From contig JAAYVD010000032.1 in the NCBI GenBank assembly GCA_012517355.1, positions 1-64,000 of the forward strand: DNA of 64,000 nucleotides. Reading direction: 5' to 3'. This DNA comes from Candidatus Rifleibacteriota bacterium. Its GTDB lineage: Bacteria; Muiribacteriota; Ozemobacteria; Ozemobacterales; Ozemobacteraceae. Positions 1-64,000 of this stretch are shown piece after piece. The position numbers and the translations under genes are program-made. The notes beneath the pieces are model-generated. The model saw only the letters and a program-made list of their open reading frames with translations. It was not told the origin of the DNA and searched no databases. Each line of letters starts with the position of its first letter. The first letter of the stretch is position 1.

Positions 1-450
1 CACCCCGGAGCTTCCCGCACCCTTCGCCCTTGCCCTCCCGTTCCCCGCTTCCCCTGCAATCTTGAGGTGCCTGTCACCACGCCAGATCCCCTCATCCTCG
101 CCCCGCCAGCCTTCTTGACCACCCCGGAGCTTCCCGCACCCTTCGCCCTTGCCCTCCCGTTCTCCGCTTCCCCTGGAATCTTGAGGTGCCTGTCACCACG
201 CCAGATCCCCACATCCTCGCCCCGCCAGCCTCCTTGACCACCCCGGAGCTTCCCGCACCCTTCGCCCTTTCCCTCCCGTTCCCCGCTTCCCCTGCAATCT
301 TGAGGTGCCTGTCACCACGCCAGATCCCCACATCCTCGCCCCGCCAGCCTCCTTGACCACCCCGGAGCTCCCGCACCCCTCGCCCTTTCCCTCCCGTTCT
401 CCGCTTCCCCTGCGATCTTAAGGAGCATGTCACCCCGCCAGATCCCAAGA
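1..450. repeat. 119-bp tandem repeat, about 3.8 copies
   Basis: The anchor CCCCGGAGC recurs at 3, 122, 241 and 360, an exact period of 119 bp. Copies differ by a few substitutions, and the last one decays after about 430. The array probably continues to the left of the window. The unit is pyrimidine-rich on the plus strand. Because 119 is not a multiple of three, any reading frame changes at each copy, so I do not believe the minus-strand open frames here are genes. Confidence 0.9.
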
Positions 451-526
451 ACCCGCCAAATGCCCAGGACATTTTCGCCTTCCAGCGACAGGAATTTGGT
501 CATGTGTCCCCGAAATTCAGCTGTAG

Positions 527-532
527 TATAAT
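527..532 (+). promoter_or_regulatory. possible -10 element upstream of thrC
   Basis: A perfect TATAAT hexamer lies 62 bp before the chosen thrC start in the only AT-rich spot of this intergenic region. There is no convincing TTG-type -35 element 16-18 bp upstream, so the call rests on the -10 alone. Confidence 0.35.
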
Positions 533-594
533 TTCATTCGCCTCGGCGTGGCCGTTTGGCGAACGGGCAATCTTCTGGAATCTGGGGGTACACG

Positions 595-1827
595 ATGTCT
601 GTCGTAGGAATGAAATGCATGCAGTGCGGGAAGGAATTCCCTCCCGCCCCGGACCGGTATGTCTGTGATACCTGTGGCATCGACGGGATTCTCGACGTCC
701 TGTACGACTACTCGAAGGTCAAGATGTCCAGGGCCGATCTCGAGAAGAATCCCGATCGATCCCTCTGGCGGTACCGCGCCATGCTTCCCCTCAAAAAGGA
801 AACCCCCGTGTCCCCCCTCCAGGTCGGGTGGACCCCCATGTACCCCCTGCCCCGATTCCACAAGGAGCACGGGATCAATGTCCTCCTCAAGGACGACGGC
901 CGCAACCCGACGGCTTCCCTCAAGGACCGGGCCTCCGCCGTCGGCGTGGCCATGGCGGTCGAAGCCGGGGCCAAGGCCATCGCCGCCGCCTCCACCGGGA
1001 ACGCGGCAAGTTCCCTGGCCGGGTTTGCCGCCTCGATCGGCATGCGTACCTTCATTTTCGTTCCCAAACGGGCTCCCAAGGCCAAGATCGCCCAGTTGCT
1101 GGTATACGGGGCCAACACCATCGTCGTCGACGACACCTACGACCGGGCCTTTGAACTGTCGGTCGAGATCAGCCGGCGTCTGGGGTTCTACAACCGCAAT
1201 TGTGCCTACAACCCCTACTGCGTCGAGGGCAAGAAGACTGTCGCCTTCGAGATGTGGGAACAGAACGGGTTCCAGGTGCCCGACCGCGTGTACGTCTCCA
1301 TCGGTGACGGGTGCATCACTTCTGGGATCTACAAGGGCTTCTTCGACCTGATGCGCCTGGGGCTGACCGACCGGCTCCCCCGCATCATCGGGGTCCAGGC
1401 GGCCACCTGCAATCCCGTCGAGGTCGCCCTGCGGACCGGGGTCTTCACCCCGCAGGCGGGCAATACCATCGCCGACTCCATCGCCGTCGGGATCCCCCGC
1501 AACCGTCTCAAGGCCATGCGGGCCCTCCGCGAAAGCAAGGGCGACTGTATTTCGGTGACCGACGACGCCATCCGGGCCGGGCTGGTCGAGATGCCCAGGC
1601 AGACCGGGGTGTTCGGTGAGCCGGCGGGCGTGACCTCGTGGGCCGGGTTCCAGAAGGACCTCGCCGCCGGCAGGATCGGCAAGGGCGAAACCGTCGTCGT
1701 CCTCATCACCGGCAACGGTCTGAAGGACATCGAGTCGGCCATCTCCGTCTGCCAGCTGCCGACCCCGCTGGCCCCCGACCTGGCGACCATCGAAGCGCAC
1801 GTCAAGACGTTGGCCAATCGGGCCTGA
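595..1827 (+). CDS. thrC: threonine synthase
   Basis: The 410-residue product should convert O-phosphohomoserine to threonine with PLP in the cytoplasm. The N-terminus carries a zinc-ribbon-like pair CMQC (residues 8-11) and CDTC (24-27). The PLP lysine is K110 in NPTASLKDR, and a STGNAASS phosphate-binding loop follows, as in the fold-type II (PALP) threonine synthases. The open frame reaches back to 556, but ATG 595 is preceded 6 bp upstream by GGGGG and begins directly before the zinc-ribbon domain, so I chose it. The gene stands alone, followed by a hairpin terminator. The wider PALP family also includes cysteate synthase, but the zinc-ribbon form and the length favour ThrC. Confidence 0.9.
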   Translation: MSVVGMKCMQCGKEFPPAPDRYVCDTCGIDGILDVLYDYSKVKMSRADLEKNPDRSLWRYRAMLPLKKETPVSPLQVGWTPMYPLPRFHKEHGINVLLKDDGRNPTASLKDRASAVGVAMAVEAGAKAIAAASTGNAASSLAGFAASIGMRTFIFVPKRAPKAKIAQLLVYGANTIVVDDTYDRAFELSVEISRRLGFYNRNCAYNPYCVEGKKTVAFEMWEQNGFQVPDRVYVSIGDGCITSGIYKGFFDLMRLGLTDRLPRIIGVQAATCNPVEVALRTGVFTPQAGNTIADSIAVGIPRNRLKAMRALRESKGDCISVTDDAIRAGLVEMPRQTGVFGEPAGVTSWAGFQKDLAAGRIGKGETVVVLITGNGLKDIESAISVCQLPTPLAPDLATIEAHVKTLANRA

Positions 1828-1847
1828 TCCGCGAGGATCGGGTTTTT
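1824..1847 (+). terminator. intrinsic terminator after thrC
   Basis: A 7-bp stem (1824-1830 with 1835-1841, one G.T pair) has a GCGA loop and is followed by TTTTT at 1843-1847. It overlaps the thrC stop codon. Confidence 0.65.
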
Positions 1848-2093
1848 CGGCCCTTTTCCCGCCGCGCCGCCCCAATCCGGGCTTCCCTCCCCGTTCCGCG
1901 GGGTGGGCTGTTCATGGAATCCGCCCATGCACAAACATTATGTAAACCTCGGCCGAAGAAGGGGGGGGCGGGAACGGGGTCGGCGATGGGTGAAGACAAA
2001 GTCAAAGTGGACCGAGGACTGGCGCCTCTGCCGGCCAGGTCGTTGCAGGGGCGGTTCGAGGCCCCTCCCCTTCATTCCGGGGTTCGCTGGGCT
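1848..2093. other. intergenic region, no gene seen
   Basis: Between the thrC terminator and the folD promoter I see no credible coding frame, tRNA or known riboswitch. It holds a G-run near 1960-1970 and a small hairpin (AGGGGC 2047-2052 with GCCCCT 2061-2066) just upstream of the folD -35. Confidence 0.5.
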
Positions 2094-2122
2094 TTGACGA
2101 TCCTCTCAGGGAAGAGTATACT
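2094..2122 (+). promoter_or_regulatory. sigma-70-type promoter of folD and the glycine cluster
   Basis: TTGACG (2094-2099), a 17-bp spacer and TATACT (2117-2122) lie 35 bp before the folD start codon. Likely drives at least folD and perhaps the whole co-directional cluster to 9920. Confidence 0.75.
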
Positions 2123-2157
2123 CCCCCCGTTTTCCGACAACTCAGGGAGGGACAACC

Positions 2158-3036
2158 ATGACGGCAACTATTCTTGATGGTTCGGCAACCGCCAAGGCGA
2201 TCCGGGAAGAACTCAAATCCCAGGTCGATTCCCTCCGGCAACGCGGGGAAACCCCGCCCGGCCTGGCCGTCGTCCTCGTCGGCGACGATCCCGGCTCGCG
2301 GGTCTACGTCGACCAGAAACAGAAGGCGTGCGACAAGGCCGGGTTCTATTCGATCATGAGCAGGTTTCCGGCGGCCACGACCGAAGCCGAACTGCTCGGG
2401 CAGATCGACCGGCTGAACACCAACGCCGCCATCCATGGCATCCTCGTCCAGGTGCCGCTGCCCAAGCACATCGACGAGTCCCGCGTCATGCATGCCATCG
2501 ATCCGCGCAAGGACGTTGACGGGTTCCACCCCATCAACGTCGGCAAGCTGATGCTCGGCGACGACACCTTCTTCCCCTGCACGCCCCTCGGCTGCCTCGA
2601 ACTGCTCAAGCGCTACCGGGTCCCCATCCAGGGGAAGCGGGCCCTGGTCGTCGGCCGCAGCAACATCGTCGGCAAGCCGGTGGCCATGATGCTGCTGCGC
2701 GAACACGCCACCGTGACGATCGCCCATTCCCGCACCGCCGACCTGCCGGGCGAGGTCGGCCGCGCCGACATCGTGGTCGCCGCCATCGGCAAGCCCGAGT
2801 TCGTGAAGGGCGCCTGGCTGAAGGAAGGCGCGGTCGTGCTCGACGTCGGCATCAACGAAGTCCCCCACCCCACCACGCCCGGCCAGCGGCACCTGGTCGG
2901 CGACGTCGAGTTCGCCACCGCCCGGGAACGCGCCGGCTGGATCACGCCCGTCCCCGGCGGGGCCGGGCCGATGACCATCGCCATGCTCCTGCAGAACACG
3001 TTGAAAGCACGGAACCAGCTGGTTTCCGCCAAGTAG
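2158..3036 (+). CDS. folD: bifunctional methylenetetrahydrofolate dehydrogenase / methenyl-THF cyclohydrolase
   Basis: The 292-residue protein has the normal FolD length and interconverts 5,10-methylene-THF, 5,10-methenyl-THF and 10-formyl-THF. Catalytic positions are in place: Y50 and K54 in YVDQK, Q98 in QVPLP, and D121 in DVDGF. The NADP-binding segment VVGRSNIVGKP and the C-terminal PGGAGPMT signature are also present. A strong GGGAGGGA ribosome site precedes ATG 2158. The gene opens a cluster with the glycine cleavage system and serine hydroxymethyltransferase, all of which make or use methylene-THF, so here it probably moves one-carbon units from glycine or serine to the formyl level. 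Confidence 0.95.
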   Translation: MTATILDGSATAKAIREELKSQVDSLRQRGETPPGLAVVLVGDDPGSRVYVDQKQKACDKAGFYSIMSRFPAATTEAELLGQIDRLNTNAAIHGILVQVPLPKHIDESRVMHAIDPRKDVDGFHPINVGKLMLGDDTFFPCTPLGCLELLKRYRVPIQGKRALVVGRSNIVGKPVAMMLLREHATVTIAHSRTADLPGEVGRADIVVAAIGKPEFVKGAWLKEGAVVLDVGINEVPHPTTPGQRHLVGDVEFATARERAGWITPVPGGAGPMTIAMLLQNTLKARNQLVSAK

Positions 3037-3073
3037 AACCCCCACCATCACCACCCAACGGAGGAAACGCATC

Positions 3074-4228
3074 GTGAACCAGGACGTCCTGTTGATGACC
3101 CCGGGCCCCGTGAACCTCGATTCCGAGATCCTGCTGGCGGGCGCCCAACCCCTGCGGCATCACCGCACGAACGATTTCGCGCCCCTCTACGCCGACTGCG
3201 TGGCGCGCCTGAAGCGGCTGTTCAAGACGAAGCACCACCTCTTTTTGACGCATTCCTCGGGCACCGGCGGCATGGAAACCGCCATCGCCAACCTCTTCCA
3301 CCCCGGCGAGAAGGTCCTGACCGTCGAGACGGGCGCCTTCGGCGAGCGGTTCACCCAGATCGCCAAGGCCTTCCGGCTCGAGGCGGTCCCCCTGAAGTAT
3401 CCCTGGGGCCACGGCGCCAAGGTCGAAGACATCGAGCGGATGCTGAAGCAGCATCCCGACATCAAGGGGGTGACGGTCACCTTCAACGAGACCTCGACCG
3501 GGGTCCACAACAAGCTCGAGCCGATCGGCAAGCTGCTGCACGACCGCGGCGTGCTGTTCATCACCGACGGGGTGTCGGGCATCGGCGCCCTGCCGTTCGA
3601 CATGGATGGCTGGCACGTCGACTGCGCCATCAGCGCCTCGCAGAAGGGCTTCCTGGCGCCTCCGGGCGTGGGCATGGTCGCCCTGTCGGAACGGGCCTGG
3701 GCGAAGGTGCAGAAGGTCGAGTGCCACGGTTTCTACTACGACTTGAAGCATTACAAGAAGAACCAGGACCTGGCCATCCCCAGCTTCCCCTGGACGCCGG
3801 CCATCTCGGTCATGTTCTCGCTGGCCGCCGCCCTCGAGCGCATCGAGAAGAAGGGCATCGACCGGGTCTGCGCCCACTACGCGAAGCTGGCCGACGGGCT
3901 GCGGGCCGCCCTGGGCGCCCTGGGCCTCGAGATCTTCACCCAGCCCGACGTGCGGTCGAACGTGCTGACGGTCATCAACGCCCCCGCCGGCATCCACCCC
4001 TCGAAGATCGTGCGCGAGATCCGCGATTCGTATGGGGTGCTGATCGCGGGCGGGCAGGGGGAGATCACCGACAAGGTGTTCCGCATCACCACGATCGGGA
4101 CGATCGGCGAGAAGGAAGTGATCGCGACGGTCGGCCTGCTCGAACTGGCCCTGCAGAAGCTCGGGTATCTGAAGGAACTGGGCAAGGGGGTCACCGCCAC
4201 CCTGCAGAGCTTCGCCAAGGCTGGCTAG
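3074..4228 (+). CDS. class V aminotransferase, serine/alanine-glyoxylate aminotransferase type
   Basis: This 384-residue, fold-type I PLP enzyme starts with MTPGPVN, has the SSGTGGMETA phosphate-binding loop (about 61-70) and TDGVSG (D165), and carries the Schiff-base lysine K191 in SASQKGF. These are hallmarks of the alanine/serine-glyoxylate aminotransferase and phosphoserine-aminotransferase-like family. The start is GTG 3074 behind GGAGGA. Sitting between folD and gcvT, with glyA downstream, it most plausibly transaminates glyoxylate to glycine using serine or alanine and feeds glycine cleavage. The amino donor cannot be read from sequence, and an aspartate or 2-aminoethylphosphonate aminotransferase remains possible. 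Confidence 0.8.
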   Translation: MNQDVLLMTPGPVNLDSEILLAGAQPLRHHRTNDFAPLYADCVARLKRLFKTKHHLFLTHSSGTGGMETAIANLFHPGEKVLTVETGAFGERFTQIAKAFRLEAVPLKYPWGHGAKVEDIERMLKQHPDIKGVTVTFNETSTGVHNKLEPIGKLLHDRGVLFITDGVSGIGALPFDMDGWHVDCAISASQKGFLAPPGVGMVALSERAWAKVQKVECHGFYYDLKHYKKNQDLAIPSFPWTPAISVMFSLAAALERIEKKGIDRVCAHYAKLADGLRAALGALGLEIFTQPDVRSNVLTVINAPAGIHPSKIVREIRDSYGVLIAGGQGEITDKVFRITTIGTIGEKEVIATVGLLELALQKLGYLKELGKGVTATLQSFAKAG

Positions 4229-4254
4229 GCTCGGGAGATCCCATGGGAACACGC

Positions 4255-4274
4255 TTCGCGGCTGGCGCCGCGAA
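4255..4274. other. perfect inverted repeat upstream of gcvT
   Basis: TTCGCGGC (4255-4262) pairs perfectly with GCCGCGAA (4267-4274) around a TGGC loop in the short aminotransferase-gcvT gap. No T-run follows, so it is more likely an mRNA-processing, stability or partial-termination element than a full terminator. Confidence 0.6.
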
Positions 4275-4308
4275 ACAGGTTTGATCAGAGCGAGACAAGG
4301 AGAAAAGG

Positions 4309-5400
4309 ATGAAGAAGACCCCGTTGAGTGCCGTTCACGAGAAACTGGGCGGGCGCATGGTCGAGTTCGCCGGTTTTTCCATGCCCGTGCAGTACACGGG
4401 CATCATCGAGGAGCACACCGCGGTCCGGACGAAGGCCGGGCTGTTCGACCTGTTCCACATGGGTGAGTTCTGGCTGACCGGGCCGGATGCGCTGAAGAAC
4501 GTGCAGAAAGTCGTCACCCAGGACGCCGAGGCGCTGTCCGACCGGCAGATCGCCTACACGCCGATGTGCCGGCCCGACGGGTCGATCGTCGACGACCTGC
4601 TGGTCTACCGCTGGAACGCCGAGAAGTTCTTCCTGGTGGTCAACGCCTCGAACATGCAGAAGGACTTCGACTGGATCAAGTCGCAGCTGTCGGGAAACTA
4701 CGAGTTCGAGGACCATTCCGAGAAGACCGGCCTGATCGCCATCCAGGGGCCGTTCGCGCAGGAGATCCTGCAGAAGCTGACCCGGCAGAACCTGAAGGCG
4801 ATCAAGTTCTACTGGTTCACCAGCGGGGTCGTGAACGGGGTCAACTGCATCATCAGCCGCACCGGCTACACGGGCGAGGACGGCTTCGAGCTGTACTTCC
4901 CCGCCGAGAAGTCCGAGATGATGTGGAACGCGCTGATGGAGGCGGGCAAGCCCCTGGGCCTGCAGCCGATCGGCCTGGGCGCCCGCGACACCCTGCGGCT
5001 GGAAGCCCGGTTGATGCTGTATGGCAACGACATCCACGACCAGACGACCCCGATCGAGGCCAACCTCGACTGGACCGTCAAGTTCGCCAAGGGGCCGTTC
5101 AACGCCTCGGACGTGCTGAAAAAACAGAAGGAGGGCGGCACCGCGAAAACCCTCGTCGGCTTCGAGATGGGCAAGGGCCCCGCGCCGCGGCACGGCTATG
5201 CGATCTTCAGCGGCGGGAAGAAGGTCGGCGAGGTCACCTCGGGCACCATGTCGCCGACGTTGCAGAAGAACATCGGCCTGGGCTACGTCCCGCCGTCGCT
5301 GAAGGAGATCGGCAAGACCTTCGAAATCGAGATCCGCGGCAAGATGTACCCGGCCACCGTCATCCAGACTCCCTTCTACGTGAGGAAGAAAGACAAATGA
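4309..5400 (+). CDS. gcvT: glycine cleavage system T-protein (aminomethyltransferase)
   Basis: The 363-residue protein has the normal T-protein length. It releases ammonia from the aminomethyl-lipoyl H-protein and transfers the methylene group to THF. Recognisable segments are the N-terminal [10 protein letters not shown], the central [13 protein letters not shown] and [12 protein letters not shown] folate-binding signature, and a C-terminal barrel with [15 protein letters not shown] lies 8 bp before ATG 4309. Its last codons overlap the glyA start (ATGA at 5397-5400), implying translational coupling of the methylene-THF producer and user. The rest of the glycine cleavage system follows in the same direction. 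Confidence 0.95.
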
Positions 5401-6644
5401 GCACCACCCACCTGCACCAGACCGACCCCCAGATCTTCGAAATCGTCAAGCGCGAGCGGCAGCGGCAGATGTCGCAGCTCGAGCTGATCGCCTCCGAGAA
5501 CTTCGTGTCCGAGGCGGTCCTCGAGGCCCTCGGCTCGGTGTTGACCAACAAGTATGCCGAAGGCTACCCGGCCAAGCGGTACTACGGCGGTTGCGAGGTG
5601 GTCGACGAGGCCGAGAACCTGGCCCGCGACCGGGCGAAGAAGCTGTTCGGCGCCGACCATGCCAACGTGCAGCCCCATTCCGGGAGCCAGGCCAACCTGG
5701 CCGTCTACATGTCGGTGCTGCAACCCGGCGACACCTTCCTGGGCATGAACCTGCAGAACGGGGGCCACCTGACCCACGGCAGCCCGGTCAATTTCAGCGG
5801 CATCCTGTACAAGGTTGTTCCCTACGGGGTCGATGACAAGAACGAGGTCATCGATTACGATGCCCTCGAGAAGATGGCCGTCGAGCACAAGCCGAAGATG
5901 ATCATGGCGGGGGCCTCGGCCTACCCGCGGATCATCGACTTCGCCCGGTTCCGGAAGATCTGCGACAAGGTCGGGGCCGTCTTCGTCGTCGACATGGCCC
6001 ACATCGCCGGCCTGGTGGCCACGGGGCTGCACCCCAGCCCGGTGCCGCACGCCGACTTCGTCACCACCACCACCCACAAGACGCTGCGGGGGCCGCGGGG
6101 CGGCATGATCCTGTGCCGGGAGAAGTATGCCAAGCAGCTCGACAAGCTGATCTTCCCGGGCATCCAGGGCGGGCCGCTGATGCACGTGATCGCCGCCAAG
6201 GCGGTGGCCTTCCAGGAAGCGTTGCAGCCGGCTTTCCACGACTACCAGCGGAAGGTGCTGGCCAACGCCGCGGCCCTGGCCAAGGCCCTGCAGGAGAAGG
6301 GCTTCCGGCTGGTCTCGGGCGGCACCGACAACCACCTGATGCTGGTCGACCTGCGCACCAGGAACCTGACCGGCAAGGTCGCCGAGAAGGCGCTGGACCT
6401 GGCGGGCATCACCGTCAACAAGAACACCATCCCGAACGACCCGCAGTCGCCGTTCGTGACCTCCGGCCTGCGGCTGGGGACCCCCGCGGTGACCACCCGC
6501 GGCCTGGGCGTGCCGGAGATGAAGGAGATCGCCGGGCTGATCGACCGCGCCCTGGCGGCGGCCGAGGACCTGGAGAACCTGAAGAAGGTGAAGGCGGACG
6601 TGCACCGGCTGTGCGACCGGTTCCCCTTCTACCGGATGGACTGA
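5397..6644 (+). CDS. glyA: serine hydroxymethyltransferase
   Basis: The 415-residue PLP enzyme interconverts serine plus THF with glycine plus 5,10-methylene-THF. Visible are LIASENF (about 30-36), VVDMAHIAG (D199, H202) and the PLP lysine K228 in [14 protein letters not shown], all diagnostic. The frame is open far upstream, but that part is a shadow of gcvT; the ATG at 5397 overlaps the gcvT stop and gives the canonical N-terminus. Coupled to GcvT, it allows two glycines to be turned into one serine, or serine to be drained to one-carbon units. Confidence 0.96.
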
Positions 6645-6654
6645 GCCACCCCCC

Positions 6655-6673
6655 GACGCGCCGCCGGCGCGTC
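6655..6673. other. perfect inverted repeat between glyA and gcvH
   Basis: GACGCGCC (6655-6662) pairs with GGCGCGTC (6666-6673) around a 3-nt loop just after the glyA stop. No T-run follows. Together with the hairpin before gcvT it may set different mRNA levels inside one operon. Confidence 0.55.
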
Positions 6674-6710
6674 AGACGCTGAAAGTACAAACTGTACAAA
6701 GGAGAAAACC

Positions 6711-7097
6711 ATGGTTCCGACGAATTACAAATACACCAAGGATCACGAGTGGGCGAAGATGGACGGCAAGAAGGTCGTCATGGGCGTGACCGATTTCGCC
6801 GCCAAGCAGCTGGGTGACATCGTTTTCGTCGACATGCCCCAGGTGGGCACCAAGGTCGAGGCCGGCAAGACGATGGGCGTCATCGAGTCGGTGAAGACGG
6901 TGTCCGACCTGTTCTCCCCGGTGAGCGGGAAGATCGTCGCGCGCAACGACGCCATCGAGGGCGACCCCGCCCTGGTCAACCAGGACCCGTTCGGCAAGGG
7001 CTGGCTGGTCGAGATCGAGCTGGCCAACCCGGCCGAGTTCGACCGGCTCCTGAGCCCCAAGGATTACGAAGACCACGTCGCCCACTGCGGGCACTGA
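6711..7097 (+). CDS. gcvH: glycine cleavage system H-protein
   Basis: This 128-residue lipoyl carrier shuttles the aminomethyl group between P- and T-proteins. The lipoylated lysine is K62 in GVIESVKTVSD, inside a normal biotinyl/lipoyl fold with SPVSGKIV downstream. AAAGGAG lies 8 bp before the ATG. It is placed between glyA and the two P-protein subunit genes. The C-terminal HVAHCGH, with one Cys and several His, is slightly unusual for GcvH, but I assign it no function. Confidence 0.96.
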   Translation: MVPTNYKYTKDHEWAKMDGKKVVMGVTDFAAKQLGDIVFVDMPQVGTKVEAGKTMGVIESVKTVSDLFSPVSGKIVARNDAIEGDPALVNQDPFGKGWLVEIELANPAEFDRLLSPKDYEDHVAHCGH

Positions 7098-7113
7098 CCC
7101 GGACGGAGGAAAC

Positions 7114-8453
<1,340 letters not shown>

Positions 8454-8457
<4 letters not shown>

Positions 8458-9920
8458 TTTCCACCTCCGAACCCCTCATTTTCGAGATGTCCCAGCCGGG
8501 GACGACCGGCTACACCTTCCCCGAGCTCGGGTTCGACGAGATCGACCCGGCGGACCACATTCCCGCCAAGTTCCTGCGCCAGGACCTGCCGCTGCCCTCG
8601 GTGGCGGAGATCGACGTGGTGCGGCATTTCACGCGGCTGTCGCGGAAGAACCACGCGGTGGACGTCGGCTTCTACCCGCTGGGGTCCTGCACGATGAAGT
8701 ACAACCCCAAGATCAACGAGGACGTGGCGCGGCTGCCCGGGTTCGCCGGGCTGCACCCGTACCAGCCCGAGTCGACGGTGCAGGGCGCCCTGGCCCTGTT
8801 GAAGGACCTGGAGACCTCGCTGTGCGAGATCACCGGCATGGACGCCTTCACCCTGCAGCCGGCGGCCGGCGCCCACGGCGAGCTGACCGGCCTGCTGTTG
8901 ATCAAGGCCTATCACGACAAGAAGAAGAACAAGAAGACCAAGGTGTTGATCCCCGACTCCGGGCATGGCACCAACCCGGCCAGCTGCGCCCAGTGCGGCT
9001 ACGAGGTGGTCAACGTCAAGTCGAACGCGCAGGGCGGGGTCGACCTCGAGGACCTCAGGAGCAAGCTGTCGCCCGAGGTGGCCGGCCTGATGCTGACCAA
9101 CCCCAACACCCTGGGGCTGTTCGAGCCCGAAGTGGTGAAGATCGCCGAGCTGGTCCACGCCGTCGATGGGCTGCTCTACTACGACGGCGCCAACCTGAAC
9201 GCCATCATGGGCTGGACGCGGCCGGGCGACATGGGGTTCGACGTCATGCACGTCAACGTGCACAAGACGTTCTCGACCCCGCACGGCGGCGGCGGCCCGG
9301 GGGCCGGGCCGGTCGGCTGCAAGAAGCACCTGGCGCCGTTCCTGCCCTGTCCGCGGATCCTGTTCGACGGCAAGAAGTACACGCTCGAGACCAAGGCCAA
9401 GGGGTCGGTCGGCATGGTGCGGACCTTCACCGGCAGCTTCGGCGTGCTGGTGCGGGCCTACACCTACATCGTGCAGCTGGGGGCCGAGGGGCTGAAGGAA
9501 GCCTCCTCCCACGCGGTGCTGAACGCCAACTACCTGATGGCCCGGCTGAAGAAGCACTTCCTGCTGCCCCACGACCGGTTCTGCAAGCACGAGTTCGTGC
9601 TGTCGGGCAAACCGCAGGCGGCCAAGGGCGTGAAGACGCTCGACATCGCCAAGCGGCTGCTCGATTACGGGTTCCACGCCCCGACCGTCTATTTCCCGCT
9701 CATCGTCGAGGAGGCCATCATGATCGAGCCGACCGAGACGGAGAGCAAGAAGACCCTCGACCTGTTCGTCGATGCGCTCCTGAAGATCCTGCAAGAGATC
9801 GAGACGAACCCCGAGCTGGTCAAGACCGCCCCCCACTCCACCCCGGTGGGCCGGCTGGACGAGGCGACGGCCGCGCGCAAGCCGGACATCAACTTCTTCC
9901 AGCGGCCGGCCGGGTCATAG
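8454..9920 (+). CDS. gcvPB: glycine dehydrogenase (decarboxylating) subunit 2
   Basis: The 488-residue PLP-bearing half of the split glycine decarboxylase. The Schiff-base lysine is K271 in [16 protein letters not shown], and [15 protein letters not shown] (about 72-86) and [11 protein letters not shown] are typical of the family. The open frame begins upstream of 8454, but the ATG overlapping the gcvPA stop gives the right N-terminus. It is the last gene of the cluster. No dihydrolipoamide dehydrogenase (L-protein) or lipoate ligase gene lies in the window, so those must be shared and encoded elsewhere. Confidence 0.95.
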
Positions 9921-9930
9921 GGGAAGGGAG

Positions 9931-9966
9931 AACCCACGAATGCACACGGATGGACACGGATGAGCC
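9931..9966. repeat. short intergenic CACGGATG-type repeat remnant
   Basis: The stretch has CACGAATG, CACACGGATG and GACACGGATG in near-tandem. Similar ACACAGATGAACACCG and AACACGGGTG fragments occur in the intergenic regions at 29965-29991 and 31481-31494. This looks like debris of a dispersed short repeat rather than coding sequence, although it is open in the frame of the downstream gene. Confidence 0.45.
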
Positions 9967-10039
9967 GGACCCTGCTGGAGCGATCCGCGGGGTGGGAGCG
10001 TCCGTGCCCATCCGGCCGTGCGACCAGGGGGGGACGGGC

Positions 10040-11620
10040 ATGACCGGCCAACCCGTCGCCCCCGAGGCGGTCACGGTCTGCCTGCCCGATCCCGTCCACC
10101 ACCTTCTGGCCGAGATCCTGAGCCTGTTCCACAAACAGAAGGACGAACCCGGGGATCTGTGGATCGTCGGCGGGACGATCCGCGACCTGCTGCTGGGCAA
10201 GGGGCAGGTGTTCGACCTCGACCTGGCGGTGAGCCGGAGCCCGATCGGTCCGGCCCAGCGGGTGGCCCGCAGCAAGGACGCCGGGTTCGTGGTGCTCGAC
10301 AAGGAGCGCGAGGTGGCGCGGATCGTCAAGGCCCTGGAAGGCGGGGTGGTGACGGTCGATTTCGCCCGCTACCGCGCCCCCACCATCGAGGAAGACCTGC
10401 GGGACCGCGACTTCACGATCAACGCCCTGGCGATCAAACTGGCCTGGCCCCTGCTCACGCGGAACCTGGAGGTCTACGATCCCCTCGGCGGGGTGGTCGA
10501 CCTGCGGGCCGGCCGGTTGCGACCGTGCGCCGACCATCTCTTCCGCGAAGACCCGTTGCGGATCCTGCGGGCCTTCCGGTTCGGAGCCACCCTCGGGTTC
10601 ACCTTCGTGCCGGAGCTGGAAACGCTGATGACCCGCGATGCCCACCTGCTGAAGGCGGTGTCCCGGGAGCGCATCCGCGACGAGTTCTTCAAGGTGCTGG
10701 GAGTTCCCGACAGCCACCGGTGGCTGCGCCGGATGGCCGATCTCGGGGTGCTGCGGGAGGTTTTGCCCGAGCTCGAAGCGGCTCGTGGGGTGTCACAGAA
10801 CGACTGGCACCACCTCGACGTGTTCGACCACACCCTGCTGACCCTGGAAAAATTCGAGGAACTGCTGGGCCGGCCCAGCGCCAGCCCCTACTGGGCCAAG
10901 GTCCAGGGGTATCTGGGCGAGCCCATCTCGGGCACGCGCACCTTCCTGGAGGCGTTCAAGTTCGGGTGCCTGTTGCACGACCTCGGCAAACCGTCCTGTC
11001 GCCGGGTGATCGAAACGCCCGGCCGGGACGGGGCCCCCGCCCAGGCGCGGTCGGCCGGAGGGGAAGGGACGGACGCCTCGGGGCGGGTCGTGTTCCACGG
11101 CCATGAGACGGAAGGGGCGAGGCTGGCGAAGACCATCGGCGAGCACCTGCGGCTGTCGGTGGCGGAGATCCAGTTTTTGCAGAAGGTGGTGAAGAACCAC
11201 ATGCGGCCCGGGGTCATCCTGCAGGAACTCGAGCAACGCGGGCCCGGCAACCTTGACAACGAGCGCAACCGGCTGCTGTTCCGCTTCTTCGCCGAGACGG
11301 GCCGCGACGGGGTGGGCATCGCCCTGATGTCGCTGGCCGACCGCCTGTCGGCGCGGGGCCAGCAGCAGCCCGATGACCTCGACCGGTTCGCCGCCGGCAT
11401 CGCGGGGTTCATCGACAGTTTCTACCAGCAGACCGAGAATGCCCGGTTCCCGCCGCTGCTGACGGGCACCGACCTGATCACCCAGTTCCGCCTGCAGCCC
11501 GGGCCCCTGTTCAAGGAGATCCTGGCGGGGTTGAAGGAAGCCCAGGCCCTGGGTACCGTCCAGACCCGCGAGCAGGCGCTCGAGTTCGTCTCGCACCTGG
11601 TGGCCGAGCGCAAGACCTGA
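10040..11620 (+). CDS. CCA-adding-type tRNA nucleotidyltransferase with HD domain
   Basis: The 526-residue class II polymerase-beta-superfamily protein. The head has GGTIRDLLLG (44-53) and the metal-binding DLD at 59-61, then YDPLGG and a DPLRILRAFRFGA neck motif. A C-terminal HD hydrolase segment contains CLLHDLGKP and a later histidine in VKNHMRPG. It should add CCA (or CC/A) to tRNA 3' ends; the HD part may trim cyclic phosphates as in E. coli Cca. ATG 10040 was chosen because GGGGGG lies 7 bp upstream; upstream codons come from repeat debris. Poly(A) polymerase is the main alternative within this family, so no symbol is given. Confidence 0.82.
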   Translation: MTGQPVAPEAVTVCLPDPVHHLLAEILSLFHKQKDEPGDLWIVGGTIRDLLLGKGQVFDLDLAVSRSPIGPAQRVARSKDAGFVVLDKEREVARIVKALEGGVVTVDFARYRAPTIEEDLRDRDFTINALAIKLAWPLLTRNLEVYDPLGGVVDLRAGRLRPCADHLFREDPLRILRAFRFGATLGFTFVPELETLMTRDAHLLKAVSRERIRDEFFKVLGVPDSHRWLRRMADLGVLREVLPELEAARGVSQNDWHHLDVFDHTLLTLEKFEELLGRPSASPYWAKVQGYLGEPISGTRTFLEAFKFGCLLHDLGKPSCRRVIETPGRDGAPAQARSAGGEGTDASGRVVFHGHETEGARLAKTIGEHLRLSVAEIQFLQKVVKNHMRPGVILQELEQRGPGNLDNERNRLLFRFFAETGRDGVGIALMSLADRLSARGQQQPDDLDRFAAGIAGFIDSFYQQTENARFPPLLTGTDLITQFRLQPGPLFKEILAGLKEAQALGTVQTREQALEFVSHLVAERKT

Positions 11621-11943
11621 AGCGGCGCGCCGCCCGGCCCGAGGGCGGGTCGGAGGGATGGCCGCCGCCGCGGAAGCGAGGGGGGCGCGGGCCGCTGGCG
11701 GTCACGGAGCCCCCGGCCCGACGACACGGAAACCTCTTTTTTTTCCATGATCCGCATACAGGCTGGCCGAAGGGGCGTTGCCCCTTCACCCCACCAGGGC
11801 CGATGGCCCTGGACCCTTTCTGCTGGCGAGGTGAACGCTGACGCGTTCACCTCGCGGAAGCTCTGCTTCGCGGTCCGTCAGCCCCGGAACGGACGGTCGC
11901 TTTTTTCCCGGTGACGAGGGGGCGGGCGGGGAACCCACCCCGG
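11621..11943. other. intergenic region with a cluster of four hairpins
   Basis: This gene-free stretch carries four inverted repeats in a row: 11769-11776 with 11780-11787 (8 bp perfect), 11794-11801 with 11805-11812 (8 bp perfect), 11826-11838 with 11843-11855 (13 bp perfect, TGAC loop), and 11853-11861 with 11865-11872 (one bulge). A T8 run lies near 11735-11742. It separates two convergent transcription units, so termination is one likely role. Confidence 0.8.
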
Positions 11944-13188
11944 TCAATCGAGGTGATCGAGAGCATCCTCCGGATCGGTGAACACGGGTTCGGCGGTCGT
12001 GGAGGCTTCCGGGATCCCTGAATCTCCGGCCGGATCGGGGGATCCGGTGCCCGAGGCGGGAAGCCCGGGAGGGCTGGAAGAGGGAGTGGCCGGAGCGGCA
12101 ACCGACTGGGGCCCTGGAGAAAGACTTCCCGGCGGCAGGGTAACCGACCCCGTCCCCATCAGGAGTTCCTGGGAATCGGTCGCAACCGTATCTTTCTGGC
12201 CTAAATGGCCAGCCTGGGAAGCATTTGGTGTGGAGGGGGGGAGGGTTTCAGCCGGGGCCTCCTCCAGCTCGTCCAGGCGGGGGGTGGCGGTGAACCGCTC
12301 CCACCGCCCAGCTCCTTGGGGAACACGATGAGGGGCGGCCGCGGCCAGAACGGTCGCCACTTCGCCGGCGGCCAGGGTGAGGGAGCCACTCCCGCTGTCC
12401 ATGGCCACGGATCCCTCGATCACGCGAACCGAGGTGCGACCGGCCTCGGCCATCACCTCGAAGATGGTGCCACGCACCCCGATGATGGCCTGTGGGGTCA
12501 CCACCCGGAAGAGGTTCGCCCCCGGCGTCTTTTCAAAGCGGCCGAACCCATCGGTCAGTTCAAACCCGCTGGTGGTGACCTGGAAAATGCTTTGGGGGCG
12601 GAACGAGACCTTGGCCAGTCCCGGGTGGGAGACCATCGCAGGCGTCAAAGCCTGGTAGGGAATGGCGGAAGCCAGGAGGGTGGGAGCGCTCACCGTCCTT
12701 CCGGCCAGCCGCTCTACAAGGCTCCCGGCCTCGAGGAAGGCGGGCCCCCCGAACCCGGCAGGATGCCGGAGGGACAGAGCCCAGGGCAGGACCAGGGCGA
12801 TCAACAGGACCGAGGCCATGGCGCCCAGGGCGGGCCGCCAGGCTGGAGTGCTGGTCTGGCCGTCCAGTCCACCCAGGCCGACCAGACCGGCCAGCCAGGC
12901 CAACCAGCCAGTCGCTTCGGGGGCGGGAACGGATGGAGGATGGGGGTGGCCGGCCCGCGAGGGGGTGGGTTTGCCCGGAGCAGTGGCCGAGGAACGGGGT
13001 TGCGGCCTGGCGGGGTCGAAATCCCGGAAGGCCCCCCGGATCCGGCCGATGGTCGCCCGCTGGCGCTCCGCCTCACGGCGGCAGCCGGGGCAGGAAGCCA
13101 GGTGGGTTTCCAACTCCTTCGTCTCGGGGGTGGGAAGATCGCCCAGGGCGAACTCGGCCAGCCGGTCCCTGACGGTCTCGCAGTTCAT
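11944..13188 (-). CDS. anti-sigma factor-like protein: zinc finger, one TM, FecR domain
   Basis: In this 414-residue protein the N-terminus carries HLASCPGC (H29, C33, C36), the zf-HC2 anti-sigma zinc finger. A proline-rich linker and one TM helix (about 119-139) follow, then a FecR-type domain (about 225-280) with the typical IIGVRGTIFEV and RVIEGSV strands, and a long Pro/Ser-rich tail. It should hold the ECF sigma factor at the inner face of the membrane and expose the FecR part to the periplasm. Its ATG overlaps the sigma stop (13185-13188), so the pair is translationally coupled. The signal sensed is unknown, and no TonB receptor is nearby, so classic iron signalling is unlikely. Confidence 0.75.
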   Translation of the reverse strand: MNCETVRDRLAEFALGDLPTPETKELETHLASCPGCRREAERQRATIGRIRGAFRDFDPARPQPRSSATAPGKPTPSRAGHPHPPSVPAPEATGWLAWLAGLVGLGGLDGQTSTPAWRPALGAMASVLLIALVLPWALSLRHPAGFGGPAFLEAGSLVERLAGRTVSAPTLLASAIPYQALTPAMVSHPGLAKVSFRPQSIFQVTTSGFELTDGFGRFEKTPGANLFRVVTPQAIIGVRGTIFEVMAEAGRTSVRVIEGSVAMDSGSGSLTLAAGEVATVLAAAAPHRVPQGAGRWERFTATPRLDELEEAPAETLPPSTPNASQAGHLGQKDTVATDSQELLMGTGSVTLPPGSLSPGPQSVAAPATPSSSPPGLPASGTGSPDPAGDSGIPEASTTAEPVFTDPEDALDHLD

Positions 13189-13835
13189 GTCAAATCCTCC
13201 CGGAGCCGTCGCAGTCCTCGCGAAATGCGTTGCCTGATGGCCGGCTCCTGCAATCCCGTGATCTGGGCGATTTCAGCATACCCGAGATCCTCCACCACCC
13301 TCAGCCAGATCAGCTGGGCATCCTGCGGGGGGAGTCCCCGCCAGAGTTGCAGGACCTCGCTGTCCTCGAAGAACGCGGAGCGGGTCTCATCGGGGAGGGT
13401 GTCGGCGAACCGCTCGATGTCCTCGGTTTCCAGGGCGGGGTCCCGCTGTCGGTAGTGATCATGGCATAGCCGGACCGCGATCTGCAGGATCCAGGGCTTG
13501 AACCGGTCCGGGTTCCGGAGCGAGCCGAGCTGGGTGAAGGCCTTGGCGAACGCTTCCTGGCTGAGGTCTTCCACCACCCGCTGATCATGGAAGAAGTGCC
13601 AGATGGCCACCCGCACCAGCCTCCCGTAGCGTTCGATCAGGGGAGAGAAGTACTCGCGGTGACCACGGCCAGCCATCCGGATCAGGGAGGGGTCGTCGAG
13701 CTCACGGATGGTCTGGTGCAGGGTCGTCGACAGGCAGACCAGGAGACGGTCGAGACGGGCCGGGAGAATCAGCCGCCCGGGGGGCGGCCAGAATGACTGG
13801 CCCCTGCCCGCCAGGGCCCCGAGGCCGAGGGCCAT
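13185..13835 (-). CDS. ECF-type RNA polymerase sigma factor
   Basis: The frame is open further upstream, but codons there overlap the preceding repeat-protein gene, so ATG 13835 (216 residues) is preferred; no good ribosome site is visible for it. Region 2 is seen in ELDDPSLIRMAGRG, LIERYG and VEDLSQEAFAKAF, and region 4 in LPPQDAQLIWLR followed by the helix-turn-helix YAEIAQITGLQEPAIRQRIS. This is the normal ECF architecture. It overlaps the zf-HC2/FecR gene by 4 bp, which is almost certainly its anti-sigma. It is encoded at the end of a block of secreted-protein and pseudopilin genes that are candidate targets. Confidence 0.85.
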   Translation of the reverse strand: MALGLGALAGRGQSFWPPPGRLILPARLDRLLVCLSTTLHQTIRELDDPSLIRMAGRGHREYFSPLIERYGRLVRVAIWHFFHDQRVVEDLSQEAFAKAFTQLGSLRNPDRFKPWILQIAVRLCHDHYRQRDPALETEDIERFADTLPDETRSAFFEDSEVLQLWRGLPPQDAQLIWLRVVEDLGYAEIAQITGLQEPAIRQRISRGLRRLREDLT

Positions 13836-13866
13836 GGCGGGAAGGGGCCGGAGGAAGGTCACCGGG

Positions 13867-14628
13867 TCATTCCTGGGAATCCACGGCATCCTCGGGAGTG
13901 TCGGCGGTGGTCTCGGAGCTGCTCGCCACCGTTCCCTCGGCCGAGGAGGAACCGGAGTCACTGGAGCCGCTGTCCGATTCGGTGTCGCTCGCCACATCGG
14001 CGGATGCGGTCCCGATCGGCGGGGGGGGCAGGAGGCCGGGGGGCAGGAGGCCGGGGGGCAGGGGAACGAGGTTGCCGTCCTTATCCTTGACCACGAGGCG
14101 GCCCTGGGCGTCACGCTCGGTGGTGAACCCCTTGTCGTTGGCGAACGCGGTGATCCTCGCCTCGGCTTCCTTGATCAATTCGGCGGGCGGGGGGGGCGGG
14201 GGGGGAAGGAGGCCGGGGGGAAGCATGCCGGGGGGGAGGGGAACGAGGTTGCCGTCCTTGTCTTTGACCACGAGGCGACCCTGGCCGTCACGTTCGGTGG
14301 TGAATCCCTTCTCATTGGCGAACGCGGTGATCCTCGATTCGAGTTCCTTGATCACTTCGGGGGGCGGGGGCAGCACGCCGGGGGGCAGGGGAACCAGTTT
14401 CCCGTCCTTGTCCTTGACCACGAGCCGGCCCTGGGCGTCACGCTCGGTGGTGAATCCGTGCTGATTGGCGAAGGCAGTGATCCTCGCTTCGATGTCCTTG
14501 ACCACTTCGGGAGGGAGGGCTCCCGCTTCCGAGGCGGTGGCGGTGGAGCTGGCGGTCTCGGTCTCGGCAGCCAGCACGGGGAGGGAAAGAACGCTCAACA
14601 GCAGGAACAGGGTGATGATTCGTTTCAT
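13867..14628 (-). CDS. secreted protein with three GFTTER/LVVKD repeat modules
   Basis: I do not recognise a family. The 253 residues start with a clear signal peptide (MKRIITLFLLLSVLSLPVLA, cut near 20/21) behind GGAGG. Three modules follow at about 40-89, 90-148 and 149-205. Each has an amphipathic helix ending ARITAFAN, then GFTTERD, GRLVVKDKDGNLVPLPPG and a proline-rich spacer. The C-terminus is acidic and Ser/Thr-rich. The same module occurs twice in the product of 17912-18877, at the other end of this gene block. The gene lies between pseudopilin genes and the ECF sigma gene. It is likely periplasmic or surface-exposed; binding function is unknown. Confidence 0.75.
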   Translation of the reverse strand: MKRIITLFLLLSVLSLPVLAAETETASSTATASEAGALPPEVVKDIEARITAFANQHGFTTERDAQGRLVVKDKDGKLVPLPPGVLPPPPEVIKELESRITAFANEKGFTTERDGQGRLVVKDKDGNLVPLPPGMLPPGLLPPPPPPPAELIKEAEARITAFANDKGFTTERDAQGRLVVKDKDGNLVPLPPGLLPPGLLPPPPIGTASADVASDTESDSGSSDSGSSSAEGTVASSSETTADTPEDAVDSQE

Positions 14629-14704
14629 ACAATTCCTCCGGATGAATTTTGGGGCTTCCTGAACAGAAGACGGGAATTCGGACTTTTTGTGACACCTCTT
14701 TTTT

Positions 14705-15355
14705 TTACGGGGAAAATCCGCTGGCGGGGAACCTCCGGTGCAGGGACTGGTTGGCCATCACCGGCAGGACGGTGGTTTCCAGGACAAACGGGCTGGGCAT
14801 GTCCTTGCGCCTGACCGGCTGGCCCAGTTCCAGGCGCAGGGTGAACCAGATCCTCTGCGGGATCTGTCCGGCGGGAAGGCTGCCTCCCTCCGGCCAGGTC
14901 CCCAGACCGACATCCAGACCCAGGCAGCGGGCCTGCAGGAGAGAGTTCTGGCGGCCTCCCTCCTCCTCCCGGCGCAGGTTTCCGGTCTGGCGGTCCCAGC
15001 GGTAGAAGACCGCCACCCGGGAAGCCCCGTTCCGCCGGACCAACCCGAACCCGCCAGTGTCGGCCTGGACCAGGTGCGCCCATCGGGTGGGGTCGCCCTC
15101 GGGAAGATCGGCGAAGGCCAGATCCTCACGCAGGGTCCGCAGCACCTGCCAGGCTTCGGTGACGCTCTCCAGGCGGTCATCGGTCCGGACGTAGGATCCG
15201 GAATACTGGGAGAAGACCCGGTAGACGGCGAAAGCGATCAACAGGAAGAGACCGAAGGCGACCAGCATCTCGATCATGGTATATCCCTGCCTCCCGGGCC
15301 CGGCGGGCGGGGTCTGGCGAGGGCCGGGAACGGCCCGGACAGGGGATCTGGACAT
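14705..15355 (-). CDS. type II/IV pseudopilin, GspJ/PulJ-like
   Basis: The 216-residue protein has a short basic leader then GYTMIEMLVAFGLFLLIAFA, a class III prepilin motif with cleavage between G and Y and the required glutamate at +5. The rest is a periplasmic domain of minor-pseudopilin size with ERxEEDLAF-like elements, which best suits GspJ. GGAGGA lies 9 bp before ATG 15355. It is separated by one base from the pseudopilin gene upstream. The assembly ATPase, platform protein and secretin are not in this window, so it must use machinery encoded elsewhere. Confidence 0.75.
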   Translation of the reverse strand: MSRSPVRAVPGPRQTPPAGPGRQGYTMIEMLVAFGLFLLIAFAVYRVFSQYSGSYVRTDDRLESVTEAWQVLRTLREDLAFADLPEGDPTRWAHLVQADTGGFGLVRRNGASRVAVFYRWDRQTGNLRREEEGGRQNSLLQARCLGLDVGLGTWPEGGSLPAGQIPQRIWFTLRLELGQPVRRKDMPSPFVLETTVLPVMANQSLHRRFPASGFSP

Positions 15356-15356
15356 G

Positions 15357-15803
15357 TCAGGGGCGTCCTCCGGGGGGGCGGTTTGACAGAAGGCTCTGTT
15401 CGAGCTCGAGATCGGCCCTTGGCTGGTCGGGAGTCTTCACCAGGATGCGGACCCTTCGCCCGGAGCTTCCGGCCTGCTCAATGGTCAGGTGGCGGGTGTA
15501 GCCTTGAGGCAACCCAGACAGATGGAGGGTGGCGCTGGCCTGGGAGCCCAGGGCGAAGGGGCCGCTGCCGACCGGCAGATCCCGATCTTCCGCGGTGGGC
15601 AGATCGGCCAGCGGGATGACCCGGATCTGGTCGAGGATCTCCTGGGCGGTGGTGAAGGTCACCGCCCGGGCCTGGATGATCCTGGCATTCTCGATGTTGA
15701 AGGAGAACACGTTGATGATCGGGATGACCGCGACCAGGAAGCAGACGCAGGCGATCAGGATCTCGATCAGGCTGAAACCCCTCGTGGGACGTTGCGGGCT
15801 CAT
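15357..15803 (-). CDS. type II/IV pseudopilin, GspI/PilV-like
   Basis: The 148-residue protein begins MSPQRPTRGFSLIEILIA, a prepilin peptidase site (G/F) with glutamate at +5 and a hydrophobic helix. The frame extends 39 codons upstream, but ATG 15803 overlaps the stop of the PilX-like gene by 4 bp and places the leader correctly. It probably forms the pseudopilus tip with the J-like protein downstream and the K/X-like protein upstream, as GspI, GspJ and GspK do. Confidence 0.75.
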   Translation of the reverse strand: MSPQRPTRGFSLIEILIACVCFLVAVIPIINVFSFNIENARIIQARAVTFTTAQEILDQIRVIPLADLPTAEDRDLPVGSGPFALGSQASATLHLSGLPQGYTRHLTIEQAGSSGRRVRILVKTPDQPRADLELEQSLLSNRPPGGRP

Positions 15804-17911
15804 TGGCTCTCCACCCCCCACTCGTCGTAGTGACCGGCGACCACGCACGAATACCCGTCGGTGGTCGCGGTGGTGGGATCGTAGATGGGAAGCCAGGTGA
15901 TCTCCCCTCCGGCGGCCCAATCCTGAGGAATCAGGGACTGCATGGCCACCCCGCCCCGGATCCTGGGATGGTTGGTGGTCTTGGTGGGCCGGATGGTGCC
16001 CGCCAGGGCCACCAGCTCGGCATGCACCTCCTGGTTCTGGCCGTCGAGCAGGATGTTGGACCCGCTTCCGACCGCCACCAGCGTGAAGGGAATGGGGTTG
16101 GTCCCGGATTTCAGATCGCCCTTGATGGTCAGGTCCCCGCGGCAGATCAGGGTTCCTGGTCCCGTCACGGAAAGGTTGGCGGGGATGGTGAGCGGGGTGT
16201 CGACGAACACGGTCTGCCCCCGCAGGTCGAGGTCGTTCCCCTTGCGGAATTCGGCGAAAACCTCTTCCGGGCTGGAGGCGGTCCAGGTGACCCGGTCGGT
16301 CAGGAGGTCTTTCCCGGTCAGGGTGTGGAGGTTGCCCTGGAACAGGGTCGCTCCCTTTCCGGAATGGGCGAGGGAGACCTTTTCCCCGGTCTGCAGGTGG
16401 TCGAGCCCGGTCTGTCCCTTGAAGGTATCGGGGGGGAGGAACTTCATGTCGGGGTTCAACAGGTAGTCATAGCCGGCATTGTAGGTCTGGACGATGATCT
16501 GGCTGGCGGCATCGAGATACTGGGCGGGCGTCCCGAACAGGATCTCGAGGGTGAGGTTGGGATTCGCCTCGAGGACCTCGTTCGACTTCTTCTTCTTGAT
16601 CTGGGTGGGCAGACGGACCAGTTTCCACAGGGAGGAACTCTCCCCGCTGAGGGTCTGGTAGTCGGCGGGGGTGCGCAGGATGTCCCATCGGTACTCATGA
16701 ACCCCGTCCTGGTCCAGGTCGACGGTCAGGAACGAATACTGTCCGAACACCCGGTAGACTCGCCCGAACACCACGGCCGGGGAGGGATTCTGGAGATTGC
16801 CGTAGAGGTGGAGGAACGAGGACTTCATGGTGCGCGAGGTGGTTCCCGAGAAGAACCGTTCGAGGGCGTTCTTGAAATTCATGTCCCCCGGAGGGTTCTG
16901 CTGGTCAACCAGGTAGAACCCCAGGAGGGCTTTCTGGATGCCCAACCGGGCGGTTTCGAAGCTTCCGCTGGCCACCAGAACCGGCTGCGTGAAGGAGGGG
17001 GTGGATGGCAGGTCGGAAGCGGTGACGACCGGAGGATTGGCGCTGGGATTGTTGATGTTGAAGAACTGGAAGAATTCCCCGTTCTGGGTGTCAGGACCAC
17101 TGGTGAGATGCAACTGGAGGTCGGTGGTTCCGCCCAGGAAGATGTATCCACAGGAGGTCAGGTTGGTCTTCTTGTACTCGGGATGATTGAAAAGAACGAG
17201 GGGAAGGACTTTCGAGGTTTGCAGCCGCCCGCCTCCAATGGCGTTTTCGAAGCAGTTGTAGCCTTCGTGGGTTTCGTCGGTGGTCTCCGGTTTGGCCAGG
17301 AAAAAGGTGAACTTGCCGAGGACGGGCAGAGCCAGATGCTGGACCCTGGCCGGCCGGCCGAACCGGTAGACCTTGGTGAAGGGTCTGACTCCGAGACGCC
17401 CATACGACAGGGTGATGGTCAGGCTCAGCCGCAGGTGTTTCTCCCAGGGGTCCTGCCAGGGGCCGCCGGCGTTCAGGGCGACGGGGTTGTCGAAGACCGC
17501 CTTGACCTTGTGGGAGATGTAGGCGAATTCCTTGCGCTCGAGAAATCCGAGGCGGCCCGTCCAGAGGGATGACCAGTTCGAGACATCGAGCGGAAACCCG
17601 GCACTCTCCGTGGTGACCAGGGTTTTGAACAGGTCGCTGTCCGTTTTGGCCATCTCGCTGCCCAGGGAATCGCAGACGAGGGCAGCGATCCCGACGGCGG
17701 CGGTGTCCATCAGGATGGAGGTCGAGTGGATGTTGACGAAATGGGCCTTCTCGCTGAGTGACCGATACAGGGAAAATCCCAACAATCCCAGGAACAACAG
17801 GGTTCCCATCACCACGAGAAGGATGACACTGCCCCGCCGCGTGGTTCTGATCACGGGCGATCCGGGTTTTTCCCCGGACGATGGTCGGGAGGAGAAATCA
17901 CCCATGCCCAT
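15800..17911 (-). CDS. PilX/GspK-like pilus-tip protein, 703 residues
   Basis: A short basic N-terminus is followed by one hydrophobic helix (about 28-50, GSVILLVVMGTLLFLGLLGF), typical of PilX_N/GspK-class proteins that lack the conserved +5 glutamate. The 650-residue exterior is much larger than known GspK. Its C-terminal third (about 590-660) has short repeating beta segments such as GPGTLICRGDLTIKGDL and NILLDGQNQEVHAEL, resembling bactofilin-like or right-handed beta-helix strands. The start ATG directly abuts the upstream stop, and the stop overlaps the GspI-like gene. I infer a tip or surface-exposed component; homology outside the helix is unproven. Confidence 0.6.
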   Translation of the reverse strand: MGMGDFSSRPSSGEKPGSPVIRTTRRGSVILLVVMGTLLFLGLLGFSLYRSLSEKAHFVNIHSTSILMDTAAVGIAALVCDSLGSEMAKTDSDLFKTLVTTESAGFPLDVSNWSSLWTGRLGFLERKEFAYISHKVKAVFDNPVALNAGGPWQDPWEKHLRLSLTITLSYGRLGVRPFTKVYRFGRPARVQHLALPVLGKFTFFLAKPETTDETHEGYNCFENAIGGGRLQTSKVLPLVLFNHPEYKKTNLTSCGYIFLGGTTDLQLHLTSGPDTQNGEFFQFFNINNPSANPPVVTASDLPSTPSFTQPVLVASGSFETARLGIQKALLGFYLVDQQNPPGDMNFKNALERFFSGTTSRTMKSSFLHLYGNLQNPSPAVVFGRVYRVFGQYSFLTVDLDQDGVHEYRWDILRTPADYQTLSGESSSLWKLVRLPTQIKKKKSNEVLEANPNLTLEILFGTPAQYLDAASQIIVQTYNAGYDYLLNPDMKFLPPDTFKGQTGLDHLQTGEKVSLAHSGKGATLFQGNLHTLTGKDLLTDRVTWTASSPEEVFAEFRKGNDLDLRGQTVFVDTPLTIPANLSVTGPGTLICRGDLTIKGDLKSGTNPIPFTLVAVGSGSNILLDGQNQEVHAELVALAGTIRPTKTTNHPRIRGGVAMQSLIPQDWAAGGEITWLPIYDPTTATTDGYSCVVAGHYDEWGVESQ

Positions 17912-18877
17912 TCAGGGACCGGTCAACGGGGGCAGGTAGGGGGGCCGGAGGGGTGGGGGCCAGCCGGGGGGTGGAATCTCCTTCCCATCGGGACCCTTGA
18001 CCACGAGGGCTCCCCCGGCGCCCCGTTCGGTGGTCCCTCCGATCGACCGGGCAAAATCGGCCAACCCTCGCTCGGCCTCCTCGATGGGGAGGGGAATGGT
18101 CCCCGGCGGGAGGGGAACCAGGTTGCCGGCCTGGTCACGCACCACCAGCTTCCCGTCAGGAGCCCTCTCCGTCGTGAAGCCCCTGGAGTCGGCAAACGCC
18201 TGGATCCGGGCTTCGACCTGTTCCACCGTCAAGAAGATGGGCGGGGGCGGAAGGCTTGGTGGAACCCCGGTCGGGAGCTGGCCGGTGGGATAGGGCTGGC
18301 CCTTGACGTAGGCATCCGTCAGCTCGGGAATGTTCTGGAGCCGGGGGACCTCGGCGGGGGTGGGGGTGAACTCGTGGATGCTCAGGAACCCGTCACGGTC
18401 TTGGTCGTGGGTGGTGAAGTAGGCACCCGGATCGGTCACGGAAGGGAACTTCCCCTCGGCGACCAGGGAACTGAACTGAGTCTGGGAGAGCCGGCCGTCG
18501 ACAGCCCCCGCCACCTTGATGAATTCGGTTTTCAGCGTCTGCCGGTAGTCGTAGATGGCTTCGTCGCAGAGGGCAGGCAGCGTCGCCACCCGCACCGGAA
18601 CGGGATTGCGAAGGGGATCGACGGCGGAAGACCGGGTGTGGAAGGTGGAACTGGTCGGCAGCCTCAGGCCGATGAATTCCTCCAGGGAATCGAGAAGGTC
18701 GGACAGGGAGATCTTCCCGCTCTCCAGATCCTGAAGGAAGCGCAACGCGGCGGGAGCATCTTCGGGAAGCGCGACGGAGAGGGCCTGCATGGGGAAGAGA
18801 ACCGACAGCCCTCCCATCAACACCAGGCCGACGATGCCCCAGGCCATCGAACGATGGCGCCTGGTCTGCTTGCTCAT
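17912..18877 (-). CDS. secreted EF-hand protein with two GFTTER/LVVKD repeat modules
   Basis: The 321-residue product begins with a signal sequence or N-terminal anchor (hydrophobic about 12-36). A canonical EF-hand loop lies at 158-169 (DQDRDGFLSIHE, ligands at positions 1, 3, 5 and 12). Two repeat modules follow at about 219-262 and 266-306, of the same type as in the 13867-14628 product (GFTTER, LVVRDQAGNLVPLPPG). The tail is proline-rich. ATG 18877 was preferred over the upstream ATG 18901 because GGGAGG sits just before it. It is the first gene of the minus-strand block, downstream of a good promoter. Calcium binding is inferred from the loop only. Confidence 0.7.
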   Translation of the reverse strand: MSKQTRRHRSMAWGIVGLVLMGGLSVLFPMQALSVALPEDAPAALRFLQDLESGKISLSDLLDSLEEFIGLRLPTSSTFHTRSSAVDPLRNPVPVRVATLPALCDEAIYDYRQTLKTEFIKVAGAVDGRLSQTQFSSLVAEGKFPSVTDPGAYFTTHDQDRDGFLSIHEFTPTPAEVPRLQNIPELTDAYVKGQPYPTGQLPTGVPPSLPPPPIFLTVEQVEARIQAFADSRGFTTERAPDGKLVVRDQAGNLVPLPPGTIPLPIEEAERGLADFARSIGGTTERGAGGALVVKGPDGKEIPPPGWPPPLRPPYLPPLTGP

Positions 18878-18988
18878 GCCTGCCTCCCATCCCTGATGCA
18901 TCCGGGCTTGGATCTTTGACCGTATTGACGCCGCTGGTCCCGTTCCTGTGACAACGAATTTCCCGCGATGGGTCCATCGGCTGGGCCC

Positions 18989-19017
18989 AGTATAATAAAC
19001 CCCTCAGGTGGGTTCAA
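18989..19017 (-). promoter_or_regulatory. sigma-70-type promoter for the pseudopilin/sigma block
   Basis: Read on the minus strand: TTGAAC (19017-19012), a 17-bp spacer and TATACT (18994-18989), about 110 bp before ATG 18877. The block thus has a housekeeping-type promoter in addition to any autoregulated sigma-factor promoter. Confidence 0.7.
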
Positions 19018-19264
19018 GCTCGGCATTCGTGTCAACCTGGACCGGGTGGAAGCCGGTCTGGGTGCCGTAGAGCGGGTGGGGGGACTCCCCCTCGGGGGCC
19101 GGGGGTTGGCGGGGACGTGGCCTTTCGATGTAAGGGTTTTCCGGACAGCATTCCTGCCGCCATTGCGGTAGAATACAGGAATCGCCGCCCGGGGCGACCC
19201 CTCCGGGCAGGTGGTGAGATCGTGACCGGAAGCGGGGCCGGCCAGAAAGAGCCCGCGCAGGGAG

Positions 19265-21508
19265 ATGTTTTCCGAGGAATTCTTCGATCAGATCGTCAGC
19301 AAGGACGCGGCGCAGGCCAGTCGGGCGCTGCAGGACATCGCCGCCCTGGTCCGGGTCTCCCCGGAAGAGGCGCAGTTGCTGGCCAACCTGCTGGTCCCGC
19401 ATTGGAAGTCCGGCCAGGCTCCCCTGATCCAGCTGGCCAATGCCGCCTTCGCCCGATTGAAGGGATTGCAGCCCGGCACCAGCTATCCGGCCCAGCTGAT
19501 GGACAGCGCGGCCGGGTTGCAGGGGCAGGTGGCCGACCCGGCCGTCGAACAGCTGCAGACCGAGAGCCGGAGCCGTCTCCAGAGCCTGTACCGGGAGATG
19601 TCCTCCGGGGAAGCCACCATGCCGGCCGGGGTGATCCTGGCGAAAGCGGCCGACCCGCGGATCGGCACCATCGTCGGCAGCCATTACCAGCTGGTGAAGA
19701 AGCTGGGCGTCGGAGGGATGGGGGAGGTCTTCCAGGCGAACGACCTGTTCCTGAAGCGGCCGGTGGCGGTGAAGTTCATGTCGCGGGAGATGGGCGGCCA
19801 ACGCGACATGCGGCTGCGGTTCCTCAACGAGGGGCGGCTGCTGGCGACCGTCAAGCACCCCGTGGTGGTCGACATCCACGCCTGCGAGGTCGACGCTCCG
19901 AATGGCTGTCCCTTCCTGGTCATGGAGCTGGTGGACGGGCAGACCCTGGATTCGGCACAGAACCAGCTGCGGGAGGACCTGCCGCGGTTCTTCCGGGTGA
20001 TGATCGAGCTGATGGAAGGGATCGGGGCCTGCCACGCGAAGAAGATCGTCCACCGGGACATCAAGCCCGAGAACCTGCTGCTGTGCAGTGCCACCGGGCG
20101 TCTGAAAATCGTCGATTTCGGCATCGCCAAGGGGCCGCGCACCCTGACCGAGGTGGGAACGATGATGGGCACCCCGAAGTACATGTCCCCCGAGCAGGTG
20201 CAGGGCAAAGGCGACCTGTCGGAGGCTTCCGACATCTACTCGATCGGGGTGGTCATGTGGGAGCTGCTGGCCGGCTCGCTTCCGTTCGATGCGGAAGAGG
20301 GGGCCGACCAGCCCGGCCTGGCCATCGCCCTCAAGCACATCCGGGAGGAACCCCCCTGGGAGGAGTTCCGCCGGCGGGTTCCCCTGCCGGGAATGGAACT
20401 GCTGTTGCGCAGCATGCTGGCCAAGTCGCCGCATGCCCGGCCGGCCGCCCCCGATGTCATCGACTCCCTGCGGCAGGAGCTGTTCCGGCTGCCCCGTCCG
20501 GCCGCGCCGGAAGAGGCCCGGCGGCAGGTGGTGGGGAACTCGTTCGAACTGCACGAGGTGATCGGCACCAGCGACACCAGCGTCATCCACAAGGCTTTCG
20601 ACACCTCCCTGCAGCGGTGGGTGGCGGTGAAGATGCTGCCGCGGGAGTTCACGGCCAACGAGGTGCTCATCGAACGGTTCGTCACCGAGGGCAAGAAGGT
20701 GGCGACCGTCTCCCACCCCAACGTCCTGACCATCCATGCGGCCGACCGGGACGGCAGGACGGGCCTCCCCTTCCTGGTCATGGAGCTTCTCGAGGGGCAG
20801 CGCCTCGACCGGATGCCGGCGGGGCAGGTGCGGCAGCAGCAGCAGATCCTCCCCCTGGCGTTGCAGGTGCTGGACGGGATCAAGGCCTGCCATGCGCGGG
20901 GGATCGTCCACCAGAACCTCTCTCCGAAAGCCTTGATGGTCACCGCCAACGGCCTGCTGAAGATCTTCGATTTCGGCATATCCCTCTCGCCCAGCCAGCG
21001 GCGGCAGTTGCGGGGGTTGCCGGAGAACCCCGCCTACGTCGCCCCGGAACTGTTTTCCGGGGACGGCACCCCGGGGGCGCCCGCCGACGTCTATTCCCTG
21101 GGGGTGCTGCTGTGGGAATGGCTGTTCGGCCAGCCCCCCTTCCTGTCGCAGGAGGTGGCCAGTTCGCTGGTGCGGCCGGCCACGCCCGCGCGGGACATGG
21201 CCCTTCCCTGCCTGGCCCTGGATGGGCAGGACCCCCTCGCCCCCCTGCTGCCCCTGGTCCGCCGCATGCTGGCCCGGGAGCCCGGGGACCGTCCCGCGGT
21301 CGACGAGGTGATCGGGGAGCTGGAGCGCCTCGAACGGGCGATGGAAGGGGGCGGGAACGGGACGGTCACGGGGAAGGGGGCCTCCACGCGCCGCCGGATC
21401 AGGGTCCAGGAACTGCTGGCCGAACTGGACCGACCGGTGCGGCCGCGCGTCTACGTTCTGATGGCGGTGCTGTTGGCCTTGTGGGCGCTGGCCTGGTGGT
21501 TTTTCTGA
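19265..21508 (+). CDS. membrane-anchored tandem Ser/Thr kinase-pseudokinase
   Basis: In this 747-residue protein, residues 1-130 are an alpha-helical region. Kinase domain 1 (about 140-410) is complete: GVGGMGEV loop, K170 in VAVKF, H263-R264-D265 in HRDIKPEN, D284-F285-G286, and MSPE. Domain 2 (about 428-690) keeps K456 (VAVKM), DFG (569-571) and APE, but its glycine loop is replaced by GTSDTSV and HRD has become H549-Q550-N551 with the following Lys-x-x-Asn also lost, so it should be catalytically dead. A C-terminal hydrophobic helix (about 729-747) ends the protein and would tail-anchor it. ATG 19265 is the only start in frame after an upstream TGA. Confidence 0.85.
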   Translation: MFSEEFFDQIVSKDAAQASRALQDIAALVRVSPEEAQLLANLLVPHWKSGQAPLIQLANAAFARLKGLQPGTSYPAQLMDSAAGLQGQVADPAVEQLQTESRSRLQSLYREMSSGEATMPAGVILAKAADPRIGTIVGSHYQLVKKLGVGGMGEVFQANDLFLKRPVAVKFMSREMGGQRDMRLRFLNEGRLLATVKHPVVVDIHACEVDAPNGCPFLVMELVDGQTLDSAQNQLREDLPRFFRVMIELMEGIGACHAKKIVHRDIKPENLLLCSATGRLKIVDFGIAKGPRTLTEVGTMMGTPKYMSPEQVQGKGDLSEASDIYSIGVVMWELLAGSLPFDAEEGADQPGLAIALKHIREEPPWEEFRRRVPLPGMELLLRSMLAKSPHARPAAPDVIDSLRQELFRLPRPAAPEEARRQVVGNSFELHEVIGTSDTSVIHKAFDTSLQRWVAVKMLPREFTANEVLIERFVTEGKKVATVSHPNVLTIHAADRDGRTGLPFLVMELLEGQRLDRMPAGQVRQQQQILPLALQVLDGIKACHARGIVHQNLSPKALMVTANGLLKIFDFGISLSPSQRRQLRGLPENPAYVAPELFSGDGTPGAPADVYSLGVLLWEWLFGQPPFLSQEVASSLVRPATPARDMALPCLALDGQDPLAPLLPLVRRMLAREPGDRPAVDEVIGELERLERAMEGGGNGTVTGKGASTRRRIRVQELLAELDRPVRPRVYVLMAVLLALWALAWWFF

Positions 21509-21691
21509 TCTCTGATCTTTGACCTTTGACCCCCAGACCCCTCCCCGCGGCGCGTTTGCGCCTTTCCCCCTCCGGTTTCCCCTGGGCTGCCCCGTGCTCC
21601 TCCGATCCTGTCCGGGCCGCCCCCCCTTGCCTCGGCGGGGGTTTTCGGGTAGGTTGGGGCAACCACTCCGCCCGCCGCAAGGAGGCTTCGC

Positions 21692-22672
21692 ATGCGCCGA
21701 TCTTTCCCCGTTTCCACCCTGCCCGTGCTGCTGCTCGGGATCGCCCTTTCCCTGACGCCCGTCGTCGGTTCCGCCGCCGGGGCGGCCGAACGGCCCGACG
21801 CCGAGAAGGTGCTGGCGGAGCTTCTGCAGCGGCTCGACCGGATCCCCGACCTGCGGTCGATGGACGATACCGGGTTCCTGAAGGTGGTGCGGCGGGAACG
21901 TGAGGACGTGCTGGCCCGCCTGGCCGCCGAGGATCCCGCCACGTATGGGGAGCACGTGTACGGCGAGACCCTGTACCCGATCGTGCGGTTCTACCGCCGG
22001 TATGACCTGGCCCGCCGCCTCATGCTCGAGGTGCGGCGCCAGCACCGCGACCCGGCGATCCGCGACTGGGCGTTCACGGAGCTGGTCGACATCGAGCGGC
22101 AGCAGATCCTGGCGCGGGCCGGCCGGGTGCTTCCCGATTCGACCCTCACCGCCGGGAACGGCACCGAGCCCGGCGAGGTGGCGGCCCGCTACTCCTTCGG
22201 CCGGGGGGGGGCCCTGTTCGTTCCCGCCTCGACCGATTCGCGCACGGCGGAAACCCTGCGCCAGGCGCAGGCCTACGAAGAGGAGGCGGCCCGTCTGGTC
22301 CAGATGGGGAACAAGAACGCGGCGGTGCGGATGATCGACCTCGCTGCCCACCGGTATGCCAGCCTGCACCGGCAGAGCGAGTTCGCCTGCGGGCCGATGA
22401 TCTGGGCGGCGCGCTACGTGCGCGACCTGGGCCTGCCGCTGGCGGCCATGGTCCGCTACCGCCAGGTGCTGCTGCAGCTCGGCGAGGCCGTCGGCGGCTG
22501 GCGGGGCATCGTGCTGGAGGACCTGGGCGACCTGCAATGCCGCATCGGGCAGGGCGACCTGGCCCGCCGGCAGTATGAAGAGGCGAGGGCCATCTTCGCG
22601 AGGGGGGGCAACGCGGAAGGGGCGGAGCGGGTGGCGATGAAGATCGGGCACCTGGACCACCACTTCCGCTGA
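21692..22672 (+). CDS. secreted alpha-helical repeat (TPR-like) protein
   Basis: No specific family recognised. The 326 residues begin with a basic stretch and hydrophobic core (about 8-30, ending SAAGAA), a signal peptide. The remainder is helical, with EEEAARLVQMGNKNAAVRMIDLAAHRYASL and a C-terminal pair of TPR-like helices (DLGDLQCRIGQGDLARRQYEEA, then IFARGGNAEGAERV) suggesting a protein-interaction scaffold in the periplasm. AAGGAGG lies 6 bp before ATG 21692. It is co-directional with the kinase gene 183 bp upstream and the acyltransferase gene downstream. Confidence 0.65.
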   Translation: MRRSFPVSTLPVLLLGIALSLTPVVGSAAGAAERPDAEKVLAELLQRLDRIPDLRSMDDTGFLKVVRREREDVLARLAAEDPATYGEHVYGETLYPIVRFYRRYDLARRLMLEVRRQHRDPAIRDWAFTELVDIERQQILARAGRVLPDSTLTAGNGTEPGEVAARYSFGRGGALFVPASTDSRTAETLRQAQAYEEEAARLVQMGNKNAAVRMIDLAAHRYASLHRQSEFACGPMIWAARYVRDLGLPLAAMVRYRQVLLQLGEAVGGWRGIVLEDLGDLQCRIGQGDLARRQYEEARAIFARGGNAEGAERVAMKIGHLDHHFR

Positions 22673-22726
22673 CCATCCGGAGCGGGCGCGGGGCCGGGCT
22701 CCGCGGCTCCGACGACGGCGACCACC

Positions 22727-24061
22727 ATGGACTACCTCCTGCCGGTATTGACGGGTATCAGCCTGTCGGCGTGCACCGGGTTCCGCGCGTTCCTTCCCCC
22801 GTTCTTGATCGGTCTGGTCCTGCGGTTCTCCCCCGCTCTGGGGTCGGTGCTGCCGGGGGCCCAGTTCCTGTTGCAGGCCATGGTCTTCCCCGGCTTGCAG
22901 TTCCTGGCCCAGACGCCGGTTCTGGTCGCGCTGGGCGTCGCCACGGCGGTGGAGTTCGCCGGCGACAAGATCCCCTGGGTCGACCACCTGCTCGACCTGC
23001 TGTCGCTGCCGGTCAAGATGCTCTTCACGGCCGTGCTGACCTTCAGTCTCATCCCGTCCGGTGACGCCGCCTGGTTCTTCCTGCTGGTCGGCCTGGTGCT
23101 CAACGAGGGGGCGACGGTCACCACCCACACCGGCAAGGCCGCGGTGCGCGCCGCTTCCACGGCCACCACGGGCGGGGCGGGCAACCCGGTCATCGGGCTG
23201 ATCGAGGACGTCATGGTGACCATCGGCACCATCCTGTCGCTGGTGCTTCCGGTGCTCGCCGTGCTGATCCTGGGCTGGGCGATGTACCGGTCCCTGCGGT
23301 TCCTGTTCGGGAAACGGGGAGGGAACGCCGGGAAGATCGCCCAGGCGCAGCCTTCCTACGTGTACTACTGGTTCGCCCGGTGGGGATCCTGGCTCCTGTT
23401 CACGCTTTACAACCGGATGACCGTGCGGGGGGCGGAGCACTTCCCCGCGCAGGGGCCCCTGGTCGTGGTCTCCAACCACGCCTCGGCCCTCGACGGGTTC
23501 GTGCTGGGCGGGTGCAGCCCCCTGCCCATCCATATCATGGTCAAGCGGGAGGCGTTCGACAACCCGATCTCCGGGTGGTTCCTGCGCAAGACCCTGGCCT
23601 TCCCCGTCGACCGCAGCAAGGCCGACCCCACCGCGATCAAGACGTCGATCCGGGTGCTGCAGGAGAAGAGGGTGCTGGGGCTGTTCCCCGAAGGCACCCG
23701 CAACCCCGCCGGCAAGGTGCGGCCGTTCAAACCGGGGGCGATCCGGCTCGCGGTCAAGCAGAAAGTGCCCATCCTGCCCGCCTTCATCGACGGCAACCAC
23801 CTGATGAGCCCGCCCCACACCTTCCTGCCGCGGCCGGCGAAACTGCAGGTGGCCTTCGGACCCCTCATCGACGTGCCGGCCCTGCTGGCGCAGGGAAAGA
23901 CCGAACAGCAGATCCAGGATTTCCTGTACCAGGAGGTCACCGCCCTCGGGCAGGCTCTGCGCGGCGAGGACGTCCGCGATTTCAGCGCGGAACCGCCGGA
24001 TGAAGGGGAGTCGCCGGCCCCCGCCGGCGGCCTCTCCCCCACCCCACCGGCCGGTTCCTGA
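22727..24061 (+). CDS. DUF4126-like membrane domain fused to PlsC acyltransferase
   Basis: The 444 residues fall into two parts. Residues 1-195 are a multi-TM domain resembling DUF4126 (start MDYLLPVLTGISLSACTGFR, EFAGDKIPWVDH, GNPVIGLIEDV). Residues 210-415 are a lysophospholipid acyltransferase: NHASALDGF gives the H251-x4-D256 catalytic motif, and FPEGTR (320-325) the acceptor phosphate site. It would acylate lysophosphatidate or a related lysolipid at the cytoplasmic membrane; the fused TM domain may supply or flip a lipid. No strong ribosome site is visible. The tail is Pro/Glu-rich. Confidence 0.75.
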   Translation: MDYLLPVLTGISLSACTGFRAFLPPFLIGLVLRFSPALGSVLPGAQFLLQAMVFPGLQFLAQTPVLVALGVATAVEFAGDKIPWVDHLLDLLSLPVKMLFTAVLTFSLIPSGDAAWFFLLVGLVLNEGATVTTHTGKAAVRAASTATTGGAGNPVIGLIEDVMVTIGTILSLVLPVLAVLILGWAMYRSLRFLFGKRGGNAGKIAQAQPSYVYYWFARWGSWLLFTLYNRMTVRGAEHFPAQGPLVVVSNHASALDGFVLGGCSPLPIHIMVKREAFDNPISGWFLRKTLAFPVDRSKADPTAIKTSIRVLQEKRVLGLFPEGTRNPAGKVRPFKPGAIRLAVKQKVPILPAFIDGNHLMSPPHTFLPRPAKLQVAFGPLIDVPALLAQGKTEQQIQDFLYQEVTALGQALRGEDVRDFSAEPPDEGESPAPAGGLSPTPPAGS

Positions 24062-24086
24062 CCAGTCGCGGCCTTCCCTCCATCCG

Positions 24087-25136
24087 ATGCCTCTTCCCCC
24101 GCCGCCCGCCCTTCCCTCTGCCCTGCCGTGGGACCGGCCGGCCTGGCTGACCCTGGACGGGCCCACGCTGCTGGCCAACGTCGAGCGGGCGGGGGCGGCC
24201 GAGGCCTATCTCGATCTGCGCTCTCCCCTCCTCGAAAAGGCCTGGCGCCGGCTGGAGGAGGACCTGCGGCGTCGCGGCTGCCGGGGCTACCTGGCGGCCC
24301 GTCCCCTGTTTCCGCCCTTCGACCCGCGCGAGCCGGACGGGTGGGACCGGGTCCTGGCCCCGCCCTGCCCCGCCGCCGGACTCGAGGAAGGCTTGCGGGC
24401 GGGCTTCACCCTGACGGTCGGTCACGTGTCCGAGGCGATCATCCTGTCCAACGCGGCGCAGGCGCTCGACCGGCGATGCGGGGTGCTGGTGCGGCTGCGG
24501 CACCCCGACCTGATGGCCGACCCTGGCCCGACCGGGGCCCTGTCGGTCCTGGAGGTCCTGCCGCGGCTTCCCATGCTCGAGATGGTGGGATTCTTCCTCG
24601 ATCAGCCGTTCGAGACGCGCCAGCAGTGCGACTCCTTCGCCCGGGCCCTGACCCGGACGCTGGGCGACCACCGCACCCTGGAGGCGGTGGGAGGGGAAGG
24701 CGGTCCGCTGCCGGCCCGCCTGCAGGCGCGTCGGGTCATCGGCGCGCGCGTCCTGGGGCTGGGGGAGGAGCCGGGCGAGCCCTGGCCAGCCACGTTGTCG
24801 TTGGAAGGTTGGGGAGTTCCGCTGGCGGCGCGGGAGAGCGGACTGACGGTCGGGATCGACCTCGGGTTCGCGCACGGCCTGCCGCGGCAGCCGGGGACCA
24901 CGGTGTTCGTGGAGCATCACCCGGCGCTGGTGGTCGCGGTCGAGGAGCGGCGGACGGTGCTCCGGATGGAGGCGCGCCCGACCCTTCCCTCACCCTGGCG
25001 GGTTTTGCTGCTGGGCGGGGCGGGCGCGGGAGGCGTGGTCGCCCCGTCGGATTGGCCGGGCGAGGGGTTGTTGCCCATGCTGGAGGGGTTGGCCCGCGAC
25101 TGTCCCCTGTATTTCACAGGAGAGCAAGCTCCCTGA
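24087..25136 (+). CDS. alanine-racemase-like (fold-type III) protein, probably degenerate
   Basis: The 349-residue product resembles alanine racemase in outline. An N-terminal TIM-barrel-like half contains EAIILSNAAQALDRRCGVLVRLRHPD. The C-terminal beta domain aligns by eye with the racemase ARVI...GYGRTY...VGYADG segment (LQARRVIGARVLGLG, then TVGIDLGFAHGLPRQPG). However, no K-A-x-A-Y-G-H PLP-lysine motif is present near the N-terminus; the corresponding stretch reads RGYLAARPLFPPF. It may be a non-catalytic relative or an unrelated protein. ATG 24087 follows the acyltransferase stop closely; an earlier in-frame ATG would overlap that gene. Confidence 0.4.
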   Translation: MPLPPPPALPSALPWDRPAWLTLDGPTLLANVERAGAAEAYLDLRSPLLEKAWRRLEEDLRRRGCRGYLAARPLFPPFDPREPDGWDRVLAPPCPAAGLEEGLRAGFTLTVGHVSEAIILSNAAQALDRRCGVLVRLRHPDLMADPGPTGALSVLEVLPRLPMLEMVGFFLDQPFETRQQCDSFARALTRTLGDHRTLEAVGGEGGPLPARLQARRVIGARVLGLGEEPGEPWPATLSLEGWGVPLAARESGLTVGIDLGFAHGLPRQPGTTVFVEHHPALVVAVEERRTVLRMEARPTLPSPWRVLLLGGAGAGGVVAPSDWPGEGLLPMLEGLARDCPLYFTGEQAP

Positions 25137-25512
25137 TGCCGTGGCCTGGCCTGCGCTGTCCGGGGATGAGGGGAGCGGGGGGACGAGGGTTGGCGAAAGG
25201 GCAGAGGAAAGAAACGCGCGAGGAGGCGGGAGGAGGAAGGGCAAAGGAGCGGAGGCGCAAGGAGGCGGGAGGAGGAAGGGCAAAGGAGCAGAGGCGCAAG
25301 GAGGCGGGAGGAGGAAGGGCAGCGGAACGGAGGCGCGAGGAGGCGGGAGAAGGAAGGGCCGAGGAACGAAAAGCAGGAAGAGGGGAAAAGGGGAAGGGGG
25401 CGAAGGGGCGAGGGGATGGTGAGAGCGGGCGGGGAAGACCAGGACAGCGTGGACGGAGTGGGAGGAGGGAGAGTGGTTCCTGGAAGGATCCGCGAAAAGG
25501 ATATGGCGAGGG
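25137..25512. repeat. purine-rich intergenic region with 39-bp tandem repeat
   Basis: The unit starting AGGCGGGAGG recurs at 25224, 25263, 25302 and 25341 (period exactly 39 bp, four copies). Nearly the entire stretch from 25180 to 25500 is purine on the plus strand. As 39 is a multiple of three, low-complexity Arg/Glu/Gly or Pro/Leu frames stay open, but none has a ribosome site or a known domain, so I call it non-coding. It lies between two converging genes. Confidence 0.85.
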
Positions 25513-26376
25513 TCAGGGGCCGGTGGGGGGCTCGGGGGGCTCCGGTGGCGGTCGGGCGGGGAGAGGGACCGCGGCCGAGGCGGCGACCGGTTCCTGGGTG
25601 TCGGGTTCCAGCAGCTTCGTAACCGGCTGGAGGTGCAGGAAATCGCCGGAGAGGACCACCCGGCCTGGGCCGAAGGAGACGCGCAGGCGACCACCTTCGA
25701 GGTCGGTGGGGGACAGGCCGGTGGTGGCGAGCACCCAGGCGGCCAGGTGGGAGCGGGCGAGGGCGAACAGCCAGCCGTCGTTCAGTTGCAGGCCGTTGAC
25801 GAGGAGGCGTTCCACCTTGTAGGAGGGGCCTCCGGGGGCGGTGGCGGCCAGTTCGACCGCGAAGGAGAGGGACCGCATCCAGAACCCCGAACCCTGCAGG
25901 ACGAGGATGGCCTTGTCGGTCTCGGGCAGGATCCAGGCGTGGTCGAGGGCGAAGCCGCGGGCGGGGATCGGCGCCCAGCGTTGCAGGAGGGCGTTGGCCT
26001 CGCCCGCCGTCAGGTCGAGGGTGGCCCCCGGGGCGGCTGTCCCCGTCGCGGCGAACCGGCGCACCTTGTCGGCCAGGTTCCAGCGGTCTTCGCGATCCGG
26101 GCGGGGCGCTTCGGGCAGGGAGGGGCGGGTGCGGAGGCCGGTGATCAGGGGGTCGACGACCCAGAAGAACACGACCCCGGCCACGAGGAGGGCGAGGAGA
26201 AGGAAGACGCAGCCGAACCCGCAGCCGAGGAGGCAGCAGGGACCGCGGGTGGGTGGGCGGGCGGGGTCCGCTCCGGTCGTGCCTTTGGCGGGGGAAGGGC
26301 CGTCGGCCGGGGGGGAGGGGGAAGAATCGGACCCGGCGGCGGGGGTCGGGGGCAACCCCGTGGGGCCGGCGGTCAT
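25513..26376 (-). CDS. hypothetical membrane-anchored protein
   Basis: Unrecognised. The 287 residues comprise a Pro/Ser-rich cytoplasmic N-terminus, a Cys-rich stretch CCLLGCGFGC (about 47-56) leading into one TM helix (about 55-76), and an exterior domain of about 180 residues. That domain begins with a helical part (LTAGEANALLQRW) and continues as a beta-rich region (FALDHAWILPETDKAILVLQGSGFW). A Pro-rich end follows. The arrangement resembles LptC- or VanZ-like bitopic proteins only in outline. It starts 10 bp after the cheW stop and is likely co-transcribed with it. Confidence 0.6.
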   Translation of the reverse strand: MTAGPTGLPPTPAAGSDSSPSPPADGPSPAKGTTGADPARPPTRGPCCLLGCGFGCVFLLLALLVAGVVFFWVVDPLITGLRTRPSLPEAPRPDREDRWNLADKVRRFAATGTAAPGATLDLTAGEANALLQRWAPIPARGFALDHAWILPETDKAILVLQGSGFWMRSLSFAVELAATAPGGPSYKVERLLVNGLQLNDGWLFALARSHLAAWVLATTGLSPTDLEGGRLRVSFGPGRVVLSGDFLHLQPVTKLLEPDTQEPVAASAAVPLPARPPPEPPEPPTGP

Positions 26377-26386
26377 GCGGCGAGGA

Positions 26387-26869
26387 TCAGGACTTGATGC
26401 CCGCCAGGGCGCTCTGCTCCTCGAACGAGAGGAGATTCTCGACGTCGAGCAGGATGATCAGCCGTTCGTTGAGTTTGGCCACCCCGGAGATGTAGCGGGA
26501 ATCGATGGTCAGGGAGAAGATGTCGGGGGTCTTCTCGACCTGGTCGGAATACAGGCGGATGACTTCGGAAACGTTGTCGACGACCAAGCCGACGAGGTTC
26601 TTGTTGAACTCGACGATGAGGATCTTGGCCTGGGCGGGGTCGACGGCGGGGGGAAGGTCGAACCGCTTGCGGAGATCGATGACCGGCAGGATCCTGCCGC
26701 GCAGGTTGATGACGCCTTCCACGAACTTGGGCGCCTTGGGCACTTTGCGGATCTCGGTCATGCTCTGGATTTCGCGGACCTTGGCGATGGTGATGGCATA
26801 CTCGTCGGTGCCGAGATAGAAGCCGACGACCTGGAATTCATGTCTGACCTGGGCCTTCTTGACCACCAT
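26387..26869 (-). CDS. CheW-like chemotaxis coupling protein
   Basis: The 160-residue single CheW domain has the diagnostic segments FYLGTDEYAITIAKVREI, VEGVINLRGRILPVIDLRKRF and GLVVDNVSEVIRL. It would couple a chemoreceptor to a CheA kinase at the inner membrane. No CheA, receptor or CheY gene lies in the window, so it is an orphan here, linked only with a bitopic membrane protein gene immediately downstream. Confidence 0.9.
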   Translation of the reverse strand: MVVKKAQVRHEFQVVGFYLGTDEYAITIAKVREIQSMTEIRKVPKAPKFVEGVINLRGRILPVIDLRKRFDLPPAVDPAQAKILIVEFNKNLVGLVVDNVSEVIRLYSDQVEKTPDIFSLTIDSRYISGVAKLNERLIILLDVENLLSFEEQSALAGIKS

Positions 26870-27022
26870 GCGGGTATCCTATCACGCGGGTTTCCGGCGG
26901 GCAAGCCTGGGGTTGGACAGACGGCGGGGGTCGTGGGAGCGGTTTCCGCTTTTGTTTTTGGCGGCCTTATGGTTGAATACAGGGGTCACCGTCCCCCAAC
27001 CATTTTCGCGGAGGAGGTTCCT

Positions 27023-29380
27023 GTGGATCTGAAGTATGTAGGAAAGAACATCAAGCGCCCGGACGCGGTCAAGAAGGCGACCGGAAAGGCCATCTACCTC
27101 GACGACATCCAGCTGCCGGGCATGTTGTACGCGGCCATCCTGCGGCCCGATTTCGCGCATGCGAAGATCCTCTCGATCGACACGTCCGAAGCAGAGAAGG
27201 GCGAAGGGGTGGTGAAGGTCGTCACGGGGAAGGGGTGCGATTTCCGGTACGGCGACAACATCCGCGACCTGGTGCCGATGGCCATCGACAAGGTGCGCTA
27301 CATCGGCGAGCCGGTGGCGGCCGTCATCGCCACCAGCAAGCACCTGGCGAAACAGGCGGTGAAGAAGATCAAGGTCGAGTATGAGCCCCTTCCCGTCTAC
27401 ACCGACGCCCTCGCCGCGATGGAAAAGGGCGCGGCCCTGATCCATGAGAACAGCGGTGACTACTGGCATCTGCCGGGGCTCGGACCGAAACCGGGGACGA
27501 ACATCGCGAACCACTATTTCCTGAAAAAGGGCGACGTCGAGAAGGGGTTCGCCGAGGCCGAGATCACGGTCGAGGGCGAATTCGTCTATCCCTTCGGCTC
27601 CTGCGCGGCCATCGAGCCGCACGGGTCGATCGCCTGGTTCCACGAGGACAAGACGATCGAACTGTGGTCGTCGTCGATCTGCCCGTTCATCATCCGCGAG
27701 GAACTGGCCCGCGTCTACAAGCTGCCCGAGTCCGACGTGCGCGTCCACATCCCCGAGCTGGGCGGCTGCTTCGGATACAAGTCCGACATCACCGTCGAGC
27801 AGACGATCGCCTGGATCGCCAGCTTCGTGCCGGGCCATCCGGTCAAATGGGTCGCCAGCCGCAAAGAGGACTTTTTGAGCACCCTGCTGGGTCACGGGAT
27901 GCGCGTCAGGATGAAGGTCGGGGCGAAGAAGGACGGCAAGCTGACCGCCCTGCGCACCACCGTCTATCACTCGACCGGCGCGTATTCCGACACCGGGGTG
28001 CACGTCTCGATCGCCGCCGGCCACAACTCGGCGGGCACCTACGAGTTCCCCAACATCCACCAGGATTCCTTCCTCGTCTACACCAACACGCCGCCGGTCG
28101 GGGCGTTCCGCGGCTACGGCCACCAGGAGGGCCAGTTCGCCATCGAGCGGCTGATGGACATCCTGGCCCGCAAGCTGCAGATGACCCCCTTCGAGCTGCG
28201 GTCGAAGAACTACCTGCGGCCCGGCACCACCTCGTCCCTCGGGGAACGCATGTACGTCTCCAGCGGCGACGTGACCAAGTGCGCCGCCATCGTCCAGAAG
28301 GCGGTCTACGGGCATGAGAAACCGAAGGAGGACGACAAGTACTGGTATGGCCGTGGGTTCGCCGCCCTGACCAAGACGCCCAAGGGCGCCCCGCACTCCT
28401 CGAAGAGCTGCTATCTGAAATTCAACGGCGACGGCAGCGTCTCGATCAACATGGGCGGGGCCGAGGTCGGGCAGGGACTGCGCAACGTGGTGCGGCTGAT
28501 CGCCGCCGAGACCCTGAAGATCCCGCCGGAGCGCATCCGCGTCTACACCGAGATCGACACCCAGTTCTCGCCGTGGGAATGGCAGACGATCGGGTCGATG
28601 TTCACCCTGCAAGGCGGCGGCGCGGTGGTCAAAGCCTGCCAGCGGGCGATCGCCATGTTCAAGAAGACGGCGGCGCAGGTGCTGCGGGTGGAAGAGGAGA
28701 TGCTCGACTACGACGGCGAACACGTCTTTCTGAAGAACGACCCGGCGATGAAGATCGAGGTGCACCGCCTGACCCGCGGCTACATGTACGAGAACGGCAT
28801 GACCGCCGGCGAGGTGGTCCACACCACGTCTGACATGCGGCTGCCGCGGTATTCCGGGCCCGACCCGGCCACCGGGCAGGGGACGATGGGCGTGTCCTAC
28901 ACCTTCGGGGCGCAGGGGTGCGAGATCCGCATCGAGAAGGCGACGGGGAAGGTGATCATCGACCACTTCGCCAGCTCGTTCGACGTCGGCAGGGTGATCA
29001 GCCCCGAGCAGATCCGCGGCCAGATCGCGGGCGGCGTGATGATGGGAATCGGCGCGACCTTGTACGAGGAAGTGAAGTTTGACAAGGACGGCAAAGGGCT
29101 CAACCCCCACTATTCGAAATACCGGTTCCCCAACATCAAGGACGCGCCGAAGAAGCAGACCATCGAATGCGTCGAGACCCCCGAGGCGATCGGTCCCTAC
29201 GGGGCCCGCGGCATCGGCGAGCACCCGGTCATCGGGGTGGCCCCGTCCATCCTGAATGCCATCCAGGACGCCATCGGCGTCGAGTTCTTCGAAATCCCGG
29301 TCACCCCCGAGAAGATCCTGGCCGCCGTGGCGGCGAAGGGTTCGGGCAAACCGGGGCAGGCCGGGAAATCCGGCAAGTGA
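27023..29380 (+). CDS. xanthine-dehydrogenase-family molybdopterin-binding subunit
   Basis: The 785-residue large subunit of a molybdenum hydroxylase. The N-terminal a/b hammerhead is seen in KATGKAIYLDDIQLPGMLYAAILRP. Moco-site segments are GGCFGYKSD, GAFRGYGHQEGQ, GGAEVGQGLRN and GARGIGEHPV, the last holding the catalytic glutamate. The frame is open for over 1 kb upstream, but GTG 27023 with GGAGGAG 6 bp before it gives the family N-terminus. The 2Fe-2S subunit follows. No FAD-binding subunit gene is adjacent, so the electron acceptor may be a ferredoxin or a separately encoded flavoprotein. With a deaminase-like gene downstream, a purine or pyrimidine substrate is plausible; aldehyde oxidation is an alternative. 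Confidence 0.88.
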   Translation: MDLKYVGKNIKRPDAVKKATGKAIYLDDIQLPGMLYAAILRPDFAHAKILSIDTSEAEKGEGVVKVVTGKGCDFRYGDNIRDLVPMAIDKVRYIGEPVAAVIATSKHLAKQAVKKIKVEYEPLPVYTDALAAMEKGAALIHENSGDYWHLPGLGPKPGTNIANHYFLKKGDVEKGFAEAEITVEGEFVYPFGSCAAIEPHGSIAWFHEDKTIELWSSSICPFIIREELARVYKLPESDVRVHIPELGGCFGYKSDITVEQTIAWIASFVPGHPVKWVASRKEDFLSTLLGHGMRVRMKVGAKKDGKLTALRTTVYHSTGAYSDTGVHVSIAAGHNSAGTYEFPNIHQDSFLVYTNTPPVGAFRGYGHQEGQFAIERLMDILARKLQMTPFELRSKNYLRPGTTSSLGERMYVSSGDVTKCAAIVQKAVYGHEKPKEDDKYWYGRGFAALTKTPKGAPHSSKSCYLKFNGDGSVSINMGGAEVGQGLRNVVRLIAAETLKIPPERIRVYTEIDTQFSPWEWQTIGSMFTLQGGGAVVKACQRAIAMFKKTAAQVLRVEEEMLDYDGEHVFLKNDPAMKIEVHRLTRGYMYENGMTAGEVVHTTSDMRLPRYSGPDPATGQGTMGVSYTFGAQGCEIRIEKATGKVIIDHFASSFDVGRVISPEQIRGQIAGGVMMGIGATLYEEVKFDKDGKGLNPHYSKYRFPNIKDAPKKQTIECVETPEAIGPYGARGIGEHPVIGVAPSILNAIQDAIGVEFFEIPVTPEKILAAVAAKGSGKPGQAGKSGK

Positions 29381-29410
29381 GCAGCCTGCGAGGCGAAAGA
29401 GACGAACATC

Positions 29411-29905
29411 ATGGCTGAAACGATCACGTTCAAGGTCAATGGCGAGACGAAGACGGTGTCCCTCGAGGGGCACGAGAAGCTTTTGGAGATCCTGCGCGAC
29501 AAGCTGTCGTTGACGGGGACGAAGTGCGGCTGCGACGACGCGTCGTGCGGGGCCTGCACGGTGGTGGTCAACGGCGAGGCGAAGAAGAGCTGCGTCTTCC
29601 CGCAGGCGAAACTGGCGGGGGCCGAGGTGACGACCATCGAGGGGCTGGCCGGCAAGGCCGGGGAGCTGCATCCGATCCAGCAGGCGATGATCGACGGCGG
29701 GGCGGTGCAGTGCGGCTACTGCATTCCCGGCATCGTCATGGAGCTGCACGGGTTGTTCTCGAAGAACCCTGACGCCGGCCACGACGAGATCACCGAGGCC
29801 CTGTCGCGGCACTTCTGCCGCTGCACGGGGTACGAGGCGATCATGGCCAGCGCCCTGCTGGCGCAGAAGTACCTGAAGGAAGGCAAGGGCGGGAAGAAGT
29901 CGTAG
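29411..29905 (+). CDS. 2Fe-2S subunit of xanthine-dehydrogenase-family enzyme
   Basis: The 164-residue protein has an N-terminal plant-type 2Fe-2S domain (GTKCGCDDASCGACTVVVNG and a later SC) and a C-terminal four-helix 2Fe-2S domain (QCGYC and FCRCTGYE). This is the CoxS/XdhC-like small subunit passing electrons from the Mo centre. The segment KCGC has one more cysteine than the usual K-x-G-C. It starts 30 bp after the large subunit in the same direction, so the two form one operon. Confidence 0.93.
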   Translation: MAETITFKVNGETKTVSLEGHEKLLEILRDKLSLTGTKCGCDDASCGACTVVVNGEAKKSCVFPQAKLAGAEVTTIEGLAGKAGELHPIQQAMIDGGAVQCGYCIPGIVMELHGLFSKNPDAGHDEITEALSRHFCRCTGYEAIMASALLAQKYLKEGKGGKKS

Positions 29906-29964
29906 ACGAAAGATCCCCGGTGGTCGACGGCCCGAGGCCAGGCTGGATCACGGCGGAAAAGATT

Positions 29965-30045
29965 CACACAGATGAACACCGGGGAACACAGGTAACCCAG
30001 GTAACCAAGATAACCAAGATAACCAAGATTACCCAGATACCAGAG
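29965..30045. repeat. 9-bp microsatellite-like repeat in a 322-bp intergenic region
   Basis: From 29992 the sequence runs in 9-bp units close to GTAACCAAG / ATAACCAAG (six units to 30045), preceded by ACACAGATGAACACCG in the same period. The rest of 29906-30227 shows no gene, and the downstream amidohydrolase begins with its own GGAGG. Confidence 0.7.
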
Positions 30046-30227
30046 ATGCATTCAGATCCATGCGGAAGCAGGGAAGCCGCCGGACCGGTCTCCCAGGGAA
30101 TTCCAGGGGCCGGCAGGCGGGATGGTCGCCCGTGAAGTGACCCCAGACCAGCTGCCGGCCGAGTCGGCGAGAGGCCGGGGGGCGCGGCGGCAGGTTCCGA
30201 AGACATCAACCAAACAGGAGGAAGGAC

Positions 30228-31448
30228 GTGGATTTCGATCTCATCATCACCAACGCGCAGTTGCGCCGCAAAGAGGGGAAGTTCGACATCGCCATCGACA
30301 AGGGTGTCATCAAGAAGATCGAGAAGAAGATCGCCGGCAAGGCGAAGAAGACGATCGATGCCGGGGGCCGGCTGGTCACCGAGTCGTTCGTCAACACCCA
30401 CCTGCACCTGTGCAAGGTGTACACGCTGCAGATGCTCGATTCGAAGGCCCTGACCTCATACCATGGCTCGAACATGGGGGCGGCGATGACCGCCATCGAG
30501 CTGGCGGCGCGGGTCAAGGAGCACTACGACGAGAAATGGATCATCAAGAACGTCCGCAAGGCCCTCAAGTCGGCCGCCCTGTATGGCAACACCCACATCC
30601 GCGCCTTCGCGGACGTCGATTCGAAGGCGAAGCTGATCGGGCTGAAGGCGCTGCTGAAGGCGCGGGACGAGTTCAAGGGCATCGTCGACGTGCAGGTCGT
30701 GGCCTTCCCCCAGGACGGCGTGGTGCGTGAGCCCGGCACCGTCGACCTGATCAAGAAGTCCATGGACCTCGGGGCCGACGTGGTGGGCGGCATTCCCTGG
30801 ATCGAGTACACCGACGCCGACTCGAAGAAGCACGTCGACGAGATGTGCAACATCGCGAAGAAGTACGACACCGACGTGTCGATGCTGGTTGACGACGCGG
30901 GCGACGCCGGGCTGCGCACGCTCGAGATGCTGGCGGTCAAGATGCTGGAGCAGGGCCGCATCGGCCGCGCGCTGGCGCACCATGCCCGCGCCATGGCGTT
31001 GTATCCCGAGCCGTACTTCCGCAAGATCTCGGCCCTGCTGAAGAAGGCGGGGATGGGCGTGGTCAGCGACCCGCACACCGGCCCGCTGCACGCGAAGGTG
31101 AAGGAGCTGCTGGCCGAGGGCAACCTGGTGATGCTGGGCCAGGACGACATCGCCGACGCCTACTACCCCTTCGGGCGCAACAACATGCTCGAGGTGGCCT
31201 TTTTGAACGTGCACCTGCTGTGGATGACCACCTTCCCCGAGATGGAGACGATCTACGACATGATCACCGTCAACCCGGGCAAGGCGATCAACCTGAAGAA
31301 CTTCGAGCTGAAGCCGGGCGCCCCGGCGCACCTGGTCGTGCTGAACGAGAAGTCGGTCTACGAGGCGATCTGGAACCACCAACCGCCTCTGCACGTCATC
31401 AGCCACGGCAAGCTCATCGACAAGGACGCGATGCAGGCCGCCGACTGA
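30228..31448 (+). CDS. amidohydrolase, cytosine-deaminase-like
   Basis: The 406-residue metal-dependent hydrolase has the N- and C-terminal composite beta domain (DLIITNAQL; APAHLVVLNEKSVYEAIW). The metal ligands of the TIM barrel include NTHLHLCK and further His/Asp in GNTHIRAFADVD, VVSDPHTG and MLGQDDIADAYYPFGRNNML. The last segment resembles the cytosine deaminase / N-isopropylammelide hydrolase branch. Probable reaction: deamination of a pyrimidine, purine or triazine-like ring amine. AGGAGG precedes the start. It follows the molybdenum hydroxylase genes, which supports a nucleobase-degrading pathway; the exact substrate is not readable. Confidence 0.8.
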   Translation: MDFDLIITNAQLRRKEGKFDIAIDKGVIKKIEKKIAGKAKKTIDAGGRLVTESFVNTHLHLCKVYTLQMLDSKALTSYHGSNMGAAMTAIELAARVKEHYDEKWIIKNVRKALKSAALYGNTHIRAFADVDSKAKLIGLKALLKARDEFKGIVDVQVVAFPQDGVVREPGTVDLIKKSMDLGADVVGGIPWIEYTDADSKKHVDEMCNIAKKYDTDVSMLVDDAGDAGLRTLEMLAVKMLEQGRIGRALAHHARAMALYPEPYFRKISALLKKAGMGVVSDPHTGPLHAKVKELLAEGNLVMLGQDDIADAYYPFGRNNMLEVAFLNVHLLWMTTFPEMETIYDMITVNPGKAINLKNFELKPGAPAHLVVLNEKSVYEAIWNHQPPLHVISHGKLIDKDAMQAAD

Positions 31449-31494
31449 CCGGAACGGGAGGGATCCCGGAGGGCCATGAACGAACACGGGTGAT

Positions 31495-31522
31495 GCAGGG
31501 GCGGGTCGCGACCCGCCCCTGC
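31495..31522. terminator. 28-bp perfect palindrome after the amidohydrolase gene
   Basis: The 14 bases 31495-31508 are the exact reverse complement of 31509-31522. In RNA this would be a very stable GC stem with almost no loop. It is 46 bp after the amidohydrolase stop and 12 bp before the left end of the IS element. No T-run follows, so termination is inferred. Confidence 0.6.
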
Positions 31523-31534
31523 TGACAATCCTCG

Positions 31535-32652
31535 TATCTGCTTGCATAAATATTGATATTTATGGTGGCATTATGCATGAGCAAGATCGCACCCGAAATT
31601 ATCCTGTCCAACCGCGAGCGGAGGATCCTTCAGGACTATCAAAGTGCCGGCAAGACCGAGCAGAGGCTTGTCCGTCGCAGCAAGATTGTCCTCCTTGCCG
31701 CCAAGGGGCTGATGAATCAGGAAATCGCCCAGCAACTGGAAATTGGCGAGCCCCAAGTCTCTCGCTGGCGCACTCGCTTTAGTGAGGGTCGCCTCTCTGC
31801 CTTGTTCGATCGCCCCCGACCGGGGAAACCCGAGACTTACGACGCCCTGACGGAGAAGCGGGTCCTTCAGATGCTTGACGGCCCTCCGCCCAGTGGTATG
31901 GCTACATGGTCTGGGTCCACGCTGGCGAGGGCCCTCGGAGATGTCTCCGACGACCAAGTTTGGAGGATTCTACGTAGGCATAAGATCAGTCTGCAGCGCC
32001 GAAGGTCCTGGTGCATCAGCACTGATCCTCAGTTTGCCCCCAAAGCCGCCGACATTGTTGGGCTGTATCTGGCTCCGCCCACAAACGCTGTCGTGATTTG
32101 CGTCGACGAGAAGCCCCGCATTCAAGCGGTGGAGCGCGCGCAGGGTTACCTCCGCCTGCCGAACGGGCGAGCTCTGACCGGGCGAAGCCATGAGTATGCG
32201 CGGCATGGGACAACGACCTTGTTTGCTGCGCTGAACGTGGCAACCGGGGAGGTCACGGGGGGGGGCATTATCAGCGGCGCCGCCGCGTTGACTTCCTCGA
32301 TTTCATGAATGGGGTTGTCGCCGACTGCGAGGGGAAGGAGATTCACGTCATCCTTGACAGCCTGACCACCCACAAGCCAAAGCGGGATATGTGACTGGCC
32401 AGAAGGAAGAACGTCCACTTCCATTTCACCCCCACCCATGCCTCTTGGCTGAACCAAATCGAAGTCTGGTTCAGCATTTTGACCCGCCAGGCCCTCAGTG
32501 CCGCAAATTTCGAGTCCGTGGCTCAGCTTCAGCAAGCGATCGAGGCTTTCATCGCAGCCTACAACCAGACGGCTGCTCCGTTTGAGTGGACCAAGGCTGA
32601 AGTTCACCAAAAAAACCCAAAGAATAAATTCGCTGAATTATGCAAGTAGATA
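31535..32652 (+). mobile_element. IS630-family insertion sequence, defective
   Basis: Inverted terminal repeats TATCTGCTTGCATAA (31535-31549) and TTATGCAAGTAGATA (32638-32652) match with a single mismatch, and both ends are TA, the known IS630/Tc1-mariner target dinucleotide. The 1118-bp element is visibly less GC-rich than its neighbours, suggesting fairly recent arrival. It encodes one transposase gene carrying two inactivating changes. Confidence 0.88.
31577..32649 (+). pseudogene. IS630-type transposase, frameshifted and with a nonsense codon
   Basis: The first frame (from ATG 31577, or 31553) gives a helix-turn-helix/Homeodomain-like N-terminus (GLMNQEIAQQLEIGEPQVSRW) and CVDEKPRIQAVER with the first catalytic Asp. 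It fails after a G9 run at 32257-32265. Shifting frame restores VDFLDFMNGVV, VILDSLTTHKP (second Asp) and LNQIEVWFSIL (catalytic Glu), but an in-frame TGA follows KRDM, where IS630 proteins usually have an amino acid such as Trp. IS630 elements may use programmed frameshifting, so the G9 slip alone would not kill it; the TGA does. Confidence 0.85.
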
Positions 32653-32829
32653 CTAGTGGGATCCCGACTTGAACGGGGGGTGGAATGGCCCTGCGGTACC
32701 CCTCCCTGCCGTTCGGGTTGGGAAGCCCGGCGGGGCTGAGGTCGCGGGGGAGCGCAGCAAAGGGGGGGGAGAAATCCGGGGACGGTTCCAGGCTCCCCTA
32801 TCGCCCTCTTGATGGCTTCTCCGGCCCTT
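32653..32829. other. spacer between IS element and subtilase gene
   Basis: No gene or clear terminator is seen. G-rich stretches around 32676-32685 and 32760-32772 are the only notable composition. Confidence 0.4.
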
Positions 32830-33942
32830 TCAGTCCTTTCCCGGTTCCTGGATCTTTTGGATGAATCCTCCGGGGTTGACGATGACCCCCCCGTTGAACG
32901 GGGTCCCGGTACCGCGGAGAAGCCTGAACACATCTTCCTCGGACAAATCGGGAGCGATCTGGAATCCCAGGGCAATGACCCCGGCCAGGTAGGGAGCCCC
33001 CCAACTCAACCCCCCCTTTGCCCCGAAAGTGAACTCCTTTTCTCCGGCGAAACTGGCTACCGTGCGGTTGTCGATGGGAACATACAAAAGCCCAGCCGGC
33101 AACTCCGCCCGCCGGCCCTTCGCGAAACAACAGATCTCGAAGTTCGATGGGTCATCGGCATCCTTGTACAGCGGACATCCCACCCCGAAGATGTCTCTGG
33201 CGCAATGGATGACGATCAACCCGCTCCGCCGGGCTTCCTCCAGGGTCCTCTTCCATTCCTCGAGATTCTGGAAATCCTGATTGAAGCCGATGGAGACGCT
33301 GACCACCCTGATTCGCGCCGTTGGCTCCTTCCCCGTGTTGAACGCCAGGATCCGCCGCAGGGCGGCGGTTCTTGGCGCGTAATCGCGCTTCCAGCTGGGT
33401 TCGGCGAAAAAAAACAGGGATGCTCCGGGAGCCGTCCCGCATGTTTCCCCGACCAGCAGGCTGGAGACGGCCGCGCCGTGCATTTGTGGTCCGACCCCCT
33501 CGCAGTCGATGGGGACGTAGGTGGCGATCTTGCCTTTGTACTCCTCGTGCTCCAGCAGTAAGGGTTGGTCGATGATGGCGACGTTCACGCCCTTGCCGGT
33601 AATCCCCTGCCGGTGCAGGGCCCGGATCCCCAGGCCCGGATTCCGACACATGTCCAGAAGTTCCCGGGGATTGAACCGCTCCGGCAGTTTTTCTCTTGGG
33701 GGCCATATGGTCAGTGTATCGAATTCAGATTTCAGCAGAACGGCATGCTTGTCCCGGAAATCCGCATCCGCGATGCTCCATTTCTTCATTTGCAGGATGA
33801 CTCCCCGCAAATCGGCATACTCCTTCAGATCGTGGAAATCCGGTTTTCCCTGGACCCCTTCGGCAAAACCCGGGTGGGATCTCCATGCCAGGACCGCCGA
33901 CAACACGAGGCACAGGGAAAAAGAAAGGAATCTCCTGTTCAA
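32830..33942 (-). CDS. secreted subtilisin-like (S8) serine protease, divergent
   Basis: Taking TTG 33942, which has GGGGAGAG 7 bp upstream and gives a proper signal peptide (NRRFLSFSLCLVLSAVLA), the product has 370 residues. The catalytic triad is recognisable: D126 in VAIIDQPLL, H156 in QMHGAAVSSLLVG and S314 in GLSWGAPYLAGVIAL. The usual G-T-S-M-A-A-P is altered to G-L-S-W-G-A-P, and the oxyanion Asn motif is not obvious. A longer frame from GTG 34092 exists but has no ribosome site. It is placed beside an IS element and co-directional with nothing close. It is probably exported; the substrate is unknown. Confidence 0.75.
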   Translation of the reverse strand: MNRRFLSFSLCLVLSAVLAWRSHPGFAEGVQGKPDFHDLKEYADLRGVILQMKKWSIADADFRDKHAVLLKSEFDTLTIWPPREKLPERFNPRELLDMCRNPGLGIRALHRQGITGKGVNVAIIDQPLLLEHEEYKGKIATYVPIDCEGVGPQMHGAAVSSLLVGETCGTAPGASLFFFAEPSWKRDYAPRTAALRRILAFNTGKEPTARIRVVSVSIGFNQDFQNLEEWKRTLEEARRSGLIVIHCARDIFGVGCPLYKDADDPSNFEICCFAKGRRAELPAGLLYVPIDNRTVASFAGEKEFTFGAKGGLSWGAPYLAGVIALGFQIAPDLSEEDVFRLLRGTGTPFNGGVIVNPGGFIQKIQEPGKD

Positions 33943-34160
33943 CCGCGCTCTCCCCGCCAGAACCTTGATGCCAAAACCGTGGCTCCAGCCGGCGACGGAC
34001 GGCCGGAGTCCTCTGAAGGTGAGCCCGTGGTACATTGCGAATCCAAGTTTTCCCGATGGCGCATTCCATTCCGATAGCACAAAACCCACCACCGGGCAAA
34101 CCGGGAGGTGAAAGGGGAATGATTGTCACGAAGGGACAAGAAGGGCCACGGATGAAGCAA

Positions 34161-34186
34161 ACCGGGGCGGGAGGACCCGCCCCGGT
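34161..34186. terminator. 11-bp perfect hairpin downstream of the phosphorylase gene
   Basis: ACCGGGGCGGG (34161-34171) pairs with CCCGCCCCGGT (34176-34186), loop AGGA. It lies between the minus-strand phosphorylase (stop near 34227) and the subtilase gene. On the minus strand it is followed by TTTGC only, so it is a weak-U intrinsic terminator at best. Confidence 0.6.
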
Positions 34187-34226
34187 CTGACAACGGTGGG
34201 GCCGGCGTTGGCGCGGCCGGCCCGGG

Positions 34227-35027
34227 CTACTTCTTCCCGCGCTTCGGCTTGGCGGCGGCGGTGTCCTGGGCGTGGAGGATCTTGATCGCCTCGACGGCGG
34301 TCTTGATGGCTTCCTCGACGCCGACCTTGGCGACGATGGGGGCGTCGTCGTAGGTCAGGCCGATGATGGCCAGGACCTCGCCGGCGCGCACCTTGCGGAT
34401 CGAGGAGACGACGAACAGGGCGGCCGATTCCATCGAGGTGGAGAGCACGTTGGAGCGGTACCAGGCGTTCCACTTCATGATGTTCTCTTCGGCGATGGGC
34501 AGGTCTTCCTCGCCTTCGATGAAGAAGGCGTCCTTGCAGTGGCCGATGCCGCAGTGGTGCCGCAGACCAAGCTTCTTCGCCCCTTCGCGCAGGGCGAGGG
34601 TGACGTCGAGGTCGGCGACGGCGGGGTAGCTGAGGGGGACGTACTGGCGGGTGGTGCCTTCCTCGCGGACGGCGGCGGTGGTGATGCAGACGTCGCCGAG
34701 CTTGACCTCGCGCTGGAGGGCGCCGGCGGTGCCGACGCGGATGAAGGTGTCGGCGCCGAGCTTGATCAGTTCCTCGACGGCGATGGCGGTGGAGGGGCAG
34801 CCGATGCCGGTGGAGGTGCAGGAGACCTTGATGCCGTCGATGAGGCCGGTGTAGGTGCGGTATTCGCGGTTGAAGGTGATTTCCTTGGCGGAGTCGAAGA
34901 AGGCGGCGATCTTGGGCACGCGGCCCGGGTCGCCCGGCAGGATGACGTAGCGGCCGACGTCGCCCTTCTTCATGTTGATGTGGTACTGGACGCCCTCTTT
35001 CTCCTTGGACGCCGCGTGCTTGGCCAT
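34227..35027 (-). CDS. nucleoside phosphorylase, uridine-phosphorylase-like
   Basis: The 266-residue PNP/UDP family 1 protein has PGDPGRVPKIA (phosphate site), CTSTGIGCPSTAIAVEEL, RVGTAGALQ and STSMESAALFVV, which holds the ribose-binding Met-Glu. It would split uridine (or a purine nucleoside) with phosphate into base and ribose-1-phosphate. ATG 35027 is preceded by GGGGAGGAAA; earlier in-frame codons have no ribosome site. An upstream TTGACA promoter supports independent transcription. With the molybdenum hydroxylase and the deaminase-like gene nearby it fits nucleoside breakdown. The base specificity cannot be decided. Confidence 0.85.
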   Translation of the reverse strand: MAKHAASKEKEGVQYHINMKKGDVGRYVILPGDPGRVPKIAAFFDSAKEITFNREYRTYTGLIDGIKVSCTSTGIGCPSTAIAVEELIKLGADTFIRVGTAGALQREVKLGDVCITTAAVREEGTTRQYVPLSYPAVADLDVTLALREGAKKLGLRHHCGIGHCKDAFFIEGEEDLPIAEENIMKWNAWYRSNVLSTSMESAALFVVSSIRKVRAGEVLAIIGLTYDDAPIVAKVGVEEAIKTAVEAIKILHAQDTAAAKPKRGKK

Positions 35028-35073
35028 GGGTTTCCTCCCCTTGATGGAATTGGTGCGGACGTGGAACGAGGCC

Positions 35074-35102
35074 ATTCTGCCCGGGGCGGCGGAGGATGTC
35101 AA
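35074..35102 (-). promoter_or_regulatory. sigma-70-type promoter of the phosphorylase gene
   Basis: Minus strand: TTGACA (35102-35097), a 17-bp spacer and CAGAAT (35079-35074), about 46 bp before ATG 35027. Confidence 0.7.
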
Positions 35103-35206
35103 GAAGGCGTGGCGGGAATGCCGCTCCTGCACGGGGTGGGTGGTCGCGGTTGCGGTGAGAACGGGCTGCGGCAGGAATGCCGCTCCTGAGCCGGGGAAGA
35201 GAAGAA

Positions 35207-35227
35207 GGGGCCGGAAACACCGGCCCC
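35207..35227 (-). terminator. intrinsic terminator after rpsI
   Basis: GGGGCCGG (35207-35214) pairs with CCGGCCCC (35220-35227). Read on the minus strand, the stem is followed by TTCTTCTCTTCC, a broken U-rich tract. It closes the truA-rplM-rpsI unit. Confidence 0.65.
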
Positions 35228-35253
35228 CTCGGGGATGCGGACGGGGTGAAGGA

Positions 35254-35646
35254 CTAGCGCTTGGAGAACTGCGGCCGCTTGCGGGCTTTCTTCAGGCCGT
35301 ATTTCTTGCGTTCCTTCATGCGCGGGTCGCGGGTCAACAACCCGTTCTTGCGCAGCAGGGAGCGGAACTCCTCGTTGAACTTGACCAGGGCGCGGGCGAT
35401 GCCGTGCCGGAAGGCTCCGGCCTGGCCGGTGCTGCCGCCGCCGGCGATGTTGGCGAGGACGTCGAACTTGCCGACGGTCTCGGTGACGGTCAGGGGCTGC
35501 AGGATGATCTTGCGGGTCAGCGGGATGGGGAAATACTCGTCGAAGGGGCGCTGGTTGACGAGGATCTTCCCGTCACCCTTGAGGATGCGGACGCGGGCGG
35601 TGCTGGCCTTGCGGCGGCCGGTGCCCCAAAACATGGCTTCTGGCAT
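35254..35646 (-). CDS. rpsI: 30S ribosomal protein S9
   Basis: This 130-residue S9 has the family landmarks [33 protein letters not shown] and [24 protein letters not shown], ending in the conserved basic C-terminal tail that reaches the P-site tRNA. CAGGAGGAG precedes ATG 35646. It lies 17 bp after rplM, the near-universal L13-S9 pair. Confidence 0.98.
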
Positions 35647-35663
35647 GGATCAGTCTCCTCCTG

Positions 35664-36098
35664 TTACTTGCCCAGTTCCAGGGCTTTCGGCTGCTGGGCG
35701 ACGTGCGGATGCTCGGCGCCCGGGTACACCTTGAGTTTGCGCAGGAAGCGCTGCCGCAGCTTGTTGCGGGGCAGCATGCGCTTGACGGCCAGCCAAAGCA
35801 TGTATTCGGGCTTGTTGCGCTTGAGGTCGCCGTAGGAGACGGACCGGATGTGGCCGATGTAGCCGGTGTGCCAGAAGTGGGTCTTGTCGCGTTCCTTCTG
35901 GCCGGTCAGCTTGATCTCGCCGGCGTTGATGACGACGACGAAATCGCCCATGTCGAAGTTGGGCAGGTAGGTGGGTTTGTGCTTCCCCATCAGGATGTGG
36001 GCCACCTGGGAAGCGAGACGCCCGAGGACCTGGTCCTTGGCGTCCACGAGGTGCCAGTCGCGTTGGATCTGGTCCTCTTTGGGGACGAACGTCTTCAC
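35664..36098 (-). CDS. rplM: 50S ribosomal protein L13
   Basis: This 144-residue L13 has WHLVDAKDQVLGRLAS, LMGKHKPTYLPNFDMGDFVVVINA and the GYIGHIRS and RMLPRNKLRQRFLRKLKVYPGAEHPH segments. It starts with GTG 36098 behind AAGGAGG. It lies 19 bp downstream of truA and directly upstream of rpsI. Confidence 0.98.
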   Translation of the reverse strand: MKTFVPKEDQIQRDWHLVDAKDQVLGRLASQVAHILMGKHKPTYLPNFDMGDFVVVINAGEIKLTGQKERDKTHFWHTGYIGHIRSVSYGDLKRNKPEYMLWLAVKRMLPRNKLRQRFLRKLKVYPGAEHPHVAQQPKALELGK

Positions 36099-36117
36099 CG
36101 AATGTTCCTCCTTTCGG

Positions 36118-36864
36118 TTAGTACATGACCCTCATCAGATACAGCCCGGCGGCCGGGGCCGGCGAACCCAGGCGGCGGCGGTCCTGATTACGGTACAGTT
36201 CCGGGATTTCGTGTGGTTCCATCTTGTGCAGGCCGATCAGCAGGAGGGCCTTGGCCATGTTGCGGACCATGTTGTGGAGGAACCCCGTTCCGACCACATC
36301 GAAGGTGATGACCGCTCCTTCCCGCGCGAGGCGGCTGTCCAGGATGGTGCGAACGGGGTTCTCCTTGCCGGCGGGGGATCGGGTGAAGGCCGAGAAGTCG
36401 TGTTCCCCCACGAAGCGTGCCGCTCCCTGCTCCATCGCAGCCAGGTCGAGCGAGCCTTCGACCTGGCAGAAATGCCGTTCGAGGAACGGGCTGCGTTCGG
36501 CCACCTCGCGGAAGAGGTAGCGGTAGTGCTTGGCCCTGGCCGAGAACCGGGGGTGGAACCCCGGGGCGGCCTCTTCGATCCGGCGAATGCGGATGCTGGG
36601 AGGGAGAGCCCCATTCAATGCCACGATCAACTTGTCAACCGGGATCGGACGATCGGTCTGGACCAGGATCACCTGCCCGAGGGCATGCACTCCCGTGTCG
36701 GTCCGCCCGGACCCATGGACGCGCACCTGATGGCCGAGGATCCTGGCCAGGGCCCGTTCCAGTTCCGCCTGGATGGTCGGGACTCCCGGTTGGATCTGGA
36801 AGCCGAAAAAGGCACTTCCGTCGTAGGTAACGGTCATTGTAATGCGGCGGGGATCGGTTGTCAA
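36118..36864 (-). CDS. truA: tRNA pseudouridine(38-40) synthase
   Basis: The 248-residue TruA modifies uridines 38-40 in the tRNA anticodon arm. The catalytic Asp lies in GSGRTDTGVHA; MTVTYDGSAFFGFQIQPG and the FSARAKHYRYLF segment are family features. The frame begins with TTG 36864, preceded 12 bp upstream by AGGAG; an internal ATG at 36837 is the alternative and lacks a ribosome site. It is first in a truA-rplM-rpsI unit, as in many bacteria. Confidence 0.95.
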   Translation of the reverse strand: MTTDPRRITMTVTYDGSAFFGFQIQPGVPTIQAELERALARILGHQVRVHGSGRTDTGVHALGQVILVQTDRPIPVDKLIVALNGALPPSIRIRRIEEAAPGFHPRFSARAKHYRYLFREVAERSPFLERHFCQVEGSLDLAAMEQGAARFVGEHDFSAFTRSPAGKENPVRTILDSRLAREGAVITFDVVGTGFLHNMVRNMAKALLLIGLHKMEPHEIPELYRNQDRRRLGSPAPAAGLYLMRVMY

Positions 36865-37127
36865 GCGGTTTCTCGGCTCCTATGGGGGCAAAGCCGGCCC
36901 GGGCGTCTCCGGTTCCCGGCCAGGGGCGGGCGTCGTCGGAGGGAAGGGCGCGGCCCGGAAGCCTGGGGCCGCGGCCCTGCTTCCGCCCCGAGGGCTGACG
37001 CCGGGCCGGGGTCGCCCCCCCGGCGTCGCCGCGGATGTCCCTCGGCCCGGTCGGGTCCCCTACCCTACCCCAATCCCACGAGGCTTGCAACCGGCCCTTC
37101 TCTGGGGTACCGTTCCTGGAAGCCACC

Positions 37128-40100
37128 ATGCGCCGTCTCCTGCTGTCACTCGTTGCCGTCCTGCTGCTCGTGCTGCCCTGGGTCATCCTCGATTCCCTCG
37201 ATGCCTGGATGATCGAGGAGCGGGCGGGAGCCGACCTGCGGGCCTGGGAAGGGCGGGCGCGCCAGGTGACCGGGCAGATCCAGGCCTCGCATGCCATCGA
37301 GCGGCAGTGCGAGCGGCAGGCCGACCGGTTCCGCGAGCGGCTGGGCAGCCTGCTGACCCACCTGGGCCGGCGCGGGCTGGCTCCCGAACTGGTGATACGG
37401 GCTGCCAGGGAGATCTTTTCCCACGACCGTTCGGCTCCCGCCATGTACTTGTTCCGGCCCGGCCCCGACCGGGCAGGGAAATGGCAGGCGGTGAAAGGGA
37501 AGGGGCTCGGCACGGTCGCCGCGCCGCTGCTGGGCACCGTGGTGGGAGCCCTGGTGCGGGGCAGCCGCCAGGAGGCGGTGCCGGCCGAGGCCGGTCGCAC
37601 CTTCCGGGGCCTGTTCGGCGACCTGTTGACCATCGACCAGCTGGCGCGGCAGGGCATCGGCCGGGTCTACGCGGCGACCTTCCGCGGGAAGGACGTGTGG
37701 CTCTACTGGAACGTGCTGCGGCCTGGACGGAAGCCGGCGGGCGTGCTTCTGCTGCTGTTTCCCCGGCGCATCGACCTGAGCCCCGAGGAGGAGCTGGGGC
37801 GGTTTCTGCGGAACTGGCGGGCCCGGAGCGGGTTCCCCCTCTTCCTGCGGACCTTCCAAGCCCCAGGGTCCCGCGAACTCCTGGCGCATCCCCGGCTGGC
37901 CGCCCTGCCGGCCTTCCGTGGCCTGGCACCCGCCCTGATCCGGCAGATCCGCGGGTTGCCGCCCGGACGGGCCGGTCGGTTCGGCGACTGGTGGCTGCTT
38001 CGGCAGGGGCTGTCGGGCGACCGGCCCTACGACGTCTGCCTGGTGCGACCCATCCCCGTTCGCGGTCCGACCCTGGCCGGGCGCGGGCGCGCCTGGTATG
38101 GGGGGGGGATGGCCCTGGCGTTGACGCTGGGACTGGGTTGGTGCCTGCGGGCTGGGGCCCTTCCCTCCCCCACCCTGCGCCGCTCGTTCGTCATGCTCCT
38201 GTTGCTGCTGGCCGGCCTGCCCCTGTTCGGCTGCCTCGTCTTCGGGGCGGGGCAGGCGGGCGGCTGGCTGGCCCTGTCCCTGCGGCAGGCCACGGAGGAG
38301 GTCGACGCCTTCTACCAGCGCCTGGACGCGGTGGGCGAGCACCGGAAGGCGCAATACCGCCGGATCGTGGACCGGGACCTGCCCGCCTGGAAGTCCATGG
38401 TGCCGGGCGTCAACGGCGGTTCCCACCTGGACCGGCTGGCCGGGGCCTTCCGGGAGGCGGGGCTGCCCCTGATGGGCATCCTCGTCTTCGACCGGGCGGG
38501 GGGCATCCTGTCCCGGCTGTCGGACAGCCTGGCGCCGGCCGCGGTCCAGTCCCTGATCGACTATTTCCAGGACTGGGCGGTGGGCGGGTTCTCCGAGATT
38601 TCCGGACCGGCGGGTGGGCCCGGCTGGCTGCAGTCGCAGCGGACCCAGATGTTCCAGCACCTCGCCCGGACCCTGAACCCCGATCGGGGCCTGGCCGCCA
38701 TGATCATGTGGCAGCTCGGCATGGCGGAGGCCGTCGTCCTCGAGGACACCCGATTCTACAATCTGCACACCGCCGTGGTCAGGGACGGGACCCTGCAGGC
38801 GTTCATCAACATCCTCTGGCGGGGAGATGCCGACTTCCGCGGGATCCTGCGGGAAGCCGTGGCCCGGCGCAATGCCGGGAGCCCGGCGCACACCTGTGCC
38901 GTGGTGGCGGCGGAACAAGGGGCCCTGGTGCCGGTGGTGCCGCCTGCCAGCTCGGTGTTCTGGCGCACCCCCGCCGGCCGGGCGATGTGGGAGGTGTTCG
39001 AGGGGTTCCGGTTCCGGCGGGCCGCCTTTGCCGGCGTCCGCGGCGGGTTCCACCTGACCGTCGCCCCGAGCGTGACCGCCCCCGGCCTGTTGTTCGGGGG
39101 TGTCGCCCCGCTCGAGCCGTTCCAGGCCGAGGCCCGGCGCCGGCAGTTCCTGCTCGTGGCCTTGCTTTCCCTGCTGACCGTCGGGGTGGCGGGCACCGGC
39201 CTCCTCATCGTCCGGCGGTTCATCGATCCGATCCGGCGTCTGGAGGAGGCCTTGTGGGCGGTCTGCCACGGAGATCTCGGACAGACCCTCGAGCTGAGCG
39301 GGGCCCGCGAATTCGCCGAGGTGTCGGCGACCTTCCAGGACATGGTCGACGGCTTGCGGGAGCGCCGCAACCTGGGACGGTTCGTCTCGGGGGCCCTCGC
39401 CGGGGGCGGCCTGGCCGGAGGAAGCCTCGCCGGTGGGAGTCTGGCCGGCGGAAGCCTGGCCGGCGGCGGATTCGGGGGCGACGGGCGGGCGGGAGGTGGC
39501 GGTCTGCCCGGGGTCGGCCTCGCCGCGCCGGCGGGCCGTCGCCACAGCGTGCGGCGGCGAGGGACCGTCCTGGTGTCGGACATCCGGCGGTTCACGACCT
39601 TGTCGGAGAGGCATCCGGTCGACCAGGTCGTGTCGATGCTGAACCGGCACCTCGACGCCCTGGCCCGGGAAGTCCACGCCCGGGGCGGGTTCGTCGACAA
39701 GTTCATCGGGGACGCCATGGTGGCGGTCTTCTTTGCGGAAGAAGCGGCGGGGGTGCCGGGGCCTTCGGTTCCCGGCCAGGCCGCCGGGGTGGTGGCCGCC
39801 CTGGATGCCGCCGGGCCGTCGCACGTCCGGCGGGCGATGGCGGCCGCCTGGGCCATGCGGCAGACGGGGCTGGCCATCGTGGCGGAGCGTGAGGCGGCGG
39901 GCCAGTTCTCCTACGAATTCGGCATCGGGCTGGCCACCGGGGAGCTGGTCAGCCTGACCATCGGATTGGCCCTGGAACGTTCGGAGCACCAGGTGTTGGG
40001 ATTCCCGGTCCAGCGGGCCGAGGTGCTGGAAGGGCTGTCGAAACAGGCCACCCGGACCAGGATCGTCGTCGACCGTTCGGTGGTCAGCGCCTGTCCGGAA

Positions 40101-40268
40101 TTCGCCTTCGCGGCGCTGCCGTTCGTCGAAACCTGGGAGGTGACCGGCCCGGCCGATCCCGGGGGGCCGGGGCCGGGGCGGGGCGCTTCGTCCGCGCCGG
40201 AACCGGCGGGGCCCGCCGCGCCAGGCCAGGCCTCAGCCCCAGGGATGCGCGGGGAGGATGACCGATGA
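37128..40268 (+). CDS. membrane class III nucleotide cyclase, C1-like half (metal aspartates present, Asn/Arg absent)
   Basis: The 1046 residues comprise TM1 (about 4-22), a large exterior domain, TM2/TM3 (about 325-377), a second exterior domain, TM4 (about 672-697), HAMP (about 697-750), a glycine-rich linker (about 756-798) and a class III cyclase domain (about 805-1020). Both metal-binding aspartates are present, D818 in VSDIRRF and D862 in FIGDAM, at the classical 44-residue spacing. The transition-state pair is missing: where active cyclases have V-N-x-x-x-R this protein has V-Q962-x-x-x-V966, and the base-contact Thr/Asp position is Q955. It therefore looks unable to cyclise alone. Its stop overlaps the start of the complementary gene downstream (ATGA-type overlap). 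ATG 37128 gives the first TM helix. Confidence 0.82.
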   Translation: MRRLLLSLVAVLLLVLPWVILDSLDAWMIEERAGADLRAWEGRARQVTGQIQASHAIERQCERQADRFRERLGSLLTHLGRRGLAPELVIRAAREIFSHDRSAPAMYLFRPGPDRAGKWQAVKGKGLGTVAAPLLGTVVGALVRGSRQEAVPAEAGRTFRGLFGDLLTIDQLARQGIGRVYAATFRGKDVWLYWNVLRPGRKPAGVLLLLFPRRIDLSPEEELGRFLRNWRARSGFPLFLRTFQAPGSRELLAHPRLAALPAFRGLAPALIRQIRGLPPGRAGRFGDWWLLRQGLSGDRPYDVCLVRPIPVRGPTLAGRGRAWYGGGMALALTLGLGWCLRAGALPSPTLRRSFVMLLLLLAGLPLFGCLVFGAGQAGGWLALSLRQATEEVDAFYQRLDAVGEHRKAQYRRIVDRDLPAWKSMVPGVNGGSHLDRLAGAFREAGLPLMGILVFDRAGGILSRLSDSLAPAAVQSLIDYFQDWAVGGFSEISGPAGGPGWLQSQRTQMFQHLARTLNPDRGLAAMIMWQLGMAEAVVLEDTRFYNLHTAVVRDGTLQAFINILWRGDADFRGILREAVARRNAGSPAHTCAVVAAEQGALVPVVPPASSVFWRTPAGRAMWEVFEGFRFRRAAFAGVRGGFHLTVAPSVTAPGLLFGGVAPLEPFQAEARRRQFLLVALLSLLTVGVAGTGLLIVRRFIDPIRRLEEALWAVCHGDLGQTLELSGAREFAEVSATFQDMVDGLRERRNLGRFVSGALAGGGLAGGSLAGGSLAGGSLAGGGFGGDGRAGGGGLPGVGLAAPAGRRHSVRRRGTVLVSDIRRFTTLSERHPVDQVVSMLNRHLDALAREVHARGGFVDKFIGDAMVAVFFAEEAAGVPGPSVPGQAAGVVAALDAAGPSHVRRAMAAAWAMRQTGLAIVAEREAAGQFSYEFGIGLATGELVSLTIGLALERSEHQVLGFPVQRAEVLEGLSKQATRTRIVVDRSVVSACPEFAFAALPFVETWEVTGPADPGGPGPGRGASSAPEPAGPAAPGQASAPGMRGEDDR

Positions 40269-43200
40269 CCAGGATGCCCGCCCGTGGCTGGCAGGGGTTC
40301 CTCACCGGCCTGCTGTTCCTGCTTCCCTTCCTCGTGGTCCATGTCTCCATGGACCTGACGGAGCAGGAGGAAGCCGCCGAGCGGTTCCGGGAGACCGAAC
40401 AGGCCAACCTGACCGACCTGGACCGGGTGACGCGGTCCCTGACCCCCGCCCATTTCCTCGGCACCGCCCTCAAGCACCTGGAGTTCCGGCTGGCCACCGG
40501 GATCCGGGCCCGGCTGGCGGCGGGCCGGCCGCCCTCGCCGGGGGACCTGCGAACGATGGTGGAATCGGCCATGGACGGCCCCGAAGGCGTGGTGATCCGG
40601 CGGTTCGGGGCCGAACTGGTGGTGGTCCGGAGCGACCGGGCGGGGACGGCCGGCGCGGGGGGCGGCCACCAGGTCGTCTGGCGGGAAGGGGCAGCCCGGG
40701 GGCTGCAGGACCTCCCCGCCGAGGCCTTCGACTACCTGCTCGAACCCGGGCAGACCGGCCCGGAGGGGGCGGCGCGAGTGGAGGTCGCCTTCCGGCGGCT
40801 GATGGGCTTTCCGGTGGTGGTGAACGCGTTCCGGGACCGGTGCTGGGGGGCCTGCGGGGAGTACACCAACGAGCACGGCACCTGGGGCTTCTTCTGGGAA
40901 GAGGTCCCGCTGCCGCCCGGCGCGCCTGACCGGCTGCTGGTGACGGCGCGGGCCAGCCTGCTGGGCCTGGGTGAACGGGTCCGGTGGCGGCTGGCGACGC
41001 TCCTGTGGGACTCCTGGGACGGGGACGGCCCCTCGGCGGACGGCCCCCCGGTGGTGCGCGACAGCGGGGTTTCGCGCGGCCCTCCGCGGCGGCAGCGGGG
41101 AAGCCCTTCCGACCTGGGGCCGGCCGCCCCCGGGGCGTTGCGTCAGGCTGGCGCCGGGCGCGGGGCTCCATCCCCGCAAGCGCCACCGACCACCCTCGTG
41201 TCGGCCTCGACCGGTGGGGTCCGGCGGGACGGAGCCGCCCTGGCCATCCTGCCGGGCGGCGGGCAGGGGACGGCCGTCCTGTCGAACACCTGGCGCCGGT
41301 CGGAGGCCCTGCGCGGCTGGCGGCGGGGGGACCTGCCGGCCCCGGGGGCCAGCGCCGTGGTCGGCGGTGGCCACCTGGTCACCCGGCAGGCGGATCCCGA
41401 CGGCGGGGCGGGTTCCCTCGTCCTCGCCCGGCCGTTGCCGCCGGGGCGCAGCCCGCTCTTCCGGGCCGTCCGGCTGGCCGCTTCTTTCGTCTACGTGGCC
41501 CTGGTGGTGCTCGGGGTCGTCCAGTTGATCCTGTTCGAGCGTCGCCAGGCCCTTCCCCTGCGGCTGCTGTTCGGCCTGCTCTTTTTGCTGGCGGTCCTGA
41601 CGCCCCTGACCGGGGTCTACCACCTGGCCTCACGGCAGGTGGGGCAGACCTTCCGGGAAGACCAGAAATCGGCCCGCGACGCCCTTCGCCGGCGGTTCAA
41701 GGAGATCGACGACGGGCAGACCGAGCACTCGGCTGGGGTGATGAGCATCCTGCAACGGGCCTTGCAGGCCCCCTCCTTCCTCGCGCAGGTGCGGGCGGGC
41801 GAGGACGAGTGGCGCCGGACGGGGCGGGGGCGTCGGCTGGGGGCCCTGTTGCAGGGGTTCTTCCGGCGGATCCGGAATCCCGACCATCCCATCCACCGGC
41901 TGCCCGACGGCACCCTGGTTCCCCTTTCCCGGGTGCTCGGGTTCTTCCTGGTGGGGCCCGACCGGCTCGCCGAATTCCAGAACAACGAACGGATCCCCAC
42001 GTCCGTCGATATCCGGAAGTTCTTCGAGGTGATCGGCCAGCGGGCCCTCGAGGTCCGCAACCCGGCCCTGCGGCGGGAGGGCCCTGCCCGACCGCCCGGC
42101 CGGGTCGACCGGGCGGCGATGCTCCTGGAATACGGCAGCCAGATGCTGATCAACCTGGCCGGTTACGAGGCGTTCCTCGACCTGGTCTACAAGCCGTCCA
42201 GCCTGGTGGCGGCGCGGGTCGGGGCCGTCCGGCAGACCTTCTTCCAGACGACGCTGCGGATCGACGGGGTCGCGCGGTTCGTGGCGCTGCTGGTCTGGCT
42301 GGAGATGGACCAGGACCACCCCTACCTGTTGATGGCGATGCAGAGCCCGTTGCGGCCGGGGGAACCGGTGGTCTACCCCGTCGACCGCATGAACCGCACC
42401 TTCCTCGCCGCCCCCCCCGACCTGCCCGTGCCGATCCGGGAGGCTGCCTTCCAGGCTCTGGAGACCGGCCTTCCGGTCAGCTCGTTCGACCGGCGGACCG
42501 GGCTGCTGGTGGAAGCCGCCCCCTGCCGGAACCTGAACCGGCACGTGCTGGTCGGCTCGCAGCCGATCGCCCCGCTGGTGGAGAGGATGACGGCGGGGCG
42601 CCGGCGGTTCTGGCTGGGCCTGGCGGTGGTGGTCGGCCTGGCGGTCCTGAGCGCGGCGGGAGGGGCGGCCGTGTTCCTGTTGCCCCTGCAGGCCATCGTC
42701 CGGGCCTTCCGGGCGGTCAGGGAGGGGCGGTTCGAAACCCGGCTCGAGCTGCGGGAACGGGACGAGTTCGGGTCGGTGGCGGAGGCATTCAACGCCCTGG
42801 CCCAGGGCCTGCAGGAAGGGCGGCTGTTGGGGCGGTTCGTCTCGGAACCGGTGCGCCAGGCGGCCCGCGCCGGCAACCTGGAGATGCTGGCGGGGGCGGC
42901 GCGGGAGATCGAGACGACCGTGGTCTTCGCGGGGCTGGGCGGGTTCGAGGAGGTCCGGCGGGTGGCGCCCGTCGACGAGCTGGCGGCCATCCTGGAGGAC
43001 CACCTGGAGATCGCCAGCCGCGCGGCCGCCCGGGCGGGCGGCGAGATCGACAAGCTGTTCGGGGAGAAGATCATGGTGGTGTTCGACCATCAGCGGTTCG
43101 ACCACCCGGCGCAGGCGGCGCGCGCGGCCCTGGCCTTTGCCCGCGAGGTGCGCGGCGCGTTCGGGGGTCACGGGCGGCTGCGGCAGCTGAGCGCCAAGAT

Positions 43201-43474
43201 CGGCATCAACAGCGGGCCGGCCCTGCTGGGCTTCCTCGGCTCGCCGGCGGTGCGGCTGGACCACACCGTCATCGGCGACACCGTCAACCTGGCCTCGCGC
43301 CTGGCCAGCCTCGCCCACACCCTGCCCGGCGGGCAGATCGTGGTGGCCGGCCAGACCCTGGCCCTGGCCGGCGAGACCGGGCAGCCCCGGCCGCTCGCCG
43401 TGCGGCAGGTGCGGGGCAAGACCCGGCAGGTCGAGGTTTTCCAACTTGATGGCCGATCGGGAGCGGCCGGCTGA
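40265..43474 (+). CDS. membrane class III nucleotide cyclase, C2-like half (Asn/Arg present, metal aspartates absent)
   Basis: The 1069 residues have the same topology as the upstream paralogue: TM1 (about 11-28), exterior domain, TM2/TM3 (about 405-453), exterior domain, TM4 (about 782-808), HAMP (about 805-860) and cyclase domain (about 882-1062). Here both metal aspartates are gone: G890 in VFAGLGGF and E934 in LFGEKIM, again 44 residues apart. The base-contact and transition-state side is intact: K930 (IDKLFG), T1001 (HTVIG), N1008 and R1012 (TVNLASR). It should supply the second half of an active site shared with the upstream product. The K/T pair suggests ATP as substrate, by analogy with bacterial adenylate cyclases. 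The 4-bp overlap with the first gene suggests equal synthesis. Confidence 0.82.
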   Translation: MTRMPARGWQGFLTGLLFLLPFLVVHVSMDLTEQEEAAERFRETEQANLTDLDRVTRSLTPAHFLGTALKHLEFRLATGIRARLAAGRPPSPGDLRTMVESAMDGPEGVVIRRFGAELVVVRSDRAGTAGAGGGHQVVWREGAARGLQDLPAEAFDYLLEPGQTGPEGAARVEVAFRRLMGFPVVVNAFRDRCWGACGEYTNEHGTWGFFWEEVPLPPGAPDRLLVTARASLLGLGERVRWRLATLLWDSWDGDGPSADGPPVVRDSGVSRGPPRRQRGSPSDLGPAAPGALRQAGAGRGAPSPQAPPTTLVSASTGGVRRDGAALAILPGGGQGTAVLSNTWRRSEALRGWRRGDLPAPGASAVVGGGHLVTRQADPDGGAGSLVLARPLPPGRSPLFRAVRLAASFVYVALVVLGVVQLILFERRQALPLRLLFGLLFLLAVLTPLTGVYHLASRQVGQTFREDQKSARDALRRRFKEIDDGQTEHSAGVMSILQRALQAPSFLAQVRAGEDEWRRTGRGRRLGALLQGFFRRIRNPDHPIHRLPDGTLVPLSRVLGFFLVGPDRLAEFQNNERIPTSVDIRKFFEVIGQRALEVRNPALRREGPARPPGRVDRAAMLLEYGSQMLINLAGYEAFLDLVYKPSSLVAARVGAVRQTFFQTTLRIDGVARFVALLVWLEMDQDHPYLLMAMQSPLRPGEPVVYPVDRMNRTFLAAPPDLPVPIREAAFQALETGLPVSSFDRRTGLLVEAAPCRNLNRHVLVGSQPIAPLVERMTAGRRRFWLGLAVVVGLAVLSAAGGAAVFLLPLQAIVRAFRAVREGRFETRLELRERDEFGSVAEAFNALAQGLQEGRLLGRFVSEPVRQAARAGNLEMLAGAAREIETTVVFAGLGGFEEVRRVAPVDELAAILEDHLEIASRAAARAGGEIDKLFGEKIMVVFDHQRFDHPAQAARAALAFAREVRGAFGGHGRLRQLSAKIGINSGPALLGFLGSPAVRLDHTVIGDTVNLASRLASLAHTLPGGQIVVAGQTLALAGETGQPRPLAVRQVRGKTRQVEVFQLDGRSGAAG

Positions 43475-43550
43475 GCGCGGCCGCGGGGGAACGCCGGGTG
43501 GTGGGGAACGCCGTTCTGGGGGGGAAGGGGCGGGGGCGGAGCCTGGGGGG

Positions 43551-43823
43551 CTACTTTGCGGGGTGGTCGTCGAGGCCGACCTTGACCACCTTGGCGTTGA
43601 CGTCAGGCAGCAGCGAGATCTTGCGGAACAGTTCGTCCTTCTTGTCTTCGGCGCCGATCAGCTCGAGGACGATCAGGCCGACGTCGGACTGGGCGTCGGG
43701 GGTCCCGTCGTGGATGCCCAGGCGGGTCTTGATGAGGTGGCCCCACCCCGTCAGCACCTTCTGCACGCTGACGGCGGTGTCCTTGCGCTTGCCGACGAGG
43801 ATGATCATGACGGTCTTTTCCAT
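43551..43823 (-). CDS. small TM1266/ACT-like regulator protein
   Basis: The 90-residue protein has a betaalphabetabetaalphabeta pattern: MEKTVMIILVGKRKDTA, a helix, GHLIKTRLGIHDG, VGLIVLELIG, a helix and ALVKVGL-like ending (NAKVVKVGLD). This resembles the TM1266 family (ferredoxin-like fold, related to the NikR C-terminal and ACT domains), whose genes often accompany FeFe-hydrogenase maturation genes. No hydrogenase gene is in view. ATG 43823 has GGAGG 7 bp upstream; the longer open frame upstream is spurious. It has its own promoter and is a single-gene unit. Confidence 0.6.
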   Translation of the reverse strand: MEKTVMIILVGKRKDTAVSVQKVLTGWGHLIKTRLGIHDGTPDAQSDVGLIVLELIGAEDKKDELFRKISLLPDVNAKVVKVGLDDHPAK

Positions 43824-43851
43824 GGGGCCCTCCGGTTGCAGGTTTGCGGGA

Positions 43852-43880
43852 AGTATACCCTTCCCTGCCGCGAGAGGCAA
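43852..43880 (-). promoter_or_regulatory. sigma-70-type promoter of the TM1266-like gene
   Basis: Minus strand: TTGCCT (43880-43875), a 17-bp spacer and TATACT (43857-43852), 28 bp before ATG 43823. Confidence 0.65.
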
Positions 43881-44095
43881 CCAGGGCGGATGGCCAACAG
43901 GAATTCCCGCCCAGCGCTCCCATGCTTTTCTGCTGAACAGTGACTTTCGCAGGCCCTGGCCCACTCGACGAGTCAGACCGAAGGAGCCCGGAGAACCGCT
44001 GCAGCGGCCATGGTGAGAGTTGCTGGATGGCCAGCTGCCCGCGATGTTCACGGGAAGGCCGGAAAGACCTCGGTGGGTTTGGGGGGGGGCTGGCG

Positions 44096-46705
44096 CTAGC
44101 GGGGACGTCGTTCGGCGAAGAAGGCGCGGGCTTCCTCCAGGAGGCGGGCCAGCGGCCCCCGCACCAGGCGGGCCGGCGGCAGCGACTCGAGGAAGTAGGC
44201 GCCGTAGGGCTTGGTGAGGAGGCGGCGGTCGAGGATCCAGACGGTGCCGTGGTCCCCCTTGCCGCGGATGAGCCGGCCGAAGCCCTGCTTGAGCTTGATG
44301 GCGGCCAATGGCAGCTGGTATTCCTGGAACGGGTTGCGCCCCTCCTCTTCGAGGCGTTCCTGGCGGGCGGCCAGCACGGGGTCGTCGGGAACGGCGAACG
44401 GGAGCTTGATGATGACCAGGTTGCGCAGGGCCTGGCCGGGGACGTCGATGCCTTCCCAGAAACTGTCGGTGGCGAACAGCACGCCGTTGCCGTCCTCGCG
44501 GAACCTTTCCAGGAGGTGGTGCCGCTCCATCTCCCCCTGCCGGAAGCAGGCCAGGCCCGCGGCGGTGAGGCGGTCGGCGAGGGCGTTCGACAGGCCGTGC
44601 ACCTGGGCGTGGCTGGTGCAGAGGACGAGGGTGCCGCCCCGCGAGGTCTGCACGATTTCGAAGAGCGGGTCGTGGAGGGCGGCCAGGAAGTCGGAGCGGG
44701 TCGGTTCGGGCAGGTCGCTGGGCACGAACAGGCGCGCCTGAACCTGGTAGTCGAAGGGCGAAGGGAAGCGGCCGGTCAGGGGTTCGGGGGTGATCTCGTC
44801 GGAATCGAGGCCCAGCCGGGACTTGACGAAATCGAAGGTGCGCCGGGTCGACAGGGTGCCCGAGACCAGCACCACGCTGCGGATCGGCTGGAAGACCGAG
44901 TGGACCATCGCCTCGACGACCGAGACGGGGGCGGAATGGACGGCGGGATAGCGGGACCGTCCCCTGACCCCGACCGCGAAGAAATGCACATACTGGGCGC
45001 GTTCGGCCGACTCCTCGTCGAAGACCAGCTTCAGTCCGTCGCGCGCCTCGCCGAACCGGGCGACGAGGCTGCCGACCTCGGACAGGGGCACCTCGAACGC
45101 CTTGCGGCCGGCGTCGTCCTCCTCGAGCCCGGCGGCGACCCGGCGCTGCAGACGGCGGAGGGCGCGGGTGAACTCCTGCAACTGCTCGTCGAGCTTGCCC
45201 GCGGCGATCTTCAGCCGGGCGAACGGTTCCGACCGTTCGACGGCGGGGCCGAGGCGGAGCCGCTGCTCGCCCGGGTGCGGCTCGCGCGGCCCGATGACGA
45301 GGTCGGCGACCTGGTCGAACAGGTCGTTGGCGAACCCGCCGAGATCCTGGCGGCGGGGCATGATCTCGTCGCGCAGCAGTTTCAGGATGCCGGCCCGCTC
45401 CTGGGCGGAATACGGCCCGAGGCCGGCTTCGAGCCTGGCCTCCAGGACGGCGAGGACCCCCTTCTCGCGCCGGCCCCGGCGCTGGTGCAGGCGGCCGAGC
45501 AGCCGCTGGAAGCCGAGGCCGGTGGTGCGGAAGCCGAAATGGCGGGTGGCAGTGTCTTCGAGGTTGTGGGCCTCATCGAGGACGGCGGCCTTGTATCCGG
45601 GGATGATCGCGGTCTGCTCGTATTCCTGCATGGCGGCGCGCAGCGCGAGGTCGGTGAACAGCAGGTGGTGGTTGACCACGAGCAGGTCGGCCTCGGCGGC
45701 CTTGCGGCGGGCGCTGTAGAAGAAGCAGGGATTGTAATGGGCGCACTTGACGCCGATGCAGGAATCCTTTTCCGAGTTCAGTTTTTCCCACAGCTTCTCG
45801 TCGGGGACCCAGTTCAGGTCGGCCAGCGAGCCGTCGGTGGTCTTGGCGGCCCAGGCCTGCAGGCGTCCGAACTGCTCGAGTTCGTCGAGGTCGAGCAGGA
45901 CGTCGCCCTCGGGGGCGCCGACGATCTCCTCGAGGCGACGCTGGCAGAGGTAGTTGGCGCGACCCTTGACGAGGCAGAAGGCGAAGGGAAAGGGCAGCGC
46001 CTTCTGCAGGAAGGGCAGGTCCTTCTGGCAGAGCTGCTGTTGCAGGTTGATGGTGTTGGTCGAGACGACGACGCGGCACTTGTTCTGGCGGGCGAAGAAG
46101 AGGGCCGGCACCAGGTAGGCCAGGCTTTTGCCGACGCCGGTCTCCCCTTCCAGGATGGCGTGGCAGGGGGTGTTGAAGGCGTCGATGACCGCTTCGAGCA
46201 GGCCCATCTGGCCCGGCCGCGCCTCGAACTTCGGCAGCAGGCGGCTGATCGGGCCGTCCCCGGCGAACAGGGCGCCGATGGCGTGGGCGTCGAGGGGCTC
46301 GACAATCTCCTCGCGGAAGGGTTCCACCACGACGTAGGCCCGCCGGCAGGCGTTGTCGTGGATGGCAAACCCGATGCCCGAAGATCCGCACAGCGAAGCC
46401 ACCTGCAGGTCGGCGTCAGAAGGAGACAGCAGGCCGGTCGGGTGGTTGTGCAGCAGGATGTCGCCCGGCCGGAGTCCGCGCAGGATGGCCGGGGCCCGGT
46501 CGGCCGCGCCGCGGGCCAGGATGCGCAGGTCCCCCCACCGCCCGCCTTCCTGGACGGTGGCCGCCGACAGGACCTCGGCGCCGCCGGCCGCCTCGATCTC
46601 GGCGGCCAGAAAGCGTTTCTCCTCGGCGACCAAAGGGAACCGGCCCCCCGGCGGGGAGGGGTCGGCCTCGCCGGAGGATGCGTCGATACGCGGTTTCCTG
46701 GCCAT
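44096..46705 (-). CDS. DinG-family Fe-S DNA helicase with N-terminal RadC/JAMM-like domain
   Basis: In this 869-residue protein, residues 1-130 hold HNHPTGLLSPSDAD, a JAMM/RadC pattern H86-x-H88-x7-S96-x2-D99. The helicase part has Walker A GETGVGKS (187-194) and four cysteines C254, C316, C321, C327 in the XPD/DinG Fe-S position. DEAH (377-380), TLVLCTSHAQV, FATDSFWEGIDVPG and KQGFGRLIRG (motif VI) follow. It should be a 5'-3' superfamily 2 helicase acting on R-loops, flaps or other repair intermediates. E. coli DinG has no such N-domain, and some Firmicutes DinG carry an exonuclease there instead. A TTGACA/TAGAAT promoter directly precedes it. Confidence 0.85.
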   Translation of the reverse strand: MARKPRIDASSGEADPSPPGGRFPLVAEEKRFLAAEIEAAGGAEVLSAATVQEGGRWGDLRILARGAADRAPAILRGLRPGDILLHNHPTGLLSPSDADLQVASLCGSSGIGFAIHDNACRRAYVVVEPFREEIVEPLDAHAIGALFAGDGPISRLLPKFEARPGQMGLLEAVIDAFNTPCHAILEGETGVGKSLAYLVPALFFARQNKCRVVVSTNTINLQQQLCQKDLPFLQKALPFPFAFCLVKGRANYLCQRRLEEIVGAPEGDVLLDLDELEQFGRLQAWAAKTTDGSLADLNWVPDEKLWEKLNSEKDSCIGVKCAHYNPCFFYSARRKAAEADLLVVNHHLLFTDLALRAAMQEYEQTAIIPGYKAAVLDEAHNLEDTATRHFGFRTTGLGFQRLLGRLHQRRGRREKGVLAVLEARLEAGLGPYSAQERAGILKLLRDEIMPRRQDLGGFANDLFDQVADLVIGPREPHPGEQRLRLGPAVERSEPFARLKIAAGKLDEQLQEFTRALRRLQRRVAAGLEEDDAGRKAFEVPLSEVGSLVARFGEARDGLKLVFDEESAERAQYVHFFAVGVRGRSRYPAVHSAPVSVVEAMVHSVFQPIRSVVLVSGTLSTRRTFDFVKSRLGLDSDEITPEPLTGRFPSPFDYQVQARLFVPSDLPEPTRSDFLAALHDPLFEIVQTSRGGTLVLCTSHAQVHGLSNALADRLTAAGLACFRQGEMERHHLLERFREDGNGVLFATDSFWEGIDVPGQALRNLVIIKLPFAVPDDPVLAARQERLEEEGRNPFQEYQLPLAAIKLKQGFGRLIRGKGDHGTVWILDRRLLTKPYGAYFLESLPPARLVRGPLARLLEEARAFFAERRPR

Positions 46706-46713
46706 GGACCGGC

Positions 46714-46742
46714 ATTCTAAGCCGCTCCGCCGGGGGTGTCAA
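46714..46742 (-). promoter_or_regulatory. sigma-70-type promoter of the DinG-like gene
   Basis: Minus strand: TTGACA (46742-46737), a 17-bp spacer and TAGAAT (46719-46714). The -10 ends only 8 bp before ATG 46705, so the transcript would be nearly leaderless, or the true start codon is slightly downstream. Confidence 0.7.
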
Positions 46743-46778
46743 TCCTGCTGCCCCCGCGGGGACAAAACGCCAAGGACC

Positions 46779-47855
46779 TCAGAAGGAGAGATCGGCGCTG
46801 GTTTCCCAGCGGCGGTAGCGGCGGTCGGTGGGGACGGCGCCGTCGAGGCGGTGCCAGTCCAGGTAGTCGGCGGAGAGGGCCAGATGCTTCGTCAGCCGGA
46901 ACTTGGCGGTCAGGTGGGTCCCTTCCATGTTGAGCCGTTTCTCGTAGGAGACGAAGGCGGGGGGAGTGACCTGGGCCCCGACCCGCAACCACTGCACGAT
47001 ACCCTGGAAGGTGCGGTCGTGCTTCATCCGGCCCAGGACCAGCGTGGCGTTGAGCCCCTGCCGGCCGCGTTCGGGACCAACCGCGCGCAGGTTGCGGGCG
47101 GCGTCGAGGGTGAGGCGCACCTGCCCGGGCAGATCGACGGCACCGTACAGGTTGACGGTGCGGTAGCCCGGGGCGAGGTTGCCCCGCCACCAGGCCGGGT
47201 CGAGATGGTAGTCGAAGTGGTCGAGCCGCCACTCGGCCTGCACCTTTCCCCAGTGCGGCTTGCCGAGCGCACCCAGCACGAACAGGCGGTCGCCCCGGAA
47301 ACGCAGGTCGCGGTGGACGAGGAAGGCGCCGCCGTGCCATGCCGCGGTCGCCCCGGGACGGAAGGGCAACTCGGTCCACAGGCCGTCCCAGTAGATGTCG
47401 TTGTCCCAGAGCATCTCGGATTTGTTCTTCAGAAAGGGCACCTGGGTGCGCCCGAGGCGCAGCCTGCCGCCGGCCCGCCCGCAGGCGCGTTGTCCGTAGA
47501 GGTTCGTGATCTGGAACTGGGCCGGCCCCAGCGGGGTCTTCTCGTCGCGGCCGAGGCATAGCAGGGCGCTGGTCAGCCGCTGGTTGTCGATGGTCGACAG
47601 GCTGAACCGCCAGTCCCAGCCACCGTCGCGCCCGTCGAGGAAGAAGCGGAGGCGTCCGGCGATGACCCGCTTGGTGGATTCCTTCCCCTTGGCGTTTTCG
47701 GTGACGGTCTTCACCCAGGACCGGTGCGACAGGTCTCCCGTCACCACCATGGGCCGGTGGCGCGCTGCCGTTCCCGGGGCCGCCTGGGCGGCCAGGACGG
47801 CCGTTATACAACCCAAAACGATCAGATGCCGTGCCGTGTTCCGAAGAATGCGCAT
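46779..47855 (-). CDS. putative outer-membrane beta-barrel protein
   Basis: The 358 residues begin with a signal peptide (about 1-27, core IVLGCITAVLAAQAA). The rest alternates polar and aromatic residues in short strands (FLDGRDGGWDWRFSL, HLTAKFRLTKHLALSADYLD) and ends ...SADLSF with a terminal phenylalanine, the usual barrel-assembly signal. It resembles alginate-export/porin-like proteins in style, but I cannot name a family. AAGGA lies 8 bp before ATG 47855, under a divergent promoter pair shared with the phosphofructokinase gene. Confidence 0.65.
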   Translation of the reverse strand: MRILRNTARHLIVLGCITAVLAAQAAPGTAARHRPMVVTGDLSHRSWVKTVTENAKGKESTKRVIAGRLRFFLDGRDGGWDWRFSLSTIDNQRLTSALLCLGRDEKTPLGPAQFQITNLYGQRACGRAGGRLRLGRTQVPFLKNKSEMLWDNDIYWDGLWTELPFRPGATAAWHGGAFLVHRDLRFRGDRLFVLGALGKPHWGKVQAEWRLDHFDYHLDPAWWRGNLAPGYRTVNLYGAVDLPGQVRLTLDAARNLRAVGPERGRQGLNATLVLGRMKHDRTFQGIVQWLRVGAQVTPPAFVSYEKRLNMEGTHLTAKFRLTKHLALSADYLDWHRLDGAVPTDRRYRRWETSADLSF

Positions 47856-47901
47856 GACCAGTCCTTTATGGTTGTGTAAGGTAGGAAAACATCCTCATCG
47901 G

Positions 47902-47930
47902 ATAGTAGCGCTTGCCGTAGCAGGAGTCAA
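47902..47930 (-). promoter_or_regulatory. sigma-70-type promoter of the outer-membrane protein gene
   Basis: Minus strand: TTGACT (47930-47925), a 17-bp spacer and TACTAT (47907-47902). It lies back-to-back with the phosphofructokinase promoter, the two -35 boxes being 11 bp apart. Confidence 0.7.
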
Positions 47931-47941
47931 TCATGCCCCTC

Positions 47942-47970
47942 TTGACCCGGAATGGGGAAGGGGGCATACT
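47942..47970 (+). promoter_or_regulatory. sigma-70-type promoter of the phosphofructokinase gene
   Basis: TTGACC (47942-47947), a 17-bp spacer and CATACT (47965-47970), 43 bp before ATG 48014. Confidence 0.7.
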
Positions 47971-48013
47971 GCGGCTGTTTCACCGCGGAAAATCCAACCC
48001 GAAGAGGTGCATC

Positions 48014-49222
48014 ATGGGAAAACTGGTCGGTAACGTCCTCATCGCCCAGGGCGGCGGCCCCACGGCCGTCATCAATCAGAGCCTGGTCGGCGCGGTCCTC
48101 GAGTCGCGCAAGTTTCCGGAGGTCGAACGGGTGTACGGGGCCCTGCACGGGGTCCGCGGCATCCTCGAGGAGGATTTCGTCGATCTGACCCAGGCGACCA
48201 CCCACAATCTCGAACGGGTCGCCCGCACCCCCAGTTCCGCGCTGTTGTCCACCCGCGACAAGCCGGACGCCGCCTATTGCGAGAAGATCTTCAAGATCTG
48301 CATGAAGCACAACGTCCGCTACTTCTTCTACAACGGCGGCAACGACTCGGCCGACGCCGTGCGCATCGTCAACGACAACGCCCGCAATGCCGGCTACGAG
48401 CTGCGCTGCGTCCACATCCCCAAGACCATCGACAACGACCTTCGCGTCACCGACCACTGCCCCGGGTACGGCTCGGCGGCCCGGTTCGTCGCCCTCGCCT
48501 TCGCCGGCATCAACCTCGACAACCGCGCCCTGCCCGGCGTCTACATCGGCGTGGTCATGGGGCGGCACGCCGGGTTCCTGACCGCCGCCGCCGCCTTCGC
48601 CCGCAAGTACGAGGACGACGGCCCGCATCTCATCTACGTTCCCGAGCGGACCTTCCGCAAGGACCAGTTTCTGAAAGATGTCGACGAGATCTACAAGAAG
48701 TTCGGCCGCTGCATCATCGCGGTGTCGGAGGGCATCATCGGTGAGGACGGCAAGCCGATCATCACCCAGCTCACCGGCTGCACCGAGAAGGACGCCCACG
48801 GCAACGTGCAGCTGTCGGGCACCGGGGCTCTCGGCGACCTGCTCGGCGAGCTGGTGAAGAAGGAACTGAAGATCAAGCGCGTGCGCTCCGACACCTTCGG
48901 CTACCTGCAGCGCAGCTTCGTGGGCATCGTTTCGGAGGTCGATCAGCAGGAGGCCCGCGAGGTCGGCGAGAAGGCGGCCCAGTTCGCCCTGTGGAACAAC
49001 GTCGACGGGTCGGTGGCCATCCGGCGCACCGGCGACTATTCGGTCGACTACTTCCTGACCCCGCTCGAGACCGTCGCCAAGGAAACCAAGCACATGCCCG
49101 ACAGCTTCATCACCCCCTTCGGCACCGACGTCACCACCGAGTTCCTCAACTACGCCCGCCCGCTGCTCGGGACCATGCCGGAATACGAGCGGCTGATGGC
49201 CCCGGTGGTCGCCAAGAAGTAG
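48014..49222 (+). CDS. 6-phosphofructokinase, pyrophosphate-dependent type
   Basis: The 402-residue PFKA-superfamily enzyme phosphorylates fructose 6-phosphate. The phosphoryl-donor site reads GGNDS (108-112) and PKTIDND (136-142). The Asp at 111 and Lys at 137, in place of two glycines in ATP enzymes, are the known determinants of PPi use, and D140 is the catalytic base. MGRHAGFL and PERTF-like segments are also typical. ATG 48014 follows AAGAGG; codons upstream to 47933 overlap the promoter. PPi dependence makes the step reversible, saves ATP and fits an energy-limited anaerobe. A strong hairpin follows. Confidence 0.88.
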   Translation: MGKLVGNVLIAQGGGPTAVINQSLVGAVLESRKFPEVERVYGALHGVRGILEEDFVDLTQATTHNLERVARTPSSALLSTRDKPDAAYCEKIFKICMKHNVRYFFYNGGNDSADAVRIVNDNARNAGYELRCVHIPKTIDNDLRVTDHCPGYGSAARFVALAFAGINLDNRALPGVYIGVVMGRHAGFLTAAAAFARKYEDDGPHLIYVPERTFRKDQFLKDVDEIYKKFGRCIIAVSEGIIGEDGKPIITQLTGCTEKDAHGNVQLSGTGALGDLLGELVKKELKIKRVRSDTFGYLQRSFVGIVSEVDQQEAREVGEKAAQFALWNNVDGSVAIRRTGDYSVDYFLTPLETVAKETKHMPDSFITPFGTDVTTEFLNYARPLLGTMPEYERLMAPVVAKK

Positions 49223-49241
49223 GCTCCGCGCGGATTCCGCC

Positions 49242-49273
49242 GGAACAGGGAGCCCCCGTGGGCTCCCTGTTCC
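49242..49273 (+). terminator. 14-bp perfect hairpin after the phosphofructokinase gene
   Basis: Bases 49242-49255 pair perfectly with 49260-49273 around a 4-nt loop, 20 bp after the stop. Only TGTC follows instead of a U-run; it may serve as a bidirectional terminator for the converging genes. Confidence 0.7.
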
Positions 49274-49445
49274 TGTCATACGCCGGTCCCGCGGACTCCC
49301 GAGCCAAAGGCCCTGACCGGCCAGCCCGTGGGCGGACCGGGATCAGCGGGTGTCCGCGCCCATCGGCGAAAAGGAGATCCGTTCCTTTCCCGATGCGGGA
49401 TGGGCAGGTATTCCCCCGGCGGGTGGCTGCACCCGGACCAGGGGA

Positions 49446-50378
49446 TTACCCTTCCGGTTCGGCGAGGGCTTCGAGCAGGTAGGCCAGCGTCAGGAAGGCG
49501 TCGCCGAAGGGGCCGTGACCCTGGTGGGCCAGCACGCCCGGTTCCCACCAGCCCAGCAGCAGGTCGACGAACCCGGCCCGGGAGCTCAGGGCCAGGGCGC
49601 CGCCCTCGACCCCCACCTGTTCCCCGCCGGCCAGGCGCAGAGGGTCGGCGCCGCGCGGCGCCACCACCGTACCGCTCGAGCGGCGCACGCGCGTCAGGTA
49701 GTCGCCCACCCGCTGGGCCATGGCGTGGGTGGTCCAGGGCCGGCCGTCGGCATCGGCGAACTGCAGGCTCTGGCCGTCGGCCGAGACGGTGGCGGTCGGG
49801 CCGTCGGCCTGCCGTTCGGTGAACAGCCGGTATTCGGGCCGGCCGGCGAACCACCGGTCGAAATGGGGGAAGGGGTGGTCGAGGCGGCCGAGGCGGGGGC
49901 GGGGCTCGAGGAAGGGGTCGAGCAGCACGCGCAGCCCGTTCAGGTAGGGCGTCACCAGGTCGGTCGATCCGATGACCCCCAGCTTGTTCAGGGGCGACGG
50001 GGAGACCTCGGGCAGGTCGGCCTCGGTGAACGGGCCGCCGTGGTTGCCGACGGCCAGCAGCCGGAAGGTGCCGGCCGGCTCCTCGTCGAGGAACAACCCG
50101 AGGGGCATGCCCCGCAGGCTGACCGCCTGCGACACGGCCGAGATGGGGGCGGCGGCGTCGGCCAGAAAGACGTTCAGGCCGGCCTGTGACAGGCCGGCGG
50201 CCACGCCGTCGGCGACCTCGGCCAGGCCGGGGACGCCGGCGAATCCCACCAGCACCGACGGGAAGCGGCTTCCCGAAGTCAACACGAGGTCGCGGAACGG
50301 GCGGTTGGCCGGCTCGGCCAGCCACCAGCCGTCGGCCAGGTTGTCGGCGGTGAAGACCGCCGGTCCGACCGGGTTCAC
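49446..50378 (-). CDS. degenerate phosphohexomutase-like protein
   Basis: The 310 residues show the order of secondary structure of a phosphoglucomutase/phosphomannomutase domain I. There is a VLVGFAGVPGLAEVADGVAAGLSQAGLNV stretch where mutases have VVVGRDTR...LAEAVAAGLAAAGVDV, then a site where T-A-S-H-N-P with the phosphoserine should be. Here that site is LFLDEEPAGTFRLLAVGNHGG, with no Ser-His-Asn-Pro. A loop-containing domain continues, but the protein is shorter than mutases (about 450). It starts with GTG 50378 overlapping the ROK kinase stop, so the two are coupled, which supports a sugar-phosphate role. Catalysis looks lost; the homology itself is by eye. Confidence 0.45.
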   Translation of the reverse strand: MNPVGPAVFTADNLADGWWLAEPANRPFRDLVLTSGSRFPSVLVGFAGVPGLAEVADGVAAGLSQAGLNVFLADAAAPISAVSQAVSLRGMPLGLFLDEEPAGTFRLLAVGNHGGPFTEADLPEVSPSPLNKLGVIGSTDLVTPYLNGLRVLLDPFLEPRPRLGRLDHPFPHFDRWFAGRPEYRLFTERQADGPTATVSADGQSLQFADADGRPWTTHAMAQRVGDYLTRVRRSSGTVVAPRGADPLRLAGGEQVGVEGGALALSSRAGFVDLLLGWWEPGVLAHQGHGPFGDAFLTLAYLLEALAEPEG

Positions 50379-51334
50379 GCGAACAGGGCGGCGCCGCCCA
50401 GGAAGACCGCCTCGGTCTCGAAGCGGGCCTCCCCCAGCAGGTCGTCGCCGCGGTCGGCGACCGGCAGGATGTGCCGGTGGAGGGCGGCCCGTGCGTCGGG
50501 CAGGAAGAACTTCTTCAGCGCCATCACGCCGCCCCCCAGCAGGATCCGGTCGGGGTTGAGCAGCGTGTGGACGTTGGCCAGGGCGAGGCCGAGGTAGCGG
50601 CCGGCCTTGGCCAGGGCCGCGAGGGCCACCTCGTCGCCCTCGCGGGCGGCCTTTCCGACCAGGTGCCCGGTCACCTTGTCGAGGTCGTCGCCGACCTCGT
50701 CCCGGATCAGGCTCTTGGCGCCCTTCTGGAGCCGGCGTTTGACCTCGTTCTCGATGCCGCGGCCGGACGAGAACGCCTCGAAGCAGCCCTTATGGCCGCA
50801 GCCGCAGACGGGGCCTTCGGGGTCGAGGCAGATGTGGCCGATCTCGCCGGCCGAGTTGGTGGCGCCCTGGCAGAGCTGTCCGTTGAGCACGATCCCGCTG
50901 CCGATGCCGGTTCCCAGGAAGATGTTGACGAAGTTGTCGAGCCCCTTCCCCGCCCCGAACTTCCATTCGGCGATGGTCGCCGCCCGCACGTCGTTGGTGA
51001 CGCGCACCGGCAGCCCGAGGGCGGCCGACAGGCTCCCGCCCAGGGGCGCATTGGTCCAGCGCAGGTTGGGGGCATACAACACGGCCCCGGTGCGGGGGTC
51101 GATCTGGCCGGCGGCGCCGATGCCGACGCCCGCCACCTGGGCGGGATCGGTGTCTCCCATCGCGGCCCGGGCCGCCCCCGCCATCGCCTCGATGACGGCG
51201 TCGAAGCCCTTCGCGGCATGGGTGGGAACGACCACCTTCTTCAGGATCTCGCCGCCCCGGCAGAGGCCCGCGGCGATCTTCGTGCCGCCGAGGTCCATGC
51301 CGATGGAGAAAACCGCCTTGGAACGCCGGGCCAT
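50375..51334 (-). CDS. ROK-family sugar kinase, glucokinase-like
   Basis: The 319-residue protein has the N-terminal phosphate loop MDLGGTKIAAG, catalytic D115 in TNDVRAA, and the ROK zinc site H167 with C177-G-C179 and C184 (GHICLDPEG... CGCGHKGC). The PNLRWTNAPL and STGIG-like GTGIGSGIV segments match glucokinase/fructokinase-type ROK enzymes. AAGGAGG precedes ATG 51334. It is second in a moaA - ROK - mutase-like operon. Glucose 6-phosphate would feed the PPi-phosphofructokinase encoded next door. N-acetyl-sugars are alternative substrates. Confidence 0.88.
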   Translation of the reverse strand: MARRSKAVFSIGMDLGGTKIAAGLCRGGEILKKVVVPTHAAKGFDAVIEAMAGAARAAMGDTDPAQVAGVGIGAAGQIDPRTGAVLYAPNLRWTNAPLGGSLSAALGLPVRVTNDVRAATIAEWKFGAGKGLDNFVNIFLGTGIGSGIVLNGQLCQGATNSAGEIGHICLDPEGPVCGCGHKGCFEAFSSGRGIENEVKRRLQKGAKSLIRDEVGDDLDKVTGHLVGKAAREGDEVALAALAKAGRYLGLALANVHTLLNPDRILLGGGVMALKKFFLPDARAALHRHILPVADRGDDLLGEARFETEAVFLGGAALFA

Positions 51335-51350
51335 GGGAAACCTCCTTTGA

Positions 51351-52307
51351 TCATCCTCCGATGTCGGACAGGGAAACGCAGCGCGCGCCTTCGAACCGGG
51401 CGCAGGGTTTGCCCGTCGCCCGCTTGCGCGCGCCCAGGTCGCGGATGAGTGTGCGCAACTGCTCCTGGCCGAGGTTCTCGACCGGGAACCCCTCGCGGGA
51501 GTCCAGGCAGGGAAGCAGCACCCCCGTGGCGGTCAGCCGCAGCCGGTTGCAGGATTGGCAGAACGGGTGGGTGCGGGAACTGATGAACCCGATCCGGCCG
51601 CGCCCGTTGACGATGCGGAAAACCTGGGCCGGGCCGCCCCCGTTGCGGGTGTCGTCGGCGGCCAGGGTCAGGAAGCGGGAAAGACGGTCCAGGACCGCCT
51701 CCTGGGGGACGAAGGGGGCGGCGGCGGCGGCCTGGAACGGCATACGCTCGATGAACCGCACGTCGACCGCCCGTTCCTGGGCGAACCGGCCGAAATCCTC
51801 GATCTCGTCGTCGTTTTCGCCGGGGATGATCACGACGTTGATCTTGACCGGCGCCAGCCCGCATCGGATCGCGGCCTCGATGCCGGCCAGGACCTCTTCG
51901 ATCCGGCCGAGGCGGGTGATGCGGGTGAACCGCTCCGGGCGGAGGGAATCGAGGCTGACGTTGACGCGGTGCAGGCCCGCCTCGCGCAGGGGGGCGGCGA
52001 GCCGGGCCAGCAGGACTCCGTTGGTGGTCAGCGACAGGTCGTCGATCCGGGGGAACCCCGCCAGCTGCCGCACCAGCTCGACCACGCCCTTGCGGACGAG
52101 CGGTTCCCCGCCCGTGACCCGCACCCGGTGCACCCCCTCGGCGATGGCTGCTTCGACGACCGCCAGGATCGTCTCGTAGCGCAGGATCTGGGCGTGGGCG
52201 ACCTTCGGCACGCCCTCCGGGGGCATGCAGTACACGCACCGGAGGTTGCACCGGTCGGTGATCGACAGCCGCAGGTATTCGAAGACGGGCCGGGAACTGG
52301 CTTCCAT
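51351..52307 (-). CDS. moaA: GTP 3',8-cyclase (molybdenum cofactor biosynthesis protein A)
   Basis: The 318-residue radical SAM enzyme makes the first Moco intermediate from GTP. N-terminal cluster: C20, C24, C27 in DRCNLRCVYCMPPEG. C-terminal cluster: FCQSCNRLRLT and LLPCL. The protein ends SDIGG, with the C-terminal Gly-Gly needed for activity. The frame extends far upstream; ATG 52307 is chosen because the candidate -10 overlaps the alternative ATG 52322. This enzyme is needed by the molybdenum hydroxylase encoded at 27023-29905. No other Moco genes are in the window. It heads the operon with the ROK kinase. Confidence 0.93.
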   Translation of the reverse strand: MEASSRPVFEYLRLSITDRCNLRCVYCMPPEGVPKVAHAQILRYETILAVVEAAIAEGVHRVRVTGGEPLVRKGVVELVRQLAGFPRIDDLSLTTNGVLLARLAAPLREAGLHRVNVSLDSLRPERFTRITRLGRIEEVLAGIEAAIRCGLAPVKINVVIIPGENDDEIEDFGRFAQERAVDVRFIERMPFQAAAAAPFVPQEAVLDRLSRFLTLAADDTRNGGGPAQVFRIVNGRGRIGFISSRTHPFCQSCNRLRLTATGVLLPCLDSREGFPVENLGQEQLRTLIRDLGARKRATGKPCARFEGARCVSLSDIGG

Positions 52308-52320
52308 AGGATGCGTGCCC

Positions 52321-52349
52321 ATGGTAGACCCCGGCCCTGCGTTCGTCAA
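52321..52349 (-). promoter_or_regulatory. possible promoter of moaA
   Basis: Minus strand: TTGACG (52349-52344), a 17-bp spacer and TACCAT (52326-52321). If real, transcription starts within about 10 bp of ATG 52307 and the mRNA is nearly leaderless. Confidence 0.5.
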
Positions 52350-52368
52350 GGGTGACCAGGCCAGGGGT

Positions 52369-52397
52369 TTGACACTTCCCTGATCCATTCTTAAGAT
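52369..52397 (+). promoter_or_regulatory. sigma-70-type promoter of the SH3-NlpC/P60 gene
   Basis: TTGACA (52369-52374), a 17-bp spacer and TAAGAT (52392-52397). A CGGAGGGA ribosome site and ATG 52426 follow. Divergent to the moaA promoter. Confidence 0.75.
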
Positions 52398-52425
52398 TAA
52401 AATACTTCTCTCCCGGAGGGAACGT

Positions 52426-53654
52426 ATGCGTATTCTTGCCAGGTTGATGCTCCTGACCCTCGTTCTGGCCTTCGCCGCCATGCCGTCTGCTCGCGCCCAG
52501 ACCGGTCCGTTCGGGGATGACACCGCCGTCGGCGCGACCCGGACCGCGGCCGCCGGAACCGGCGCCGAAGCGGGCCAGGTGGCCATCAACAGCGCCTGGG
52601 TCAACGTCCGGGCGGGGCCGGGGGTGGGCAACGCCATCCTCAAGACGTTGCCCCGCGGCACCTCCGGCCAGATCCTCGACCAGAAGAACGGCTGGTACCT
52701 GATCGATTTCGGCAACGGCCTGAAGGGCTGGGTGCGCGGCGATCTCGTCAGCGGCACCGCCGGCACCCCCCCCGCGAATGCCGACGGCAAGCTGCTGGCC
52801 CGCGATTTCGAGCGCCTCGACCGGCATCTGGGCGACAGTGTCCTCGATTTCTCGCGGTTCCACTCCTGGTGGGGCTGGGCCGGGCCTTCCAAAAGTTCCA
52901 GGAGGGCGACTACCAGGAAGCCTACGAGCTGGCCCAGAATGCCACCACCAATCCGGTCGAGCGCCGCTACCTGATGGCCAAGTGCCTCTGGAAGCTCGGC
53001 CAGACCGGCGAAGCCCGCAAGCTGCTCGATACCATCAAGGGGCCCCTCGAAGACTACATCATGACCCGCTACCTCGACGGGGCGGCCAAGCCCTACATCG
53101 AGGCGGCGGTTCCCTTCAAGTTCGGCGGCTTCGACGACCTGGACACCTATCAGAAAAAGGTCCTGGCGGGCAACCGGATGGGCCTCGAGTCGAGCGAATA
53201 CTACGAGGATTTCGTCGACATCAACACCTGGAAATGGAAGTCGGCGGCGAAGGCCCGCGAGTTCGAGAAGATCGCCGGCATCGACTGCAGCGGGTACGTG
53301 CAGCGCGTCCAGCAGGGCATGTTCAAGGCGGCGGGGGTCCCCTACCCCATCCAAGGCCGCACCTCCACCAGCGGCCTGTCTTCGCCCGCGGTCTCGACCC
53401 AGATCAACCCGGGGTTCAAACCCCCTCCTCCCCCCGACATCAAGCCCGGGGACATGATCCTTCTCGATTACGGCCACAACCGCTACGGCCACTCGATGAT
53501 CTACCGCGGCCGTGACGCCAAGGGGAACATCCTGGTGACCCAGATGGGCGGGGTTCCCGAGAACGGCATCCTCGCCCCGGAAAAGGTCCAGTTCTACAAG
53601 GGCACCTATCGCCTCAAAGGCATGGACAAGGTGCGCCAGAAGGTCCTGGCCTGA
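52426..53654 (+). pseudogene. SH3b - helical - NlpC/P60 cell-wall hydrolase gene with a frameshift
   Basis: The first frame (52426 on) gives a signal peptide (to about 25, PSARA/Q) and a bacterial SH3 domain (about 50-110, AWVNVRAGPG ... GWYLIDFGNGLKGWVRGD). Near 52863-52868 the coding sense moves to another frame, which continues as a TPR-like helix pair (GDYQEAYELAQNA) and a C-terminal NlpC/P60 peptidase with the catalytic Cys in GIDCSGY and His in GHSMIYRG. One missing C in CACTCCTGGTGG would restore FHSLVGLGRAF and one continuous protein of about 409 residues. Either a true disrupted gene or an assembly error. It would cleave peptidoglycan stem peptides in the periplasm. Confidence 0.8.
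52869..53654 (+). CDS. C-terminal NlpC/P60 endopeptidase portion, own open frame
   Basis: This 261-codon frame starts at GTG 52869 without a ribosome site or signal peptide, so I regard it as the downstream half of the frameshifted gene rather than an independent one. It contains the helical linker, DYIMTRYLDGAAKPYI, the catalytic GIDCSGYVQRVQQ, a P-rich loop (KPPPPPDIKPGDMILLDYG) and GHSMIYRG. If translated alone it would stay in the cytoplasm. Confidence 0.6.
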   Translation: MGLGRAFQKFQEGDYQEAYELAQNATTNPVERRYLMAKCLWKLGQTGEARKLLDTIKGPLEDYIMTRYLDGAAKPYIEAAVPFKFGGFDDLDTYQKKVLAGNRMGLESSEYYEDFVDINTWKWKSAAKAREFEKIAGIDCSGYVQRVQQGMFKAAGVPYPIQGRTSTSGLSSPAVSTQINPGFKPPPPPDIKPGDMILLDYGHNRYGHSMIYRGRDAKGNILVTQMGGVPENGILAPEKVQFYKGTYRLKGMDKVRQKVLA

Positions 53655-53671
53655 ACGGTCCGGTTCGTCAC

Positions 53672-53704
53672 GGGGTCCGGTCCCTCCGGGCCCCTTTTCA
53701 TTTT
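53672..53704 (+). terminator. intrinsic terminator after the NlpC/P60 gene
   Basis: GGGGTCCGG (53672-53680) pairs with CCGGGCCCC (53686-53694, one T.G pair), followed by TTTTCATTTT. The rest of 53705-53950 shows no gene. Confidence 0.75.
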
Positions 53705-53970
53705 CCCGGGACGAGGGTATCCTGGCCTGGTCAGGGGCGCGTGCTTCGTCGACCACCCGGAGGTCCCCTCGTGATGCGCGGAACGGGTGTTTCGCGCCGC
53801 CATCCGTGGCGGCAAGGGGGAAGTCCTGCCGCCCTCCTGTCGGTCGGAAACCCTGACTCGTCGGGCTTTCGCCTGGGGGAAGGGTCCCGGTCGCGCCCCG
53901 CCCGGCCGTGACCGTCGGTCGCCGCCGGCAGCCCACCCCCGCCTCGCCGGGGAGCCTTGGAGGAACCGCC

Positions 53971-54912
53971 ATGTCCAGCCGTCCCACCCCATCGCGCTGT
54001 ATCACCCTCCTCGCGGGGATCGCCTTTCTCCTCGGGGTTGCCTGCGTGACGCGCGCCCCCGCTTCCGATGTCGCCGAAATCGTCCTGCAGGGCGGGTGGG
54101 GCAGCCAACCCGAGCAGCTTGGGCTGACGATGCCCGCTCCCGGGATGCTTCCCGAGGTGCCCTTCCAGGGCCCGGGCGGGTTCCGGGTCGACGCCCAGGG
54201 CGGGGTCTGGATCTCGGACTCGGTCAACCGCGCCGTCAAGGTCTTCCGCGAAGGGAAGGTCGAGATCTTCCCCATTCCCGCCACCGGCCTGGGCGACCTC
54301 GACCTGTGCGGGGAGGCCTTCTACGTCTGCACCCGTTCCCCCGACGGCATCTTCGTCGGCCGGCAGGACGACGGCGGTGAGATCCGTCGCATCGCCCTGG
54401 CCTGCCGCTCCCCCGGCCGGCTGCAGGTCGTCGACGAGAACCGCATCCTGCTCGCCGACGGAGACGGCGGGCTGTGGTGGATCCGCAACGGGGAACCGGG
54501 CCGGCACCCGGCCGAGGTGATGGAACCGGTCGGCACCGCCGAGCACGTGTTCGGCATCGTCTACGACCTCGACGAGAGCAGCCGGAGCATCGTCAGGAGC
54601 GGCTGGACCGAACAGGAGAGCGAGCCCGGGATGTTCGCCCTGCTGAAGTTCCCGAAGGAGCGGATCGCCTTTTCCCGCCTTCTCGGCCTGCAGGACGGGA
54701 ACCCCTGGGTGATGATGGTCATGGCCTCGAACCCTGGCCAATACCGGGTGTTCCGGCTGGATGGCGACGGAAAGGTGGTTCGCGAGGCGCGCCTTCCCGT
54801 GCTGACCGGCGCCTGGCTGCCCGCCTGGTGGGTGGCGGGGCCCTGCCCGGTCGTCTACGGCTTCCGCAGCGATCCCCAGGGCTTCTCCATCCTGCGCCAA
54901 TCGCTCGATTAG
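53971..54912 (+). CDS. secreted beta-propeller (NHL/YncE-like) protein
   Basis: The 313 residues start at ATG 53971 (GGAGGAA 7 bp upstream) with a signal peptide (about 9-32). Repeating blades follow: GGFRVDAQGGVWISDSVNRAVKVFREGKVEIFPIP is a classical NHL-type blade, with further blades such as VVDENRILLADGDGGLWWIRNG and YRVFRLDGDGKVVREARLP. It is probably a periplasmic scaffold or ligand-binding propeller. No enzyme motif is seen. Single gene. Confidence 0.65.
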   Translation: MSSRPTPSRCITLLAGIAFLLGVACVTRAPASDVAEIVLQGGWGSQPEQLGLTMPAPGMLPEVPFQGPGGFRVDAQGGVWISDSVNRAVKVFREGKVEIFPIPATGLGDLDLCGEAFYVCTRSPDGIFVGRQDDGGEIRRIALACRSPGRLQVVDENRILLADGDGGLWWIRNGEPGRHPAEVMEPVGTAEHVFGIVYDLDESSRSIVRSGWTEQESEPGMFALLKFPKERIAFSRLLGLQDGNPWVMMVMASNPGQYRVFRLDGDGKVVREARLPVLTGAWLPAWWVAGPCPVVYGFRSDPQGFSILRQSLD

Positions 54913-55266
54913 ACGAATTCTGGCGTTCCCGGGACGAGAGGGCCAGACCTGACGAATTGCACCACCAGCGGTTTTTCAACGCCCCAACATTTCCCCAGCC
55001 GTCTTCTCCCCCGATCCACCCAGCGATTCTGCCCTCGCCGACACAGGTTGCCGGCCCCCCTCGCCCTTTCCCCCATTTCTCCCCTTCCCCTGTCGTCTCC
55101 TGAAATCCAGTCGTTGTGCTGAAGTCTCGATCTCCATGGTGATCGCGGCGCGCGATGGCCGTCCTCCTTCTTCAATGGGGATGTTGGCAATGAGCGGTTC
55201 CGGTTCCTCTTTTTTCCGGGCGGCCATTTGTGGTAGACTCCGTCACCTTCGCCGCGGAGCCTGACC
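54913..55266. other. intergenic region, pyrimidine-rich, no gene seen
   Basis: No credible gene. A C/T-rich tract spans about 55050-55105. A TAGACT hexamer at 55216-55221, 45 bp before the next start codon, may be a -10, but only a weak TTTTTC lies 17 bp before it. Confidence 0.4.
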
Positions 55267-55986
55267 ATGTCGGACCAGATCGCCGTTTCGGTGTGCATTC
55301 CGGTGTTCAACGAGGTCGACAACCTCGAAGAACTCGTGCACCGCGTCGAAACAGTCATGGCTCGCCTGCGGATTCCGTGGGAACTGATCCTGGTCGACGA
55401 CGGGTCGCGCGATGGCAGTTACGAACGAATGCGGCAGTTGGGCGCTTCCCGGCCCTTCCTGCGCGGGATCCGCTTCGACCGGAACCACGGGCAGACGGCC
55501 GCCATGGCCGCCGGCATCCGTGCCTCGCGCGGCGAGGCGGTGGTAACCATGGACGCCGACCTGCAGAACGATCCCGAGGACATCCCCCGCCTGCTGGAAG
55601 GTCTGGCCGGGCACGCCGCCGTCGTCGGCTGGCGCGCCCGCCGGCAGGACACCTTCGTGCGGCGGGTCTCGTCGCGGTTCGCGAACTGGTTCCGCAACCT
55701 GGTCAGCGATGAGAACATCCGCGACACCGGCTGCTCGCTGAAGGCCTTCCGCGGCCCGGTGGTGCGCGCTCTTCCCTTCTACGAGGGAATGCACCGCTTC
55801 CTGCCCACGCTGGTGAAGATGGGCGGCGGCACCGTGGCCGAGATCGAGGTCGCCCACCACCCCCGCACCAAGGGCACCTCGAAATACAATGTCTGGAACC
55901 GGGTCTTCCGGTCCTTCCTGGATCTGCTGGCCATCCGCTGGATGAAATGGCGGCAGTTGAGGTATCGCATTCACGATGAGTTTTGA
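55267..55986 (+). CDS. family 2 glycosyltransferase, polyprenyl-phosphate sugar transferase type
   Basis: In this 239-residue GT-A enzyme, SVCIPVFNEVDNLEELV opens the nucleotide-binding fold. DDGSRDGS and the metal-binding MDADLQNDPEDIP follow, and the lid segment RTKGTSKYN is that of dolichol/undecaprenyl-phosphate mannosyl- or glucosyltransferases (ArnC, GtrB, DPM1). Unlike ArnC or GtrB there are no C-terminal TM helices. It probably makes a polyprenyl-phosphate sugar at the inner membrane face for the ArnT-like enzyme encoded two genes downstream. It overlaps the next gene by 11 bp. Confidence 0.88.
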   Translation: MSDQIAVSVCIPVFNEVDNLEELVHRVETVMARLRIPWELILVDDGSRDGSYERMRQLGASRPFLRGIRFDRNHGQTAAMAAGIRASRGEAVVTMDADLQNDPEDIPRLLEGLAGHAAVVGWRARRQDTFVRRVSSRFANWFRNLVSDENIRDTGCSLKAFRGPVVRALPFYEGMHRFLPTLVKMGGGTVAEIEVAHHPRTKGTSKYNVWNRVFRSFLDLLAIRWMKWRQLRYRIHDEF

Positions 55987-56263
55987 CTGGGATTTCTGGG
56001 TCCTGTTCGGGTTTGTCGGCCAGGCGATGTTTTTCATGCGGTTTTTCGTGCAATGGATCGAGTCGGAACGGCAGAAGAAAAGCGTCATTCCGGTCTCTTT
56101 CTGGTATTTCAGCCTGCTGGGGACGTCGATGCTCGCCTTGTATGCCCTGCACCGCAAGGACCCCGTCTTCCTGGTCGGGCAGTCCCTCGGGTTTTTCATC
56201 TACATCCGCAATCTCATGCTGATCCGCAAGGAGCAGAAGTGCGATGACGCCTCCGTCTCCTGA
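55976..56263 (+). CDS. lipid-A-disaccharide-synthase N-terminal-like (LAB_N) membrane protein
   Basis: The 95-residue protein has three TM stretches and the LAB_N signatures GFVGQAMFFMRFFVQWIESE and PVSFWYFSLLGTSMLALYALHRKDPVFLVGQSLGFFIYIRNL. Such small proteins often accompany glycosyltransferase/ArnT operons and are thought to move polyprenyl- or lipid-linked sugars. Overlap with both neighbours (11 bp upstream, 20 bp downstream) shows a tight operon. Confidence 0.88.
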   Translation: MSFDWDFWVLFGFVGQAMFFMRFFVQWIESERQKKSVIPVSFWYFSLLGTSMLALYALHRKDPVFLVGQSLGFFIYIRNLMLIRKEQKCDDASVS

Positions 56264-59084
56264 ACTCTCCCCCGCTGCTCCGCCCGCCGCCGCACCTTCC
56301 GAGCTTGCCGCCGCCCCCGGGTCGCTTCCCACCGGCGACCCGGTTCCCGCGACCGACTCCCCGGAAGGGGATGACGGTGGGCCTTCCCAGCCCTCCCCCG
56401 GCCGTCCGCCTTCGGGGGAGGTTGCGAGGGGCCCCGCCCATGGTGCCGTGTCCTCGCCGCGCGCCTGGTCTCTCGGGCTGATCCAGGCGGTCCTGTTCTT
56501 CGGCGCCTTCGCCATCGTCGCCTACCAGATCGGCACCCCGAGCCTGTTCGAAACCTCCGAAGGGCGGTTCGCCTCGGTGGCCCGCACCATGGTCGAGTCC
56601 GGCGACTGGCTGGTCCCGCGGTTCAACGGCCTGGTCCATCTGTCCAAGCCTCCGGTGGCCTACTGGGCCAGTGCCTTCGGGCAGTCGTTGCTCGGGGTCA
56701 ACGAATGGGGGGCGCGGGCGCTGCTGCCTCTCGCGGCCGCCTGCACCGTGTGGGGGTGCTTCCGGATCGGCCTGTTGTTCATGCCGTTGCGCACCGCCCT
56801 CATCGGCACCTTCGTGTTGATGACCACCCTGTTTTTCAACGCCCAGTACCGCGGGTTGACCGCCGATCCCTTCCTGGCGATGTTCGAGACCTGGATGGTC
56901 TGGGCCCTCCTGGCTTTCGTGCTGCAGCCAACGTCGCGCCGGGGGCTGCTGTTCTACGCCATGGCGGCCGGCGCCATGCTGACCAAGGGGCCGCCCGGTC
57001 TGCTGCCTCTGCTGGGGCTCGTGCCGGGCCTCGGTCTGCGCCACGGTTGGGACCGCCTCAAGCGGCTGGCGGCCATGCCCAGGGGATGGGCCCTTTTCGT
57101 CGTACTCGGGTTGGGATGGTACCTGCTGATGGCCGTCCGCTTCCCCGGGGCGCTGTCGTATTTCCTGTTCGACGAGACCCTGGCCCGGGTGGCTTCCGAG
57201 TCCCACCAGCGTGGGGGCCCCTGGTACTACTTCTTCGGGATCCTTCTGGGGGGCACCTTTCCCTGGACGTTGTTCTTCTGCGGCGGGTTCCTGGCCTGCC
57301 TGGGCCGGGCCCGGAACGCCCGCGACCCCATGGGCCTTCCCCTGATGCTCTGGCTGGCGGTTCCCTTCGTGGTGTTCTCCCTCAGCCAGTCCAAGCTGCC
57401 GGCCTACGCCCTGCCGCTGTTGATCCCGGCCTCCCTGATGGCCGGACGGTATCTCGCCCCGATGCTCCACCTGAACGAGGACGAGCCGCTGGCCTTCAAG
57501 CTCGAATCCTCGCTGACCTTGTTCTTCCTGGGCGTTTTCGCGGTGGCGGTGCTGTACTGCGCGTGGTCCGGCGTGGTGCCTGACCCGCGCTTTTCCAAGG
57601 TTGCCCTCTTTCTGGCTTTCTACCTGATCTTCCTCACCGGGTTCGGGTACCTCTTTCTGTCCTGGGAAATGGCCAAGGGCATCATCCTGGTGCTCGGTTT
57701 GACCGTGCCCGGCAGCCTGATGTTCCTGATGCCCGGCCTGCGTGGCGACGAGGAGGTGGCCCCGGGGCGGTTCCTGCCCGGCTACAAAGCCCTTCTGGAA
57801 GAGGTGCAGCATCTGCCCTCCCAGGCCCGCATCCTGTGCATCGAGGACATGCTGCAGGCCATCCCCTTCTACACCGGCCGCACCATCCCCACCTGGAACG
57901 TCACCCGGGAGACGCGGTTCGACCCGGGCCTGGCCCCCCTGTTCGACCTGCACGGCGACGAGGCCCTGCGCGAAAACGCCTCCGGCGGGGCCTGGCTGCT
58001 GGTGCGGGGCAAGGATCTCGCCAAGGTCGAGCCCGTCGTCGGCCGGCACCTGGAGCGATTGGTCGCCTGCGGCCCGTGGGGCCTGTACCGGACCGGTGCC
58101 CCCCTGGCCACGATCCGGCCGCTGGGGTCGGAAACCCCCGACCTGGGCCTCGTTCCAGGCCCGGACGGCTCCCCCGCCCACCCCGGCGCGCCCAGCCTGC
58201 CCGCCGGCCTCGACCATCCACCACTTATCGAGACGGTCGACCACCCGCCCGCCCCTGTGTCCGGTACGTCATCGGAACCGCTTCCGGTTGCGGCAACCGC
58301 CGTGGGGCCGGCCGCGGCATCGCCCCCCAGGCTGTCGACCCCCTCGCCGGCGACCGCCCCTTCAGGTGTGGCACCTGCCGCGCCCGCGCCGTCCGCTGCG
58401 CCCCCAGCGGCCGCCCCTTTGCTGGCCTCCGCGACACCGGCCGCCCGCCCCGCTTCCCAATCCCCGGGCATCGTTGCGGGCAATGCCTCTTCCCAGCCGG
58501 TTGTTCCGTCGCCTGGTGTCAATCCCCCCAAACCCGCCGTCAAGCCGGCTGGAACCGCCTCGGCCACGCCTGTCGCCAAAACCCCTGCCTCTCCTCCGAC
58601 CAAGTCGGCCGCCATACCCGGAGCCGCCTCGCCCGCGTCGGCCGCGAAGCCCGTCGGAACTCCCTCGCCTGGCGCGGCCGCCAGACCCGCCGGAACCGCC
58701 TCGCCTGGCGCAGCACCCAGACCCGCTGAAACTGCTTCGGCCAGCGCAGCTCCCAAACCCGCCGGAACCGCCTCGCCCGCCGCCAGACCCGCCGGGCCAG
58801 CCTCGCCCAGCGCTGCCGCCAGACCCGCCGAAACCGTTTCGGCCACGCTGGCCGCGAAACCCGCTGGCCCCACCCCGCCCAAGCCGGCGGCCAAGCCTCC
58901 GGCCACCACCCCAGGCAAACCTTCCCCCCAAACGGCTCCCAAACCAACACCCAAGCCGACAGCCAAGCCGACAGCCAAGCCGACACCTACGCCGACAGCC
59001 AAGCCGACGCCCCGCCCCGCCCCCGGGCCGGCGGCCGTCTCCCCCAGACCTCCGGTTCCCCCCACCGCGTCGGCCACTCGCTGA
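56244..59084 (+). CDS. ArnT/PMT-type (GT39/GT83) membrane glycosyltransferase with long Pro/Ala/Lys tail
   Basis: In this 946-residue protein, a Pro/Ala-rich N-terminal 70 residues precede a multi-TM GT-C core (about 75-520). The first exterior loop SLFETSEGRFASVARTMVESGDWLVPRFNG holds the catalytic acid region and is followed by LSKPPVAYW, as in ArnT. A soluble domain (about 510-620) follows. The C-terminal 300 residues are almost only Pro, Ala, Ser, Thr, Lys with KPTAKPTP-type repeats, unusual for this family; such tails can bind peptidoglycan or span the periplasm. It likely transfers a polyprenyl-linked sugar to lipid A or another envelope acceptor. Confidence 0.85.
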   Translation: MTPPSPELSPAAPPAAAPSELAAAPGSLPTGDPVPATDSPEGDDGGPSQPSPGRPPSGEVARGPAHGAVSSPRAWSLGLIQAVLFFGAFAIVAYQIGTPSLFETSEGRFASVARTMVESGDWLVPRFNGLVHLSKPPVAYWASAFGQSLLGVNEWGARALLPLAAACTVWGCFRIGLLFMPLRTALIGTFVLMTTLFFNAQYRGLTADPFLAMFETWMVWALLAFVLQPTSRRGLLFYAMAAGAMLTKGPPGLLPLLGLVPGLGLRHGWDRLKRLAAMPRGWALFVVLGLGWYLLMAVRFPGALSYFLFDETLARVASESHQRGGPWYYFFGILLGGTFPWTLFFCGGFLACLGRARNARDPMGLPLMLWLAVPFVVFSLSQSKLPAYALPLLIPASLMAGRYLAPMLHLNEDEPLAFKLESSLTLFFLGVFAVAVLYCAWSGVVPDPRFSKVALFLAFYLIFLTGFGYLFLSWEMAKGIILVLGLTVPGSLMFLMPGLRGDEEVAPGRFLPGYKALLEEVQHLPSQARILCIEDMLQAIPFYTGRTIPTWNVTRETRFDPGLAPLFDLHGDEALRENASGGAWLLVRGKDLAKVEPVVGRHLERLVACGPWGLYRTGAPLATIRPLGSETPDLGLVPGPDGSPAHPGAPSLPAGLDHPPLIETVDHPPAPVSGTSSEPLPVAATAVGPAAASPPRLSTPSPATAPSGVAPAAPAPSAAPPAAAPLLASATPAARPASQSPGIVAGNASSQPVVPSPGVNPPKPAVKPAGTASATPVAKTPASPPTKSAAIPGAASPASAAKPVGTPSPGAAARPAGTASPGAAPRPAETASASAAPKPAGTASPAARPAGPASPSAAARPAETVSATLAAKPAGPTPPKPAAKPPATTPGKPSPQTAPKPTPKPTAKPTAKPTPTPTAKPTPRPAPGPAAVSPRPPVPPTASATR

Positions 59085-59142
59085 CCGGCGTTCCGCGGTT
59101 GGTTCCTCCCCCGCAACGGTCAATACACCCCGTCCAGATGCA

Positions 59143-59169
59143 TGGAAAACCGGAGGTTGTGGTTTTCCA
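59143..59169. other. 9-bp inverted repeat with GGAGG in the loop
   Basis: TGGAAAACC (59143-59151) pairs with GGTTTTCCA (59161-59169). The 9-nt loop contains GGAGG but no start codon follows at a proper distance. It may be a weak terminator of the upstream operon. Confidence 0.4.
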
Positions 59170-59286
59170 CCCTGACGCTGTAACGTGAAAGGGTGTCTGC
59201 GTCTCTCAATGGAAGAGAGCCGCCGGAAAGGCCACACGCCGGTCGGTCTTCCTTCCGCAGAGCCGGACGACAAGGAGCCGCGTCGC

Positions 59287-60405
59287 ATGGGCATGGACCG
59301 CCGGACCTTCCTGAAAGCAGGCGTGTGCGCCTGCGGGGCCACTTTCCTGCCGGCCTGGGTGGGCCGCGTTCCGGGGGCGGGGGCTGCTCCCGCCCTTTCC
59401 GATCGCGAGGCCTCGTATTACGAGGTGCTGGCCGACGGCCGCATTCATTGCCTGCTCTGCCCAAACGGCTGCGTCCGCGCCGAAGGGGAGCGCAGCCGCT
59501 GCCTGGTCCGGGAACCCCGGGGTGGCAAGTACCGCGCCTTGGCGTACGGGCTGCCTTGCGTCCTGGCCATGGACCCGGTCGAGAAGTGTCCCCTCTTCCA
59601 TTTCCGCCTGCCCGGCAACGCCTTTTCGATAGCCACCGCCGGCTGCAACCTGGGCTGCCAGTACTGCCAGAACTGGCAGTTCTCCCAGAAGCGCCCGGAA
59701 GAGACCCGCAACTTCACGATGACCCCGGCGGAAGTGATAAAAAAAGCGAAAGAGTACAAGGCCTCCGCCATCTCCTTCTTCTACACCGAGCCCACCATCT
59801 ATTTCGAATACATGGTCGACATCGCCCGGGCCGCCCGCCAGGCCGGGCTGCCCACGGTCATGGTGACCGGAGGCTACATCAATCCCGCCCCGCTCGCCGA
59901 GCTGACGGCCCTGGTCGACGCCTTCGTGGTCGGGCTGAAAGGTTTTTCGGAGGACTACTACCGGCAGACCGTCGACGGTTCGCTGGCTCCCGTCCTCGCC
60001 ACCCTGAAGGCGATCAGAAAGGCGGGGCGGCACCTCGAGGTGGTCACCCTGCTGGTACCCACCCTCAATGACCGGTTGCCCGAGATCGAGGCCGAGGCGG
60101 CCTGGCTGATGCAGAACCTGGGCCCCGACGTTCCGCTGCACTTCACCCGGTTCAACCCGCAGTTCAAGCTGAAGGGGCTGCCACCCACGCCCATCCAGGT
60201 GCTCGAGCAGGCCCGGGCCATCAGCCGGAAGGCCGGCCTGAAGTTCGTCTACACCGGCAACGTGCCGGCGCACGAAGGAAACCACACCTGGTGCCCGGGT
60301 TGCGGCAAGGTCGTGATCGAGCGCCTCGGGTTCCAGGTGCTGCGCAACGACCTCGCCAACGGTACCTGTCCGCACTGCAAGACGGCCATTCCCGGCCGCT
60401 GGTAA
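59287..60405 (+). CDS. AmmeMemoRadiSam-type radical SAM enzyme with a Tat signal
   Basis: The 372-residue protein begins MGMDRRTFLKAGVCACGATF, a twin-arginine signal. A cysteine cluster C55, C58, C62, C72 follows, then the radical SAM motif C120-x3-C124-x2-C127 (GCNLGCQYCQNWQFSQ), DPVEKCPLFHF and FTRFNPQFKL. At the C-terminus is a zinc-ribbon pair (CPGCGK and CPHCK). This is the domain order of the AmmeMemoRadiSam system enzymes, related to pyruvate-formate-lyase activating enzyme. The MEMO and AMMECR1 partners are not in the window. ATG 59287 has AAGGAG 12 bp upstream. A Tat signal on a radical SAM protein is unexpected, since SAM and reductant are cytoplasmic. Confidence 0.85.
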   Translation: MGMDRRTFLKAGVCACGATFLPAWVGRVPGAGAAPALSDREASYYEVLADGRIHCLLCPNGCVRAEGERSRCLVREPRGGKYRALAYGLPCVLAMDPVEKCPLFHFRLPGNAFSIATAGCNLGCQYCQNWQFSQKRPEETRNFTMTPAEVIKKAKEYKASAISFFYTEPTIYFEYMVDIARAARQAGLPTVMVTGGYINPAPLAELTALVDAFVVGLKGFSEDYYRQTVDGSLAPVLATLKAIRKAGRHLEVVTLLVPTLNDRLPEIEAEAAWLMQNLGPDVPLHFTRFNPQFKLKGLPPTPIQVLEQARAISRKAGLKFVYTGNVPAHEGNHTWCPGCGKVVIERLGFQVLRNDLANGTCPHCKTAIPGRW

Positions 60406-60429
60406 CCTCACCGGAGGAGGAAGGAAGAC

Positions 60430-62061
60430 ATGAAAAGCCGATCCGTCCGTCATTCGCGCCGGCCCTTGGGCGATGCGGGAAGTGAATGTCCCGCGTCGTC
60501 ATCCGTGTCGTCAAACCTGTCGTCATCGGTGTCGTCATCCGTGTCGGCAAAGGGGCGCTCACGACGTCGTGCTGATCGGTCCCCTGGCGATGCACGATTC
60601 GAAGGTTCTGTGCCGCCATCGGTGACGGCCGTGAGCCCCTTCCGGGCCTGCGCCGGCCGTTCCTCTGGCGATGAGCGACCCGGAAGGTCCGCGCCAGCCT
60701 TCGCGTCGACCGGAGTTTCCTGCCGACCGCATGCGGTTCGCTTCCTGGCCATCGCGCTGGTGTTGGGCGGTCTGGCCCTGCTGGCCGCTTCCCCGGCCCC
60801 CGCCAAACCACTGGACATCAAGGAGTTGCAGGACATCCGCGAGGAGATTTCCCTGCTCAACCTCCTGCGCGGCCTCTACCTGTCGAAGGACCAGGTGCAG
60901 AAACTGATGGGCATGGCCCAGAAGCTCCAGGCCCTGCGCCAGGACCTGCTCGGCCAGATCGAGGCCGACCGCACCGGCGTCCTGGGCACGTTCGGCGGGC
61001 TGCGTGACGCGCTCTACGAGGCGCCCGGCCAGGAGAAGGCGGCCCAGGAGAAGGCGTCCGCCCTCGACGAACGGTTCAAGGAGGGGAAGGGGGCGCTCGA
61101 CGACGAGACCTGGCGGCTGGAACGCGAGGCCGAAACGGTGCTGACCGCCGCACAACGGGCGGTCATCGAGGGGTTCAAGCCCTGCCTGATCCCGCCCAGG
61201 GATCTCAAGAACCCGGTCCGGGTCGGCCAGGCCGCGGCCGAGGCGGGCATTCTCGGGAAGATCGCCGACCTCATCCATGCCGCCCCCGCCGACCTCTGGC
61301 AGGAGCGCGGCGGGCGCCTGCTCGCCCGCCTGACCGACAAGCTCGAAGAGGAGTCGGGGACGATGACCCCGGCGACCAAGGGGGACCTGCACAAGCGGCT
61401 GGCCGCGACGGCGGCCAGCATCCGCGCCCTGTCGGATGTCGACTACAACCTGCGCCGCGAGGATCTGGCGCGGGAAATGCTGCTCATCAATCCGCGCGAA
61501 GCCCTCAAGCACGGCCACCACAAGGTGGGCAAGATCGGCCAGTTCCTGCTGTCGGAGGCCGCCGCCAGGGTGTTACCGCGGTGGATCAAGGCCATGGACA
61601 AGATGGGAACCCCGCCCGCGTGCGACACGGAAGCCGATGGGGAAGGCGGCCCGGGGGGGAAGGACTTCTCCCTGGCGGAGGCCGGCGCCAAGGCCCTCGA
61701 CCAGTTGCAGCGGATGTTCCGCAAGCGCGACGGGCGGCAGAAGCTCGGGGCGTTCCCGGAGTTCGCCGCCCCGGTCAAGGCGGCCATCGAAGCCGGCGAC
61801 GCCGACAAGACGCTCGAGGCCCTGCTGGCCTGCTGTGACCGCCTGATCCCGCTCGGTTCGGGCCCCGATCTCACCCGGGCGATGCTCCAGCTGGCGCGCA
61901 CCACCGCCCGCCGCAAGAACCTGCCGCTGTTCAACCCCAAGCAGGATCCTTTCGGGCTGGCAGAGGAACTGAAAGCCGTGCAGGATGCCCCCGACACTCC
62001 CGAGGCCTGTGCCAAGGCCCGTTCCCTGGCCGGCCTGGCGGCCCGCTTCAAGGGGAAGTGA
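60430..62061 (+). CDS. Spy/CpxP-like (LTxxQ) periplasmic protein with long N-terminal extension
   Basis: The 543-residue product starts behind a strong GGAGGAGG. The first 100 residues are Ser/Val/Arg-rich, partly from a GTCGTCATC-type microsatellite (60497-60548), and precede a typical signal-like helix (about 102-124, FLAIALVLGGLALLAASPAPA). The exported part is helical with two LTxxQ-like motifs, LSKDQVQKL and LTAAQRAVIEGF, as in Spy/CpxP chaperones, then about 350 residues of unknown helical domain. The true start may lie near residue 80-100, but no better ribosome site is visible there. It is 24 bp downstream of the radical SAM gene. Confidence 0.65.
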   Translation: MKSRSVRHSRRPLGDAGSECPASSSVSSNLSSSVSSSVSAKGRSRRRADRSPGDARFEGSVPPSVTAVSPFRACAGRSSGDERPGRSAPAFASTGVSCRPHAVRFLAIALVLGGLALLAASPAPAKPLDIKELQDIREEISLLNLLRGLYLSKDQVQKLMGMAQKLQALRQDLLGQIEADRTGVLGTFGGLRDALYEAPGQEKAAQEKASALDERFKEGKGALDDETWRLEREAETVLTAAQRAVIEGFKPCLIPPRDLKNPVRVGQAAAEAGILGKIADLIHAAPADLWQERGGRLLARLTDKLEEESGTMTPATKGDLHKRLAATAASIRALSDVDYNLRREDLAREMLLINPREALKHGHHKVGKIGQFLLSEAAARVLPRWIKAMDKMGTPPACDTEADGEGGPGGKDFSLAEAGAKALDQLQRMFRKRDGRQKLGAFPEFAAPVKAAIEAGDADKTLEALLACCDRLIPLGSGPDLTRAMLQLARTTARRKNLPLFNPKQDPFGLAEELKAVQDAPDTPEACAKARSLAGLAARFKGK

Positions 62062-62408
62062 CCTTCCGGGCCCGATCGGTCCTGTCGTGGATGGTTTCGT
62101 GGCCTCGATCTACGGGCAGACGTTGGCGCCGCCTCACGACCTCTCGAAGAGCGGCAGCCGGCCCTCGGCGAAGACCGGCAATCCTTGGCAAAACAAGGCT
62201 TCCCAGCCACAGCTGATGCAGGCAATGAGGTCGAAGAGATTCCCAAGCCGATGCTGATGATTCCTGCCTGGACCATGCCTCTTTCACGGGGGCGGGTCCC
62301 GCTTCCGATCAGCCCGGTCTGCGCCCAGCCGCGTCCATTCGCGGCCGAGGCCTCTTCGGCCGTCGCCCTGCCAGAGCCACTGGGGCCGGTTCGCGGGGGA
62401 TGGTGAAC
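62062..62408. other. intergenic region, no gene seen
   Basis: Between the Spy-like gene and the next start I see only short open frames without ribosome sites or known motifs. GGGGGA at 62394-62399 serves the downstream gene. Confidence 0.45.
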
Positions 62409-64000
62409 ATGCCGCGGGCTGTCGGGTTGCTGATCGCCTTCCTGCTTGGGTTCTGGGCAAACCTGGCTCAGGTGGCCACCCTGCGGCTGTATCTCGGCCT
62501 GTTCTATGGCACCGAGATCCACCTGGGACTCTTCCTGGGCCTGTGGCTGGCCGGCGTCTCGGCCGGCGGGGCCCTGGCCGGCTGGCGCCCGTGGACGACG
62601 CGGGCGGTGCTGGCCATGATGGGCCTGGCCCCGGTCGCGGTGCTGGCGGTGGCGGTGGCGGGGTTGCTGGCGATGCCTGCCCAGAGCGGCACCTTCCTGC
62701 CCACCCTGCCGGTGGTCCTGTTCCTGGCGGCGGTGGTCCTGCCTTTGGCCATCCCGGTTGGGATGGTCCTCCCTGCGATCCTGCGCGATTCGGGGGCCGA
62801 GCTCGGGCGGGCATACGGGGTCGAGGCCCTGGGCGGCTTCGCGGGGGGCGCCCTGCTGTCCTGGGGGTTGGGGGGAACCGCCCCCGCCGCGCTCACCCTG
62901 GCGGTTCTGCCGGTGGTGCCGCTGACGGCGTGGCTGGCCGGGGTGCGCGTCGGGCGGCTCCTGCCCGGCCTCCTCGCGGTGGTCTGGGCGCCGCTCGTGG
63001 CCTGGGGGTTCCCGGGCCTGGCCCAGGCGTGGGAAGCCCGGGTCTGGGAGCACTTCCACCCCGGCTACCGCCTTGCCGACACGCTCGAGACGCCCTACCA
63101 GCGGATCCAGGTCGGGGAATACCAGGGCCAGCGGAGCCTGTATGCCAACGGGACCTTCGCCGCCGCCTGGCCTGATGCCGCCCGGGCGGAGGAGCGGGCC
63201 CACGCCTTCATGACCGTCCTGCCCGACCCGCGCCGGGTGCTGATCCTGGGGGTTCCCACCCCCGACCTGGTGGCCGAGTTCCTGAAATATCGGGGAGTCG
63301 AGGTGACCGTGGCCGACCTCGACACCATGGTGTTGCGGTATCTTCTTGGCGAGCAGGGCGGGGGAAGTCCGGGTGCGGAGTCCCGACCCGGCTTGGACCC
63401 GATTCCCGGCCACGGTGCCACCGCGTCGGGGAAATCGGGGTGGCCGGCCGGGGGTTTTCCCCGGACGCACCCGGGGAGTGACCTGCGGGGGAATGGCTGC
63501 TCTTCGCCGTCGGCCGGTCTTCCCTCGCCCTCGTCCGCCTGGTCCGGGGGGAGCGGGACCCTGAGTTCTCCCACCACGCTCCCTGCCGGAGGGGATTCTC
63601 GGGAGAGTGACCGTCCCGGCCGTCTCCTTCCGGCCCCGTTCGTCCTGCGCGAGGAGGACCCGCGGGCTTTCGTCCGGGACCACCCCGGAGCCTTCGACGG
63701 GATCCTGGTGCTGCCGGCCGACCCCACGACGTTGGTCGGGAACCGGCTGTTCACGCGGGAGGCGTTCGCCGAGATGGCGGCCGCGCTGGCGACCGGGGGG
63801 GTGTTGTGCGTCTCGGTGGCGGGGGCGGAAAACTACCTGGGGCCGGAACTCGAGACGGTCATCCTGTCGACCCACCGGGCGCTGGTTCCCTCGTTCGCCG
63901 AGGTGTTCGCGGTGCCTGGCGAGCAGATCTCGTTCTGGGCGGCGCGGACGCCCGGCGTGCTGGCCACCGACCCGCAGGTCCTCGGCGCGCGGCTGGAAGC
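62409..64000 (+). CDS. spermidine-synthase-like membrane protein (partial, runs off the window)
   Basis: The frame from ATG 62409 stays open to the end (over 530 codons). About 210 N-terminal residues form several TM helices (start MPRAVGLLIAFLLGFWANLAQ; later PVGMVLPAILRDSG and YGVEALGGFAGGALLSW, as in MFS/spermidine synthase fusions). A Rossmann domain follows with ETPYQRIQVGEYQGQRSLYANG (typical substrate-side hairpin) and RVLILGVP...VTVADLD. The usual G-G-G-D-G motif is degraded to LGVPTPD. About 95 residues of Gly/Ser/Pro-rich sequence interrupt the fold (about 318-412). It may not bind a polyamine at all. Confidence 0.7.
   Translation, partial: MPRAVGLLIAFLLGFWANLAQVATLRLYLGLFYGTEIHLGLFLGLWLAGVSAGGALAGWRPWTTRAVLAMMGLAPVAVLAVAVAGLLAMPAQSGTFLPTLPVVLFLAAVVLPLAIPVGMVLPAILRDSGAELGRAYGVEALGGFAGGALLSWGLGGTAPAALTLAVLPVVPLTAWLAGVRVGRLLPGLLAVVWAPLVAWGFPGLAQAWEARVWEHFHPGYRLADTLETPYQRIQVGEYQGQRSLYANGTFAAAWPDAARAEERAHAFMTVLPDPRRVLILGVPTPDLVAEFLKYRGVEVTVADLDTMVLRYLLGEQGGGSPGAESRPGLDPIPGHGATASGKSGWPAGGFPRTHPGSDLRGNGCSSPSAGLPSPSSAWSGGSGTLSSPTTLPAGGDSRESDRPGRLLPAPFVLREEDPRAFVRDHPGAFDGILVLPADPTTLVGNRLFTREAFAEMAAALATGGVLCVSVAGAENYLGPELETVILSTHRALVPSFAEVFAVPGEQISFWAARTPGVLATDPQVLGARLE

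Follow-up and report, generated by a model that had tools for sequence, protein, structure and literature searches.

In class III nucleotide cyclases, the active site is built by two subunits, one of which binds the metals while the other provides an Asn/Arg pair, and the presence of Lys/Thr at the adenine-reading positions predicts ATP as the substrate and cAMP as the product. The mammalian transmembrane adenylyl cyclases ADCY1-9 join two homologous membrane-cyclase halves, C1 with the metal-binding Asp pair and C2 with the base-reading residues and Asn/Arg, and only one of their two sites is live, the other being dead. A heterodimeric or tandem class III core with one site is also found in ADCY10, the soluble adenylyl cyclase, and in soluble guanylyl cyclase alpha/beta, although these enzymes are eukaryotic and soluble and have unrelated sensor parts. 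The class IIIb enzymes CyaC (Arthrospira/Spirulina), CyaB (Pseudomonas, Anabaena), bPAC and OaPAC, which carry the Lys/Thr pair and include HAMP-linked forms, are homodimers with two identical complete sites. The membrane class III cyclase Rv1625c/Cya of Mycobacterium tuberculosis has served as a stand-in for the ancestor of the mammalian enzymes (PMC9433096, PMC9552081); it is a homodimer with 6 transmembrane segments (TM), and shows neither duplication nor half-site loss. According to a 2022 review, bacterial class III cyclases homodimerise and no fused dimeric form is known from bacteria; the advantage of such a form was posed there as a question (PMC9552081). Beyond that review, a search of the open-access literature returned nothing on bacterial heterodimeric class III cyclases.

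Here we analysed a window of 64,000 nucleotides from a Candidatus Rifleibacteriota bacterium, in which two plus-strand genes encode the putative partners of such an enzyme: p1 (37128..40268, 1046 aa), the C1-type partner with the metal-binding half-site, and p2 (40265..43474, 1069 aa), the C2-type partner with the substrate/transition-state half-site. An earlier note, made from the letters of this DNA, had described a common layout of four TM, two exterior domains, HAMP and a class III cyclase domain, together with a 4-bp gene overlap; Pfam and hydropathy analysis agreed on this layout for both proteins, and the overlap was found as ATGA at 40265-40268. In p1, TM1 (37137..37193) precedes exterior domain 1 (37194..38105, about 304 aa), which lacks a Pfam match and whose homologue in the C2 partners is likewise their exterior domain 1. 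It is followed by the TM2-TM3 hairpin (38106..38243), whose TM2 was detected only with a lowered hydropathy threshold, exterior domain 2 (38244..39155, about 304 aa), TM4 (39156..39212), the HAMP domain (39204..39362; PF00672, E=1.1e-6) and the C1-type cyclase domain (39564..40088). The HAMP-cyclase linker of p1 (39363-39560) contains Gly/Ala-rich, LAGGS-like repeats where a conserved linker is usual. The p1 reading frame could also start at an in-frame ATG upstream, at 37035, adding 31 aa. The order is the same in p2, with TM1 at 40298..40354, exterior domain 1 at 40355..41482 (about 376 aa), the TM2-TM3 hairpin at 41483..41623, exterior domain 2 at 41624..42628 (about 335 aa), TM4 at 42629..42685, HAMP at 42677..42817 (PF00672, E=1.4e-10) and the C2-type cyclase domain at 42911..43417 (PF00211, E=4e-11). 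Codon-position composition, with high GC3 in both ORFs, supported the coding status of p1 and p2. The genes form a free-standing two-gene unit bordered by minus-strand genes: those for a pseudouridine synthase and ribosomal S9/L13 lie on one flank, and a helicase gene and a small gene lie on the opposite one. A small minus-strand gene at 43551-44051 gave a sub-threshold match to PF21699, a family of iron-only hydrogenase regulators.

Both cyclase domains matched the PF00211 profile, with 23.4 bits for p1 and 43.3 bits for p2 against a cut-off of 21.9, and both gave confident AlphaFold models with the class III fold. Their closest relatives in sequence and fold are the catalytic domains of CyaC, CyaB, bPAC and OaPAC, and CyaC is the nearest solved structure to the p1 domain. 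In p1, the two metal-binding aspartates are kept, D818 (39579..39581) and D862 (39711..39713), while the catalytic Asn and the transition-state Arg are lost, their positions being taken by Q962 (40011..40013) and V966 (40023..40025). In p2, the first metal Asp is lost to G890 (42932..42934) and the second is changed to E934 (43064..43066), whereas the base-recognising K930 (43052..43054), the catalytic N1008 (43286..43288), the transition-state R1012 (43298..43300) and T1001 (43265..43267), the adenine-specifying Thr of the class IIIb type, are all present. All ten residues, and the spacings of 44 between the Asp positions in both proteins and of 4 between Asn and Arg, were as the earlier note had given them. 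Misalignment was checked with pairwise alignments to solved cyclases, in which Q962/V966 fell at the positions of the catalytic Asn/Arg and G890/E934 at those of the metal Asp pair. Neither protein has all six catalytic residues that each subunit of a homodimer carries. The two genes might nevertheless encode two separate homodimers, in which unusual residues stand in for the lost ones, and the K858 retained by p1 and the Glu on the second metal position of p2 could be read in that way. Against this, the alignments to solved structures revealed no other Asn/Arg or Asp that would take over these positions, a full residue set allowing a complete homodimeric site was found in only 1 of the 200 paired domains of the family described below, and intact single-gene cyclases of the same genomes keep all six residues; we consider two homodimers extremely improbable.

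The genome of the window contains 87 class III cyclase domains (PF00211). Of these, 57 make up 28 pairs of the window type, one locus having an extra C1, and the pairs are encoded by two genes in 16 cases and by a single ORF in 12. The fused ORFs are about 2,000-2,700 aa long and contain two cyclase domains (1,632 aa where a contig end cuts one). Pairs were also present in relatives of the same genus, of the same family and of one other family of the phylum. We assembled a set of 100 pairs, 64 split and 36 fused, from seven genomes and two public Riflebacteria MAGs, corrected for automatic mis-pairings at loci L134, L022 and L051; most of these pairs lie in draft assemblies, and as many of them are orthologous to one another or recently duplicated paralogues, the set does not represent 100 independent events. 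The order was C1-C2 in 80/100 pairs, including all the fused ones, and C2-C1 in the other 20. A profile search with C1 over 40 genomes of the phylum, in which only the best matches are informative as the profile also detects ordinary cyclases, showed that the majority of genomes from the window's family have ORFs of about 2,000 aa, and no adjacent or fused pairs were found, by position, in three other sampled families (G024, G025, G036). In a named genome collection, all 76 cyclases from outside the phylum were intact, and the split type appeared only in Candidatus Riflebacteria, as a fused ORF (JADFYG010000006.1) and a pair (JADFXM010000040.1). The possibility that the fusions are assembly artefacts was ruled out, since genomes of high and of low GC content have them, as does a public MAG; in the AT-rich genomes, an open frame of 2,000 aa cannot be due to chance.

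Several loci had particular arrangements. At L035 (G000:C41:1-9000), a C2 ORF within the clade of fused proteins is cut to 337 aa, possibly by a frameshift, an assembly error or pseudogene formation. L182 (G030:C9:190500-210400), from another family of the phylum, contains three near-alike tandem C2-C1 pairs, a recent local amplification. In addition, two genomes encode, near an intact cyclase, a short protein resembling cyclases whose six positions read DADNNA (L040, G000:C166:72680-73111, and L219).

The earlier note had proposed a search of related genomes for whether the losses of the two partners are always reciprocal. With a complete composite site defined as two Asp from C1 plus Lys, Thr, Asn and Arg from C2, exactly one such site was found in 100/100 pairs, as in the C1/C2 halves of ADCY1-9. 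When the 200 domains were re-paired at random, a mean of 51/100 pairs and a maximum of 71 in 20,000 trials were complete. Both metal Asp were present in 100/100 C1 domains, and in C2 domains, Lys, Asn and Arg were found in 100/100 and Thr in 99/100. In agreement, the entropy of the metal Asp columns over the 100 pairs was 0 bits in C1 vs. 2.5 and 1.8 in C2, whereas that of the Lys, Asn and Arg columns was 0 bits in C2 vs. 1.8, 3.5 and 3.2 in C1, and that of the Thr column was 0.08 in C2 vs. 2.6 in C1. Near-zero entropy in the partner that uses a residue, with high entropy in the other, points to selection on one shared site, not to decay. Of the expected losses, one live and one broken site proved universal, but the loss of all four residues did not, as the second metal Asp was kept in 58/100 C2 domains and the Arg in 14/100 C1 domains. 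The window pair is typical of the set apart from the Glu at the second metal position of its C2 domain. These data also bear on whether p1 and p2 are dead pseudo-cyclases, that is, receptor paralogues that have lost catalysis and signal in some other way or are decaying. Each protein alone lacks residues thought essential, and the exterior domains diverge fast, as such a fate would have it; however, the losses are non-random, the complementary half is invariant in the 100 pairs, even within one genome, whose 28 paralogue pairs share a median identity of 36-39%, and decay would not be expected to yield exactly one composite site in every pair. Dead pseudo-cyclases are thus very unlikely, and a shared live site is the reading we retain.

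Three pairs were real exceptions to the pattern by one or two residues, each still having one complete site. The C2 domains of L156 and L199 keep the first Asp, and the C1 half of the second fused ORF of L159, which has 2054 aa and starts near 7880 on the plus strand, keeps all six positions, so its C1 domain could in principle homodimerise, judging from its residues. L159 is unique among the fused proteins in this respect, and might be a reversion or an early stage. Two further loci that had seemed odd were discarded as mis-pairings, L134 with an adjoining unrelated cyclase and L022 within a C1-C1-C2 triplet. We also looked for a pair-type gene occurring alone, the finding that had been expected to speak against the heterodimer, and none was seen among the domains read from the window's genome. 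Of the 62 domains in these genomes that automatic pairing had left single, 52 retain both metal Asp as well as Asn and Arg; the other ten comprise two true pair members (L022, L134), one domain clipped at the locus end (L185) and seven that are degenerate or of other architecture. L038 (G000:C112) and L145 (G001:C29) were taken up as lone C2 domains and rejected as counter-examples because they are a different protein, with one sensor, HAMP, a degenerate C2-like cyclase and then HEAT-like repeats recognised by eye; it is probably a pseudo-cyclase signalling protein.

In a tree built with the six catalytic columns masked, C1 formed one clade (SH-aLRT 91-94), and C2 was compatible with a single clade (AU p 0.74, the tree constrained in this way being at least as good as the free one). 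In one tree, three sub-clades, of 5, 11 and 17 pairs, were recovered with identical membership among the C1 and among the C2 domains, and the 5-pair sub-clade shifted in a second tree built with other rows. The C1 and C2 distances mirrored each other, with r = 0.73 for all pairs (permutation maximum 0.16) and 0.68 for the 28 pairs of the window's genome (permutation maximum 0.36), which excludes frequent partner exchange, part of the mirror being due to linkage. This is relevant to the idea that the subunits are promiscuous and any C1 can join any C2 across the 28 pairs of a cell, as a combinatorial receptor array. All catalytic domains belong to one family, and L022 (G000:C20:6000-24000) is a three-gene run, C1-C1-C2, as if one partner served two metal subunits, both of which suit this idea. 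Fixed partners are favoured instead by the mirrored histories, with no partner swaps between the three main sub-clades, although linkage alone could also produce a mirror; by the 36 pairs tied by fusion; and by the 36/65 split junctions at which the downstream gene can start at a 4-base overlap. Promiscuous pairing appears unlikely, and we continue with dedicated partners.

Profile comparisons of the main groups matched exterior domain 1 of C1 with domain 1 of C2, and domain 2 with domain 2, with probabilities of 97-98%, and this homology in matching order indicates that the whole receptor was duplicated. Moreover, seven intact single-gene 4-TM cyclases were found (L045 in the window's genome, L163, L176 and L222-L225, the TM1 of L225 lying beyond the contig end), whose exterior domains match those of the pairs in the same order. 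These are candidate survivors of the homodimeric ancestor. On the sampled tree, the fusion state requires at least three changes. One genome would therefore seem to hold homodimer, split heterodimer and fused pseudo-heterodimer forms side by side.

The window pair uses the logic of mammalian C1 and C2 but stands outside the ADCY family by its membrane part and subclass. Each half is built from 4 TM, HAMP and two large exterior domains, where a half of ADCY1-9 has 6 TM; the adenine position has Thr, of the class IIIb type, and not Asp; and the system is bacterial, many pairs still being separate genes, some of them in the order C2-C1. The window pair is made of two polypeptides, while 36/100 pairs of the family, 12 paralogues in the window's genome among them, are single-chain like ADCY1-9. 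It differs from the class IIIb homodimers in having a half-site per subunit. The different membrane part, the Thr subclass and the intact 4-TM relatives point to an origin independent of the eukaryotic split, and from its sequences the family looks like an independent bacterial counterpart of the mammalian transmembrane adenylyl cyclase.

Collectively, the sequence data support the C1/C2-type heterodimer that the earlier note had read in this locus, and the phenomenon is much larger than it had described. We consider it highly likely that p1 serves as C1 and p2 as C2 in a single membrane receptor adenylyl cyclase predicted to need the heterodimer, and that duplication, complementary loss, expansion and fusion shaped the family. 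Because the metals and the Asn/Arg of the live site have to come from different proteins, p1 has to meet p2, and we infer that the two would form a physical, active heterodimer. C1 would give the two metal-binding aspartates to this site, and C2 would give Lys/Thr to read adenine and Asn/Arg to stabilise the transition state, with the mirror-image second site predicted to be dead. Each subunit would relay exterior signals from its own two domains to the dimer by way of TM4 and HAMP, so that four exterior domains, two per subunit, may tune one active site. No Pfam family was found for these domains in 28 proteins, the AlphaFold models of whole proteins were of low confidence in the exterior domains and poor everywhere but in HAMP and cyclase, and a Cache-like reading of the strand/helix pattern was not adopted on these grounds. 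The earlier suggestion that two stimuli could be integrated is, for us, a guess. The predicted cAMP would be made for the roughly 20 cNMP-binding proteins of the genome, in which 24 cNMP-binding domains were found as possible readers. As to the origin, a homodimeric 4-TM receptor cyclase would have undergone whole-gene duplication and complementary half-site loss, followed by expansion to 28 pairs in the window's genome, and in 12 of them the two genes would have merged into a single ORF for an 8-TM pseudo-heterodimer with the mammalian type of domain logic.

On a broader scale, bacteria probably invented pseudo-heterodimers in the style of transmembrane adenylyl cyclases independently, kept the homodimer, split and fused stages in one genome and expanded them to a 28-receptor array; each receptor may integrate several exterior domains at one site, and its dead site is possibly regulatory. 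The origin of the two-part adenylyl cyclase of mammals is a long-standing question; the same steps seem to have been taken by one bacterial lineage, with each of them still alive in one genome. Since the homodimer, the split pair and the fused chain of one family can be compared, the advantage of the fused form would become testable in terms of activity, number of inputs and role of the dead site, and for engineering, the pairs may offer naturally occurring receptors that combine several inputs with a single output.
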